From Oxalobacter sp. OttesenSCG-928-P03 (GTDB lineage Bacteria; Pseudomonadota; Gammaproteobacteria; Burkholderiales; Burkholderiaceae_D): DNA of 64,000 nucleotides. This document shows positions 1-64,000 of the stretch, in pieces. The first letter of the stretch is position 1. Every line of letters begins with the position of its first letter. The translations under genes were made by a program, and so were the position numbers. Under the pieces are notes generated by a model. It had not been told where the DNA came from. It saw nothing but the letters and a program-made list of their open reading frames with translations, and made no database searches. The stretch is taken from NCBI GenBank assembly GCA_030269625.1, contig JAJDFZ010000003.1:1-64000 (forward strand), in the 5' to 3' direction.

Positions 1-932
1 GCAATGGCGACCAGGGTTTCGTTTTTGAGTGGTTTTTTCTGTTTTTTGCGCTGCTCGACATAGGCCTTGACGCCGGCTACCGTCAGTGCACCTGCCGGTT
101 CGAGAATGCTGCGGGTATCCAGAAACATATCCTTGATGGCGGCGCAGACATCATCTGTCTCGACTTCGATGATTTCATCGACATATTTCCTGGCCAGGCG
201 GAAAGTCTCTTTTCCTACCTGCTTGACAGCGGTTCCGTCTGAAAACAGGCCGACATCGGAGAGGATGACGCGGCGTTTGGCTTTCAGGCTTTTTGCCATG
301 GCATTGGAGTCTTTTGTTTCAACGCCGATGATGCGAATTTCAGGGCGCACCTGCTTGATGTAGGCGGCAACGCCGGAAATCAGGCCGCCGCCGCCGATGG
401 CAACAAAAACGGCATGAATCGGGCCGGGATGCTGGCGCAGGATTTCCATGCCGATCGTGCCCTGGCCGGCAATGACGTAGGGATCATCGAATGGATGGAT
501 AAACGTCATTTTGTGCTTTTTTTCAAGCGAGATGGCGTGTTCGCAGGTATCGGAAAAGGAATCACCGTAAAGGACCACTTCGACGTTGGGCCCGCCGTGC
601 TCCCTGACGGCTTCAATTTTGACGGGCGGTGTCGTGGTCGGCATGACAATCATGGCGCGGCAGCCCAGGCGGTTGGCGGCAAGGGCGACACCTTGCGCAT
701 GGTTGCCGGCTGAAGCACAGATGACGCCTTTCTTCAATTGTGACGGCGACAGGTGGGCCATTTTATTGTATGCGCCGCGCAGCTTGAAACTGAAGACGCT
801 TTGCATGTCTTCACGCTTGAAGAGCACCTGGTTGCCGGTGCGTTGGGAAAGCTGGGGCGCAGGCTCCAGCGGCGTTTCAAAGGCAACATCGTAAACGCGT
901 GCAGTGAGGATTTTTTTCAGATAGTCAGTCAT
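1..932 (-). CDS. ilvA: Threonine ammonia-lyase (threonine dehydratase), 3' part cut by window edge
   Basis: Reverse-strand translation from ATG at 932 gives MTDYLKKILTARVYDVAFETPLEPAPQLSQRTGNQVLFKREDMQSVFSFKLRGAYNKMAHLSP..., the PLP-binding SFKLRGA motif of threonine dehydratase. Absent from ORF track because it runs off the window. Confidence 0.93.
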   Translation of the reverse strand, partial: MTDYLKKILTARVYDVAFETPLEPAPQLSQRTGNQVLFKREDMQSVFSFKLRGAYNKMAHLSPSQLKKGVICASAGNHAQGVALAANRLGCRAMIVMPTTTPPVKIEAVREHGGPNVEVVLYGDSFSDTCEHAISLEKKHKMTFIHPFDDPYVIAGQGTIGMEILRQHPGPIHAVFVAIGGGGLISGVAAYIKQVRPEIRIIGVETKDSNAMAKSLKAKRRVILSDVGLFSDGTAVKQVGKETFRLARKYVDEIIEVETDDVCAAIKDMFLDTRSILEPAGALTVAGVKAYVEQRKKQKKPLKNETLVAI

Positions 933-1075
933 AATGAGGCTGAGCAAGGCATATTGGTTTGCGGGACATTATAATCCAGTCCGAATGACTTGTTTTGCTG
1001 TTTGAATATTGCGCCGGCCATGGCGGCGGTTTTTTTGTCTGCCGGCAACGGGGGTGTTTCTTTGACAGGCCTGAA

Positions 1076-1567
1076 ATGATTGAATCTGCTGTTCACTGGT
1101 TATTGGGGTATCTCGCTGTTCCCGAGATCGGACTGACGTCAGTTTTCATCATCAGTTTTGTTTCTGCGACTCTTCTGCCGATGGGATCCGAGCCGGCCGT
1201 TTTTGCCGTGATCTCGGCGGACGGCACGCTTTTCTGGCCGGTGATGGCGGTGGCGACAATCGGCAATACCCTGGGAGGGGTGCTGAATTACTGGATCGGC
1301 CTGGGGACGCGTGAAGCTTTCGCAAAAGAGAGGGAGACGCGATGGTTCGGCTGGCTCTCCCGTTATGGGGCCAAAACCATGCTTTTGAGCTGGCTGCCGG
1401 GTATCGGCGACCCGATCTGCTCACTGGCAGGCTGGCTGAGACTGCCTTTCTGGCCCAGTGTGTTTTACATGGCAGTCGGCAAGTTTTTGCGCTATCTCAT
1501 CATGACAACCCTGCTTTTACATATTCCACAGGAATACTGGCGCAGTATTGCCGGCCTGCTCGGATGA
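1076..1567 (+). CDS. YqaA family membrane protein (VTT/DedA-like)
   Basis: ORF 995..1567, likely ATG at 1076; hydrophobic SATLLPMGSEPAVFAVI...GNTLGGVLNYWIGLG...WLPGIGDPICSLAGWLRLPFW typical of YqaA. Confidence 0.8.
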   Translation: MIESAVHWLLGYLAVPEIGLTSVFIISFVSATLLPMGSEPAVFAVISADGTLFWPVMAVATIGNTLGGVLNYWIGLGTREAFAKERETRWFGWLSRYGAKTMLLSWLPGIGDPICSLAGWLRLPFWPSVFYMAVGKFLRYLIMTTLLLHIPQEYWRSIAGLLG

Positions 1568-1589
1568 TGGCGGAAAAGGAGTGAATGCC

Positions 1590-2033
1590 ATGAAAAAAAA
1601 CTGCATATTGTGTGAGCCGGGCGCAAGGGAAAAGGTTGTTCTTCACGGCGGAAAATGGCGGATCATTCTGGCTGATGAAGCCTGGTATCCCGGTTTTTGC
1701 CGGGTTATCTGGGCAGCGCATGTGGCGGAAATGACCGATCTGGAGGAAAAAGACCGGCAGGAAATAATGACGGTAGTTTTTGCCGTGGAACAGGCCATCC
1801 GTCATGTCATGCGTCCTGACAAGGTCAATCTGGCCAGTTTTGGCAATATGGTGCCGCACCTGCACTGGCACGTGATTCCCCGGTTTTCCGATGACGCGCA
1901 TTTTCCCGAATCAGTATGGGGGCAAAAGCAGCGTGAGCCGGATCCTCTCGTGCTGCAAAACCGCCGTGCGCTGTTGCCGGAACTGGAGAGGCTTATCCGG
2001 CAAATACCGGATAAGCCGGTAAAGGCTTTATAA
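1590..2033 (+). CDS. HIT family protein
   Basis: [11 protein letters not shown]... with histidine triad HLHWHVIPR. Confidence 0.85.
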
Positions 2034-2064
2034 TGGCAGCCTTGCATCCGGTATAACAGAATTC

Positions 2065-2799
2065 ATGCACAAGAAAACCCATTTCGGCTACAGCGAGGTT
2101 GATGAGCAGGAAAAAGCGAAAAAGGTGGCTGGCGTATTCAGCCAGGTTGCTGATCGCTATGATCTGATGAATGACCTGATGTCCGCTGGCATGCACAGGG
2201 CATGGAAAGCTTTTACGGTTCTTCAGGCAGGTATCCGTAAAGGGTTCAGGGTGCTGGATATTGCTGGCGGGACCGGTGATCTGGCGCTTTCCTTTGCCCG
2301 GCAGGCAGGAGACAGCGGGCAGGTGTGGCTGACCGATATTAATGAACCCATGCTGCATCTGGGGCGGGACAAACTGCTCAACCAGGGATATATCGTACCG
2401 GTTCTGCTGTGTGATGCCGAACAGTTGCCTTTTCCGGACAATTATTTTGACAGGGTATCGGTTTCCTTTGGTCTCAGGAACATGACGCACAAGGAAGTGG
2501 CGCTGTCTGAAATGAGACGGGTGCTGAAGCCCGGCGGCAAATTACTGATCCTGGAATTTTCAAGGATTTGGAAACCCCTGCAAAGCCTGTATGATAGCTA
2601 CTCTTTTTCCGTCCTGCCCTGGCTGGGCAGGCACATTGCCGAAGATGAGGACAGCTACCGTTATCTGGCAGAGTCCATCCGGATGCATCCTGACCAGGAA
2701 TCCCTTCTGCAGATGATGCAGGAAGCAGGGTTTGTTGGTGTGAATTATTTCAATCTGACGGCAGGAATTGCAGCTTTGCATACCGGCATGAAACTGTAA
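2065..2799 (+). CDS. ubiE: Bifunctional demethylmenaquinone/ubiquinone C-methyltransferase
   Basis: [72 protein letters not shown] are UbiE hallmarks. Confidence 0.96.
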
Positions 2800-2818
2800 C
2801 TGTAATGATAGAGAGTTT

Positions 2819-3757
2819 ATGAAGAAAATATTACTTGCTTTTGTACTGATGGCCAGCCTGTCCACCATGGTGGTATCGGAGGCTTATGCGCGGCGTTTTG
2901 GTGGTGGTTCTTTTGGCCGGCAGTCGGCCAATGTCAGCCGGATGGCTCCCATGCAGCGCAGCCAGCCGGCCGCAAATCCAGCACAGCAGAAGCAGGCGGC
3001 AGCAAACCAGCAGTCAAAGCAGGGTGCCAATGCCGCAAGACCGGGAGGCCGTTTTGGCGGCATGCTGGGAGGTGCATTGCTCGGGCTGGGACTGGGTGCG
3101 CTGCTTGCCCATATGGGAATCGGGGGTGAGCTGGCAGGCATGATCAGCACGATCCTGATGATCACGCTGATTTACTTTGCCGCCAAGATGCTTTTCCGCA
3201 TGTTTTCAAGAAGGCAGCAGCCCGCTTACCAGCAGCCGGCCAATCCGGCAGGCTATTACAATATGCCGGATTCAGGCAATACGCCACAGATCGGTTCCGG
3301 CCTGTCACAGCCGTCAGCCTTTCAGTCTGCTGAACCGGCACCGATGGGCACAACTGAGGCCGAACTGCCTTTTACCTGGGATATCCCGGCGGATTTTGAA
3401 GTGAATTCCTTTATCCGGAATGCCAAATCCTATTACATCCGGATGCAGGCGGCGTGGGACAAGGCGGATATTGATGATATCCATGAGTTCACGACCCCCG
3501 AGATGTTTGCTGAAATGAAACTGCAACTGCAGGAACGCGGGCCGGGACCGAATGTGACAGATGTGGTTTCGCTCGATGCCGACCTTTTGGGTATTGAAAC
3601 CATCGGTGACGAATATTTTGCCAGCGTGAAATTCACCGGCACGGTCAGGGAAGACAAAAATGCCGATCTCACGGCGTTTTCCGAGGTGTGGAACCTGACG
3701 CGCCCGGTTTCCCGCAAGGAGGGCTGGGTGCTTGCCGGGATTCAGCAGTTATCCTGA
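2819..3757 (+). CDS. Tim44-like domain protein, exported or membrane
   Basis: Signal peptide, Q/N/A-rich segment, GGMLGGALLGLGLGALLAHMG, TM helix, and C-terminal Tim44-like domain (NAKSYYIRMQAAWDKADIDDIHEFTTPEMFAEMK). Confidence 0.8.
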   Translation: MKKILLAFVLMASLSTMVVSEAYARRFGGGSFGRQSANVSRMAPMQRSQPAANPAQQKQAAANQQSKQGANAARPGGRFGGMLGGALLGLGLGALLAHMGIGGELAGMISTILMITLIYFAAKMLFRMFSRRQQPAYQQPANPAGYYNMPDSGNTPQIGSGLSQPSAFQSAEPAPMGTTEAELPFTWDIPADFEVNSFIRNAKSYYIRMQAAWDKADIDDIHEFTTPEMFAEMKLQLQERGPGPNVTDVVSLDADLLGIETIGDEYFASVKFTGTVREDKNADLTAFSEVWNLTRPVSRKEGWVLAGIQQLS

Positions 3758-3790
3758 CAATGACGACGGTATTATCCGTGCCGATATGTC

Positions 3791-3826
3791 AAAACCGCCC
3801 GCATCACTTTTGCGGGCGGTTTTGTT
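3791..3826 (+). terminator. Rho-independent terminator after the Tim44-like gene
   Basis: AAAACCGCCCGCA-tcactt-TTGCGGGCGGTTTTGTTTT hairpin plus T-rich tail. Confidence 0.85.
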
Positions 3827-3930
3827 TTGAAAAAGAGACGCTTTGCTGTAATGTTGTGCCTGAAAAGCGCTTTTACAGCAGAGAGGTTGCTGTGCGGGGT
3901 TTGTGATAACAGACAGGGAGTTGCCGGATC

Positions 3931-5499
3931 ATGCGGAAAATTTGGCGGCTGTTGACCATTTCATGGGTGGCCATTCGATACGGGCTGGATGACGTTATGG
4001 TTTCCAGCACGGGCGGTCCCCGCTACTTTGTGCTGTTTCGCTATCTTTTTTTCTGGCGCAACCTGTCCAGGCCGCGGGGTGCAAGGCTGCGGCTGGCGCT
4101 GGAAACGCTGGGGCCGATTTTTATCAAGCTGGGGCAGGCACTTTCCACGCGCCGTGACCTGATGCCGGAGGATATTGTCGAGGAGCTGTCCCTGTTGCAG
4201 GACAGGGTGCCGCCCTTTGATTCCGATCTGGCTGTCAGGCAGATAACCGAATATCTCGGTGCCCCGCCGGAAGAGCTGTTTGCCCATTTTGACCGGGTTC
4301 CCGTTGCCTCCGCTTCGGTTGCGCAGGTGCATTTTGCTATTCTCCATAGCGGGGTTGAAGTCGCCGTCAAGGTGTTGCGTCCCGGCATGAAAAAGTGGAT
4401 TGACCGGGATATCGAACTGATGCGGGCGATTGCTAACTGGAGCGAAAGACTCTGGGAGGATGCGCGCCGCCTGCGTTTGCGTGACGTCATTGATGAATTC
4501 GACAAGTCGCTCCAGGATGAACTGGATTTGATGCGTGAGGCGGCAAACTGCAGCCAGTTCAAACGCAATTTCGCCGATTCTTCCCTGTTGATCGTGCCGG
4601 AGATTTACTGGGAATACTGCTCAACCGGGGTGATTGTCATGGAGCGGGTGCGGGGTATTCCGGTTTCACAGACAGACCGCCTGGTGGCAGAAGGGCTGGA
4701 TCTGAAAAAACTGGCGCAAAATGGCGTGGAAATTTTCCTGACCCAGGTTTTTCGGGATGGCTTTTTCCATGCGGATATGCACCCGGGCAATATATTTATT
4801 TCGGTCGAAATGCCGACCTATGGGCGCTATGTCGTGATTGATTTCGGCATTGTCGGCACGCTGAACAATTTTGACAAATCCTACCTGGCTGAAAATATCC
4901 TGGCCTTTTTCCACCATGATTACCGGCGGGTTGCCGAAGCTCACATTGAGTCCGGCTGGGCACCGAAAAATACCCGGGTGGAAGAGCTTGAGGCGGCGGT
5001 GCGCACCTGTTGTGAGCCGATTTTTGACAAGCCGCTGAAGGATTTTTCTCTTGGCCAGTTGCTTATGCGCCTTTTCCAGACTTCCCGCCGCTTCAATATC
5101 GAAATCCAGCCTCAACTGGTGATGCTCCAGAAAACCATGCTGAATATTGAGGGGCTGGGCCGCCAACTGGACCCTGACCTGGACTTGTGGAAAACCGCCA
5201 AGCCGATCCTGGAAGAGTGGATGAAAGAGCAGATCGGCTTGAAGGGCATGGCCAAACAGTTCCGCCAGGAGGCGGTGCGATATGGTCATATTTTCCCGCA
5301 GTTGCCGCGCCTGGTTCAACAGGCGCTGATCAGGATTGCCGAGCCGGATGCGGCAAAAGAAGCGCTTTTAAGAGAACTTGTCGCCGAACAAAAGCGGACG
5401 AGACGCCTTTTAAAGGGCATTATTTATTTCGGATGCGGCCTTTTGGCAGGAGTTTTGTGTCTCCGTTTCTGGGGTAGCGTGCCGTGGCCTCTTTTCTGA
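3931..5499 (+). CDS. ubiB: Ubiquinone biosynthesis kinase-like protein UbiB
   Basis: [42 protein letters not shown]-terminal TM helices. Confidence 0.96.
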
Positions 5500-5652
5500 C
5501 GTTTCCCGCACCTTACTTTTACCTGTAAGCCCTTAAAAACAAGAGAAATAGTGCTTTTCCGGCCGGGCAAAAAAAAGTCGCAAAAAACAGGCAGCCTGCC
5601 TTTATAATTGCGAATCTTTTTTCCCGGCTGTTTACATTGTTTTTTCGCTTGC

Positions 5653-7095
5653 ATGGACACACTCATCTGGTTTGTTATTTTGTACTGGGTCATTTCTGTT
5701 GGCATCGGTATGTACGCCGCGCGTTATGTCAGGAATTCCAGGGATTTCGCGGTTGCCGGCAGGGCATTGCCCATGTCAGTGGTGACAGCGACGGTTTTCG
5801 CCACCTGGTTTGGTTCTGAAGCGGTTCTCGGTATTCCGGCGACATTTGTTGAAGAAGGGTTTCGGGGCGTTATAGCGGATCCTTTCGGTTCGGGGTGCTG
5901 CCTGGTGCTGGTCGGCATTCTTTTTGCACGGCGCCTGTACCGGATGAACCTGATGACAATCAGTGATTATTACCGGAACCGCTTCGGGCGGGCGGTCGAG
6001 GTGATTGTGACCCTGTGTATCGTGGTGTCCTATCTCGGCTGGGTTGCCGCACAGATCAAGGCGCTGGGTCTGGTCTTCAATGTCGTGTCCGGCGGTTATA
6101 TTTCCATGAATATCGGCATGATTATCGGGGCGGCCAGCGTGCTGATCTATACCCTGATGGGCGGCATGTGGTCAGTCGCGATCACGGATTTTCTGCAGAT
6201 GATTATTATTGTCATCGGTATCCTGTATATCAGTTGGGAAGTGTCCGGTATGGTAGGGGGTGCGCATGTCGTGATCCAGCATGCGGCCGAAGCGGGCAAG
6301 CTCAACCTCTTTCCCAAGGCGGAGTTGCGGGACATCCTGTGGTTTTTTGCCGCCTGGTTTACCCTGATGTTCGGTTCCATGCCGCAGCAGGACGTTTTCC
6401 AGCGGATTGCCTCTTCACGGACAGAAAAAATCGCGCGGAATGCATCGATCCTGGGTGGCGGCCTGTATGTCCTCTTTGCCCTGGTACCCATGTTCCTGTG
6501 CTATTCCGCCACGATCATTGATCCGGCTATGGTGGCCGAACTGATGGAAAAAGATTCACAGCTCATTTTGCCAACCATGATCATGACCAGGATGCCGGTG
6601 TTTGCCCAGATCATGTTTTTTGGCGCGCTGCTTTCGGCGATCAAGAGCTGTGCCAGCGCGACGCTTCTGGCGCCATCGGTGACCTTTTCCGAAAACGTGA
6701 TGAAGGAACTGATGCCCAAAATGAGCGACAAACAGTCTCTTTTCATGATGCGGGTGGTTGTCCTGGTATTTGCCGCTATCGTGACCGGTTTTGCCATGAG
6801 CACCGATTCCAACATTTTCCAGATGGTTGAAAATGCTTATAAGGTTACGCTGGTGGCGGCATTTGTTCCGCTGATTTTCGGTTTTTACTGGAAGCGGGCA
6901 AACAGCCGTGGCGCACTGACGTCCATGATTCTCGGCCTGGTGACGTGGATAGCCATGGAGCTGATTGATCCGGAAGGGCTGATGCCGCCCCAATTGCTGG
7001 GGCTGGCGATGTCGCTGATCGGCATGATTGCCGGGTCACTCCTTTTCAGGCCCGCATCACTGGCGTCGCCTGATTCCGGACAGGTATCCGCATAA
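5653..7095 (+). CDS. Sodium:solute symporter family protein
   Basis: Multi-TM protein, SRDFAVAGRALPMSVVTATVFATWFGSEAVLGIPATFVEEG, SSS-family motif. Confidence 0.85.
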   Translation: MDTLIWFVILYWVISVGIGMYAARYVRNSRDFAVAGRALPMSVVTATVFATWFGSEAVLGIPATFVEEGFRGVIADPFGSGCCLVLVGILFARRLYRMNLMTISDYYRNRFGRAVEVIVTLCIVVSYLGWVAAQIKALGLVFNVVSGGYISMNIGMIIGAASVLIYTLMGGMWSVAITDFLQMIIIVIGILYISWEVSGMVGGAHVVIQHAAEAGKLNLFPKAELRDILWFFAAWFTLMFGSMPQQDVFQRIASSRTEKIARNASILGGGLYVLFALVPMFLCYSATIIDPAMVAELMEKDSQLILPTMIMTRMPVFAQIMFFGALLSAIKSCASATLLAPSVTFSENVMKELMPKMSDKQSLFMMRVVVLVFAAIVTGFAMSTDSNIFQMVENAYKVTLVAAFVPLIFGFYWKRANSRGALTSMILGLVTWIAMELIDPEGLMPPQLLGLAMSLIGMIAGSLLFRPASLASPDSGQVSA

Positions 7096-7149
7096 ACAGG
7101 AGAAAAACAATTTATAATTACAGGTTTCCGGATTGATTGGAGTAAAGAG

Positions 7150-7371
7150 ATGCCCATTTATGCTTATCGTTGTGAAGATTGCGGGCATGCAAAGGATGTG
7201 CTGCAGAAGCTGTCTGATGCGCCGCTGACAGAATGCCCTTCATGTGGCAAGGAAAGTTTCAAAAAACAGCTCACGGCTGCCGGTATCAATACCGGTGCTG
7301 CGGGTTCTTCTTCGGATTTTGCATCGCCCTGCATGTCATGTCCGATAGGACACGGCGGTCCTTGCGGTTAG
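7150..7371 (+). CDS. FmdB family zinc-ribbon protein
   Basis: MPIYAYRCEDCGHAKDVLQKLSDAPLTECPSCGKESFKKQLTAAG; CxxC...CxxC ribbon. Confidence 0.92.
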   Translation: MPIYAYRCEDCGHAKDVLQKLSDAPLTECPSCGKESFKKQLTAAGINTGAAGSSSDFASPCMSCPIGHGGPCG

Positions 7372-7570
7372 ACGGAAGCGGGCTGATTCAGGCCTTTGGC
7401 ATGACCCAGGCAGGTCATGCATAAATATTTGTGCCCGGCCATCTGGTCCGGGCTCCTGTTTGTATCAATGGGAGCCGTTTCTCCCGGGGCAGGACAAACG
7501 CCGCTGTCGCCCGGACAGGGGTATACCTCGTAACTGATTGGATAACAGAAAGATAGATAGGCAGAACAAC

Positions 7571-9388
7571 ATGTCGATGCGAACAAACTATTGCGGCCTC
7601 ACCACAGAGGCACTTATGGGCCAGACCGTCAGCCTTTGCGGCTGGGTGCACAGAAGGCGTGACCATGGCGGGATCATTTTTATCGATTTGCGTGACCGCG
7701 AAGGCCTGGTGCAGATCGTGTGCGACCCGGACCGGCCGACTGTTTTTTCAACTGCCGAATCCATTCGCAATGAGTACTGTATTCGCGTGACCGGCACGGT
7801 TCGCGAGCGTCCTGAAGGGACGGTCAATCCCAACCTGCCTTCAGGCAAGGTCGAGGTTTTCTGTGAAGCGCTCGAAATTCTTAATGCCTCGGTTACGCCG
7901 CCTTTCATGCTGGATGACGAGCATCTGTCCGAAACAACGCGCCTGACCCATCGCGTTCTGGATTTGCGCCGTCCCCCGATGCAGTACAACATGCGCCTGC
8001 GTTACAAGGTGACGATGGAAGTTCGCAAGTTTCTGGATGAAAACGGCTTTATTGATATCGAAACGCCCATGCTGACCCGATCCACTCCGGAGGGAGCGCG
8101 TGATTATCTGGTTCCTTCCCGCGTGAATGCCGGTGAATTTTATGCCCTGCCGCAGTCGCCGCAGCTTTTCAAGCAGTTGCTGATGGTGTCCGGATTTGAC
8201 CGTTATTACCAGATTACCAAGTGTTTTCGTGACGAGGATCTGCGTGCGGATCGCCAGCCGGAATTCACGCAGATCGACTGCGAAACCTCTTTCATGGATG
8301 AAGAGGAAATCCGGGCGCTGTTTGAAAATATGCTTCGGGTTGTTTTCAGGAATGCGATTGATACCGAGCTGCCGACACCTTTCCCGGTTATGCCGCATGC
8401 CGAGGCCATGGCCCGCTATGGTTCGGACAAGCCGGATCTGCGCGTGAAGCTGGAGCTGACGGAACTGACCGATGTAATGAAAAATGTCGAGTTCAAGGTA
8501 TTCAGCAACGCGGCCAACCTGCCGAATGGCCGGGTGGCCGCTCTCCTGGTGCCGGGTGGTGCGAAGGAGGGTTCGGGCATGCCGCGCTCGGAAATTGATG
8601 CCTATACCCAGTTTGTCGCGATTTATGGCGCCAAGGGCCTGGCCTATATCCGGGTCAATGAGATGGAAAAAGGTGCCGCCGGATTGCAGTCGCCTATCGT
8701 GAAAAACCTGAGCGACGAAGCATTGAAAGAGATCCTGGAGCGGACCGGTGCCCAAAATGGCGACCTGATTTTCTTTGGCGCGGACAAGGCAGGTATTGTT
8801 AACGATGCCATGGGAGCGCTGCGTGTCAAGATCGGCCATTCCGAGTTTGGCCAGAAAAACGGCTTGCTGGAAGAAGGATGGAAGCCGCTCTGGATCGTTG
8901 ACTTCCCCATGTTCGAGCATGACGAGGAAGCCAACCGCTGGGCTGCTGTGCATCATCCCTTTACCTCACCCAAGGACGGACACGAAGATTATCTGGAAAC
9001 CGATCCGGGGCGCTGTCTTGCCAAGGCCTATGACATGGTTCTCAATGGCTGGGAACTGGGAGGAGGGTCCGTCCGTATTCACAAGCAGGATGTCCAGACC
9101 AAGGTTTTCCGCGCACTCAAGATTGATGATGCGGAAGCGAGAGAAAAATTCGGTTTCCTGCTTGATGCGCTGCAGTATGGCGCGCCGCCGCATGGCGGGC
9201 TGGCGTTTGGACTGGACCGTATTGTGACACTCATGACGGGTTCTGAATCCATCCGTGATGTGATCGCTTTCCCGAAAACGCAGCGGGCACAGGATTTGCT
9301 TACCCAGGCGCCATCGCCGGTAAATGAGCGCCAGTTGCAGGAACTGCACATCCGGCTGCGCAAGACAGAGCCGCCAAAAACGGCCTGA
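7571..9388 (+). CDS. aspS: Aspartate--tRNA ligase
   Basis: [45 protein letters not shown]...; [17 protein letters not shown] class II aaRS motifs. Confidence 0.98.
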
Positions 9389-9415
9389 GCCGGGTGACAG
9401 ACCGCCGGACATGTT

Positions 9416-9901
9416 TTGAAAACGTACAAGATACCCGAATCCGTGCTCGTTGTGATTTACAGCAGCGAGCTTGATGTCCTCCTGATAGAAAGGGCAGGCA
9501 ATCCCGGGTTCTGGCAGTCGGTGACCGGATCACGCGCAACACCGCAGGAGTCGCTTTTTGAAACGGCAGTCAGGGAAGTGGGCGAGGAAACCGGTATCCG
9601 GGTGATTTCTTCCGGAATGACTGCGGAAAATGAGGTATCGCAGGATAACCTGCATGACTGGCAGGTGACCAATCGTTATGAAATTTATCCTTCCTGGCGA
9701 TACCGCTATGAGCCGGGGGTGACCATGAATACGGAACATGTTTTCGGCCTGTGTGTCCCGAGAGATATCCAGATACTGCTGGAACCCCGGGAACACCTTC
9801 GGTATGTCTGGCTGCCTTATCTTGAGGCGGCAGACCGGTGTTTTTCATCATCGAATGCCGAGGCTATCCTGCAGCTTCCGAGAAGGATACGGCCGACATG
9901 A
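9416..9901 (+). CDS. nudB: Dihydroneopterin triphosphate diphosphatase, Nudix (TTG start)
   Basis: KIPESVLVVIYSSELDVLLIERAGNPGFWQSVTGSR and Nudix box ETAVREVGEETGI; start codon TTG. Confidence 0.9.
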   Translation: MKTYKIPESVLVVIYSSELDVLLIERAGNPGFWQSVTGSRATPQESLFETAVREVGEETGIRVISSGMTAENEVSQDNLHDWQVTNRYEIYPSWRYRYEPGVTMNTEHVFGLCVPRDIQILLEPREHLRYVWLPYLEAADRCFSSSNAEAILQLPRRIRPT

Positions 9902-9904
9902 AAC

Positions 9905-9943
9905 AAAAAAAGCCGGACAGAATGTGATATGTCCGGCTTTTTT
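9905..9943. terminator. Bidirectional terminator between convergent nudB and the peptidylprolyl isomerase gene
   Basis: AAAAAAGCCGGACA-gaatgtgata-TGTCCGGCTTTTTT. Confidence 0.85.
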
Positions 9944-9957
9944 GATGGCGCTACGCT

Positions 9958-10734
9958 TTATTTGATCTTGGCTTTTTCGCGAAGCGTCCTTGTGTAGGCA
10001 TCCCAGCGCTGTTCCTGGATACTCTGGGTGATACCGGGTTTCAGCTCTTCCACGGTAGGCACTTTCAGCGGACGGGTGTCTTCGACCATGATAATGTGGT
10101 AACCAAAGCTGGACTGGACCGGCTCCTGGGAATATTCGCCTTTTTTCAGCTTGACGAGAGCCTGTGCAAACGGGTCAACATACACATGCGGCGCACTCCA
10201 TCCCAGATCACCGCCTTTGTCTGCAGTCGGGGTATCAATGGATTTTTCCTTGGCCAGTTCATCGAATTTGCTGCCGCCTTTCAGTTGTTCGACGATTGCC
10301 TTGGCCTCTTCTGCGGATTTGACCAGGATATGGCTGACTTGGTATTCCGTATCGCCAGCCAGCGCTTTCATGCGGTTATATTCTTTCTGGATTTCGGCAT
10401 CGCTGACCGGGTTCTTGTTGATAAAGTCATTCATCAGGGCACGTACCATAATGTTTCTGCGCGTGATTTCGATCTGTGATTTCACGGCCGGCTGTGCGGC
10501 GAGTTTTTGTTTTTCGGCTTCCTGTACCAGCACTTCGCGCATGATCAGGTTTTCCTTTATGGTGGCACGCAATTCCGGCGTGTCGGCCTGTCCCTGCTGG
10601 ACAACTTCGCTGACGATGGCGTTCACATGCGAGGCGGGAATGGGTTTTCCGTTAACGACGGCCGCATTCTGTGCAAATACCGGCAGGCTGACCGCGGCGA
10701 TCAGTGGAAGCAGAAATCGGGTTGTTCTTTTCAT
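9958..10734 (-). CDS. Parvulin-type peptidylprolyl isomerase, exported (PpiC/SurA-like)
   Basis: Signal peptide MKRTTRFLLPLIAAVSLPVFAQNA; rotamase core QVSHILVKSAEEAKAIVEQLKGGSKFDELAKEKSID...GGDLGW...GYHIIMVED. Confidence 0.92.
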   Translation of the reverse strand: MKRTTRFLLPLIAAVSLPVFAQNAAVVNGKPIPASHVNAIVSEVVQQGQADTPELRATIKENLIMREVLVQEAEKQKLAAQPAVKSQIEITRRNIMVRALMNDFINKNPVSDAEIQKEYNRMKALAGDTEYQVSHILVKSAEEAKAIVEQLKGGSKFDELAKEKSIDTPTADKGGDLGWSAPHVYVDPFAQALVKLKKGEYSQEPVQSSFGYHIIMVEDTRPLKVPTVEELKPGITQSIQEQRWDAYTRTLREKAKIK

Positions 10735-10970
10735 TGTATGGATCCTGGTGAAAAAGATCAGGCCGCCCGTTTTTTCAGGACGGCCAGATACGGGTTATTC
10801 AATGCATCCGGGAAGGGAGAAACCTCAATCCTTTTGCGTCAGACAACTTGCTTACGGCACAGTAGCATATTCTGTGCGCAAAAGCGAAATTTTCATGCCG
10901 TGTAACAGGGACTGGGCTTTTTCGTGAAATGCCGATAAGCTTTGTTCCTGAAGGAGAAAAGACAGGCAGA

Positions 10971-12785
10971 ATGAAAACGACAAACCGAAACCATAAAAGA
11001 GGCTGGACAGGCTTTATACTCCTGTTTCTTGCCTTTTTCGTTTGTACACACGTGCAGGCAGCTGATCCGGAGAAAGTCCTGCGCTATGTTTTTCCGGCGC
11101 CGGAAACCGGGTTTGATCCGGCGGTTGCCCATGATCTTTATTCTTCCCAGGTTATCCGTTCCATCTGCGAGCCGCTTTATACCTATGATTATCTGGCCCG
11201 GCCTGCAAGACTGGTTCCCCTGGTGGCTGAGGGGATGCCGGAAATCAACGGGAATGGAAAAATCTATACGGTCAGGATCAAAAAAGGCATTTTCTTTTCC
11301 GGGGATGCCGCCTTTGGCGGCAGACCGCGCGAACTGGCTGCGGCTGATTTTGCCTACGCCATCAGGCGCCTGGTTGATCCGAATGTCCGTTCGGCATGGG
11401 GATGGCTGGTTGAGGACAAGGTTGCAGGGTTAAGTGAACTGGCCAGAAATGCGGTGCAATCTGGCCGGCTGGATTATGGAAAGCCCGTAAAAGGGCTGGA
11501 GCTGCCGGATCGCTATACCTTGCGGATATATCTGAACAAGCCGGATTACAACTTTACCCATATTCTTGCGCATTACCCTACCTGCCCCGTTGCCCGGGAG
11601 GTGGTTGAAAAATACGGTGATGCCAGTACCCATGTCATGGCCAACCCGGTCGGAACCGGGCCATATACGCTTGCGGAATGGAAACGAGGATCGAAAATCG
11701 TGCTGGTGGCCAACCCGGATTTTCGCGGCCTGGTCTGGGACTTTGAGGCGGGCAGTGATGCCGGGGATGCCGCCATTGTCGAAAAGATGAAGGGCAAGGC
11801 CCTGCCACAGATCGGCCGGGTGGAAATCAGTGTGATCCCGGAAGACCAGTCGCGCTGGCTGGCTTTCCAGAGCGCCGAGGTGGACATGTTCAACCTGGAC
11901 GGACCGCTTGCTCCCAAAGCGCTGGCAGAGGGCCGGCTGCGGCCGGAACTGCTGGCAAGGGGAATCCAGCTTTCCCGGACGATTGATCCAGAATTGAGTC
12001 ACTATTATTTCAATATGCAGGATCCGGTGCTGGGCGGCATGGAGAAAGAAAAAATTGCCCTGAGACGTGCCATCGCCATGGCGCATAACGTGGATGAGGA
12101 GATCCGGGTTGTCTGGAATGGGGAAGCCATTCGCCTGGAATACCCGATTCCACCGGGCATGGTGGGGCATGATCCGGCCTATAAAAGCAGCGTGAAATAT
12201 GAGCCGGCTGTTGCCAATGCGCTTTTGGACCGGTTCGGCTACAAAAAGGATGCCGATGGCTGGCGCGTGCAGCCGGATGGCCGTCCGCTGGAGATCGTGT
12301 TTTCGGCGAGGGCGGATTCAACCGGACAGCAGCAGAGCGAAATGTGGAAAAAGACATTTGATTCGCTCGGCATTCGCATGAAAAGTGATAAGCGCCTGTT
12401 CCCGGACCTGCTCAAGGCTGAAAAACAGTGTCAACTGATGATGCGGACGAGCGCGTGGGTCGCGGATTATCCGGATGGTGAAAATTTCATGCAGCTTTTC
12501 TACGGACCGCATACCGGCCAGAGCAATAACGGCTGCATGAAGATTCCTGAGTTTGATGCGTTGTATGAGCAGTCTGTTGTGTTGCCGGATGGAGAGGAGC
12601 GAAACCTGCTTTATCACAGGATGGCACGTATTCTGGAGGTGTATGCGCCGACCCGGATCGGTTATGCCCGTTATCGCAACATGCTGTTGCATCCCTGGAT
12701 TATCGGCTACAAAAAACATCCCGTGATGTACAACGAATGGATTTACATGGATATCGACAGAAAAGAAAAGCAGGGAAAGAAGTAG
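10971..12785 (+). CDS. Peptide ABC transporter substrate-binding protein (SBP family 5)
   Basis: Signal peptide then VLRYVFPAPETGFDPA...; NPVGTGPYTLAEWKRGSKIVL is the family-5 SBP signature. Confidence 0.9.
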   Translation: MKTTNRNHKRGWTGFILLFLAFFVCTHVQAADPEKVLRYVFPAPETGFDPAVAHDLYSSQVIRSICEPLYTYDYLARPARLVPLVAEGMPEINGNGKIYTVRIKKGIFFSGDAAFGGRPRELAAADFAYAIRRLVDPNVRSAWGWLVEDKVAGLSELARNAVQSGRLDYGKPVKGLELPDRYTLRIYLNKPDYNFTHILAHYPTCPVAREVVEKYGDASTHVMANPVGTGPYTLAEWKRGSKIVLVANPDFRGLVWDFEAGSDAGDAAIVEKMKGKALPQIGRVEISVIPEDQSRWLAFQSAEVDMFNLDGPLAPKALAEGRLRPELLARGIQLSRTIDPELSHYYFNMQDPVLGGMEKEKIALRRAIAMAHNVDEEIRVVWNGEAIRLEYPIPPGMVGHDPAYKSSVKYEPAVANALLDRFGYKKDADGWRVQPDGRPLEIVFSARADSTGQQQSEMWKKTFDSLGIRMKSDKRLFPDLLKAEKQCQLMMRTSAWVADYPDGENFMQLFYGPHTGQSNNGCMKIPEFDALYEQSVVLPDGEERNLLYHRMARILEVYAPTRIGYARYRNMLLHPWIIGYKKHPVMYNEWIYMDIDRKEKQGKK

Positions 12786-12869
12786 CCGGCCCTGGCATGA
12801 CTTAAACGCAAGCGGGGGGTTTGCCTTTAAAATCGACTATTTGAGATGCAAACCCGATAATTGGATCTG

Positions 12870-14900
12870 ATGATGAAAACAACACGCCCACCTTCCTTCG
12901 TGACACGCCTTTCTTTTGCCGCCCTTTTTGCCTTGCCGTTTCTTTTCATGGCGCCGGTCACGGCCGGGACAGCACGGGCAACGGTTCCTGTTTTAGGGGC
13001 GGAGGAAATTGATGCGATGTGTTCAGCGGGGCTGGATGACTGGAAAGCGCGGGTGGGCCGGCTGGAGGAAATCAGGGCTTATACGCCGAAGGGATCGATT
13101 GAGTTTGTTGAGGAATGGAACCGCCTGCTGATTGCGATGGATGATGTGCATGGCCCGGTTTATCTGCTGAGCCAGGTTTCTCCCGACGAGCATATCCGGC
13201 GCAGTGCGGAAAGCTGTGATACCCGGGTTCGCGCTTTCAATACGGATTTGTACCTGAACAAGAAGCTTTACACGAACGTCCGGGTTTCGCGCACAACCGA
13301 CAATGTGGAGAGGAAACTGCGCAGGGATACGCTGAATGATTTCGAGGATGCCGGCATTACCCTGATGGCCAAAAAACAGGAACGGATGCGGGAAATCCGG
13401 ATCAGGCTGGATGCCATCCAGCAGGAATTTTCGCGCAATATCCGCGACAACAAGACTCGTGTCGTTTTTACGCCGGAGCAGATGCGGGGATTGCCGGAGG
13501 ATTATCTGGCGAAAATTAAACGTGACGCAAGCGGAAATTACCTGCTGGATTTTTCCTATCCGGTCTATATCCCTTTCATGCGGTATGCGGATGACAGCGA
13601 GGCACGCCGGCAGTACCAGTTTGAGTTCCTGAACCGGGGCACGCCAGGAAATCTGGAGCTGCTGCAGGAAGCCATTATCCTGCGCCACGAGATGGCGACA
13701 CTGGCCGGCCATCGCAGCTACGCCGATTACAAGTTGCGGCGCCGCATGGCGAAAAAACCGGGCAAGGTTGAGGACTTTCTCGACCAGGTCCAGAAGGCAA
13801 TCCGGGTGGCAGAAAGGAACGAACTGGAGGATTTGCGCCAGTACAAGGCGCGCTCACTGGGTATTTCCTTGTCCGAAGCGGTCATTGACCGCTGGGATGT
13901 GATGTACTGGCAGGAAAAGGTGAGAAAAGAGCGGTTTGATGTAGATCAGAATGAACTGCGCCGTTATTTCCCGACTGATGCCGCCGTGCGCTGGACACTG
14001 GGCATTTCCGAGTCGTTGTATGGCATCCGGTTTGCGAAGGCGGATGTGCCTGTCTGGCATGAGGATGTGGCGTATTTTGATGTGTATGACAAAAGCACCG
14101 GTGAGCGCCTGGGCGGCATTTACCTGGACCTCTTTCCGCGCGAAGGCAAATACGGCCATGCCGCTGCTTTTCCGGTAAGAGGGGGCAGTACGCTGGAGGG
14201 GCGCAAACCCATATCGGTACTGGTGACCAATTTCAACCGGACCGGGCTGGACGGCAATGAACTGGAAACCCTGCTGCATGAGTTCGGTCATGTGCTGCAC
14301 GGCGTGCTTTCAAAGACCCGCTATGTGGAACAGTCCGGTACCAGCGTGGAACGCGATTTTGTCGAGGCGCCTTCACAGATGTTTGAGGAGTGGGCTCACG
14401 CAAAACAGCCTCTGGCACAGCTTCCCGGTTATTGTTCCCCTTCCTGCCCGGCGGTGGATGATGCACTTTTAAAGCGGATCAACCAGGCGAGAAAATACGG
14501 CAAGGGCACATTCTACGCGCGCCAGTTGCTGTATGCGCGGTATGACATGGCGCTTTATAACGAGCACAGGAAAAATGCCATGGCGCTGTGGGAAGAGATG
14601 GAAAGAAAAACCCTGCTGGGCCATACCGGCGGCACACAGTTCCCGGGCCAGTTCAACCATACCATCAGCGGTTATGCGGCCGGGTATTACGGTTATCTGT
14701 GGTCGGAAGTGCTGGCAGTGGATATGCTGTCGCAGTTTGGTTCCAACCTGATGAATCCGCAGATGGGGATGCGTTACAGAAAAGCGATTCTGGAGCGCGG
14801 TGGCGAAGCTTATGCGGATGAACTGGTGCGGGCATTTCTGGGAAGGGCTCCCAACAGCAAGGCTTTTTACCGGGAAATTACCGGAAATGCGGACGAATAA
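12870..14900 (+). CDS. M3 family metallopeptidase with predicted signal peptide
   Basis: Zn motif ETLLHEFGHVLHGVLS; N-terminus MMKTTRPPSFVTRLSFAALFALPFLFMAPVTAGTARA looks like a Sec signal. ORF track start 12861 is TTG; ATG at 12870 or 12873 more likely. Confidence 0.9.
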   Translation: MMKTTRPPSFVTRLSFAALFALPFLFMAPVTAGTARATVPVLGAEEIDAMCSAGLDDWKARVGRLEEIRAYTPKGSIEFVEEWNRLLIAMDDVHGPVYLLSQVSPDEHIRRSAESCDTRVRAFNTDLYLNKKLYTNVRVSRTTDNVERKLRRDTLNDFEDAGITLMAKKQERMREIRIRLDAIQQEFSRNIRDNKTRVVFTPEQMRGLPEDYLAKIKRDASGNYLLDFSYPVYIPFMRYADDSEARRQYQFEFLNRGTPGNLELLQEAIILRHEMATLAGHRSYADYKLRRRMAKKPGKVEDFLDQVQKAIRVAERNELEDLRQYKARSLGISLSEAVIDRWDVMYWQEKVRKERFDVDQNELRRYFPTDAAVRWTLGISESLYGIRFAKADVPVWHEDVAYFDVYDKSTGERLGGIYLDLFPREGKYGHAAAFPVRGGSTLEGRKPISVLVTNFNRTGLDGNELETLLHEFGHVLHGVLSKTRYVEQSGTSVERDFVEAPSQMFEEWAHAKQPLAQLPGYCSPSCPAVDDALLKRINQARKYGKGTFYARQLLYARYDMALYNEHRKNAMALWEEMERKTLLGHTGGTQFPGQFNHTISGYAAGYYGYLWSEVLAVDMLSQFGSNLMNPQMGMRYRKAILERGGEAYADELVRAFLGRAPNSKAFYREITGNADE

Positions 14901-14939
14901 TCTCGTGAGAGTTTGACGGAAAGCGAACAGGAAATACCG

Positions 14940-15878
14940 ATGTCAGCCTACCTGATACGCCGGTTGTGGCAGATGGTTCCGACAATGCTCGGGGTGCTTC
15001 TGCTGGTTTTTCTCCTGTTTAACTGGGTCGGGGGGGATCCTGCCTATATTCTGGCCGGCAAGATTTCCAATCCGGAGCAGATTGCCAATATCCGCCGGCA
15101 GCTTGGCATTGACGAGCCATACTATGTCCAGCTCTGGATTTTCATCAAGCAGGTCCTTACCTTTGATTTCGGCAATAGCTGGAGCACGGGCGAGCCGGTT
15201 TCGCAGATCATTGTCACCCGCCTGGGGCCGTCTTTGACCCTTCTTGCTCCCCTGACGATACTGGAAACGATCATTGCTGTCGGCCTGGCGCTGGCGGTTG
15301 CCTATGTGCGCGGTTCATTGACAGACCGCATGGTCATGATGGTCTGCACCATCGGCATGTCCATCAGTATTCTGGTATATATCATCGTGTTCCAGTACTG
15401 GTTTGCCTACAAGCTGGGACTTTTCCCCGTGCAGGGATGGGGGGACAGTCTTTCACAGAACCTGTTTTATTACTCGCTGCTTCCAGTCATCATTCTGCTG
15501 GCGGTCAGTCTTGCTCCCAACCTTCGGCTTTTCAGGACGTTTGTGCTGGATGAGACCGGGCAGGATTATGTCCGGACAGCGCGTGCGAAAGGGCTGGGTG
15601 AGGGCCGGATCATGTGGGTGCATGTCTTGCGCAACGCCGCCATCCCGATTATTACCTACGTGATGTCCAATCTGCCGGCGCTTCTGATCGGCGCCTTTCT
15701 CGTGGAACGCTTTTTCTCGATCCCCGGTATCGGACGTGAAGTGATCCTGGCTGTGGAAAGAAGTGATTTTCCGGTGATCAAGGCGATTACCGTTCTGGTG
15801 GCGGCGGCCACGATGCTTTTCAATCTGCTGGCGGATCTGCTTTACCAGATGGTGGATCCCCGCGTGCAGCTGAGGTAG
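14940..15878 (+). CDS. ABC transporter permease, DppB-like
   Basis: MSAYLIRRLWQMVPTMLGVLLLVFLLFNWVGGDPA..., TARAKGLGEGRIMWVHVLRNAAIPIITY (EAA loop). Confidence 0.93.
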   Translation: MSAYLIRRLWQMVPTMLGVLLLVFLLFNWVGGDPAYILAGKISNPEQIANIRRQLGIDEPYYVQLWIFIKQVLTFDFGNSWSTGEPVSQIIVTRLGPSLTLLAPLTILETIIAVGLALAVAYVRGSLTDRMVMMVCTIGMSISILVYIIVFQYWFAYKLGLFPVQGWGDSLSQNLFYYSLLPVIILLAVSLAPNLRLFRTFVLDETGQDYVRTARAKGLGEGRIMWVHVLRNAAIPIITYVMSNLPALLIGAFLVERFFSIPGIGREVILAVERSDFPVIKAITVLVAAATMLFNLLADLLYQMVDPRVQLR

Positions 15879-15881
15879 GCC

Positions 15882-17003
15882 ATGACAGAAACACGGACAC
15901 AGGTATCTCCGGGTTTGTGGGCGATGACATTCAAACGTCTGCGTACCGATATCGTGTCGATGGTGTCGCTGGCGGTTGTCGTTCTCTTCATGGTTATGCT
16001 GGTCTTGTCGGCAACGGGCCTGATTGCATCCGACTGGGCAGATGAAGTGGGCGTTCACTATGCGCCTCCCGGTTTTATCGGTGCCGGTTCGGCCTCCGGT
16101 GTGCAGGTTTTGCCGGAGCAGGTCAGGGGTGATGCCCGGCCTGAAAATCCGGTTGATCCCCTGCGCGATATTATTCGGCAATTAAGGGCTGAAATGGCGC
16201 AAACACCGCAGGCGGCAGTGGTGAATGACTATGGCATTGCTGATCCGCTTGAGAAGGAATTGACGGAAATCCGTGCTGCGATGAAGGATGCCGGCATGGC
16301 GGGCACGGATGAACGGAAGGCGACACTTCCTTTCGGCGCTGACAAGTGGGGGCATGACATCATCAAGAAAACCATCAAGGGTGCCGAAACTTCTATCGTG
16401 GTCGGCCTGGTGGCGGCTTTGCTGGCAACGGTTATCGGCACGGTGCTGGGTGCCTTTGCCGGTTATTTCGGGGGGAAAGTGGATGATTTTTTCAACTGGT
16501 TTTACAGCATCTTTACCTCCATCCCCTATCTGCTTCTGATCCTGGCGGTAGCGGCGGTCCTGCAGAAAAAAGGGGTGCTGACCATTATCCTGATTCTGGG
16601 GCTGACCGGGTGGACCGGTGTTTTCCGGCTGGTCAGGGCCGAGTATATCCGTCACAAGGAGCGTGAATATGTTCTGGCGGCAGGCTCCATAGGCGCATCG
16701 CACGGGCGCCGCATGTTTTCACACATCTTTCCGAATGTCAGCCATATTCCGCTTGTCCAGATGTCGATTCTGGCTGTCGGGTTCATCAAGTCGGAAGTGA
16801 TCCTGAGTTTTCTGGGATTCGGCGTACCGGTCGGGGTTGTGTCATGGGGCAGCATGCTCAATGAAGCCCAGAATGAACTGATTTTAGGCAAGTGGTGGCA
16901 ACTGACGGCGGCAACGCTGGCGATGGCGTTACTGGTCACTGCATTTTCACTGTTTACGGATGGTCTGCGCGATGCGCTTGATCCCCGTCTCAGGGAGTCG
17001 TGA
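15882..17003 (+). CDS. ABC transporter permease, DppC-like, with large periplasmic insertion
   Basis: PFGADKWGHDIIKKTIKGAETSIVVGLVAALLATVIGTVLGAFAGYFGG; SIGASHGRRMFSHIFPNV EAA loop. Confidence 0.92.
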   Translation: MTETRTQVSPGLWAMTFKRLRTDIVSMVSLAVVVLFMVMLVLSATGLIASDWADEVGVHYAPPGFIGAGSASGVQVLPEQVRGDARPENPVDPLRDIIRQLRAEMAQTPQAAVVNDYGIADPLEKELTEIRAAMKDAGMAGTDERKATLPFGADKWGHDIIKKTIKGAETSIVVGLVAALLATVIGTVLGAFAGYFGGKVDDFFNWFYSIFTSIPYLLLILAVAAVLQKKGVLTIILILGLTGWTGVFRLVRAEYIRHKEREYVLAAGSIGASHGRRMFSHIFPNVSHIPLVQMSILAVGFIKSEVILSFLGFGVPVGVVSWGSMLNEAQNELILGKWWQLTAATLAMALLVTAFSLFTDGLRDALDPRLRES

Positions 17004-18706
17004 TGGAGACGGGTGAAACAGCGCTTTTGCAGGTCAGCAACCTCCAGGTCGCCTTCAGGGTTGACCGGCACACGACCTTTGAAGCGGTCAGGCATATTTC
17101 ATTTACGATTCCGCGCAACCGGACGGTGGCGCTGGTAGGCGAATCAGGAAGCGGGAAATCGGTCAGCAGTCTTGCCATCATGGGGCTGCTGCCGCCCGAA
17201 ACCACACTGATCAATGCGGATGCCAGCATCATCTTCGATGGCAGGAACCTGCAGGGGATATCAGCGCGTGAGCGCCGCCGCCTTTGCGGCAGTGACATTT
17301 CCATGATTTTCCAGGAGCCGATGTCGTCATTGAATCCGGTCTTTACTGTCGGCTTCCAGATTGCCGAGGTTTTGCGCATTCATATGGGTATGGATGCGAA
17401 ACAGGCGAGGCAAAGAGCGATCGCGCTTCTGGATGAAGTCGGGATACCGGATCCTGCCATCCGGGTGGATGCTTTTCCCCATCAGCTATCCGGCGGGCAG
17501 CAGCAGCGTGTCATGATAGCCATGGCGATTGCCTGTGAACCCAAGCTGCTGATTGCCGATGAGCCGACAACGGCGCTTGATGTGACCATACAAAAGCAGA
17601 TTATTGATCTGATCCGTACATTGCAGCAGACACATCACATGTCGGTACTTTTTATCACGCATGACCTGCAACTGGTATCCGAGATTGCCGATCAGGTGAT
17701 TGTGATGCGGCATGGTGAAATCCAGGAAACGGGTACAGCCGAACAGGTTTTCCTGCATCCGGCCCATCCGTACACAACGGCACTTCTGGAGTGTCGCCCG
17801 CCACTGGATTCCCGTCCCTGGCGGCTGCCTGTTATCGAAGATATTCTGGCGCCGGAAGCCGGGAAGGAGACGGTGCATGATCAGCGGGAACGCGGCTATG
17901 CGGACAGTGACAGGCCGCTTCTGGACGTGCGGCATTTAAGCAAGAGTTTTTTCAGCCGGGAAGGGCTTTTCGGCAAAAAGGAATTCAGGGCGGTCAAGGA
18001 TGTGTCCTTTACCCTGCCCAAAGGCAAGACGCTGGGTGTGGTTGGTGAATCAGGCTCCGGCAAGACGACAGTAGGCCTGACGCTGTTGCGCCTGCATGAA
18101 CCGACCGGTGGCCAGGCTTTTTTTGATGGCCGGGATTTGTTTGCCATGCCGGAAAAGGAATTTCTTGCCTATAAAAGACGTATCCAGATTGTGTTCCAGA
18201 ATCCGTTTGCCTCGCTGAACCCGCGCTTTACCGTGGGTCAGATACTGATGGAACCCATGAAAATTCACGGAATCGGTTCAGATGACAAGGAGCGGATGGC
18301 GCTGGCGTTCCAGTGGCTGAAAAGGGTCGGATTGCCGGAAGTCGCATTTTACCGTTATCCGCACGAATTTTCGGGAGGGCAGCGACAGCGTATTGCCATT
18401 GCGCGCTGCCTGACCCTGCAGCCGGAGGTTCTGGTTTGCGATGAATCGGTTTCGGCACTGGATGTCTCCGTGCAGGCGCAGGTGCTGAATCTTCTGCAGG
18501 ACCTGCAGGATGAATTCGGCATCAGTTATCTTTTCATTTCACACGATCTCTCTGTCGTCAAATACATGGCTGACCAGGTTATGGTAATGCAGCATGGTGA
18601 AGTGGTTGAAATGGCGGATTCGGACGAAATTTATCTTCATCCCGGACATGCCTATACCCGAACCCTTCTGGATGCGATTCCTCGCGGCCTGCATTTTTCC
18701 CGGTGA
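17003..18706 (+). CDS. Fused dual-ATPase ABC transporter ATP-binding protein (DppD-DppF/YejF-like)
   Basis: Two complete NBDs: GESGSGKS...[32 protein letters not shown] and GESGSGKTT...[32 protein letters not shown]. Confidence 0.95.
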
Positions 18707-18751
18707 GGTCACCAGAGCAGGATTTTTACCTTTTTCAGAAAGCAGCGAAAA

Positions 18752-19303
18752 ATGGCACTGGCAGCCACTATTTTCAAGGCAGAGGTGGATATTTCAGACA
18801 TCGACCGCCATCATTACCGGCATTATGCACTGACGCTGGCGCGGCATCCTTCGGAAACCAGTGAGCGGATGATGGTGCGTCTTCTGGCTTTTCTGCACCA
18901 TGCGGATGAGCAGCTGAAATTTACCAGAGGGCTTTCCGAAACCAGCGAACCGGATTTGTGGCTGAAAGACATGACAGGGCAAACACAACTCTGGGTAGAG
19001 ACCGGGATGCCGGAGTCCCGCCGTTTGACGCAGGCTTCAGGCCGTGCGGGAAAGGTGGTTGTCTACGCATATGGCCGTAATGCGCCCCAGTGGTGGAAGC
19101 AGACGGAAAAGGCGGTGGCGAGACGGGACAATCTGGTGGTTTATATCCTGCCGCTTTCCGTTACCCGGGCGTTGTCGGAGATGGCGGCACGTTCCATGCG
19201 GCTTGTCTGTTCGATACAGGATGGCCAGCTTTACCTCACGAATGATGATCATACTTTGCATATTGATCTGCCGGCCTGCCTGATCCGGGATGCATCGCCA
19301 TGA
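18752..19303 (+). CDS. YaeQ family protein
   Basis: MALAATIFKAEVDISDIDRHHYRHYALTLARHPSETSERMMVRLLAFLHHA is the YaeQ N-terminus. Confidence 0.92.
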   Translation: MALAATIFKAEVDISDIDRHHYRHYALTLARHPSETSERMMVRLLAFLHHADEQLKFTRGLSETSEPDLWLKDMTGQTQLWVETGMPESRRLTQASGRAGKVVVYAYGRNAPQWWKQTEKAVARRDNLVVYILPLSVTRALSEMAARSMRLVCSIQDGQLYLTNDDHTLHIDLPACLIRDASP

Positions 19304-19360
19304 AAAAACAAAGCCGCTGCAACCCTTCGGCGGCAACGGCCTGTTGACAGGAAAAAGTAA

Positions 19361-20035
19361 TCAGGCCAGGAGGCGGCGCAGCCAGGCACTGATGTCATTC
19401 AGTTCTTCCAGGGAAAGGGTATGGGTGATGGGATACTCATGCCATTCCACGTTGTAATTGAGTTGCTCAAGCAGTTTGTGCGCATCTTCTGCACGGCTGA
19501 AGGGAACGACTTCATCATGTGTGCCATGCCCCAGGAAAACAGGCGTGTCCTGGTTGATCGGGTTGCGGTCATCCGGGAACTGCCTGATCAGCGGGATATA
19601 ACCGGAAAGGCCGATGACACCGCCCATTTTTTCCGGGCTGCAAAGTGCCGTGTAAAGCGCCATGGCAGCACCCTGTGAAAAACCGGCAAGAATGATTTTT
19701 TCTGTTGGAACCCCGCGCGCTTTTTCCTGGTCGATAAGCTGGGTGATCAACCCCTGGGCTTCTTTCACGCCTTCGGTATCTTCTTTGTCCGAAGCGTCAA
19801 AGCCGCCGTAGATGTCAAACCAGGCACGCATTTCGAAGCCCATGTTGACGGTGACCGCGCGTTCCGGGGCATGGGGGAAAATAAAGCGGATCGGGGGGCA
19901 GCCTGCAAGATCAAAGTACTGAACCAGCGGGACGAAGCTGGAGCCATGGTCACCCAGACCGTGCATCCAGATAATGGAAATTTGAGGATCGCTGCCAGTA
20001 TCAACCTGATTGTAATCCAGTCTAAGTCTACTCAT
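19361..20035 (-). CDS. Alpha/beta hydrolase, carboxylesterase/phospholipase family
   Basis: IIWMHGLGDHGSSFVPL; GFSQGAAMAL nucleophile elbow; FLGHGTHDEVVPF; YPITHTLSLEE. Confidence 0.92.
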   Translation of the reverse strand: MSRLRLDYNQVDTGSDPQISIIWMHGLGDHGSSFVPLVQYFDLAGCPPIRFIFPHAPERAVTVNMGFEMRAWFDIYGGFDASDKEDTEGVKEAQGLITQLIDQEKARGVPTEKIILAGFSQGAAMALYTALCSPEKMGGVIGLSGYIPLIRQFPDDRNPINQDTPVFLGHGTHDEVVPFSRAEDAHKLLEQLNYNVEWHEYPITHTLSLEELNDISAWLRRLLA

Positions 20036-20095
20036 CTTTTCTCTCTTCAGTTATCGGTTTTTCAAATCCTTTTCACGGAGAAAAGGGGGGCTGGT

Positions 20096-20707
20096 TCAGG
20101 TATTCCTGCGCTTTTCCGTACCGGGTCGCCAGGTCCTGCTGATATCCTCATTGGTTTCGATTCGTGGTCCGCCAATCAGGTCAATGCAATAAGGAATGGC
20201 CGTAAAGATGCCTTCAACCCGCAGTGTGCCGTCAGGGGCCCTCACACCTTCCAGGGTTTGCTGAATGGCCTCAGGCCTGCCGGGCAGGTTCAGGATCAGT
20301 GCCGCATGATCCGTATCTTCGCGAATGACGGCCACCTGCCTTGATAATACCGCAGTTGGCACGAAATGCAGACTGATCTGGCGCATTTGTTCGGCAAAAC
20401 CGGGCATTTCCTTTGTGCCGATTGCCAGCGTGGCTTCCGGCGTGACGTCACGGCGCCCCGGTCCGGTGCCGCCCGTGGTGAAAATCAGTGAGCAGCGGTT
20501 TTCCTCGATCAGTTCAAGCAGTGTTTTTTCAATCTGTTCCTTTTCGTCGGGAATCAGGCGGGTTTCAAACCAGCAGGGAGTGGTGATGGCCGCAGAAAGC
20601 CATGTTTGCAGGGCGGGGATACCCTTGTCGACATACGTGCCGTCATAGGCGCGATCGGAGATGGAAACCAGGCCGATCATAATGGTGCCGGAATTACTCA
20701 TCTTCAT
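20096..20707 (-). CDS. mog: Molybdopterin adenylyltransferase
   Basis: IGLVSISDRAYDGTYVDKGIPALQTWL; TTGGTGPGRRDVTPEATL. Upstream ORF extension to 20821 overlaps darP and is unlikely to be translated. Confidence 0.9.
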   Translation of the reverse strand: MKMSNSGTIMIGLVSISDRAYDGTYVDKGIPALQTWLSAAITTPCWFETRLIPDEKEQIEKTLLELIEENRCSLIFTTGGTGPGRRDVTPEATLAIGTKEMPGFAEQMRQISLHFVPTAVLSRQVAVIREDTDHAALILNLPGRPEAIQQTLEGVRAPDGTLRVEGIFTAIPYCIDLIGGPRIETNEDISRTWRPGTEKRRNT

Positions 20708-21278
20708 CTTCCTCCGTTGGTTCAGGCTGTGCGGATGGTTCGGTATGCAGCTGTTTGAGAATCTGGAAAATTTCCCGGTAAGCTTTGGGCGGTTTGCCTT
20801 CAGCCTGCTCTTTTCTTGCATTGCGTATCAGGTTGCGCAGATGCTGTGCATCAGTTTGCGGATGCTCGGACAAAAGCGCAGTCAGGGCGCTATCCTCTGC
20901 CAAAAGCCGGTCACGCTGGCGTTCCAGTGCGTGCATGGCGGCGGTTTCCGCTTTGGACTGTCCGCGCCAGCTTTCGACGGCCTTGTTTATCAGGGCAACA
21001 TCCGCGTCATCCAGCCCGCGCATGATTTTTCCGATAAACTGGAGTTGCCGTCTCCTGCCTTCATGACTTTTTATTTTGCGGCATTCTTCAATCGCCGTTT
21101 TGAGGTTTTCGGGAAGGTCAATGCGTTTGACACGGTCAGCAGGTGCGTCGACCAGCTGCTGCCCCAGTTTTTGCAGCGCCGTCATGTCGCGCTTGCGCTG
21201 GGATTTGGAGGGCTTTTCATATTCCTGCTCGAATTCGGCGGATTGAAAGCCGGTGGAACCTCGGTTTGAGTTGGGCAT
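20694..21278 (-). CDS. DarP/YjgA family ribosome biogenesis factor
   Basis: KPSKSQRKRDMTALQKLGQQLVDAPADRVKRIDLPENLKTAIEECRKIKSHEGRRRQLQFIGKIMR. Confidence 0.93.
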   Translation of the reverse strand: MPNSNRGSTGFQSAEFEQEYEKPSKSQRKRDMTALQKLGQQLVDAPADRVKRIDLPENLKTAIEECRKIKSHEGRRRQLQFIGKIMRGLDDADVALINKAVESWRGQSKAETAAMHALERQRDRLLAEDSALTALLSEHPQTDAQHLRNLIRNARKEQAEGKPPKAYREIFQILKQLHTEPSAQPEPTEEDEDE

Positions 21279-21345
21279 AAGGCGTTCTGCGAAAGCGCAC
21301 AAAATCATTTTGAATTGGCTGTTATCATAACAGCCTTGACCTGCC

Positions 21346-22716
21346 ATGAAAAAGAGAATGATCATGAATGATGCCGTTTTCGTCCATACACAGGACCAGT
21401 TAAAGCAGATTGCCGCTGATGTGCTGCGCTATGCAAAGGAAAAAGGGGCCACGGCTGCTGCCGTAGGAGCCAGTGATGGCAATGGCCTGACCGTGAGCGT
21501 GCGAAAAGGCAATGTTGAAACCATTGAGCGAAACCAGGACAAGGCTGTGGGGGTAACGGTTTATATCGGGCAGCGCCGGGGTAATGCCACTTCTTCGGAT
21601 TTTTCTGAAAGCTCGCTTAGGGCAACGGTGGAGGCAGCCTATAACATCGCGTCATTTACGGCAGAAGATGAAAGTGCCGGTCTGCCGGATGAGGATATGA
21701 TCGAGCGCAACCCTCTTGATCTGAAACTGTATTATCCCTGGCGGGTTACCGCAGATGAGGCCGTGGAAATTGCCGGGCGCTGTGAAGCGGCTGCATTTGC
21801 CGTGGACAAGCGGGTGAAAAACAGTGAGGGTGCAACCGTAACGGTTCAGCATTCTCATTTCATCACAGCTGATTCGCAGGGTTTTCTAGGGGGGTATCCC
21901 TACACGCGGCATGCGATTTCCGTGGCGCCGATTGCCGGGAAAGGGACCGGGATGCAACGCGATTACTGGTATACCGCCTCACGCAATCCGGACAGGCTGG
22001 AGTCGCCGGAATCGGTTGGCAAATACGCCGCCGAGCGGGCACTGGCCCGGCTTAATGCCCGCCAGATCGAAACACAGCGTTGCCCTGTCCTTTTTGAAGC
22101 GCCGCTGGCAATTGGCCTGGTGAGTGCTTTTATCAATGCTATTTCAGGCGGCGCGCTTTATCGTAAATCCAGCTTCCTGGTGGATTCGCTGGGCAAAAAA
22201 GTCTTTCCTGACCATATCAGCCTGCTTGAGGACCCGCACATTATCGGTGCGACAGGGTCTGCGCCTTTTGATGATGAGGGGGTTAAAACGACACGCCGTG
22301 ATGTTGTGAAAGAGGGCGTGGTGCAGGGCTATTTTCTGTCCTCTTATTCTGCGCGCCGTCTCGGAATGAAAACAACAGGGAATGCCGGTGGCGCGCATAA
22401 TCTCTTTTTTACTTCCGCGCAGACGGAAAAAACGGATGACTTTGCCGCCATGCTGAAAAAACTCGACAGGGGGCTGGTGGTGACTGACCTGATGGGGCAG
22501 GGTGTGAATTATGTGACCGGGGATTATTCCCGTGGCGCATCCGGATTCTGGGTCGAAAATGGCGTAATCCAGTATCCCGTGCAGGAAATCACCATTGCCG
22601 GCAATCTGAAGGACATGTTTGCCCGGATTGTTGCGGTGGGCGCCGATGTGCTGAATCGGGGCGGCAGGGAGTCCGGCTCAATTCTCATCGAGAATATGAC
22701 AATTGCGGGGAACTAG
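21346..22716 (+). CDS. pmbA: TldE/PmbA family metalloprotease
   Basis: GNVETIERNQDKAVGVTVYIGQRRGNATSSDFSE...; GVNYVTGDYSRGASGFWVENGVIQYPVQEITIAGNLKDMF. Confidence 0.95.
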   Translation: MKKRMIMNDAVFVHTQDQLKQIAADVLRYAKEKGATAAAVGASDGNGLTVSVRKGNVETIERNQDKAVGVTVYIGQRRGNATSSDFSESSLRATVEAAYNIASFTAEDESAGLPDEDMIERNPLDLKLYYPWRVTADEAVEIAGRCEAAAFAVDKRVKNSEGATVTVQHSHFITADSQGFLGGYPYTRHAISVAPIAGKGTGMQRDYWYTASRNPDRLESPESVGKYAAERALARLNARQIETQRCPVLFEAPLAIGLVSAFINAISGGALYRKSSFLVDSLGKKVFPDHISLLEDPHIIGATGSAPFDDEGVKTTRRDVVKEGVVQGYFLSSYSARRLGMKTTGNAGGAHNLFFTSAQTEKTDDFAAMLKKLDRGLVVTDLMGQGVNYVTGDYSRGASGFWVENGVIQYPVQEITIAGNLKDMFARIVAVGADVLNRGGRESGSILIENMTIAGN

Positions 22717-22755
22717 GCCTGCCGCCGGGTTGACTGAAAGACAGGGCCTGTCTTT

Positions 22756-23478
22756 TCAGGATGCGTTATCCGTCTTTTTTTCAGGGCTTTCTTCAGGATA
22801 GTATTCGGCTGTCGGCACTTTTTTTGTTTCAATGACCCATTTCCCTTTCACGAGGGTGCGGCTTGTTACTTCGACATAGTCGCCCGAAGCCGTTATGCCT
22901 TCTTCAAATTCATGAACCTTGAGCAGGCCCTTGCGTGGTACGACTTCATATTCGGTTCTCAGATGCCAGCAGCAGCCGGATTTGCTGAAAGTAATCAGGC
23001 GTTTCCTTTCATGATCAACATGAAACATGCCCAGATTGTCGAAGGCCAGTGCCGTCAGTTCTTTTGAGGGCATGAATTTTTCACGCGTGATGTTGTAGAC
23101 GTAGACATCATAGGAAGGGCCTCCATAGCCGGACTGGTTGCCGTTCCGGATGGCAAGGTCTTCATGACCGTCAAAATTGAAATCGTCGAAAATCAGTACG
23201 CTTTGTTCGCCATAGAGCTCGACGACATTGACCGAGGGCTGGCCATTCTGTTCCGGAAAGAAAAAGAGATCATCAGAGTGGAACGTCTGGAAGCGTTTTC
23301 CGGTTTTTTTGCTGAAGAGCCTGACTTCCCCGGGGCCGCTGCATTCGTCTTTGCCGCATTTGACGGTCATCTCGGCGTCATAGTGTTTGGAGGCGTCACT
23401 GATCCGGAAGGTGGTCTGCGCCAGAACGGTATTGACACAGCAGAGGAAAAAAAGCATACAGGTCAGGCGTTTCATCAT
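22756..23478 (-). CDS. Exported protein resembling the XAC2610-related family
   Basis: Signal peptide MMKRLTCMLFFLCCVNTVLA; DFNFDGHEDLAIRNGNQSGYGGPSYDVYVYN motif. Family assignment from memory of motif only. Confidence 0.55.
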   Translation of the reverse strand: MMKRLTCMLFFLCCVNTVLAQTTFRISDASKHYDAEMTVKCGKDECSGPGEVRLFSKKTGKRFQTFHSDDLFFFPEQNGQPSVNVVELYGEQSVLIFDDFNFDGHEDLAIRNGNQSGYGGPSYDVYVYNITREKFMPSKELTALAFDNLGMFHVDHERKRLITFSKSGCCWHLRTEYEVVPRKGLLKVHEFEEGITASGDYVEVTSRTLVKGKWVIETKKVPTAEYYPEESPEKKTDNAS

Positions 23479-23486
23479 TATCTCCT

Positions 23487-24290
23487 TCAATTGGAAAAAG
23501 GGGCGTGGATCGGGCGGAGAAAGCGGGAATGGAGTGTTTCCTGCCATTCATCGCGATCAGTATGAACGGGTGAATGCCATGGCGCAAGCGGCCAGTCAGC
23601 AGCCGACCGGATGCCGTGAAGGGCGTTGACGACCCATGTCCTGCAGCCATTGAGCTCATGGTAACGCTTAAAGCGGAAAGCAACCGGAATACCGCGGTCT
23701 GCTGCGATCTGCCGGACAAGTTTTGCCGTGACAGAAGGCAGGATGCGTCTGGAAAGCGGTGTCTGGCAGAGTGTTTCCCCTTCCCACCACATGATGGTGC
23801 TGAAAAGCCCCTCAAGCAGGTACTGTGAAGGGGTGCACAGGATACCTTCATCAGCCCCCATGTCTGCCGCAGTATTTCGCCGGGCGGTCAGCCAGGTGAT
23901 ATCGGGTCCCTTGTGTCTTGGCCGCGCTCTTTTGTCCGGTGTGCCGCAAAGAATCAGGCGGGCCTCGTTTCGCCGGGCGGGTGCCGGACGGAGACGAATC
24001 TGGAGGGCGGGCTGTTTTTTTGAAAAGAGAAGTTCCACGCGGGGAAACCACTGCCCCGTTGCCGGGATTGCCTGCATGGCGAGTTGCCAGAAACGGTCAA
24101 GTTCCCGGGCGGGTATGCCGGCAAGTATTTTACTGCTTTCGATAAAGCGGTTCCTGTGCAGTTCAGGGGCGCGCGCCAGGCCGTTATCGACGAAAAAGGA
24201 ATCCGCAACAAGCAGCTTTTCCGGCATATCTTCGACAGGGCGCAACTGTCCTTCAGGATGGTAACGATAAACGGTTTGTGGCTTGTCCAT
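23487..24290 (-). CDS. Aminotransferase class IV (candidate 4-amino-4-deoxychorismate lyase, PabC role)
   Basis: LLVADSFFVDNGLARAPELHRNRF; ARRNTAADMGADEGILCTPSQYLLEGLFSTIMWWEGETLCQTPLSRRILPSVT; adjacent to pabAB. Confidence 0.75.
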   Translation of the reverse strand: MDKPQTVYRYHPEGQLRPVEDMPEKLLVADSFFVDNGLARAPELHRNRFIESSKILAGIPARELDRFWQLAMQAIPATGQWFPRVELLFSKKQPALQIRLRPAPARRNEARLILCGTPDKRARPRHKGPDITWLTARRNTAADMGADEGILCTPSQYLLEGLFSTIMWWEGETLCQTPLSRRILPSVTAKLVRQIAADRGIPVAFRFKRYHELNGCRTWVVNALHGIRSAADWPLAPWHSPVHTDRDEWQETLHSRFLRPIHAPFSN

Positions 24291-24304
24291 GATTTTCCTG
24301 CCAG

Positions 24305-26419
24305 TCAGTCGGAGAAGGGAAAGTCCGTGTCGAAAAGTGAGAGAAAAGCCTGTGCCTTGACACGGGTTTCCTCAAATTCTTCTTTAGCATCTGAAAGTGC
24401 GGTGATGGCGCCACCGACACCAAATGACAGGTGTGTTCCGGCGACAACCAGGGTTCTTATGATAATACTCAGGTCAACGGCGCCGCAAAGGGAAAAATAA
24501 CCCAGCACGCCGGAGTAAATCCCCCTGGGACCGTTTTCAAGGCAGTCAATGATCTGCAGGGTTCGCCGTTTGGGCGCGCCCGTCATGGATCCTCCGGGAA
24601 AGGCCGCGCGAACGCACTGGCTGGCGGAAATCCCGTCCTGTATCCGCGCTCTCACCGTGCTGACCATCTGATGAACGGTCTGGTAGGATTCAATGTCAAA
24701 AAGCCGGGGGACGCTGACCGAGCCGGGTTGTGCGATACGGCCAAGGTCATTGCGGACCAGGTCGACAATCATCAGGTTTTCTGCGCGCTCTTTTTCACTT
24801 TCCGACAGTTCCTCTTTCAGTTGCCGGTCCAGCGCGGCATCTGCCGAGCGGGGGCGTGTGCCTTTTATTGGCTTGGATTCAATGATACGGTCACGCGAGA
24901 TGCGGAGAAAACGCTCAGGGGAGCAGCTCAGGACGGCAATATCATCCAGTTGCAGATAGGCGCCGTAAGGTGCCGGATTGGTTTGCCGCAGCATGCGCCA
25001 GATTGTCCAGGGATCGGCAGAGATGTCGGCATAAGCCATGTTGGTCAGGCAGATTTCATAGCTTTCGCCCTGTATCAGCGCTTCCTTGCACGCGGTAATG
25101 AGGTTGAGATAGGCGGTCTTGCCGTGGCGCAGTTTCAGAGGGCTTTCAAGGGCCAGCCTGTCCGGTAATGGCGCCAGAACAGGCCATTGGTCTTTGGGCT
25201 CACGGAGTTTTTCGGCTGTTTTTTCCAGCCACGTGCGGGCGGCGTCCTGGCATGACGACGAGGATAATGCCAAAAGCCAGATGTCGTTTTTTTCATGGTC
25301 GATGACCAGGGCGCGGTCACAGAAAACCAGGCAGGCATCCGGCGTGGACGAAGGCGGTCCTGTTACGGTTTCTGAGAGCGCCTTCATTTCATAGCCGATA
25401 TAGCCAATCCAGCCCAGGGCAAATTCGAACGGGGTGTCGGGTAGATCAATATGATGCTGATCCAGGTCTTTTTCCAGCCAGTCAAAAAAATCATCATGGA
25501 TATGCCTGGTTTTTCCCTGTACGGTGACAGAGACAAGCTGTTTTTGGACATCCGCTTTGGCGGTTCGCCCGAGAGGACCGCTCGCATCACACATCATGGA
25601 AAAACGGCCGGAACCGTATTCCTGGCGGCTGCTGTCCAGCCAGATGGCGTACGGGTTTTTCCGGAAAAACAGGTCAAACAGGGTTTCGGCTGGCATGGTA
25701 CACGCGAGTTGCCGGTGTAATACGGTGTAATGGTTTGTTTGCTCTTTTTCTCCCTGTTTTTTCAGCATGTAAGGGTAAGCCGAAAGGACGTTATCCAAAA
25801 GCGGGAGCGAAGGCGGTATCCGGTTCTCCTGCCGCCATTTTCGTGTGATTGCCAGGAAATTGGCGAAGAGGGTTTCGCCATGTTCTGTACAGATGGATTC
25901 AGGATGGAACTGTACGCCGAACTGTGGTTTTGTACGATGCCGGGCTGCCATGATGAGACCGTCTTCCGACCAGGCGATGGCCTCCATTTCTTCAGGCAGG
26001 TCATAGGCGGCAAGAGAATGATAGCGGACGGCCGAAAAAGGGGAGGGAATGTCTTCAAATAGCCGGGAAGAGCCATGCGTGATGGCGGATAGGCGTCCAT
26101 GACGCGGTTCGGGGGCGAGATCAATGCGCGCACCATATTGTGCGCAGATTCCCTGATGCCCCAGGCAGATACCCAGTATGGGGATATCGGCTGTCCGGAT
26201 GATGTTGCTGCATATGCCAAAATCAGCCTGTCTTTGTGGTCTGCCGGGGCCCGGAGAAATGACGACGTTGTCAAAATACCGCAGATGTGCCTCTTGCCAT
26301 GCCGTTTCGTCATTGCGTATCACGACAGGTGGCATGCCATTGACGCGGGTGATGAGGTGGTACAGGTTGTGGGTGAAGGAGTCGTAATTATCAATAAGCA
26401 GGGTTCTTGCCGATGTCAC
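24305..26419 (-). CDS. Fused aminodeoxychorismate synthase: glutamine amidotransferase (PabA) plus component I (PabB)
   Basis: N-term LLIDNYDSFTHNLYHLI...GICLGHQGI...VQFHPESI GATase; C-term PIKGTRPRS...ERAENLMIVDLVRNDLGRIAQPGSV...GAPKRRTLQIID chorismate-binding. Confidence 0.94.
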   Translation of the reverse strand: MTSARTLLIDNYDSFTHNLYHLITRVNGMPPVVIRNDETAWQEAHLRYFDNVVISPGPGRPQRQADFGICSNIIRTADIPILGICLGHQGICAQYGARIDLAPEPRHGRLSAITHGSSRLFEDIPSPFSAVRYHSLAAYDLPEEMEAIAWSEDGLIMAARHRTKPQFGVQFHPESICTEHGETLFANFLAITRKWRQENRIPPSLPLLDNVLSAYPYMLKKQGEKEQTNHYTVLHRQLACTMPAETLFDLFFRKNPYAIWLDSSRQEYGSGRFSMMCDASGPLGRTAKADVQKQLVSVTVQGKTRHIHDDFFDWLEKDLDQHHIDLPDTPFEFALGWIGYIGYEMKALSETVTGPPSSTPDACLVFCDRALVIDHEKNDIWLLALSSSSCQDAARTWLEKTAEKLREPKDQWPVLAPLPDRLALESPLKLRHGKTAYLNLITACKEALIQGESYEICLTNMAYADISADPWTIWRMLRQTNPAPYGAYLQLDDIAVLSCSPERFLRISRDRIIESKPIKGTRPRSADAALDRQLKEELSESEKERAENLMIVDLVRNDLGRIAQPGSVSVPRLFDIESYQTVHQMVSTVRARIQDGISASQCVRAAFPGGSMTGAPKRRTLQIIDCLENGPRGIYSGVLGYFSLCGAVDLSIIIRTLVVAGTHLSFGVGGAITALSDAKEEFEETRVKAQAFLSLFDTDFPFSD

Positions 26420-26429
26420 GATTCACCTG

Positions 26430-27665
26430 TTATTTTTTTCCGGAATCCGCTTCGGTTGTGTTAATGCTGCCGGCAGGCTTGCGCCGGTTTGAGCCGGCTA
26501 TCATGTCAAAGCGAAAGAGGCGGCACTCGATTGCGCCATTGTAAAAAGGGGTTTTTCTCGATTCTTTAAGGCGCAGCATGCGGGGGACATCCAGGTCAGC
26601 CGTAAAGAGGTAGACCTGCCATCCGGCAAAACGCTGCTTGAGGGTGGTTCCCAGGGCGTTGTAGAAAAGCCCGGCCATTTCTTCTGCAGCCTGGGTGCGG
26701 TCACCGCGGACTCCAATGCGTTCGCCATAAGGCGGGTTGGTCAGGATGATGCCGGGTATATCGGTGGGCGGCTGGACTTCCTGTGCCTCGATCTGCTTGA
26801 GGGGGACATCGATAGGGATGCCTGCAGCGGCAATATTGTGGCGGGCCATGGAGATCATGTCACCGGAGATATCGCTGCCAAAAAGGGTGGGTTCGGCAGG
26901 CAGTGGCCGGGGTTTGCAGGCGGCCTTCATGGCTTCCCATTTTTCCGGGGCAAACCCTTTCAGATTCTCAAAGGCAAAGTGACGGTTCATGCCGGGCGGA
27001 ATACCTGCCAGTATCTGGGCGGCTTCTGCCAGGATGGTGCCGGAACCGCACATCGGATCGAACAGGATCATACCGGGTTTCCAGCCGGCCACGCGCAAAA
27101 GGCCTGCGGCCAGGTTTTCGCGCAGTGGCGCGTCGCCTGTACGGGTGCGCCAGCCGCGCTTGAAAAGCGATTCGCCGGAGGTATCAATATAGAGGGTGAC
27201 ATGGCTGGCATTCAGAAAGGCGGCGATGCGGACGTCCGGTGTTTTGGTGTCAATGGAGGGGCGCTTGCCGAAACGGTTGCGGTAATGGTCGACAACGGCA
27301 TCCTTGATTTTCAGTGTGGTAAAGCTGATGCTTTTCAGTGGCGATTTGATGGCGGTGACATCAATCCGGATGGTGCAGTCCACGTCGAACCAGTTTTCCC
27401 ATTTCTGGGCAAGGGCCAGGTTGTAGATATCATCCTCATGCCGGTAAGAGCCTTGCGCGATACGAAGCAGAACACGTGAAGCGATCCGGGCATGCAGGTT
27501 GATGAGCCAGCCATCTTCCATGCTGCCGGAGCAGTGCACACCGCCCGGAACCTGGGCATGGATTTGCAGTGAGGTGCTTTTTTCGGCGATTTCGCCCAGT
27601 TCTTCTGCAAGCGGGGCTTCCAGTCCGCGTGGACAGGTGCAGAAGTAGGAATAGTTGACTGACAT
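26430..27665 (-). CDS. THUMP-domain class I SAM-dependent RNA methyltransferase (RlmL/Trm11-like)
   Basis: CPRGLEAPLAEEL; LFDPMCGSGTILAEAA; IILTNPPYGERIG. Confidence 0.92.
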   Translation of the reverse strand: MSVNYSYFCTCPRGLEAPLAEELGEIAEKSTSLQIHAQVPGGVHCSGSMEDGWLINLHARIASRVLLRIAQGSYRHEDDIYNLALAQKWENWFDVDCTIRIDVTAIKSPLKSISFTTLKIKDAVVDHYRNRFGKRPSIDTKTPDVRIAAFLNASHVTLYIDTSGESLFKRGWRTRTGDAPLRENLAAGLLRVAGWKPGMILFDPMCGSGTILAEAAQILAGIPPGMNRHFAFENLKGFAPEKWEAMKAACKPRPLPAEPTLFGSDISGDMISMARHNIAAAGIPIDVPLKQIEAQEVQPPTDIPGIILTNPPYGERIGVRGDRTQAAEEMAGLFYNALGTTLKQRFAGWQVYLFTADLDVPRMLRLKESRKTPFYNGAIECRLFRFDMIAGSNRRKPAGSINTTEADSGKK

Positions 27666-27722
27666 GGTGAACCCTTTTTCCGTAAAGACGGGATTCAACC
27701 GCTGAATCCCGTGGTATTTGAC

Positions 27723-28988
27723 TTACTTCCTGATTTCGCCGTGCCCCAGCACGACATACTTTTGTGAGGTCAGGCCTTCAAGGCCGACAGGCCCGCGTGC
27801 GTGCAGCTTGTCATTCGATATCCCGATTTCAGCGCCCAGCCCGTATTCGAAACCATCGGCAAAACGGGTGGAGGCGTTGACCATGACCGAGGCGGAATCA
27901 ACTTCACGAAGAAAGCGTGTGGCATGGCTGTAATTTTCTGTGATGATCGAGTCGGTATGCCGGGATGACCAGGTGTTGATGTGATCGATGGCTTCATCCA
28001 GTCCCTCCACCACGCGGACAGCGAGAATCGGGGCAAGGTATTCGGTTTGCCAGTCTTCTTCTGTGGCGGCTTTCAGGTAGGGATAGCCTTTGAGAATTCC
28101 CATGGCCGTTTCGTCGCAGCGCAGCTCGACCTTTTCTGTTTCATAAAGTTTTGCCAGCTCGGGCAGAACCTGTGCTGCCATGTTGCGGGAGACAAGAAGC
28201 GTTTCCATGGTATTGCAGGTGCCGTACCGCTGGCATTTTGCATTGAAGGAAACAGTCAGTGCCTTGGCAATATCGGCCGTGTCGTCAATATAGACATGGC
28301 AGATGCCGTCCAGGTGCTTGATCATCGGAACACGGGAATCCCGCATCAGGCGTTCAATCAGGCCTTTGCCGCCACGCGGAACGATGACGTCAACATATTC
28401 CGGCATGGAAATCAGTTCTCCCACAGCAGCCCGGTCAGTGGTTTCGACAACCTGCACAGTCGTTTCAGGCAGGCCGGCGCTGGCAAGGCCTTCGCAAACC
28501 AGTGCTGCCAGCGCCTGGTTGCAATGGATCGCTTCGGATCCGCCACGCAAAATGGTGGCATTGCCGCTCTTGATGCAAAGCCCGGCAGCATCAACGGTTA
28601 CATTGGGGCGGGCTTCATAAATAATGCCGATGACACCCAGCGGTACGCGCATCTGGCCGACCTGGATGCCGCTTGGGCGGTATTTGAGGTTGGTGACTTC
28701 GCCAACAGGATCCGGCAGGGCCGCTATTTGCTCAAGTCCTTCTGCCATGGTGGCAATGCCGGCCGGTGTCAGTGTCAGGCGGTCAAGCAATGCTGCTTCC
28801 AGACCATTGACACGGGCAGCGGCAAGGTCTTTTTCATTGGCTGCCAGCAGAAGGGAGGCATCACGCCGGATGGCGGAAGCAATGGCGGCAAGCGCCTGGT
28901 TTTTGACAGCCGTATCGGCTTTTGCCATGACACGGGATGCCTGGCGTGCCTGCCTGCCGATTCGGCTCATGTATTCCCGGATATCCAT
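27723..28988 (-). CDS. proA: Glutamate-5-semialdehyde dehydrogenase
   Basis: [68 protein letters not shown]. Confidence 0.97.
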
Positions 28989-29043
28989 AATTCAAGTCAG
29001 GCGGTTGCCTGTGATAAGCAATAAAAACAAGATTGTACGCGTT

Positions 29044-30075
29044 TTAGGCGTTTTTTGTGCCACTTTGGGTTATCGTCAGGCCCAATTGGAGCAGGGCATC
29101 CCAGGCGTCATCCACCAGCGTATCAACACGAAGGCCCTTGACGATTTTATCAACCTGGGCTGCCTGTTGCAGTGCCTGGCGGAGCGTTTCTCCTCTCAGG
29201 CGGCGAAGCGCCGTTGTGAGCAGTTTTTCACGCGGGCCCCAGATACGCAGGCTTTTCATCAGCGGCCCGGCCGCCTGGCCCTGTGCGATGCCGGTCTGAA
29301 GTCTCAACAGCATGCGGATTTCTTCCGTGATTGCCCACAGGACAAGGGGAAGCGGCTCACCTTCGCCCTTTAGCCCCTCCATCATCCGGACAAAGCGGGA
29401 AGTGTTGCCCGTCAGCATGGCTTCGTTGAGTTTGAATACATCATAACGTGCCACGTTCAGGACGGCATCCCTGATTTGTTCAAAATCAAGGCGGCCTTCC
29501 GGATAGAGAAGGCCAAGCTTGCGGATTTCCTGATGGGCCGCCAGCAGGTTGCCTTCAACCCGGTTGACGAGAAATTCGATGCTTTTGGTGTCTGCGCTCT
29601 GCTTTTGGGACTGAAGGCGGGATGCGATCCATCCACCCAGCTGTGCGCGTTCAACAACCGGAATATCAATGTAGACAGCGGCTTTTTGCAGGGCGCTGAC
29701 CCAGGCGGATTTCTGTGTTGCCCAATCCAGCTTCGGCAGGGTGATCAGGGTGACATTGTCCGGGTGCAGTTCGGCAGCATAATGCTGCAGGGCCTGGCTG
29801 CCTTCTTTTCCGGGGCGACCTGTCGGGATACGCAGTTCGATCAGTTTTTTGTCACCGAAAAGCGACATGGCACTGTTGGCAGCCTGCAGCTCGCCCCATT
29901 TGAAACTGCGCTCAACCGTCAGGATTTCGCGCTCGGTACAGCCGTGTTTCCTGGCGGCTTCCCGGATTTTGTCTGCGGCTTCCAGCAAAAGAAGATGCTC
30001 GTCGCTGGTGATGACATACAGCGGGGCCAGTTCCTTCTGAAGGTGGGCATCGAGGGCTTCCGGTCTCAGTTGCAT
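29044..30075 (-). CDS. holA: DNA polymerase III subunit delta
   Basis: MQLRPEALDAHLQKELAPLYVITSDEHLLLLEAADKIR...; LVNRVEGNLLAAHQEIRKLGLLYPEG. Confidence 0.94.
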   Translation of the reverse strand: MQLRPEALDAHLQKELAPLYVITSDEHLLLLEAADKIREAARKHGCTEREILTVERSFKWGELQAANSAMSLFGDKKLIELRIPTGRPGKEGSQALQHYAAELHPDNVTLITLPKLDWATQKSAWVSALQKAAVYIDIPVVERAQLGGWIASRLQSQKQSADTKSIEFLVNRVEGNLLAAHQEIRKLGLLYPEGRLDFEQIRDAVLNVARYDVFKLNEAMLTGNTSRFVRMMEGLKGEGEPLPLVLWAITEEIRMLLRLQTGIAQGQAAGPLMKSLRIWGPREKLLTTALRRLRGETLRQALQQAAQVDKIVKGLRVDTLVDDAWDALLQLGLTITQSGTKNA

Positions 30076-30100
30076 GCGATTGCGTCAGGTCAAAGCGGTT

Positions 30101-30643
30101 TTACAGTTCGGGTTCGCGGCCTGCGGACAGGCCCCTGTCCACCTCGATATTGGCCAACCGGCGGATGACCTGCAGCATGACATCATTTTCCATGTCTTCG
30201 TACAGCATATCTTCTTCTTTTTGCTTGGCGTAGGCCTGTGATTCGCTGTAGGTCAGGGTACGTCTCAACCGGATTTGTACCGTGTCCATCAGGATGTTGT
30301 TTTCGCGATCCTTGACCTGGAAGCGGAATGTATAAAATAACGCATACTCACGTGTCCGGCCTGCTGTACTGAGGGAAAGGGTTTCCCGTTCTCTTTCGCG
30401 CTCCAGGATTTCCAACTGGGCGTCGGCTTGTTTTTTGTCATTGATCACCTTGGTGCCGGTGCTCTCGATTTGCCGTTTGAGCGTCGCCCCAAACAGGTCA
30501 TTTGTCTCCACATTAATGTACAGCGTTTCAAAAGGCAGCCTGAAATCACCGGCCGAACCGCGCAGGGCAAAGCCACAGGCAGAAAGCAGGAACAGGCTGG
30601 CCACAAGGAGCAGCAGGCCGGAAATGGTGTGATAACGTCTCAT
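30101..30643 (-). CDS. lptE: LPS assembly lipoprotein LptE
   Basis: Lipobox LLSACGFALRGSAGDFRLPFETLYIN; position between holA and leuS. Confidence 0.92.
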   Translation of the reverse strand: MRRYHTISGLLLLVASLFLLSACGFALRGSAGDFRLPFETLYINVETNDLFGATLKRQIESTGTKVINDKKQADAQLEILERERERETLSLSTAGRTREYALFYTFRFQVKDRENNILMDTVQIRLRRTLTYSESQAYAKQKEEDMLYEDMENDVMLQVIRRLANIEVDRGLSAGREPEL

Positions 30644-30668
30644 GTGCAGGTTATCCTGTGTGTGTGCC

Positions 30669-33395
<2,727 letters not shown>

Positions 33396-33455
33396 TTAAT
33401 ATCAACCTGCTTTCGGAGAGGCTGCATGTGCCAGGCCGGGGAAGCAGAAAAATGG

Positions 33456-34259
33456 TTAGCTGTCTTTCAGGCCCAGCACATCCTGCATGTCAAAGAGGCC
33501 GGTTGTCTTGTCTGCAAGAAAACGCGCCGCCCTCAGGCTCCCAAGCGCATAGGACACGCGGCTGGCTGATTTATGGGTGATTTCAATGCGTTCACCGATA
33601 CCGGCAAAGAGAACCGTATGATCGCCAATGATGTCCCCCCCCCTTACTGTTGCAAAGCCAATCGTCGATGGATCGCGTTCGCCTGTGATGCCTTCGCGTG
33701 TAAACGTGCCGCATTCCCGCAGATCGCGGCCCAGCGCATCTGCGATGACTTCTCCCATTTTGAGTGCCGTGCCGGAAGGGGCGTCGATTTTGTGGCGGTG
33801 ATGTGCCTCGATAATCTCGATGTCGTAACCCTGCGAGAAATTCCTGGCGGCCAGTTCCAGGAGCTTCATCGTGACATTGACGCCAACGCTCATGTTCGGG
33901 GCAAAGACAATGGCAATTTTTTTTACAGCCTCCGCGATCCGTGCCTTGCCTGCATCGTCAAAACCGGTTGTGCCGATAATCATCCTGATGCCATGCTGCT
34001 CACAGTAAGCCAGATGATCCAGCGTGCCTTCCGGCCGGGTAAAGTCGATCAGGTATTCGGCATCTTTCAGGCTTTTTGAGATATCGGATTCGATCAGAAT
34101 ACCGGTTTGCCTGCCGAGAAAAAGGCCGGCATCGTTACCGATACTCGCCGAACCGGCAACATCCAGTGCACCCACCAGGGTGGCGTCTTCAGCATCCAGA
34201 ACCGTTTCGATCAGCATGCGTCCCATGCGGCCGCTGGCTCCTGCAATGGCGATTTTCAT
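33456..34259 (-). CDS. dapB: 4-hydroxy-tetrahydrodipicolinate reductase
   Basis: [58 protein letters not shown]. Confidence 0.97.
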
Positions 34260-34274
34260 TGAATTCATTTCCTT

Positions 34275-35324
34275 TTACTGTGGTTGCATCAATTCGTGGA
34301 GCTGCATGGTTGAGTTGGGCGCCGCCCTGAAGTCTTCATCCGGCTCATCATCGTCCCGTGTAACCGTCGTTGCCGCTCTTCTTGGTTCGGCCTGCCTGGC
34401 CGGTTCCGGCGTATAAGTTCGAACAGGTTCAGCCCCGGTTGTCGCAGAAGTGGTTTCTGTTGTCCGGGGTGAAACAGGTTCGCTTTCCTGGCGATCCGTC
34501 TCGACCGGAGCCGCGCGATACTCGTCTGTTTGCACCGGTTGTGCTTCGGTTGTGGATGGTGCTGTTTCCCGGGGTTCGGAACGATAGGTTTCCACCGGGG
34601 TTGTTTCGGTGGTATCTGTTACCGGTTCGCCGCGATAGCCTTCATGCGACTCGGGGTCTGTCTCAGGCGTTTCGGTTGTTGCCGGTGTGGCGTCAGGGGC
34701 CAACGTTGTTGTGGTATCGGTTGAAACCGGAACAACAGCATCCTGTTCAGCGGCGGCTTTTTCGTCGCTGTCTTTTACTTTCTTCTTGGGCGCCGGTCCG
34801 GCGATGGCCTCAAGGTATTGTGTTTCATCCGGCAGCGGATCATTGACAATGCGTGTGACACGATTGTCTTCGAAATAGAGGATGACGCGATTGTTGGTGA
34901 TTTTGCCGCTCGGCTTTTGCAGGCGGAAAATATAGTCCCAGCGTGCGGCATGGAAAATGTCGGTCAGAAGCGGGGTTCCCAAGGCAAAACGAACCTGTTC
35001 CTTGGTCATGCCAGGCTGTACTTTTTCCAGCATTTCCTGCGAGACAAAATTGCCCTGCTGGATATCGATCCGGTATGGGGTAATGATATTGAGCAGCTTC
35101 TGCACGCCGGTGGCTTCGGCAGAATCCAGTGCCGGATTCCGGGCCAGTTCGCTGAAAGAGGTTTGTCCTGCGCTGTCAGATGAGATGGGGACGCCTTTGC
35201 CCGCATTTTCCTGAACCGGCTCGCCGAGGAAGGTTTTTTTCGCCGTGACACCGCAACCGGTAAGCAGAAAGGCCGCCACAAGCAGGGCTGACAGGGGCCA
35301 TTTTGAAGACAATGTTGTGTGCAT
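34275..35324 (-). CDS. bamE: Outer membrane assembly lipoprotein BamE with N-terminal linker and long repetitive C-terminal extension
   Basis: Lipobox LLTGCG; BamE core ITPYRIDIQQGNFVSQEMLEKVQPGMTKEQVRFALGTPLLTDIFHAARWDYIF; divergent from fur. Confidence 0.9.
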   Translation of the reverse strand: MHTTLSSKWPLSALLVAAFLLTGCGVTAKKTFLGEPVQENAGKGVPISSDSAGQTSFSELARNPALDSAEATGVQKLLNIITPYRIDIQQGNFVSQEMLEKVQPGMTKEQVRFALGTPLLTDIFHAARWDYIFRLQKPSGKITNNRVILYFEDNRVTRIVNDPLPDETQYLEAIAGPAPKKKVKDSDEKAAAEQDAVVPVSTDTTTTLAPDATPATTETPETDPESHEGYRGEPVTDTTETTPVETYRSEPRETAPSTTEAQPVQTDEYRAAPVETDRQESEPVSPRTTETTSATTGAEPVRTYTPEPARQAEPRRAATTVTRDDDEPDEDFRAAPNSTMQLHELMQPQ

Positions 35325-35433
35325 TGTACGATTTAATCCTTGTTGCAATTCATTGAGCTGGACAAACAAACACTATATGATAAAGCAGATGGGAAAAATA
35401 GGAAGGATTTTGTGCTTTTAACCATATTTCATC

Positions 35434-35880
35434 ATGAGCAAAAACATTACTGAAAACAATAATCCGGCTGAACTCAAGGCCAGTGGACTCAAGGCGACTC
35501 AGCCCCGGCTGAAAATTCTGGAGATTTTTCAGCAGAATCCGGTTCGTCATTTGAGTGCGGAAGATATTTACCGCCTGCTGGTAGCGGATAATCTGGAAAT
35601 CGGCCTGGCGACAGTATATCGGGTGCTGACGCAGTTTGAGCAGGCGGGCCTTCTGACGCGCAATCATTTTGAGGCGGGCAAGGCCGTCTATGAGCTTAAT
35701 GAAGGGACGCATCACGATCATATCGTCTGCCTGAAATGCGGCAGGGTTGAGGAATTTCATGATGACAAGATAGAAAAACGTCAGCGTGAAATGGCGCGGG
35801 AACATGGTTTTGAAATGGTGGATCATACGCTGGCACTCTATGGCTACTGCGTTCCTGCATGTAATAAGCCAAAAAGCTAG
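35434..35880 (+). CDS. fur: Ferric uptake regulator
   Basis: [36 protein letters not shown]...[19 protein letters not shown]...[16 protein letters not shown]. Confidence 0.96.
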
Positions 35881-35897
35881 CATGACAGGAATAAAGG

Positions 35898-36692
35898 ATG
35901 CGTGATCTTTTGCTTTCCGGAAAAACCTCTTTCAGCGCGCGGGCGCTTTTTGTCGGTAACCGTCTTGACCTGCGTATCATGGAGGAATCCGAGACGCTCG
36001 CATCCAATCCGCTTGCCATCCGTGCGGAAAATGGTATTGCTGTCCTGTACCGTCACGGCGTGGCGGTTTTTTTTGGCGTGGATCCGCTTTATGAGGCTGT
36101 GGTAAGGGAGCGGCTGAAGTCTCTTGTCGGCGAGCCTTACGATGATCCCGAGATGGAGGAAATTACCGTTCGTGTCGACCCGACAGAGCGCGAGGGGATG
36201 CGAGGCAATACCGTATTCATTTCGGAGGTTTCCGTTGAGCGCTTGCAGATTATTGCCGATGTCCTGGCGAAAAGCATTGTGCTGGCAGAGTATGAGGCAA
36301 AAATTGCCCAGAATTTTGATCGGATTGAGCCGCTTGCCAAGAACATGGAGCATTCCGGCCGTATCAGCGGGACAGCCAAGGAGTTATTGCAGAGCATCGG
36401 TGCAATGCTGCTTTCCGAACACCTGATGGTTGGCCGGGTCAACATCCCGGAAAAACCGGAAGTGCTGTGGGAAAATCCGGCGCTTCAGGGGCTGTACAGC
36501 CGCCTGGAGGATGAGTTTGAGATACTGGAGCGGCATGTCGCGATGGAGCGCAAGCTGAACCTGATTTCACGTACGGCGGAAACGCTGCTTGATCTGCTGA
36601 ACAATCGTCATTCCATTCGCCTGGAATGGTACATCATCATTCTTATTGCTGTTGAGATCGTCCTTAGCCTCTATTCCATTTTCCTGAGCTGA
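35898..36692 (+). CDS. RMD1/DUF155 family protein
   Basis: ENGIAVLYRHGVAVFFGVDPLYE; VLAKSIVLAEYEAKIAQNFDRIEPLA; C-terminal RLEWYIIILIAVEIVLSLYSIF TM helix, characteristic of RMD1. Confidence 0.85.
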   Translation: MRDLLLSGKTSFSARALFVGNRLDLRIMEESETLASNPLAIRAENGIAVLYRHGVAVFFGVDPLYEAVVRERLKSLVGEPYDDPEMEEITVRVDPTEREGMRGNTVFISEVSVERLQIIADVLAKSIVLAEYEAKIAQNFDRIEPLAKNMEHSGRISGTAKELLQSIGAMLLSEHLMVGRVNIPEKPEVLWENPALQGLYSRLEDEFEILERHVAMERKLNLISRTAETLLDLLNNRHSIRLEWYIIILIAVEIVLSLYSIFLS

Positions 36693-36719
36693 ACTTGCCG
36701 CCGGAGGATTTTCGGGCGG

Positions 36720-37133
36720 TTACAGCTCAGGTTTGGGCAGCATGGTCTTGATCAGGTCCCGCCAGCTGACAATGCCAACCGGCCTGAACTCATCATCCAC
36801 AACCGGAATACATGAAATCTTGTGCGTGTTAAAGAGTGCCGCCGCATCGCTGATGGAGTCGTCCGGCTTGAGGGTGATGGGTTTGCGGGACATGATCTGG
36901 TGAACCCGTTTGTTAAGCGTGGCCAGATCGCGATAGGTTACAACCATGGTTCCCAGGTTGGGACTGATTGACTTGAGAAGGTCGCGGTCAGATACAACGC
37001 CAAAGAGCTTGCCGTCATCAATCACCAGCAGATGATGAAATTTGGAGTTGTCAAAAATTTCTTTGACCAAAGACAGCTTGTCATCCATTTCAACGGTAAC
37101 GACAGACCTTGTCATGATGTCCCTGATTTTCAT
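36720..37133 (-). CDS. Tandem CBS-domain protein
   Basis: MKIRDIMTRSVVTVEMDDKLSLVKEIFDNSKFHHLLVIDDGKLFGVVSDRDLL...IMSRKPITLKPDDSISDAAALFNTHKISCIPVVDDEFRPVGIVSWRDL. Confidence 0.94.
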   Translation of the reverse strand: MKIRDIMTRSVVTVEMDDKLSLVKEIFDNSKFHHLLVIDDGKLFGVVSDRDLLKSISPNLGTMVVTYRDLATLNKRVHQIMSRKPITLKPDDSISDAAALFNTHKISCIPVVDDEFRPVGIVSWRDLIKTMLPKPEL

Positions 37134-37303
37134 TTCACCTCTCTTTTTTCTAATTGCCCGTCCGATCAGGCAACGTTTGCCTGATGTTTCTTTCTGGATA
37201 GATTTATACCAGAACCTGCTCGTTTTATGTGAAAAATAATCAGAAATCGGGGTGGTTTTTCCCGGTTTTACATAAAACGGCCGCTTTTTACTCTAAAAAT
37301 CAC

Positions 37304-38503
37304 TCAGCGTGATGCATTGAGAAATTTTTCTGCCAGCCTGACCCAGTAGCTCATGCCAAGAGGCAGGATACGGTCATTAAAATCAAAGCTGGGATTGTGC
37401 AGCCGGCATGGGCCGTCGCCATGATTCGCTTCCCGGTGCTCTCCGTCGCCGTTGCCGATGAACACATAGCAGCCGGGTTTTTCTTCCAGCATGAATGAAA
37501 AATCCTCTGCTGTCATGGTGGGCAAGGCGTCGCGGACCACATTTTGTTGTCCGACCAGTGACTCCATGACTTCAATGGCGAAGGCGGTTTCAGATGGATG
37601 ATTGACGAGGGGGGGATAATTTCGCTGGAAATCAAATTCAACATGGCAGTTGAACGCAGCTGCGGTATGTTCGGCAATTTCACGCATCCGGTGCTCGATC
37701 AGGTCCAGTACGGGCGTTGTAAAGGTTCGCACAGTCCCGGCCATCATGGCTTCATCCGGCACGACATTGAAGGCGCTTCCTGTATGGATCTGGGTAATGG
37801 AAAGTGCCGCGGTATCAACGGGCGCCTTGTTGCGGGTGATGATGGTTTGCCATGCCTGGGCGATCTGCACGGCCGTCATGACAGGATCAATCGTGTGGTT
37901 GGGCTGGCCGCCATGTCCCCCGCGTCCGCGGATGGTCAGCGTAAAGGTATTGCTCGATGCCATCATCGGCCCGGTCCGGACGGCAAATTCACCGGCGGCA
38001 TAATCCGGCCAGTTGTGCATCCCGAAAATGGCATCAACCGGACACTGGTCAAAAAGCCCATCTTTGATCATGCGGACAGCACCGCCATAACTTTCTTCTG
38101 CCGGCTGGAAAATCGCGTAAACCGTGCCATCAAATTGGCGTGTTTTTGCCAGGTGAATGGCGGCTCCCAGCAGCATGGCGGCATGCCCGTCATGACCGCA
38201 GGCATGCATTTTCCCCGGGTGGCGTGATGCGTGGCCAAAACGGTTCAGTTCCTGCATGGGCAATGCATCGATATCTGCGCGCAGGCCGATACGGCGTTTG
38301 CCGGTACCGTTTTCGATTTTCCCGATGACGCCGGTTCCGCCCAGGCCGCGTAAAACCGTGATGCCGTTTTTTTCCATTCGGGCCGCAATCAGATCCGCCG
38401 TGCGCTGTTCTTCATAGGCGACTTCCGGGTGGGCGTGAATATCGCGGCGGATATCCTGTATTTCTGACAAAAAGGCAGGCGAAAAATCAATGAGTTGTGT
38501 CAT
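37304..38503 (-). CDS. M20 family amidohydrolase (hippurate hydrolase/aminoacylase-like)
   Basis: RRDIHAHPEVAYEEQRTADLIA; HACGHDGHAAMLLGAA; FGMHNWPDYAAGEFAVRTGPMMAS. Start taken as MTQLIDF at 38503, not the longer ORF. Confidence 0.94.
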   Translation of the reverse strand: MTQLIDFSPAFLSEIQDIRRDIHAHPEVAYEEQRTADLIAARMEKNGITVLRGLGGTGVIGKIENGTGKRRIGLRADIDALPMQELNRFGHASRHPGKMHACGHDGHAAMLLGAAIHLAKTRQFDGTVYAIFQPAEESYGGAVRMIKDGLFDQCPVDAIFGMHNWPDYAAGEFAVRTGPMMASSNTFTLTIRGRGGHGGQPNHTIDPVMTAVQIAQAWQTIITRNKAPVDTAALSITQIHTGSAFNVVPDEAMMAGTVRTFTTPVLDLIEHRMREIAEHTAAAFNCHVEFDFQRNYPPLVNHPSETAFAIEVMESLVGQQNVVRDALPTMTAEDFSFMLEEKPGCYVFIGNGDGEHREANHGDGPCRLHNPSFDFNDRILPLGMSYWVRLAEKFLNASR

Positions 38504-38511
38504 AACGTGGT

Positions 38512-39912
38512 TCAGCTTTCCCCGGCAGGGTCGTCGGGCGATGATGTTGTGCGTTTTTTCTTTGGCGAAGCAGGGTAGGCATATCGCTGTGCCAGCGCAT
38601 GATACAGGGGAACCGGGCTGATAAAGCGCGATACGCCGCTGGCGATCAGGGCCGTTATCATGAGCGAGAGCAGCATGTGATTGCTTCCCGTCATTTCCAT
38701 TGTAATGATAAAGGAAGTCAGGGGGGAGCGTGTGACGCCGGACAAATAAGCCACCATAACCAGGATGATGATGGCGCCATGCGGTGCGATGGCCGGCAGA
38801 ATGGCTGACAGGGTGTCGCCCAGGCCTGCGCCGACAGAAAGGGTGGGCGCAAAAAGGCCGCCAGGAATGCCGCTCAGTGTTGAGAGCAGCGTGGCGAAAA
38901 ATTTGCAGATCCCGTAATACCATACAAAAAGACTGCCATCCGCTTCCAGTGTCATCCTTGTCGGCAGGTAGCTGGTGCCGAAAGTCAGGCCATTGGTCGC
39001 CAGGCCGAGAATGGCCACCAGCAGGCCGCATATGGCGGCAAAGACATAGGGGCTCTGGTAGATAAAGGTTCTCAGGCGCTCAGGAACCAGAAAGGTGAAT
39101 TTCTGTGTCAAGAGGCTGAAAAGGCCGCCTGCCGCACCGCCGACAATACCGCAAAGAAAAATCGCGTATACGTGCTGTGACAGATCCAGTATGACATTGG
39201 TTTTGCCGAAATAGGTATAGTTGCCCTGTATGCCAAGAGAGATCAGGCCGGCAATGATTACGGTCAGCAGGGTTGAGCTGTGGGCATTGAAAGGATATTT
39301 CTTGTTCAGTTCTTCAATGGCAAACATGACGCCGGCAAGCGGCGTATTGAATGCCGCGGCAATACCGGCGGCACCGCCTGCCAGGACAAGGGTGCGGCGA
39401 TGCTCGGCTGTCTTGAATGGGCCATACCCGTAAAAAGCATGGCTGATGGAAGCGCCAATCTGGACGGTTGGCCCTTCACGCCCGATAGATGCACCGACGA
39501 CCAGTCCGCTTAACAGCATGGCGATCTTGCCGAGAAGATTGCGTACGGAAAGCAGGTTGCTTTTCTTGCGGTCATCCGGATCGTCAATGACGGCGATGGT
39601 CTGGGGAATGCCGCTTCCCTGGGTTCCCTGAAAAAAGCGGTTTGTCAGCCAGGCAAAAAGAGCAAAAGCGGCAGGAACCAGAACGAGAAGCCACCAGTGC
39701 AGTTTTTCCTGCAGCCAGAGGTTGGCTTCGTTGGCATAGTCACTGGCGATAGCGACGCCCACACCGGTCAGGCCGATCAGTGCAGAAGCAAGAAGCCAGA
39801 TGACGATGTGTCGCCATGTGTCCCGTGTCCGGTCAATGATGCGGTTCGACGTCTGGTCCTGCTCTTCAGACGGTGTGTTTTCCGTGGGTTCCTCTGGTGC
39901 CGCTGATGACAT
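38512..39912 (-). CDS. ClC-family chloride channel/antiporter (ClcB-like)
   Basis: GSGIPQ, GREGPTVQIGA, GGLFAPTLSVGA selectivity-filter motifs. Confidence 0.94.
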   Translation of the reverse strand: MSSAAPEEPTENTPSEEQDQTSNRIIDRTRDTWRHIVIWLLASALIGLTGVGVAIASDYANEANLWLQEKLHWWLLVLVPAAFALFAWLTNRFFQGTQGSGIPQTIAVIDDPDDRKKSNLLSVRNLLGKIAMLLSGLVVGASIGREGPTVQIGASISHAFYGYGPFKTAEHRRTLVLAGGAAGIAAAFNTPLAGVMFAIEELNKKYPFNAHSSTLLTVIIAGLISLGIQGNYTYFGKTNVILDLSQHVYAIFLCGIVGGAAGGLFSLLTQKFTFLVPERLRTFIYQSPYVFAAICGLLVAILGLATNGLTFGTSYLPTRMTLEADGSLFVWYYGICKFFATLLSTLSGIPGGLFAPTLSVGAGLGDTLSAILPAIAPHGAIIILVMVAYLSGVTRSPLTSFIITMEMTGSNHMLLSLMITALIASGVSRFISPVPLYHALAQRYAYPASPKKKRTTSSPDDPAGES

Positions 39913-39998
39913 GTGCAGAAAAAAGTTAGGTTTTTACCTCAATTCTCAATTATAGGGGATGCGCCGGAAATGACGAAACGGCGCGGGCAGAAGGCATG

Positions 39999-40033
39999 AA
40001 AAAACCCGCAATGCGGATGCACTGCGGGTTTTT
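39999..40033 (-). terminator. Rho-independent terminator downstream of groEL
   Basis: AAAAACCCGCAATGCGGATGCACTGCGGGTTTTT inverted repeat. Confidence 0.85.
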
Positions 40034-40061
40034 GTCAGGATTGCAGCGGTCAGGCGATGGA

Positions 40062-41738
<1,677 letters not shown>

Positions 41739-41767
41739 TTATTTATTAGTTCGGGCGTGGCCGGGAT

Positions 41768-42058
41768 TTATTTCTGAACGATGGCCATGATGTCGGACTC
41801 GTGCATCACGAGCAGTTCCTCGCCGTCAACCTTGACGGTCTGACCGGCATAGCGGCCAAAAAGAACATTGTCACCGACTTTGACATCCATCGGCAGAACC
41901 TTGCCTTCCGGGGTAATCTTGCCGTTGCCGACCGCCAGCACTTCACCCTGGTCCGGCTTTTCTGCGGCGGTTTCGGGAATCACGATGCCCGATGCGGTGG
42001 TTTTTTCCAAGTCCATGCGTTTGACAATGATGCGGTCATGTAAGGGACGAAGTTTCAT
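41768..42058 (-). CDS. groES: Co-chaperonin GroES
   Basis: [44 protein letters not shown]. Confidence 0.98.
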
Positions 42059-42184
42059 AACAATAATTCCTCTTAATACATTAATAATGGTTAACAAGTT
42101 CCAATGGCAGCGAATCATGGATGGTTGGGCTATCTTTTCAGCCCGGTGTTTCGTTGCGCTGTTATGCAAAGGCAGGAAGGATTA

Positions 42185-42211
42185 TTAGCACTCCCTGCCA
42201 TCGAGTGCTAA
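42185..42211 (-). promoter_or_regulatory. CIRCE element (HrcA operator) upstream of groESL
   Basis: Perfect TTAGCACTC-N9-GAGTGCTAA. Confidence 0.97.
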
Positions 42212-42393
42212 GTATATGGGCGGTTCTTCCGGATTTCAAGAGATGACGCAAAATTGTTTTGCCCTGATGCCCCGGGCAGAGGAGGCTTATGTAGCCTGGA
42301 GCAGGGAAGATGATGCCATCAGCGGCGGAAAAGGACTTTGCTTTTTATTAAGAAAGATCGGCCTGGGGCAGCAGGCGCAGCGTTGAAAGCAGG

Positions 42394-42663
42394 TTATCGC
42401 TTTTTGATATCCGCTATGGGTATGCGCATTTCGCACCCGGAGGGTTGAGCAGGATCAGCGCAGCCATTGCAGGCGGCGCAGCCCGCATTTGCCGATGTGG
42501 CGGTTGTTTTTGCCAGTTTTTCACCCGGCCGGCTCCAGCCCGTGATTTTAGCCAGTGGCATAAAGATACGGCAGGTCAATCTCCCGAAAAGGCGTGGTGC
42601 CATATGTCTGAAAACAATAAGGGCTGCAGCGGCCAGAATGAAAAAGACGATGGTTTCCTGCAT
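42394..42663 (-). CDS. Small membrane protein with Cys-rich C-terminus, FeoB-associated
   Basis: MQETIVFFILAAAALIVFRHMA...AGCAACNGCADPAQPSGCEMRIPIADIKKR; starts 2 nt after the feoB stop. Confidence 0.75.
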   Translation of the reverse strand: MQETIVFFILAAAALIVFRHMAPRLFGRLTCRIFMPLAKITGWSRPGEKLAKTTATSANAGCAACNGCADPAQPSGCEMRIPIADIKKR

Positions 42664-42665
42664 GG

Positions 42666-44507
42666 CTATCCTCCCGTCAAAAAGAGGCTGATGCGATAAG
42701 TGATAAACGATGCCGCATAAGCCAGCGCAAAAAGGTAGAGTGTCATGATGGCGGCATATTTCCACGAATTGGTTTCACGTTTTGTGACAATAATCATGGG
42801 AATGCATTGCGGGGCAAAAACATACCAGGCGAGGAGGGAAAGGGCGGTTGGCAGGCCCCAGCTTGCCGCAATGACAGCGGAAAGCGCTGTTGAGAGTTCA
42901 TCGCCCGTGGCTGAGAGCGCATAAACGGTTCCCAGTGCCGCAACGGATGCTTCGCGGGCAGCCATGCCGGGAATGAGTGCAATGGAGAGCTGCCAGTTAA
43001 AGCCGATGGGTTCAAACAGGTATTGCAGCAGGTGGCCGAGTTGTCCCGCAAGACTGTATCTGATAGCCGGTTCGGTGGCATTATCAGGCGCCCCGGGGAA
43101 GCTGGAAAGAAACCAGAGCAGGACCATCAGGGCGAGAATGATCGTACCGGCCCGCGTGAGGAATATTTTTGCCCGTTCCCACAGGCCAAGCAACAGGTTG
43201 CGAAGGTTGGGCCAATGATAGGCCGGCAATTCCATCATGAGGGGCTGATACTGGTTTTTTCCGACAAAGATTTTGATCAGCCAGGCAATAATCATGGCGG
43301 CAATGATGCCGCTCATGTACAGTCCAAACAGCACCAGGCCCTGCATATTGAACAGGCCGACCTTTGTATTGGGTATGAAAGCGCCAATGACAAGCAGATA
43401 GACAGGAAGTCTGGCCGAGCATGTCATGAGCGGAGCGATCATGATCGTGGCAAGGCGGTTACGCGGATCGTGAATAGTGCGTGTAGCCATGATGCCCGGA
43501 ATGGCGCAGGCAAAGCAGGAAAGCAGCGGGATAAAAGCCCGCCCCGAAAGGCCGACTGTGCGCATGATCCGGTCCAGCAGGAAAGCCGCTCTGGGAAGGT
43601 AGCCGGATTCTTCCAGAACCAGGATAAACAAAAAAAGGATCAGAATCTGCGGCAGAAACACTACCACGCTGCCGACACCGGCAAGAATGCCATCAATCAG
43701 GAGACTTTTGAGAATACCGTCTGACAGGAAACTGCCAAGAAAGTCTCCAATATGTTCTACTCCGCTTTCAATAAGTTCCATGGGGAACGCTGACCAACTG
43801 TAAACCGCCTGGAACATCCCGAAGAGGATCGCCGCCAAAACGAGATAACCGAGAACCGGGTGAAGCACGATCGAGTCAATACGGTTTCCCAGCGTATCGG
43901 TTGCCGGGGGGGTCTTGATGACGGTATTCAGGATGCGATTGATGGTTTCGCGGGCATGCTCTTTTGCGGGGGGATGCGGCACAGCAGGCGGTTGCCCGGA
44001 TAATGCTGCCGCTTGCTGTTCAATGCCGGCAATAAGCTCATGCATGCCTTCAGAGCGAATGGCCACGGTTTCAACGACAGGCATATTCAATTCGGCGGAC
44101 AGCTGTTTGGTATCAATGTCCAGGCCGCGTTTTCTCGCAATGTCCATCATGTTCAAAACGAGAATGGCCGGATAGCCCAGTTGCCTGACTTCGAGTACAA
44201 GCTGGAGGTTGCGCCGCAGATTGTTGGCGTCAGTTACCAGCACGACCATATCAATGGCGGCATCTTCCTTTCGGGTTCCCAGAAGCACTTCCCGGGTGAT
44301 GATTTCATCAGGCGACAGGGTGCTTAAGCTGTAGGTGCCGGGAAGATCAATGATTTTGCAGGGGATGTCCGTCGAGACCAGAAACCCTTCTTTCCGCTCA
44401 ACGGTGACGCCGGCGTAATTGGCAACTTTCTGGCTGGCTCCGGTCAGACGATTGAAAAGCGCAGACTTCCCGCTGTTGGGATTGCCTACCAGCGCGATAG
44501 ATATCAT
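42666..44507 (-). CDS. feoB: Ferrous iron transporter B
   Basis: MISIALVGNPNSGKSALFNRLTGASQKVANYAGVTVERKEG; DLPGTYSLSTLSPDE; SCFACAIPGIMATRTI; ORF track start at 44570 would overlap feoA. Confidence 0.97.
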   Translation of the reverse strand: MISIALVGNPNSGKSALFNRLTGASQKVANYAGVTVERKEGFLVSTDIPCKIIDLPGTYSLSTLSPDEIITREVLLGTRKEDAAIDMVVLVTDANNLRRNLQLVLEVRQLGYPAILVLNMMDIARKRGLDIDTKQLSAELNMPVVETVAIRSEGMHELIAGIEQQAAALSGQPPAVPHPPAKEHARETINRILNTVIKTPPATDTLGNRIDSIVLHPVLGYLVLAAILFGMFQAVYSWSAFPMELIESGVEHIGDFLGSFLSDGILKSLLIDGILAGVGSVVVFLPQILILFLFILVLEESGYLPRAAFLLDRIMRTVGLSGRAFIPLLSCFACAIPGIMATRTIHDPRNRLATIMIAPLMTCSARLPVYLLVIGAFIPNTKVGLFNMQGLVLFGLYMSGIIAAMIIAWLIKIFVGKNQYQPLMMELPAYHWPNLRNLLLGLWERAKIFLTRAGTIILALMVLLWFLSSFPGAPDNATEPAIRYSLAGQLGHLLQYLFEPIGFNWQLSIALIPGMAAREASVAALGTVYALSATGDELSTALSAVIAASWGLPTALSLLAWYVFAPQCIPMIIVTKRETNSWKYAAIMTLYLFALAYAASFITYRISLFLTGG

Positions 44508-44541
44508 TCGCGGTTTATCAGTCCTGGAGGTGTCGCCGGAT

Positions 44542-44832
44542 TCAGGTGCCTGGGGTATCCTGGGTGACATAAATCATGGATGCCTCAAGGCGTCTCAAGG
44601 CAAATGTAGCGTTGCCGACACGTACAGCCATCGGGTCGCGTCCGGGAAAGGATTCGGCAACAATCGAAATTTTTTCTCCCTGAAAAAACCCCAGTTCCAT
44701 GAGGCGGGAACGGACAAATTCCGGTCGATTGGCGTCGGCGTCAGCCAATCCCATAATCGTGGCCGAGTCGCCTTTTCTCAGTTGGGCCAGATTACAGATT
44801 TTTTGCAGTTGGGCGTCAGGTTTAAGGGTCAT
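44542..44832 (-). CDS. feoA: Ferrous iron transport protein A
   Basis: NLAQLRKGDSATIMGL...RSRLMELGFFQGEKISIVAESFPGRDPMAVRVGNATFALRRLEASMIYV. Confidence 0.92.
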   Translation of the reverse strand: MTLKPDAQLQKICNLAQLRKGDSATIMGLADADANRPEFVRSRLMELGFFQGEKISIVAESFPGRDPMAVRVGNATFALRRLEASMIYVTQDTPGT

Positions 44833-44913
44833 GTTTCAGTATCCTGCTTTTTGTGGCTGTCCAAAACAGATTGTCATGTGAAAAATACGGGCAGCCAATA
44901 CAATTACTGTAAA

Positions 44914-44962
44914 TGGTAATGATTCTTAATAAAAAAAGCAATGAAAATGAAAACGATTCTTG
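44914..44962 (-). promoter_or_regulatory. Candidate Fur-box region upstream of feoA
   Basis: TGGTAATGATTCTTA (44914-44928) and TGAAAACGATTCTTG (44948-44962) are partial matches to the Fur 7-1-7 consensus TGATAATNATTATCA. Confidence 0.5.
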
Positions 44963-45126
44963 TTTGAATGTGTTTCTTTTTGTAAAGGCTGTACAAAAGG
45001 CCCGAAAGAATCCGAAACAAACGGGCAATTTTAAGGTAGAGGCAGTAAAATACTCACTTTGCTGAAAAGTGGCTGGAGGCGGCTGTCGGGTTTGCCGCAG
45101 CCTGTTTTTATTCTTTCAGGTAAATC

Positions 45127-45876
45127 ATGGATTGGTGGACAGAATTTTTTAATAATCCTGCCAGTCAGTGGGTCTGTATTGCGATCAGTCTGCTGATCAT
45201 GGTGGCTTACGAGATCTTTCTGGTTTTCGTGGGCAATGCGGCGCCTTACCGGATTGCACAGCGGACTCACGCGCGGATGCGGGCAACCTGGGTTCGCAAG
45301 ATCATGGCGCGTCCTGGCACAGAGGTTGTTATTGTCCAGACCTTGCGCAATGCGCTGATGGCGGCCAGCTTCATGGCTTCCACATCCATGCTGGCATTGA
45401 TCGGCATGCTGACCTTGAGCGGGTTGGGAGATACGTCCGGACACTGGAATCTGGCTTCGCTGTCGGATCTGACCACCAGGCTGATCGAGATGAAGCTGGT
45501 TTTGCTGGCACTGGTGTTTTTTGCTTCTTTTTTCTTCAATACCATGGCGGTGCGTTTTTATACGCATGCGGGTTACATGATTTCGATCGGTGTCGGCACA
45601 GATGATCCCTGGCGCCGCTCCGTTGCCATTGCCTACCTGAACCGGGCCGGCTTCCAGTACAGTATTGGTGTCAGGGCCTTTTTCTTTTGCTTTCCCGTTA
45701 TGGTCAGCCTGTTCAATACCTGGCTGATGATGCCAACGACGGTTTTTCTTGTCTTTTTGCTTTATCAGTTTGACCGGATTCCTTTTGTCAGGCCTGACGC
45801 CAGGATTGATGTGAATCCCGTGGCGCATCGGGGAGAAAAGCAGGAGGCGGATTCAACGGAAGGTCTTGACGGATGA
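45127..45876 (+). CDS. DUF599 family membrane protein
   Basis: RTHARMRATWVRKIMARPGTEVVIVQTLRNALMAASFMASTSMLALIGML typical of DUF599. Confidence 0.85.
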   Translation: MDWWTEFFNNPASQWVCIAISLLIMVAYEIFLVFVGNAAPYRIAQRTHARMRATWVRKIMARPGTEVVIVQTLRNALMAASFMASTSMLALIGMLTLSGLGDTSGHWNLASLSDLTTRLIEMKLVLLALVFFASFFFNTMAVRFYTHAGYMISIGVGTDDPWRRSVAIAYLNRAGFQYSIGVRAFFFCFPVMVSLFNTWLMMPTTVFLVFLLYQFDRIPFVRPDARIDVNPVAHRGEKQEADSTEGLDG

Positions 45877-47345
45877 TGTGCCCAAAAGAATCGAGGCGCT
45901 GCCTGAGAAATTTTCTGCTGTGTTGCCTGCTGCCGTTCCTGCATATCCTGCTTTTGCCCGTGAACGGGTGGTCACAGGAAAAGCCGTTTCTGCCCGATCC
46001 GGTCATGCAGGAGTTGAAGAAAGCAAAGGTGCCTGTTGAGGCGGTTGGTATGTATGTGCAGCCGCTTTCTCAATCGGGCAAGCCAAGGATTTCCGGTATC
46101 CGTCTCAACGAAGGTACGCCTTATGTGCCGGCATCCACGATGAAGGTGCTGACGACCTACTCCGCTCTGGAAATACTGGGACCCGATTATCACTGGAAGA
46201 CGGCGGTCTATTCAAAAGGTGTGCAGGATGGAGAGGTGCTTGATGGCGACCTGATTTTCAGGGGAAGCGGTGATCCGAAATTCAACCTGGAAAAATTCTG
46301 GCTCCTTTTGCGCCAGATCCGTTCAAAAGGGATTCGTGAAATACGCGGTGACCTGATATTGGATCGCAGCGCATTTGAGCCGCGGCATTTTGATCCGGCA
46401 GCATTTGATAACGATCCTTTCCGGCCTTATAACGCGGGGCCTGATGCGCTGCTTTTGAACCACAAGGTCCTGGAGGTAATGTTCAGGCCCAATGGACTGG
46501 ACGGGACAGTTGAGGTACAGCTTTCCCCCGAACTGGAGGGCGTCACCATTACGCCGCCTGCCTTGAAAGATGTGGGGGAGTGCAATGGCTGGCAAAAAGA
46601 AATCAGCCTTGCTTTTTCTGAGAAAGATGCCTTGTTTGAGGGACAGTACCCGCTTTCCTGTGGTGAGCAGACCTGGCTTGTCTATCCTTATTCCATGAAT
46701 GATTCCGCTTTTTTCAGGGCGGTGTTTACCCGCTTGTGGAAAGAGCTGGGCGGGACGTTTGCCGGGGAAGTCAGGGAGGGCGCGGTCCCCCAGGATGCCA
46801 TGCTGCTGGCGGAGTGGTCGTCTCCTCCCCTGAGCGAAGTGATCCGCGATGTGAATAAATACAGCAATAATGTGATGGCCCGTCATGTGCTGATGGCTGT
46901 CGGCACAAAATCTTCCAGTGAGCCGGCGAGCCCGGAGCAGGGTGCTTTTGCGGTCCGCTCATTTCTGGCTGCCAAGGGCATTTCATTAAACGGCCTGCAA
47001 ATTGAAAACGGTTCAGGACTTTCGCGTATTGAGCGGATTTCACCTCAGACCATGGGCGATATTCTTGTTGCGGCATATCAGTCTGCCGTGATGCCGGAAT
47101 TGCTGGCGTCTTTGCCGATCGCCGGGCGGGATGGAACGTTGTGGCGAAGCATGCGGCAGACAAGTGTTGCCGGCAAAGCACATCTGAAAACCGGGGCAAT
47201 CCAGGATGTGCGGGCTATAGCGGGTTATGTGCTGGCTGTTTCAGGCGAACGGTATGCAGTCGTGTTGATGGTCAATCACCCTAATGCCGCATCGGCCATC
47301 AAGGCAAGGGATGCATTGCTGGTGTGGATTCATGATAATGGCTGA
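45873..47345 (+). CDS. dacB: D-alanyl-D-alanine carboxypeptidase/endopeptidase (PBP4)
   Basis: PASTMKVLTTYSALEILG (SxxK), KYSNNVMARHVLMAVG (SxN), AHLKTGAIQDVRAIAGYV (KTG). Confidence 0.94.
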   Translation: MMCPKESRRCLRNFLLCCLLPFLHILLLPVNGWSQEKPFLPDPVMQELKKAKVPVEAVGMYVQPLSQSGKPRISGIRLNEGTPYVPASTMKVLTTYSALEILGPDYHWKTAVYSKGVQDGEVLDGDLIFRGSGDPKFNLEKFWLLLRQIRSKGIREIRGDLILDRSAFEPRHFDPAAFDNDPFRPYNAGPDALLLNHKVLEVMFRPNGLDGTVEVQLSPELEGVTITPPALKDVGECNGWQKEISLAFSEKDALFEGQYPLSCGEQTWLVYPYSMNDSAFFRAVFTRLWKELGGTFAGEVREGAVPQDAMLLAEWSSPPLSEVIRDVNKYSNNVMARHVLMAVGTKSSSEPASPEQGAFAVRSFLAAKGISLNGLQIENGSGLSRIERISPQTMGDILVAAYQSAVMPELLASLPIAGRDGTLWRSMRQTSVAGKAHLKTGAIQDVRAIAGYVLAVSGERYAVVLMVNHPNAASAIKARDALLVWIHDNG

Positions 47346-47367
47346 TCAGCCGCATGAGCATATAAAA

Positions 47368-47481
47368 TCAGCCGAAATAGGCCTTGGCAAAGTAATAAAT
47401 ACCCATTATCAGGAAAAAAATCGCCAGTGCTCTTAAGGCCCTGGTGACAAAGGGTGCTTTGGGTTTTTCTTGGTTGGTCAT
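47368..47481 (-). CDS. Putative 37-aa single-TM small protein
   Basis: Read manually (below ORF-track length): MTNQEKPKAPFVTRALRALAIFFLIMGIYYFAKAYFG*, preceded by GAAGGAAAGTC (good Shine-Dalgarno). Confidence 0.55.
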   Translation of the reverse strand: MTNQEKPKAPFVTRALRALAIFFLIMGIYYFAKAYFG

Positions 47482-47616
47482 GACTTTCCTTCTGTTTTCG
47501 TACCGGCTTTCTTTCAAAAAAGCGGCAGACTTTTCTTTTGGTGACTGGGAGCACCTTTTTCGTGTGCTGCCAAGGCCGCTATGATAACCCGGGTAGCGTC
47601 GCGGATGAAGAAGCAG

Positions 47617-47660
47617 CTTATATATATGTACGGCAGTTTGTCCTGCCTTATATATATGTA
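47617..47660 (+). repeat. 14-bp direct repeat CTTATATATATGTA, two copies 30 bp apart
   Basis: Copies at 47617-47630 and 47647-47660, identical. Confidence 0.9.
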
Positions 47661-47804
47661 ATGATATGCAAAGGCAGGAACGAGGTGCTTTTGGCTTGTG
47701 TTGCCGTGCCGGATCGATACAGTCCTTTTCCCCTGTTTTCAGCCCGCTTTTTTTGGCGGCAAAAAATTATTTTTCAAATAAATGGCGGAATTGCATTTTG
47801 GGCG

Positions 47805-47834
47805 TTGACATGCCGATAAATCTTGCTGCATAAT
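47805..47834 (+). promoter_or_regulatory. Sigma70-type promoter of the tRNA-Tyr/Gly/Thr-tuf operon
   Basis: TTGACA-N18-CATAAT just upstream of the tRNA-Tyr gene. Confidence 0.7.
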
Positions 47835-47848
47835 TTGGGGTTCCTTGC

Positions 47849-47934
47849 GGAGGGGTGGCCGAGTGGTTAAAGGCAGCAGACTGTAAATCTGCCCTCTTAC
47901 GAGTACGCTGGTTCGAATCCAGCCCCCTCCACCA
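47849..47934 (+). tRNA. tRNA-Tyr (GTA)
   Basis: GGAGGGGTGGCCGAG...CTGTAAATCTG...long variable arm...GGTTCGAATCC...CCCTCCACCA. Confidence 0.97.
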
Positions 47935-47975
47935 CAAGAATGCACAATCAGGTTGTGACTGTAGTGGAAGATCAG

Positions 47976-48049
47976 GCGGGTGTAGCTCAATGGTAGAGCC
48001 GAAGCCTTCCAAGCTTAAGATGAGGGTTCGATTCCCTTCGCCCGCTCCA
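47976..48049 (+). tRNA. tRNA-Gly (TCC)
   Basis: GCGGGTGTAGCTCAATGGTAGAGC...CTTCCAA...GGTTCGATTCC...CCCGCTCCA. Confidence 0.97.
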
Positions 48050-48082
48050 GTTTGGCCGTGCGGATACTGGCAAGGCGGCAGT

Positions 48083-48157
<75 letters not shown>

Positions 48158-48237
48158 TTTATTTTTTTGAATAACGCAGCAGGTACAGGGAAGGCCGGGC
48201 GATGCCCGATTTCCGATTTATTCGTTAGGAGTCAATA

Positions 48238-49428
48238 ATGGCAAAGAGCAAATTTGAGCGGACGAAGCCGCACGTGAACGTAGGGACAATTGGTCACGTA
48301 GACCACGGCAAGACCACCCTGACTGCGGCGATAGCGACCGTATTATCGAGGAAATTCGGAGGCGAAGCCAAAGGCTACGACCAGATTGACGCGGCTCCCG
48401 AAGAAAAGGCGCGCGGCATCACCATCAACACCGCGCACGTGGAATACGAAACCGAAAACAGGCACTACGCCCACGTAGACTGCCCGGGCCACGCCGACTA
48501 CATCAAAAACATGATCACCGGTGCAGCCCAGATGGACGGTGCCATTCTCGTATGCTCTGCAGCAGACGGCCCGATGCCCCAGACCCGTGAGCACATCCTG
48601 CTCGCCCGTCAGGTAGGCGTTCCCTACATCATCGTCTACCTCAACAAATGCGACATGGTTGACGACAGCGAACTCCTCGAGCTCGTTGAAATGGAAGTCC
48701 GCGAACTCCTGTCCCGCTACGAATTTCCTGGTGATGACACCCCCATCATCAAAGGCTCCGCCAAAATGGCCCTCGAAGGCGACACAGGCGAGCTTGGCGA
48801 ACAATCCATCATGTCCCTGGCAGACGCCTTGGACACCTACATTCCCGAGCCTGAGCGCGCCATTGACGGTGCCTTCCTCATGCCTGTAGAAGACGTCTTC
48901 TCCATCTCCGGTCGCGGCACCGTCGTTACCGGCCGTGTAGAGCGCGGCATCATCAAAGTTGGCGAAGAAATCGAAATCGTAGGCATCAAAGAAACCGCCA
49001 AGACCACCTGCACCGGCGTTGAAATGTTCAGAAAACTGCTCGACCAGGGGCAGGCCGGCGACAACGTTGGCGTTCTGCTGCGTGGCACCAAGCGTGAAGA
49101 AGTCGAGCGTGGCCAGGTACTGGCGCGTCCTGGCTCCATCAAGCCGCACAGCCAGTTCATGGGAGAAATCTACGTACTGTCCAAAGACGAAGGCGGCCGT
49201 CATACCCCCTTCTTCAACAACTACCGTCCGCAGTTTTACTTCCGCACCACCGACGTGACTGGCTCAGTAGAGCTTCCGAAAGACAAGGAAATGGTCATGC
49301 CGGGCGACAACGTTTCGATCACCGTCAAGCTGATTTCGCCGATCGCGATGGAAGAAGGCCTGCGTTTTGCGATTCGTGAAGGTGGCAGAACCGTAGGTGC
49401 TGGCGTCGTCTCCAAAATTATTGAGTAA
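48238..49428 (+). CDS. tuf: Elongation factor Tu
   Basis: [32 protein letters not shown] ... complete EF-Tu. Confidence 0.99.
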
Positions 49429-49468
49429 TCAGGAGCGTTGGTCATATTAAAACTGTTTCATACAGAGT

Positions 49469-49544
49469 AGGGGAGTAGTTCAATTGGTAGAGCGTCGGTC
49501 TCCAAAACCGAAAGTTGGGGGTTCGAGCCCCTCCTCCCCTGCCA
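49469..49544 (+). tRNA. tRNA-Trp (CCA)
   Basis: AGGGGAGTAGTTCAATTGGTAGAGCGTCGGTCTCCAAAACCGAAAGTTGGGGGTTCGAGCCCCTCCTCCCCTGCCA. Confidence 0.97.
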
Positions 49545-49574
49545 AAGGCTGTATGGGCTTAATGTTGAGTAGGT

Positions 49575-49958
49575 ATGTCAAACCATCCGGTGCAGATTGC
49601 AGGCGTCATGAACGATAAAATTAAAGTTGTCATTGCACTTGTGGCGTGTGCTGCAGGCATCGTTGGATATTATTTGTTTGCAAGCAAACCCACCCTGATG
49701 CGGGTTGGTGTTCTGGTGGCCGGCCTGGCTGTCGGAGCGGTTATTGCGTGGTTTTCTGAAACCGGGCGCAATTTCCTGGTTTTTGCACGCGAATCCGTTC
49801 GCGAAACAAGAAAGGTCGTCTGGCCCGAGCGCAAGGACGCGCTTCGTGTGACAGCGATTGTTTTTGGTTTTTCGATCATCATGGCATTGTTCCTTTTTGG
49901 AACGGACAAGGTGCTGGAAATGGTTTTGTACGACTTCATACTCGGCTGGAATAGATAA
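49575..49958 (+). CDS. secE: Preprotein translocase subunit SecE
   Basis: [56 protein letters not shown]. Confidence 0.96.
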
Positions 49959-49960
49959 TA

Positions 49961-50560
49961 ATGAGCGAAAATAGCCAGGAAGATCTGAAAGCCGGTGCCG
50001 TTGCAGGTGCCGGCGATGCTGCTTCTGATAAAAAACGCTGGTATGTGGTGCATGCTTATTCCGGCATGGAAAAGAGTGTGCGCCGTTCGTTGCTTGAACG
50101 CATCGACCGTATGGGCATGAAAGACCAGTTTGGCGAAATACTGGTGCCAACAGAAGAGGTGGTCGAGGTCAAGGGCGGTCAGAAGTCGGTGACCGAGCGT
50201 CGTTTTTTCCCGGGATATATTCTCGTTGAGATGGAAATGACGGATGAAACCTGGCATCTGGTGAAAAATACGCCCAAGATCACGGGCTTTATCGGCGGCA
50301 AGTCCAACAGGCCGACGCCGATCCCGCAGCATGAAATCGACAAGCTGCTCCAGCAGATGCAGGAGGGTGTCGACAAGCCGCGGCCCAAAATCTCGTATGA
50401 GGTGGGTGAGCTGGTCCGGATCAAGGAAGGTCCTTTTGCGGACTTCAACGGTAACGTGGAAGAAGTGAATTACGAAAAATCACGTTTGCGGGTCCTGGTA
50501 ACCATTTTCGGCCGTTCCACCCCGGTTGAGCTCGAGTTCGGGCAGGTGGAAAAAGTATAA
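49961..50560 (+). CDS. nusG: Transcription termination/antitermination protein NusG
   Basis: [24 protein letters not shown]...; [52 protein letters not shown]. Confidence 0.98.
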
Positions 50561-50673
50561 GGTTTTCATGGCGCTGGTCCGGCGCGCCGCGGCCTGGAAA
50601 CAGGTTGTGAAGTCCGGCAAGAGGAGCCTGTTTTTTGGGCAGGCGTTATGACTCATGACAATTAGGAAATAAA

Positions 50674-51105
50674 ATGGCTAAGAAAATTGCCGGTTATATC
50701 AAGCTGCAGGTGCCAGCTGGTAAAGCCAATCCCTCTCCCCCAATCGGCCCGGCTCTGGGTCAGCGTGGTCTGAATATCATGGAATTCTGCAAAGCCTTCA
50801 ATGCGCAGACCCAGAATTTTGAAGCAGGCATGCCCATTCCGGTTGTGATTACCGCTTATGCTGATAAGTCTTTCTCCTTTGTGATGAAGACCCCCCCGGC
50901 AACCTTCCTGATCAAGAAGGCCGCCGGCATTGAAAAAGGTTCACAAAGGCCGAATACCGACAAGGTCGGTTCTATCACCCGTGCGCAGATTGAAGAAATC
51001 GCCAAGACCAAAGAGCCTGACCTGACGGCTGCTGATCTTGAAGCGGCTGTCCGCACGATTGCCGGTTCTGCGAAATCCATGGGTATCACAGTGGAGGGCA
51101 TGTAA
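50674..51105 (+). CDS. rplK: 50S ribosomal protein L11
   Basis: [46 protein letters not shown]. Confidence 0.99.
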
Positions 51106-51800
51106 TGGCTAAAGTATCGAAAAGAGTACGCGCATTCAAGGAAAAAGTGGATCGCAGCAAGCTGTATCCGGTTGATGAAGCGCTTTCACTGCTGAAAGAA
51201 TTTGCGACTGCCAAGTTTAACGAATCCATCGATATTGCGGTTCAGCTTGGCGTTGACCCGAGAAAATCCGACCAGGTTGTTCGCGGTTCGGTTGTTCTGC
51301 CTGCCGGGACCGGCAAGGATGTCCGTGTCGCTGTTTTTGCCACGGGCGAAAAGGCGGATCAGGCTAAAGAGGCCGGTGCGGATATCGTCGGTATGGAAGA
51401 TCTGGCAGACAGGATCAAGGCGGGCGACATGCCTTTTGACATCGTTATTGCTACGCCGGATACGATGCGGATTGTCGGTACGCTTGGTCAGATTCTCGGC
51501 CCGCGCGGCATGATGCCAAATCCGCGTGTGGGTACGGTAACGCCGGATGTTGCTGTTGCCGTGAAAAATGCGAAGGCAGGCCAGATCCAGTACAGAACGG
51601 ATCGCAACGGTATCATTCATGCCACCGTTGGACGCCGTTCTTTCTCTGATGCAGACCTGAAGTCAAACATCAATGCGCTCATTGATGCCTTGATCAAGGT
51701 GAAGCCGACCAGCAGTAAAGGTGCCTATATCCGGAAGATTTCGCTTTCATCGACCATGGGTGCCGGTGTGCGAATCGACCAGACGACACTTTCTGCCTGA
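51105..51800 (+). CDS. rplA: 50S ribosomal protein L1
   Basis: [27 protein letters not shown]...; [20 protein letters not shown]. Confidence 0.99.
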
Positions 51801-51816
51801 CAGAAAAGAATAAAGT

Positions 51817-52102
51817 CCCTGTCTGCTTAATGCGGGCAGGGCATGACTTTGGGCCGGACCGGTGTTGTTGAGCCGGTTTGGACAGTCAAAGACCGTTGGG
51901 CTGAAAACAGGATTTTCTGTTTTTGGTTAAACCGGAAGAGGGTTTTCCGGCCCAGCGCAGATGGTGAACCCAAAACAGGTTTTGCAGTTTCAGGCGGAAA
52001 TGCCGGCAGTAAACTCCTAACTTTGGACACCGTGTATTAAACCGGTGTGAGAGGCGCCTGTTTTTGAAGCAGGGACTTGAGCACTATTTTTGGAGGTTGA
52101 CC
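51817..52102 (+). promoter_or_regulatory. Candidate L10 (rplJL) leader: structured 5'UTR between rplA and rplJ
   Basis: About 300 nt noncoding with hairpins, e.g. CCCTGTCTGC-ttaat-GCGGGCAGGG (51817-51841), AAAACAG-gatttt-CTGTTTT, CCGGAA-gaggg-TTTTCCGG, directly upstream of rplJ. Confidence 0.5.
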
Positions 52103-52594
52103 GTGGGTCTCAATCTGAATGACAAAAAGGCCGTTGTTTCGGAAGTCAGCGCGAAGCTGGCTGAATCGCAAACACTTGTACTGGCCGAGTATCGTGGTAT
52201 CCAGGTTGGTGACATGACGCAACTGCGCGTAAAGGCGCGCGAGCAGGGTGTTTATCTTCGTGTTCTGAAGAATACGCTTGCCCGTCGTGCTGTGGAAGGA
52301 ACGGTATTTTCCGATCTCGCTTCCGATATGACAGGACCGCTGATTTATTCCATGTCCACAGATGCCGTTGCTGCGGCAAAAGTCCTGCAGGACTTTGCCA
52401 GAACCAACGACAAGCTTGTCATTAAAAGCGGCAGTTATGCAGGAAAGCAACTCGACAAGGCCGGCGTTATCGAACTGGCCAGTATTCCAAGTCGGGAAGT
52501 TCTGCTGTCACAGCTTATGGGGGTTATGCAGGCGCCTGTTGCGAGCTTTGCTCGTGCACTGGCAGCGCTGGCAGAACAGAAAGAGTCAGCCTGA
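52103..52594 (+). CDS. rplJ: 50S ribosomal protein L10 (GTG start)
   Basis: GTG at 52103: [63 protein letters not shown]. Confidence 0.97.
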
Positions 52595-52686
52595 TCGGCT
52601 GCTTGTTTCTTGTGAAATATCAGGGACTTACCTTATAAGTGCGTCAAAACCAACAATAAGTTAATGTATTATTTTAGGAGTTTCAA

Positions 52687-53070
52687 ATGGCAATGAGTAA
52701 AGAGGACATTCTGGAAGCCGTAGGCGCCATGTCCGTTATGGAACTGAACGAGCTGGTTAAAGCTTTTGAAGAAAAATTTGGTGTGTCCGCTGCTGCCATG
52801 GCAGTGGCCGGTCCTGCAGGCGGAGCGGCAGGCGGAGCGGCAGCTGCCGGTGAAGAGCAAACCGAATTCACCATTCTCCTGGCTGATTTTGGTGCCAACA
52901 AGGTTGGCGTCATCAAGGCGGTTCGCGAAATTACCGGCCTGGGCCTCAAGGAAGCCAAGGATATGGTCGATGCAGCACCGAAGCCAGTCAAGGAAGGTGT
53001 TTCCAAGGCAGAAGCCGAAGAAGCCAAGAAAAAACTGGAAGAAGCTGGCGCAAAAGTCGAAATCAAGTAA
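52687..53070 (+). CDS. rplL: 50S ribosomal protein L7/L12
   Basis: [46 protein letters not shown]...[27 protein letters not shown]. Confidence 0.99.
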
Positions 53071-53100
53071 TTTTTGCAAATTCTTACAATTTGGCAGTAG

Positions 53101-53143
53101 CAGAGTCATGGCTGAATCACTTATAATGAGTGGTTCAGCTCTG
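53101..53143 (+). promoter_or_regulatory. Hairpin in the rplL-rpoB intercistronic region (candidate attenuator/processing site)
   Basis: GCTGAATCACT-tataatg-AGTGGTTCAGC (53111-53139), one G-U pair, extendable by CAGA/TCTG; no strong T tract. Confidence 0.65.
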
Positions 53144-53309
53144 GCTCCTTTATGCATTTCATGGTCAAAAATTCCGGATTTCGTGGGGTTGTGGCCTTGT
53201 TTACTGAAATGGCTTTAGAGGATTGAGGCTTGAGTTTTCCGGTTCAATCGACGTTGTAATTGATACTGAAACCTGAATTTTCCATCCTTCAGCCACTCAC
53301 GGAGTGTCC

Positions 53310-57416
<4,107 letters not shown>

Positions 57417-57423
57417 TGTAAGG

Positions 57424-57457
57424 CCGTCAGGATGTCAGCATGATGGCATCCTGACGG
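57424..57457 (+). repeat. Perfect 11-bp inverted repeat between rpoB and rpoC
   Basis: CCGTCAGGATG-tcagcatgatgg-CATCCTGACGG. Confidence 0.9.
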
Positions 57458-57482
57458 TTTACTCACCCTACCGGAGTGAAAT

Positions 57483-60400
57483 ATGAAAGCACTGCTCGAT
57501 CTATTCAAGCAAGTTCAACAGGATGAACAATTCGACGCGATCAAGATTGGCCTGGCGTCGCCGGAAAAAATCCGGTCCTGGTCATATGGCGAGGTTAAAA
57601 AGCCCGAGACGATCAATTACCGTACATTCAAGCCCGAGCGCGATGGTTTGTTCTGCGCCAAGATTTTTGGCCCGATCAAGGATTATGAGTGTCTTTGCAG
57701 CAAGTACAAAAGACTGAAGCACCGTGGCGTTATCTGTGAAAAATGCGGGGTTGAGGTCACTCTGGCCAAAGTGCGCCGCGAGCGTATGGGCCACATTGAG
57801 CTGGCATCCCCTGCTGCACATATCTGGTTTCTGAAATCGTTGCCGTCCCGTCTGGGGATGGTGCTTGACATGACGTTGCGCGATATTGAGCGTGTCCTCT
57901 ATTTCGAGGCTTATGTTGTGACTGATCCGGGCATGACGCCGCTGCGCAAGGGACAGATCATGTCCGAGGATGATTATGCGGCCCGTTATGAAGAATACGG
58001 CGATGACTTTTCCGCCATGATGGGTGCCGAAGGGATTCGTGAGCTTTTGCGTTCCATTGATATCAACCGTGAAGCGGAACAGTTGCGTGGTGAGCTGCGC
58101 GATTCCCGCTCGGAAGCCAAGATCAAGAAATACGCAAAAAGGCTGAAAGTGCTGGAAGCATTCCAGCGTTCCGGCATCAAGCCGGAATGGATGATCATGG
58201 AAGTGCTGCCGGTGCTGCCGCCGGAATTGCGTCCGCTGGTGCCGCTGGATGGCGGCCGCTTTGCGACCTCTGATCTGAACGATCTGTATCGCCGCGTCAT
58301 CAACCGTAATAATCGCCTGAAACGCCTGCTGGAACTGCGTGCGCCGGAAATCATCACGCGCAACGAAAAACGCATGCTGCAGGAAGCCGTTGATTCACTG
58401 CTGGACAACGGTCGTCGCGGCAAGGCCATGACCGGCGCCAACAAGCGCCCGCTGAAATCCCTGGCTGAAATGATCAAAGGCAAAGGCGGCCGTTTCCGTC
58501 AGAATCTGCTGGGCAAGCGCGTCGACTATTCCGGCCGCTCCGTTATCGTTGTCGGTCCCCAGCTGAAGCTGCACCAGTGCGGTCTGCCGAAGCTGATGGC
58601 GCTGGAACTCTTCAAGCCGTTTATTTTCAACAAGCTGGAACTGATGGGGCTGGCTACGACAATCAAGGCCGCCAAGCGCCTGGTTGACATGCAGGAAGGT
58701 ATCGTCTGGGATATCCTGGAAGAGGTTATTCGCGAACATCCGGTCATGCTGAATCGTGCGCCAACGCTGCACAGGCTGGGTATCCAGGCGTTTGAGCCGG
58801 TCCTGATTGAAGGCAAGGCCATCCAGTTGCATCCGCTGGTCTGCGCCGCATTCAATGCGGACTTTGACGGTGACCAGATGGCGGTTCACGTTCCGCTGTC
58901 CATCGAGGCACAGCTGGAAGCCCGTGCACTGATGCTGGCCTCCAACAATATTCTGTTCCCCTCCAATGGTGAGCCGTCCATTGTTCCGTCCCAGGATATC
59001 GTTTTGGGCCTCTACTATGCGACCCGCGAAAAGATCAATGGCAAAGGCGAAGGCCTGATGTTTGCCGATGTTTCCGAGGTCCTGCGTGCCTATGACAATA
59101 AGGAAGTGGAGCTGACCAGCCGGATTACGGTTCGTATTCCCGAACTGCAGAAGGATCACGAAACGGGCGAAATGGTCAAACGCGAAGTCCGTTATGAAAC
59201 CACGGTTGGCCGTGCCATGCTCTCCGAAATTCTGCCGGAAGGCCTGTCCTATACCCTGCTCAATACCACGCTGAAGAAGAAGGAAATTTCCAGGCTGATC
59301 AATGCGTCTTTCCGTCGTTGTGGTTTGAGGGAAACCGTTATTTTCGCCGACCGCCTGATGCAGTCAGGCTTCAGGCTGGCAACCCGTGCCGGTATTTCCA
59401 TCTCGATTGATGACATGCTGGTGCCGCAAGTGAAGACCGACCTGATTGCCGCTGCAGAGCAGGAGGTCAAACAGATCGAGCAGCAGTATTCATCCGGTCT
59501 GGTAACAGCTGGCGAACGCTATAACAAGGTTGTCGATATCTGGGGTAAAACCGGTGATGATGTTGGTAAGGCCATGATGGATCAACTGAAAGTCGAGGAA
59601 GTCGTCAAGCGTGACGGTTCGATCACGACGCAGGAATCCTTCAATTCCATTTACATGATGGCAGACTCCGGCGCGCGCGGCTCAGCTGCGCAGATCAGGC
59701 AGCTGGCCGGTATGCGCGGCCTGATGGCCAAGCCGGATGGTTCCATTATCGAAACACCGATTACCGCGAATTTCCGTGAAGGCCTGAATGTACTGCAGTA
59801 CTTCATTTCCACGCACGGCGCCCGCAAGGGATTGGCCGATACCGCGCTGAAAACCGCCAATTCGGGTTATCTCACCCGCCGTCTGGTTGACGTGACGCAG
59901 GACCTGGTTGTGATCGAAGACGATTGCGGCACGACCAATGGCGCTGTCATGAAAGCCCTGATCGAGGGTGGTGAAGTGATTGAGGCGCTGAGCGACCGTA
60001 TTTTGGGCCGTGTTGCCGCTAATGATGTCATCAACCCCGAAACGCAGGAAACCCTGTATGAAGCCGGCACCCTCTTGAATGAGGATATGGTCGAGGAAAT
60101 CGCCCGTCTTGGCGTGGATGAAGTCAAGGTGCGCACGCCTCTGACCTGCGAAACCCGTTACGGCATGTGTGCCAAGTGCTATGGCCGCGATCTGGGCCGT
60201 GGCGCGCTCGTTAATGTTGGTGAGGCTGTTGGTGTGATTGCGGCGCAATCCATCGGCGAGCCGGGAACCCAGCTCACCATGCGGACGTTCCACATTGGTG
60301 GCGCGGCATCCCGTTCTGCTGTGGCATCCAACGTTGAGGCGCGTTCAAACGGTACCATTCATTTCACGTCAGCCATGCGCTATGTGACCAATGAGAAGGG

Positions 60401-61727
60401 TGACCAGATCGTGATTTCCCGCTCAGGCGAAGTTATCATTTCAGACGATCTGGGCCGCGAGCGTGAAAGACATAAAGTGCCCTATGGCGCAACCCTGCAG
60501 GCACATGACAATATGCCGATCAAGGCAGGCAAGGTGCTGGCAACCTGGGATCCGCTGACTCGTCCGATCATTACCGAATATGCGGGTACGATCAAGTTTG
60601 AAAATGTCGAGGAAGGCGTTACGGTTGCAAGGCAGCTTGATGAGGTGACGGGCCTTTCCACGCTGGTTGTTATTGACCCGAAACGTCGCGGCTCTTCCAC
60701 GAAGTCAGCCCGCCCGCAGGTCAAACTGCTCAACGATAATGGCGAAGAGGTCAAGATTGCCGGTACCGAGCATTCCGTGACCATCAGCTTCCAGATCGGC
60801 GCACTTCTGATGGTGCAGGATGGGCAGAAAGTTTCTGTCGGTGAAGTACTGGCACGTATTCCGACTGAGTCACAGAAAACCCGTGATATTACCGGCGGTT
60901 TGCCGCGCGTTGCGGAACTGTTCGAGGCGCGTTCACCAAAAGATGCCGGCATGCTGGCAGAGGTAACCGGCACGGTTGCTTTCGGCAAGGAAACCAAAGG
61001 TAAGCAGCGTCTGGAAATTACCGATATGGATGGCAATCGCCATGAGTTCCTGATCGGCAAGGAAAAACAGGTGCTGGTCCATGACGGACAGGTTGTGAAC
61101 AAGGGTGAGATGATTGTGGATGGCCCGGCCGATCCGCAGGATATCCTGAGGCTCCTGGGTATTGAGGCGCTGGCCCGCTACATTGTTGACGAAGTGCAGG
61201 ATGTTTATCGTCTGCAGGGCGTGAAGATCAATGACAAGCACATTGAAGTGATCGTTCGCCAGATGCTGCGCCGTGTCAACGTCATTGATGCAGGCGATAC
61301 CTCCTATATCACCGGAGAACAGGTCGAGCGTTCCGAACTGCTGGATGAGAATGATCGTGTCATTGCCGAAGGCAAGATTCCGGCAACTTACGAAAACGTG
61401 CTCCTGGGTATTACCAAGGCATCGCTTTCGACCGACTCGTTCATTTCCGCGGCTTCCTTCCAGGAAACCACCCGCGTACTGACGGAAGCGGCGATTATGG
61501 GCAAACGCGATGGCTTGCGCGGCCTGAAGGAAAACGTGATCGTTGGCCGCCTGATTCCGGCCGGTACCGGTCTGGCGGTTCATCGTGCCCGCAGGCTCAA
61601 AGGGGTCTGGGAGCGTGAAGAGCGTGAAGCCATGGAGCGTGAAGAGCGCGAGTCGCTTTTCAGTCCGATGCCGGCAGAGGATGCCTCATCTGAAGAGATG
61701 GGAGCAGCCAGTCCGGACCAGGTCTGA
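57483..61727 (+). CDS. rpoC: DNA-directed RNA polymerase subunit beta'
   Basis: [64 protein letters not shown]. Confidence 0.99.
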
Positions 61728-61743
61728 TCGCGTTATCACTCGG

Positions 61744-61777
61744 AAAGGCATTCCGGATGATCCGGAATGCCTTTTTT
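61744..61777 (+). terminator. Rho-independent terminator after rpoC
   Basis: AAAGGCATTCCGGA-tga-TCCGGAATGCCTTTTTT. Confidence 0.95.
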
Positions 61778-61856
61778 GATCGCAGTTTGTTGTATTTCCC
61801 CAAAGGCGATTCTGTTGTTTTTGCGTTGTTTTTTGAAAAAACAGGATGCAGAGGAA

Positions 61857-61885
61857 TTGACTTGGGTTTTCAGGCGGTTTAGAAT
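61857..61885 (+). promoter_or_regulatory. Sigma70-type promoter for rpsL-rpsG-fusA
   Basis: TTGACT-N17-TAGAAT downstream of the rpoC terminator. Confidence 0.65.
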
Positions 61886-62051
61886 CTCTGGTTCTCAATG
61901 TATGCCTTTTGCAGATAATGGACGTAAATCATTGATATATCTGCTTTGGCACTCATCTTGCGGTCAGATAATCTCTCCGTAGAGTCCCCGGTGCATTTTC
62001 ATGTGTGGCCGGGATTGTTACATTAATTAAACTATTTAGCTGGAAAGATCG

Positions 62052-62435
62052 ATGCCAACCATCAATCAACTGATTCGTAAACCGCGTGTTTCCGTCAAGG
62101 TGAAAAGCAAGTCACCGGCACTGGAAAACTGCCCGCAAAAACGCGGCGTCTGTACGCGTGTTTACACAACGACACCGAAAAAGCCGAACTCCGCATTGCG
62201 TAAGGTCGCCAAAGTGCGCCTGACCAATGGATTTGAGGTGATTTCGTACATTGGCGGTGAGGGCCATAACCTCCAGGAGCACAGCGTTGTTCTCCTTCGT
62301 GGCGGCCGTGTAAAAGACTTGCCGGGTGTGCGTTACCACATGGTGCGCGGTTCTCTGGATACGCAGGGTGTAAAAGATCGTAAGCAGGCCCGTTCCAAAT
62401 ACGGTGCCAAGCGCGCAAAACCTGCAAAAGCTTAA
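62052..62435 (+). CDS. rpsL: 30S ribosomal protein S12
   Basis: [57 protein letters not shown]. Confidence 0.99.
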
Positions 62436-62550
62436 TCCGGTTTATAAACCGGTTGTGTGTGAGTCGGCTGTATGGCCGAGTAAGTGGTGCGTCATGAGGG
62501 CGTACCATGAGTGTTTCAAGGCACTCAACTGAAGATAGAAAGGAAGTGAA

Positions 62551-63021
62551 ATGCCTCGTCGTCGCGAAGTTCCCAAACGCGAAATTCTGCCTGATCCAAA
62601 ATTCGGTAACGTGGATGTTGCCAAGTTTGTCAACATCCTGATGTTGTCAGGCAAAAAATCTGTCGCAGAAAACATCATTTATGGCGCTTTTGATATTATC
62701 CAGAGCAAATCCGGCAAGGATCCGCTGGAAATTTTCATGACAGCCGTCAATAACTGCAAACCGCTCGTTGAAGTAAAGTCGCGCCGTGTCGGTGGTGCCA
62801 ACTACCAGGTGCCCATCGAGGTGAGGCCTGTTCGCCGTATGGCCTTGTCCATGCGCTGGATTCGTGAGGCTGCCACCAGGCGCAGTGAAAAATCCATGCC
62901 GCAACGTCTGGCCGGAGAATTGCTCGAGGCGGCAGAAGGCCGTGGCGGCGCAATGAGAAAGCGTGACGAAGTGCACCGGATGGCGGAAGCAAACAAAGCG
63001 TTTTCCCATTTCCGCTTTTAA
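62551..63021 (+). CDS. rpsG: 30S ribosomal protein S7
   Basis: [48 protein letters not shown]. Confidence 0.99.
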
Positions 63022-63142
63022 TTGAATCCCGCGAGCAGCAGGCGGAGGTGTGTTGCTCGCAAAAACAATCATTGGCAGGCCGGGCACATCTGAAGAGAAC
63101 GTGGTGCTCGGTTTGTTTATCTGAAAAAAACTAGGACTGAAT

Positions 63143-64000
63143 ATGGCTCGCAAGACACCCATTGAACGCTATCGTAACATCGGTATTTCCGCGCATATTG
63201 ACGCGGGCAAAACCACGACAACCGAACGTATTCTGTTTTATACCGGCGTCAATCACAAACTGGGTGAGGTACACGACGGTGCTGCAACCATGGACTGGAT
63301 GGAGCAGGAACAGGAGCGCGGCATCACGATTACATCCGCTGCCACAACCTGTTACTGGAGCGGCATGGCCAACAACTTCCCGGAGCATCACATCAACATT
63401 ATTGATACCCCGGGCCACGTTGACTTCACCATTGAGGTCGAGCGTTCCATGCGCGTCCTGGATGGCGCCTGTATGGTGTACTGCTCTGTCGGTGGTGTGC
63501 AGCCGCAATCGGAAACGGTATGGCGCCAGGCTAACAAGTACAATGTGCCGCGTCTGGCTTTCGTCAACAAGATGGACCGTACCGGTGCAAACTTCTTCAA
63601 GGTTTATGACCAGATGCGCTCACGCCTGAAGGCAAACCCGATTCCGCTTCAGGTGCCAATTGGCGCTGAAGATACCTTCGAGGGGGTGGTTGACCTGATC
63701 AAGATGAAGGGCATTTACTGGGATGAGGCTTCCCAGGGTACCAAATTCGAGTATCGCGATGTGCCGGACAATCTCAAGGAGATTGCGCAGGAATGGCGCG
63801 AAAAGCTGCTGGAAACGGCGGCGGAAAGCAGCGAAGACCTGATGAACAAATACCTTGAAGAAGGCGATTTGTCTGAGGAAGATATCAAGATGGCGCTGCG
63901 CCAGCGTACCATTGCTGGTGAAATTGTGCCGATGATGTGTGGTACTGCTTTCAAGAACAAGGGTGTGCAGGCCATGCTTGACGCCGTGATTGAGTATCTG
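63143..64000 (+). CDS. fusA: Elongation factor G, 5' part cut by window edge
   Basis: ATG at 63143: [69 protein letters not shown]... Confidence 0.98.

Follow-up and report, generated by a model that had tools for sequence, protein, structure and literature searches.

BamE (SmpA, OmlA; Pfam PF04355), a lipoprotein of the BAM complex, is known from structures of the E. coli and N. gonorrhoeae proteins as a chain of about 90-140 amino acids with short ends. The P. aeruginosa protein (BamE/OmlA, PDB 7jrk, with a similar chain in 9pxg) likewise has a core followed by a tail; its deposited chains are 154-176 residues long, and 7jrk models 88 residues of a 154-residue chain. Disordered docking segments are also found elsewhere in BAM, on BamC (its "lasso") and on BamF of Caulobacter, but these are N-terminal and are not carried by BamE (PMC3359395). 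Caulobacter possesses a link between BAM and the cell wall, which is made by Pal through an OmpA-like domain and not by BamE (PMC2797634). It is still an open question how BAM is positioned with respect to peptidoglycan and how chaperones supply it (PMC9242858, PMC13067283). Among wall-anchored lipoproteins in general, Lpp uses a C-terminal lysine for its covalent attachment to peptidoglycan.

We describe here a BamE with a much longer C-terminus, from Oxalobacter sp. OttesenSCG-928-P03. The window, that is, the whole stretch of DNA that was analysed, comprises 64,000 nucleotides, and its bamE gene occupies positions 34275..35324 of the minus strand (349 amino acids, ATG start at 35324, TAA stop at 34275-34277). 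The divergent fur gene lies upstream (35434..35880, plus strand) and dapB downstream (33456..34268, minus strand), with its start beyond the bamE stop. This fur-bamE-dapB neighbourhood is common to most of the relatives that we fetched, and both neighbours adjoin bamE in 10 of 12 loci of the genus, the remaining two being cut off or rearranged.

By every feature tested the protein is a BamE; lipobox, fold and core sequence all resemble those of the known proteins. The signal peptide and lipobox LTGC (35253..35324, minus strand) put the lipidated cysteine at residue 24, which is invariant in the genus alignment; the +2 residue is Gly and not Asp, from which sorting to the outer membrane is predicted. 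A linker of 53 amino acids (35094..35252), with low pLDDT over most of its length, separates this cysteine from the core; a first-pass annotation had put it at about 45, and linkers of a comparable kind are common in the family. The core and its C-terminal helix (residues 78-174; 34803..35093) include the match to PF04355 (34848-35054), which scores 94 bits against a curated cut-off of 23.2 bits (90.4 bits as protein) and is the single one in the source genome, whose assembly is 62% complete. The AlphaFold2 model, of modest confidence, has the BamE fold of two helices and a three-stranded sheet in this region, and its Foldseek matches are BamE structures. As the BamE residues are kept in the core, its contacts with BamA and BamD are most likely those of other BamE proteins, and membership of the BAM complex, by way of BamA POTRA5 and BamD, would follow from homology. 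A domain search of the protein returned PF04355 as its sole Pfam domain, and the OmpA-like domain (PF00691) that characterises proteins of the Pal/OmpA type is absent.

To this core is added a tail of about 175 amino acids (182 if one counts from LPDE, the end of the core), rich in Thr (19%), Glu (13%), Pro (13%) and Ala (12%) and net acidic, with 17 positive and 37 negative residues; its main, fast-evolving part lies at 34332..34802 and is followed by a conserved tip. The P. aeruginosa tail is far shorter, and we saw in it no similarity to this tip. In the AlphaFold2 model the tail is without secondary structure, at a pLDDT of about 45-55. The input alignment held 7 sequences (the window protein and related loci) and low confidence is expected from such a shallow alignment, but the composition, together with the fact that the tail of P. 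aeruginosa BamE is not modelled, points in the same direction, and we regard the tail as predicted to be disordered. The first-pass annotation had already recognised a BamE homologue with a long disordered C-terminal extension, and both the 94-bit match and the unfolded tail of the model bear this out; its estimate of about 150 residues was too low. It was right about the junction, PKKKVKDSDEK, which we find at residues 179-189, from 34790 downwards, as fits its interval 34275-34795, with the tail in frame.

That annotation had also spoken of degenerate repeats, and here one has to distinguish between protein and DNA. At the amino-acid level a pattern does exist: each of the five aromatic residues in the tail falls within the motif [YF]xxxP, namely YRGEP (34623..34637), YRSEP (34572..34586), YRAAP (34506..34520), YTPEP (34401..34415), all on the minus strand, and FRAAP, which was equalled in none of 20,000 shuffles, for a motif picked post hoc after inspection of the tail. 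At the DNA level, Tandem Repeats Finder detected no tandem repeat in the bamE gene of the window. Two congeners do carry true DNA repeats in bamE, an 18-bp unit present in 17 copies in one (L005) and a perfect 24-bp repeat in the other (L012), whose gene runs off the end of its contig within the repeat and is hence incomplete. An open frame of 158 codons also runs antisense to the tail in the window (34370-34846, plus strand); it is probably a by-product of the tail's composition.

The genus sample consists of 13 genomes (oxalyl-CoA decarboxylase, TIGR03254, a marker that points to Oxalobacter, was matched in all 13, in 12 of them above the cut-off), which provided 11 complete bamE genes and the truncated L012 as a twelfth. 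All 11 encode a long tail, of 145-257 amino acids, and the comparison of orthologues that the first-pass annotation had proposed reveals that the repeats, too, vary between congeners. A frameshift or an assembly error at the junction of core and tail, which it had considered, is excluded by the identical in-frame architecture of the 11 genes, those from the single-contig genomes G001 and G012 among them. Its view of known BamE proteins as small and single-domain is partly correct: tails of 12-75 amino acids are usual in the family, the P. aeruginosa chains are longer, and extra modules occur elsewhere. In other genera the median tail is 37 amino acids (119 complete fetched genes, a set enriched for long frames). 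Tails of 140 amino acids or more were found in at least two of about 64 loci from other genera of the family, where some of the long frames were read, and in 11 of 142 other genomes of the order sample (about 8%), where the genomes read were those whose open frame had a length of about 259 amino acids or more. Long BamE tails are thus neither unique to the genus nor general in Burkholderiales, and the possibility, also raised in the annotation, that they are common across the order does not hold.

In a tree of the BamE core the genus is monophyletic (97/89) and splits into two clades (99/88 and 99/94), clade A with the protein of the window and clade B; g41, the nearest genus sampled, has tails of 29-52 amino acids. 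A single gain of the tail in the ancestor of the genus is the simplest reading, from a core tree built on just 99 columns. A search of largely open-access literature turned up no description of a BamE with such a tail. We consider the long-tailed form to be genuine and shared by the genus, a variant of a known protein for which the role proposed below is credible. In clade B, L006, L008, L010 and L011 have in addition a very long linker between cysteine and core, of 171-189 amino acids.

The tip of the tail deserves separate consideration, since its last 20 or so residues are conserved within each clade, a feature that the first-pass annotation had overlooked. In clade A (the window, L002, L003, L007 and L009) the protein ends in FRAAPNSTMQLHELMQPQ or close variants, encoded in the window at 34278..34331 (minus strand), and in clade B (L004, L005, L006, L008, L010 and L011) in FEPISxPxRxxxMxPxSPNxxxIGNIQ or close variants; the two end peptides are not clearly homologous. 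In all 11 complete proteins the final residue is Gln (MQPQ or GNIQ). Each peptide stays constant while tail length and repeats vary, as in the gene with 17 copies of the 18-bp unit. Pairwise pN/pS over the terminal codons, 18 in clade A and 27 in clade B, is 0-0.32, against 0.05-0.27 in the core and 0.39-0.87 in the middle of the tail in most pairs (mostly 0.5-0.8 within the clade of the window). Across these 11 complete genes, some of which are closely related, the last 18-27 residues are therefore about as constrained as the core, and the selection is purifying and acts on the protein.

Seen from the middle of the tail, one could suppose that the whole extension is neutral low-complexity growth, which expanding repeats produced at the 3' end of the gene and which is tolerated but has no function. 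This would agree with its fast evolution (pN/pS mostly 0.5-0.87), with its widely varying length and with the perfect or near-perfect DNA repeats of some congeners. We nevertheless find it unlikely, given that the end is core-like in both clades, that in the subclade L006/L008/L010 the middle is constrained as well (0.12-0.17), so that there the entire tail is, and that none of the 11 complete genes has lost its tail.

It is far less probable still, to the point where we give it very little credence, that the 3' end is conserved on account of signals in the DNA or RNA which serve dapB (a ribosome binding site, or coupling) and not on account of the peptide. The dapB start does lie within tens of bases of bamE, and some clade B genes have a bamE stop that overlaps an ATG. 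Yet synonymous sites at the terminus are roughly as free to vary as those of the core (terminal pS is 0.38-1.02, one near-identical pair excepted, of the same order as core pS), which places the constraint on the peptide and not on the DNA and makes such signals an unlikely cause. Moreover, the AAAGGA of the window is positioned past the bamE stop, and G007 has kept an intact peptide with an integrase gene in the place of dapB, although this insertion may be recent.

The clade A peptide is matched in no other protein of the source genome, and beyond chance matches neither peptide was found in other proteins of the family sample. The weak family-wide matches to the clade A peptide were rejected as chance, the cases read being EDFRAAPASVAKMKEL within a ferredoxin-NADP reductase-like enzyme, and so were those to the clade B peptide, of which the ones read (L209, L210 and L211) lie in frames that overlap larger ORFs on the opposite strand, an ORF that resembles secD in L209 and L210. 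No known motif was matched, and AlphaFold2 predicted no fold for the peptide, two results that weigh against the docking role proposed below.

A constantly present, disordered and fast-evolving spacer with a conserved tip is what one would expect of a tether that ends in a docking peptide, and this combination suggests to us that the end peptide binds something in the cell envelope. The reading that we prefer, and hold to be somewhat probable, is that the tail is a flexible tether of BAM with a terminal docking peptide. The core would sit on BamA and BamD as usual, as homology indicates, and the tail would work as a fishing line, with the end peptide scanning the space beneath and through the wall until it docks, most likely on peptidoglycan or on a wall-bound protein and less likely on SurA; docking would then hold BAM near the wall, or draw the partner to the site of assembly. 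We estimate from chain length that a disordered chain of 175 residues could reach into and past the wall. It is possible that the tail spans the periplasm or binds peptidoglycan, as the first-pass annotation had imagined.

Our ranking of the partners, the wall or a wall-bound protein first and SurA second, is a guess that draws on four published results: purified E. coli BamE binds peptidoglycan (PMC9242858), the wall shields a tag on the C-terminus of BamE in E. coli (PMC7918090), Pal has the role described above in Caulobacter (PMC2797634), and a BamE-SurA contact was suggested by AF2 and HDX (PMC13067283). Against our reading stands the result that no cross-link of BamE itself to peptidoglycan was seen within E. 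coli cells (PMC9242858). A covalent, Lpp-like link was rejected, for the C-terminal lysine is absent from all 11 complete proteins of the genus, which end in glutamine.

A strictly C-terminal conserved peptide could also be read as a mark by which periplasmic proteases or quality control recognise BamE and set its turnover. Proteases of the Prc or DegP type read C-terminal peptides on disordered tails, and a peptide placed as this one is would suit them. The termini MQPQ and GNIQ do not, however, have the usual terminal hydrophobic residue, and we think this explanation improbable.

One may further ask whether the tail replaces another BAM lipoprotein, for example the disordered BamD-binding lasso of BamC, an idea that has in its favour that BamC and the alphaproteobacterial BamF act through disordered N-terminal segments (PMC3359395). 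None of the 13 genomes of the genus, however, lacks BamC (near full length in 12, a fragment in one), and we reject its replacement, a hypothesis which we find hardly believable. BamD is of normal length in the 10 of 13 genomes where it was found. The normal size of BamC and BamD also rules out for these two a general growth of BAM lipoproteins; of the subunits checked, BamE alone is extended. If the tether with a docking peptide is the right reading, its putative functional part of about 20 residues would make the role easy to probe, and such a built-in tether, with a short, conserved and removable end peptide, would provide a simple handle on the partner, or a bait for it.

The other long-tailed BamE proteins of betaproteobacteria are built in a comparable manner, from a core, a long low-complexity linker and a terminal module, but their modules differ from the Oxalobacter end peptide. 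In L058 and L181, from other genera of the family and of the order, the tail ends in a Cds6_C/NTF2-like domain recognised by Pfam, and by eye the same is true of L060 and L180; the protein of the window (P0001), L008 and L011 have no Cds6_C domain. L173, L188 and L192 end in a helix-like DEPGYFERMLEKIGF, and L156, L176 and L177 carry repeated PKRSVGERFMRLIGF motifs. These tails look like separate gains. It is tempting to see in the BamE C-terminus a general docking port on which different lineages hang different modules by disordered tethers, the Oxalobacter peptide being one that links BAM to a wall or chaperone partner new to BAM; we offer this only tentatively, and with more doubt than belief. 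A comparison of the end modules across lineages could reveal what BAM needs in its vicinity.

Several minor observations were made in the same set of loci. Short amphipathic helix-like motifs, such as SWWQKLKGMFG, PSLWQRLVAWFGG and DEPGYFERMLEKIGF, at times repeated, are present in many BamE tails of betaproteobacteria, among them L156, L173, L176, L177, L179, L188 and L192, with short versions in L035, L084, L093, L100 and L101, and possibly serve for contact with the membrane or with BAM. In G007, the place immediately after bamE that dapB would normally take is occupied by an integrase gene and foreign-looking genes (L104:3240-4676); no tRNA was found there, and the junction between bamE and dapB may be a site of insertion. 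Three congeners (G006, G005 and G007; L014, L015 and L016, respectively) encode a second protein in which a BamE-like N-terminal domain is joined to an apparent OmpA-like C-terminal part. Finally, adjacent small proteins with a weak BamE domain are encoded at 13.8-16.2 kb of contig C26 of G006 and at 5.9-8.3 kb of contig C5 of G007 (L025, L028 and L030).
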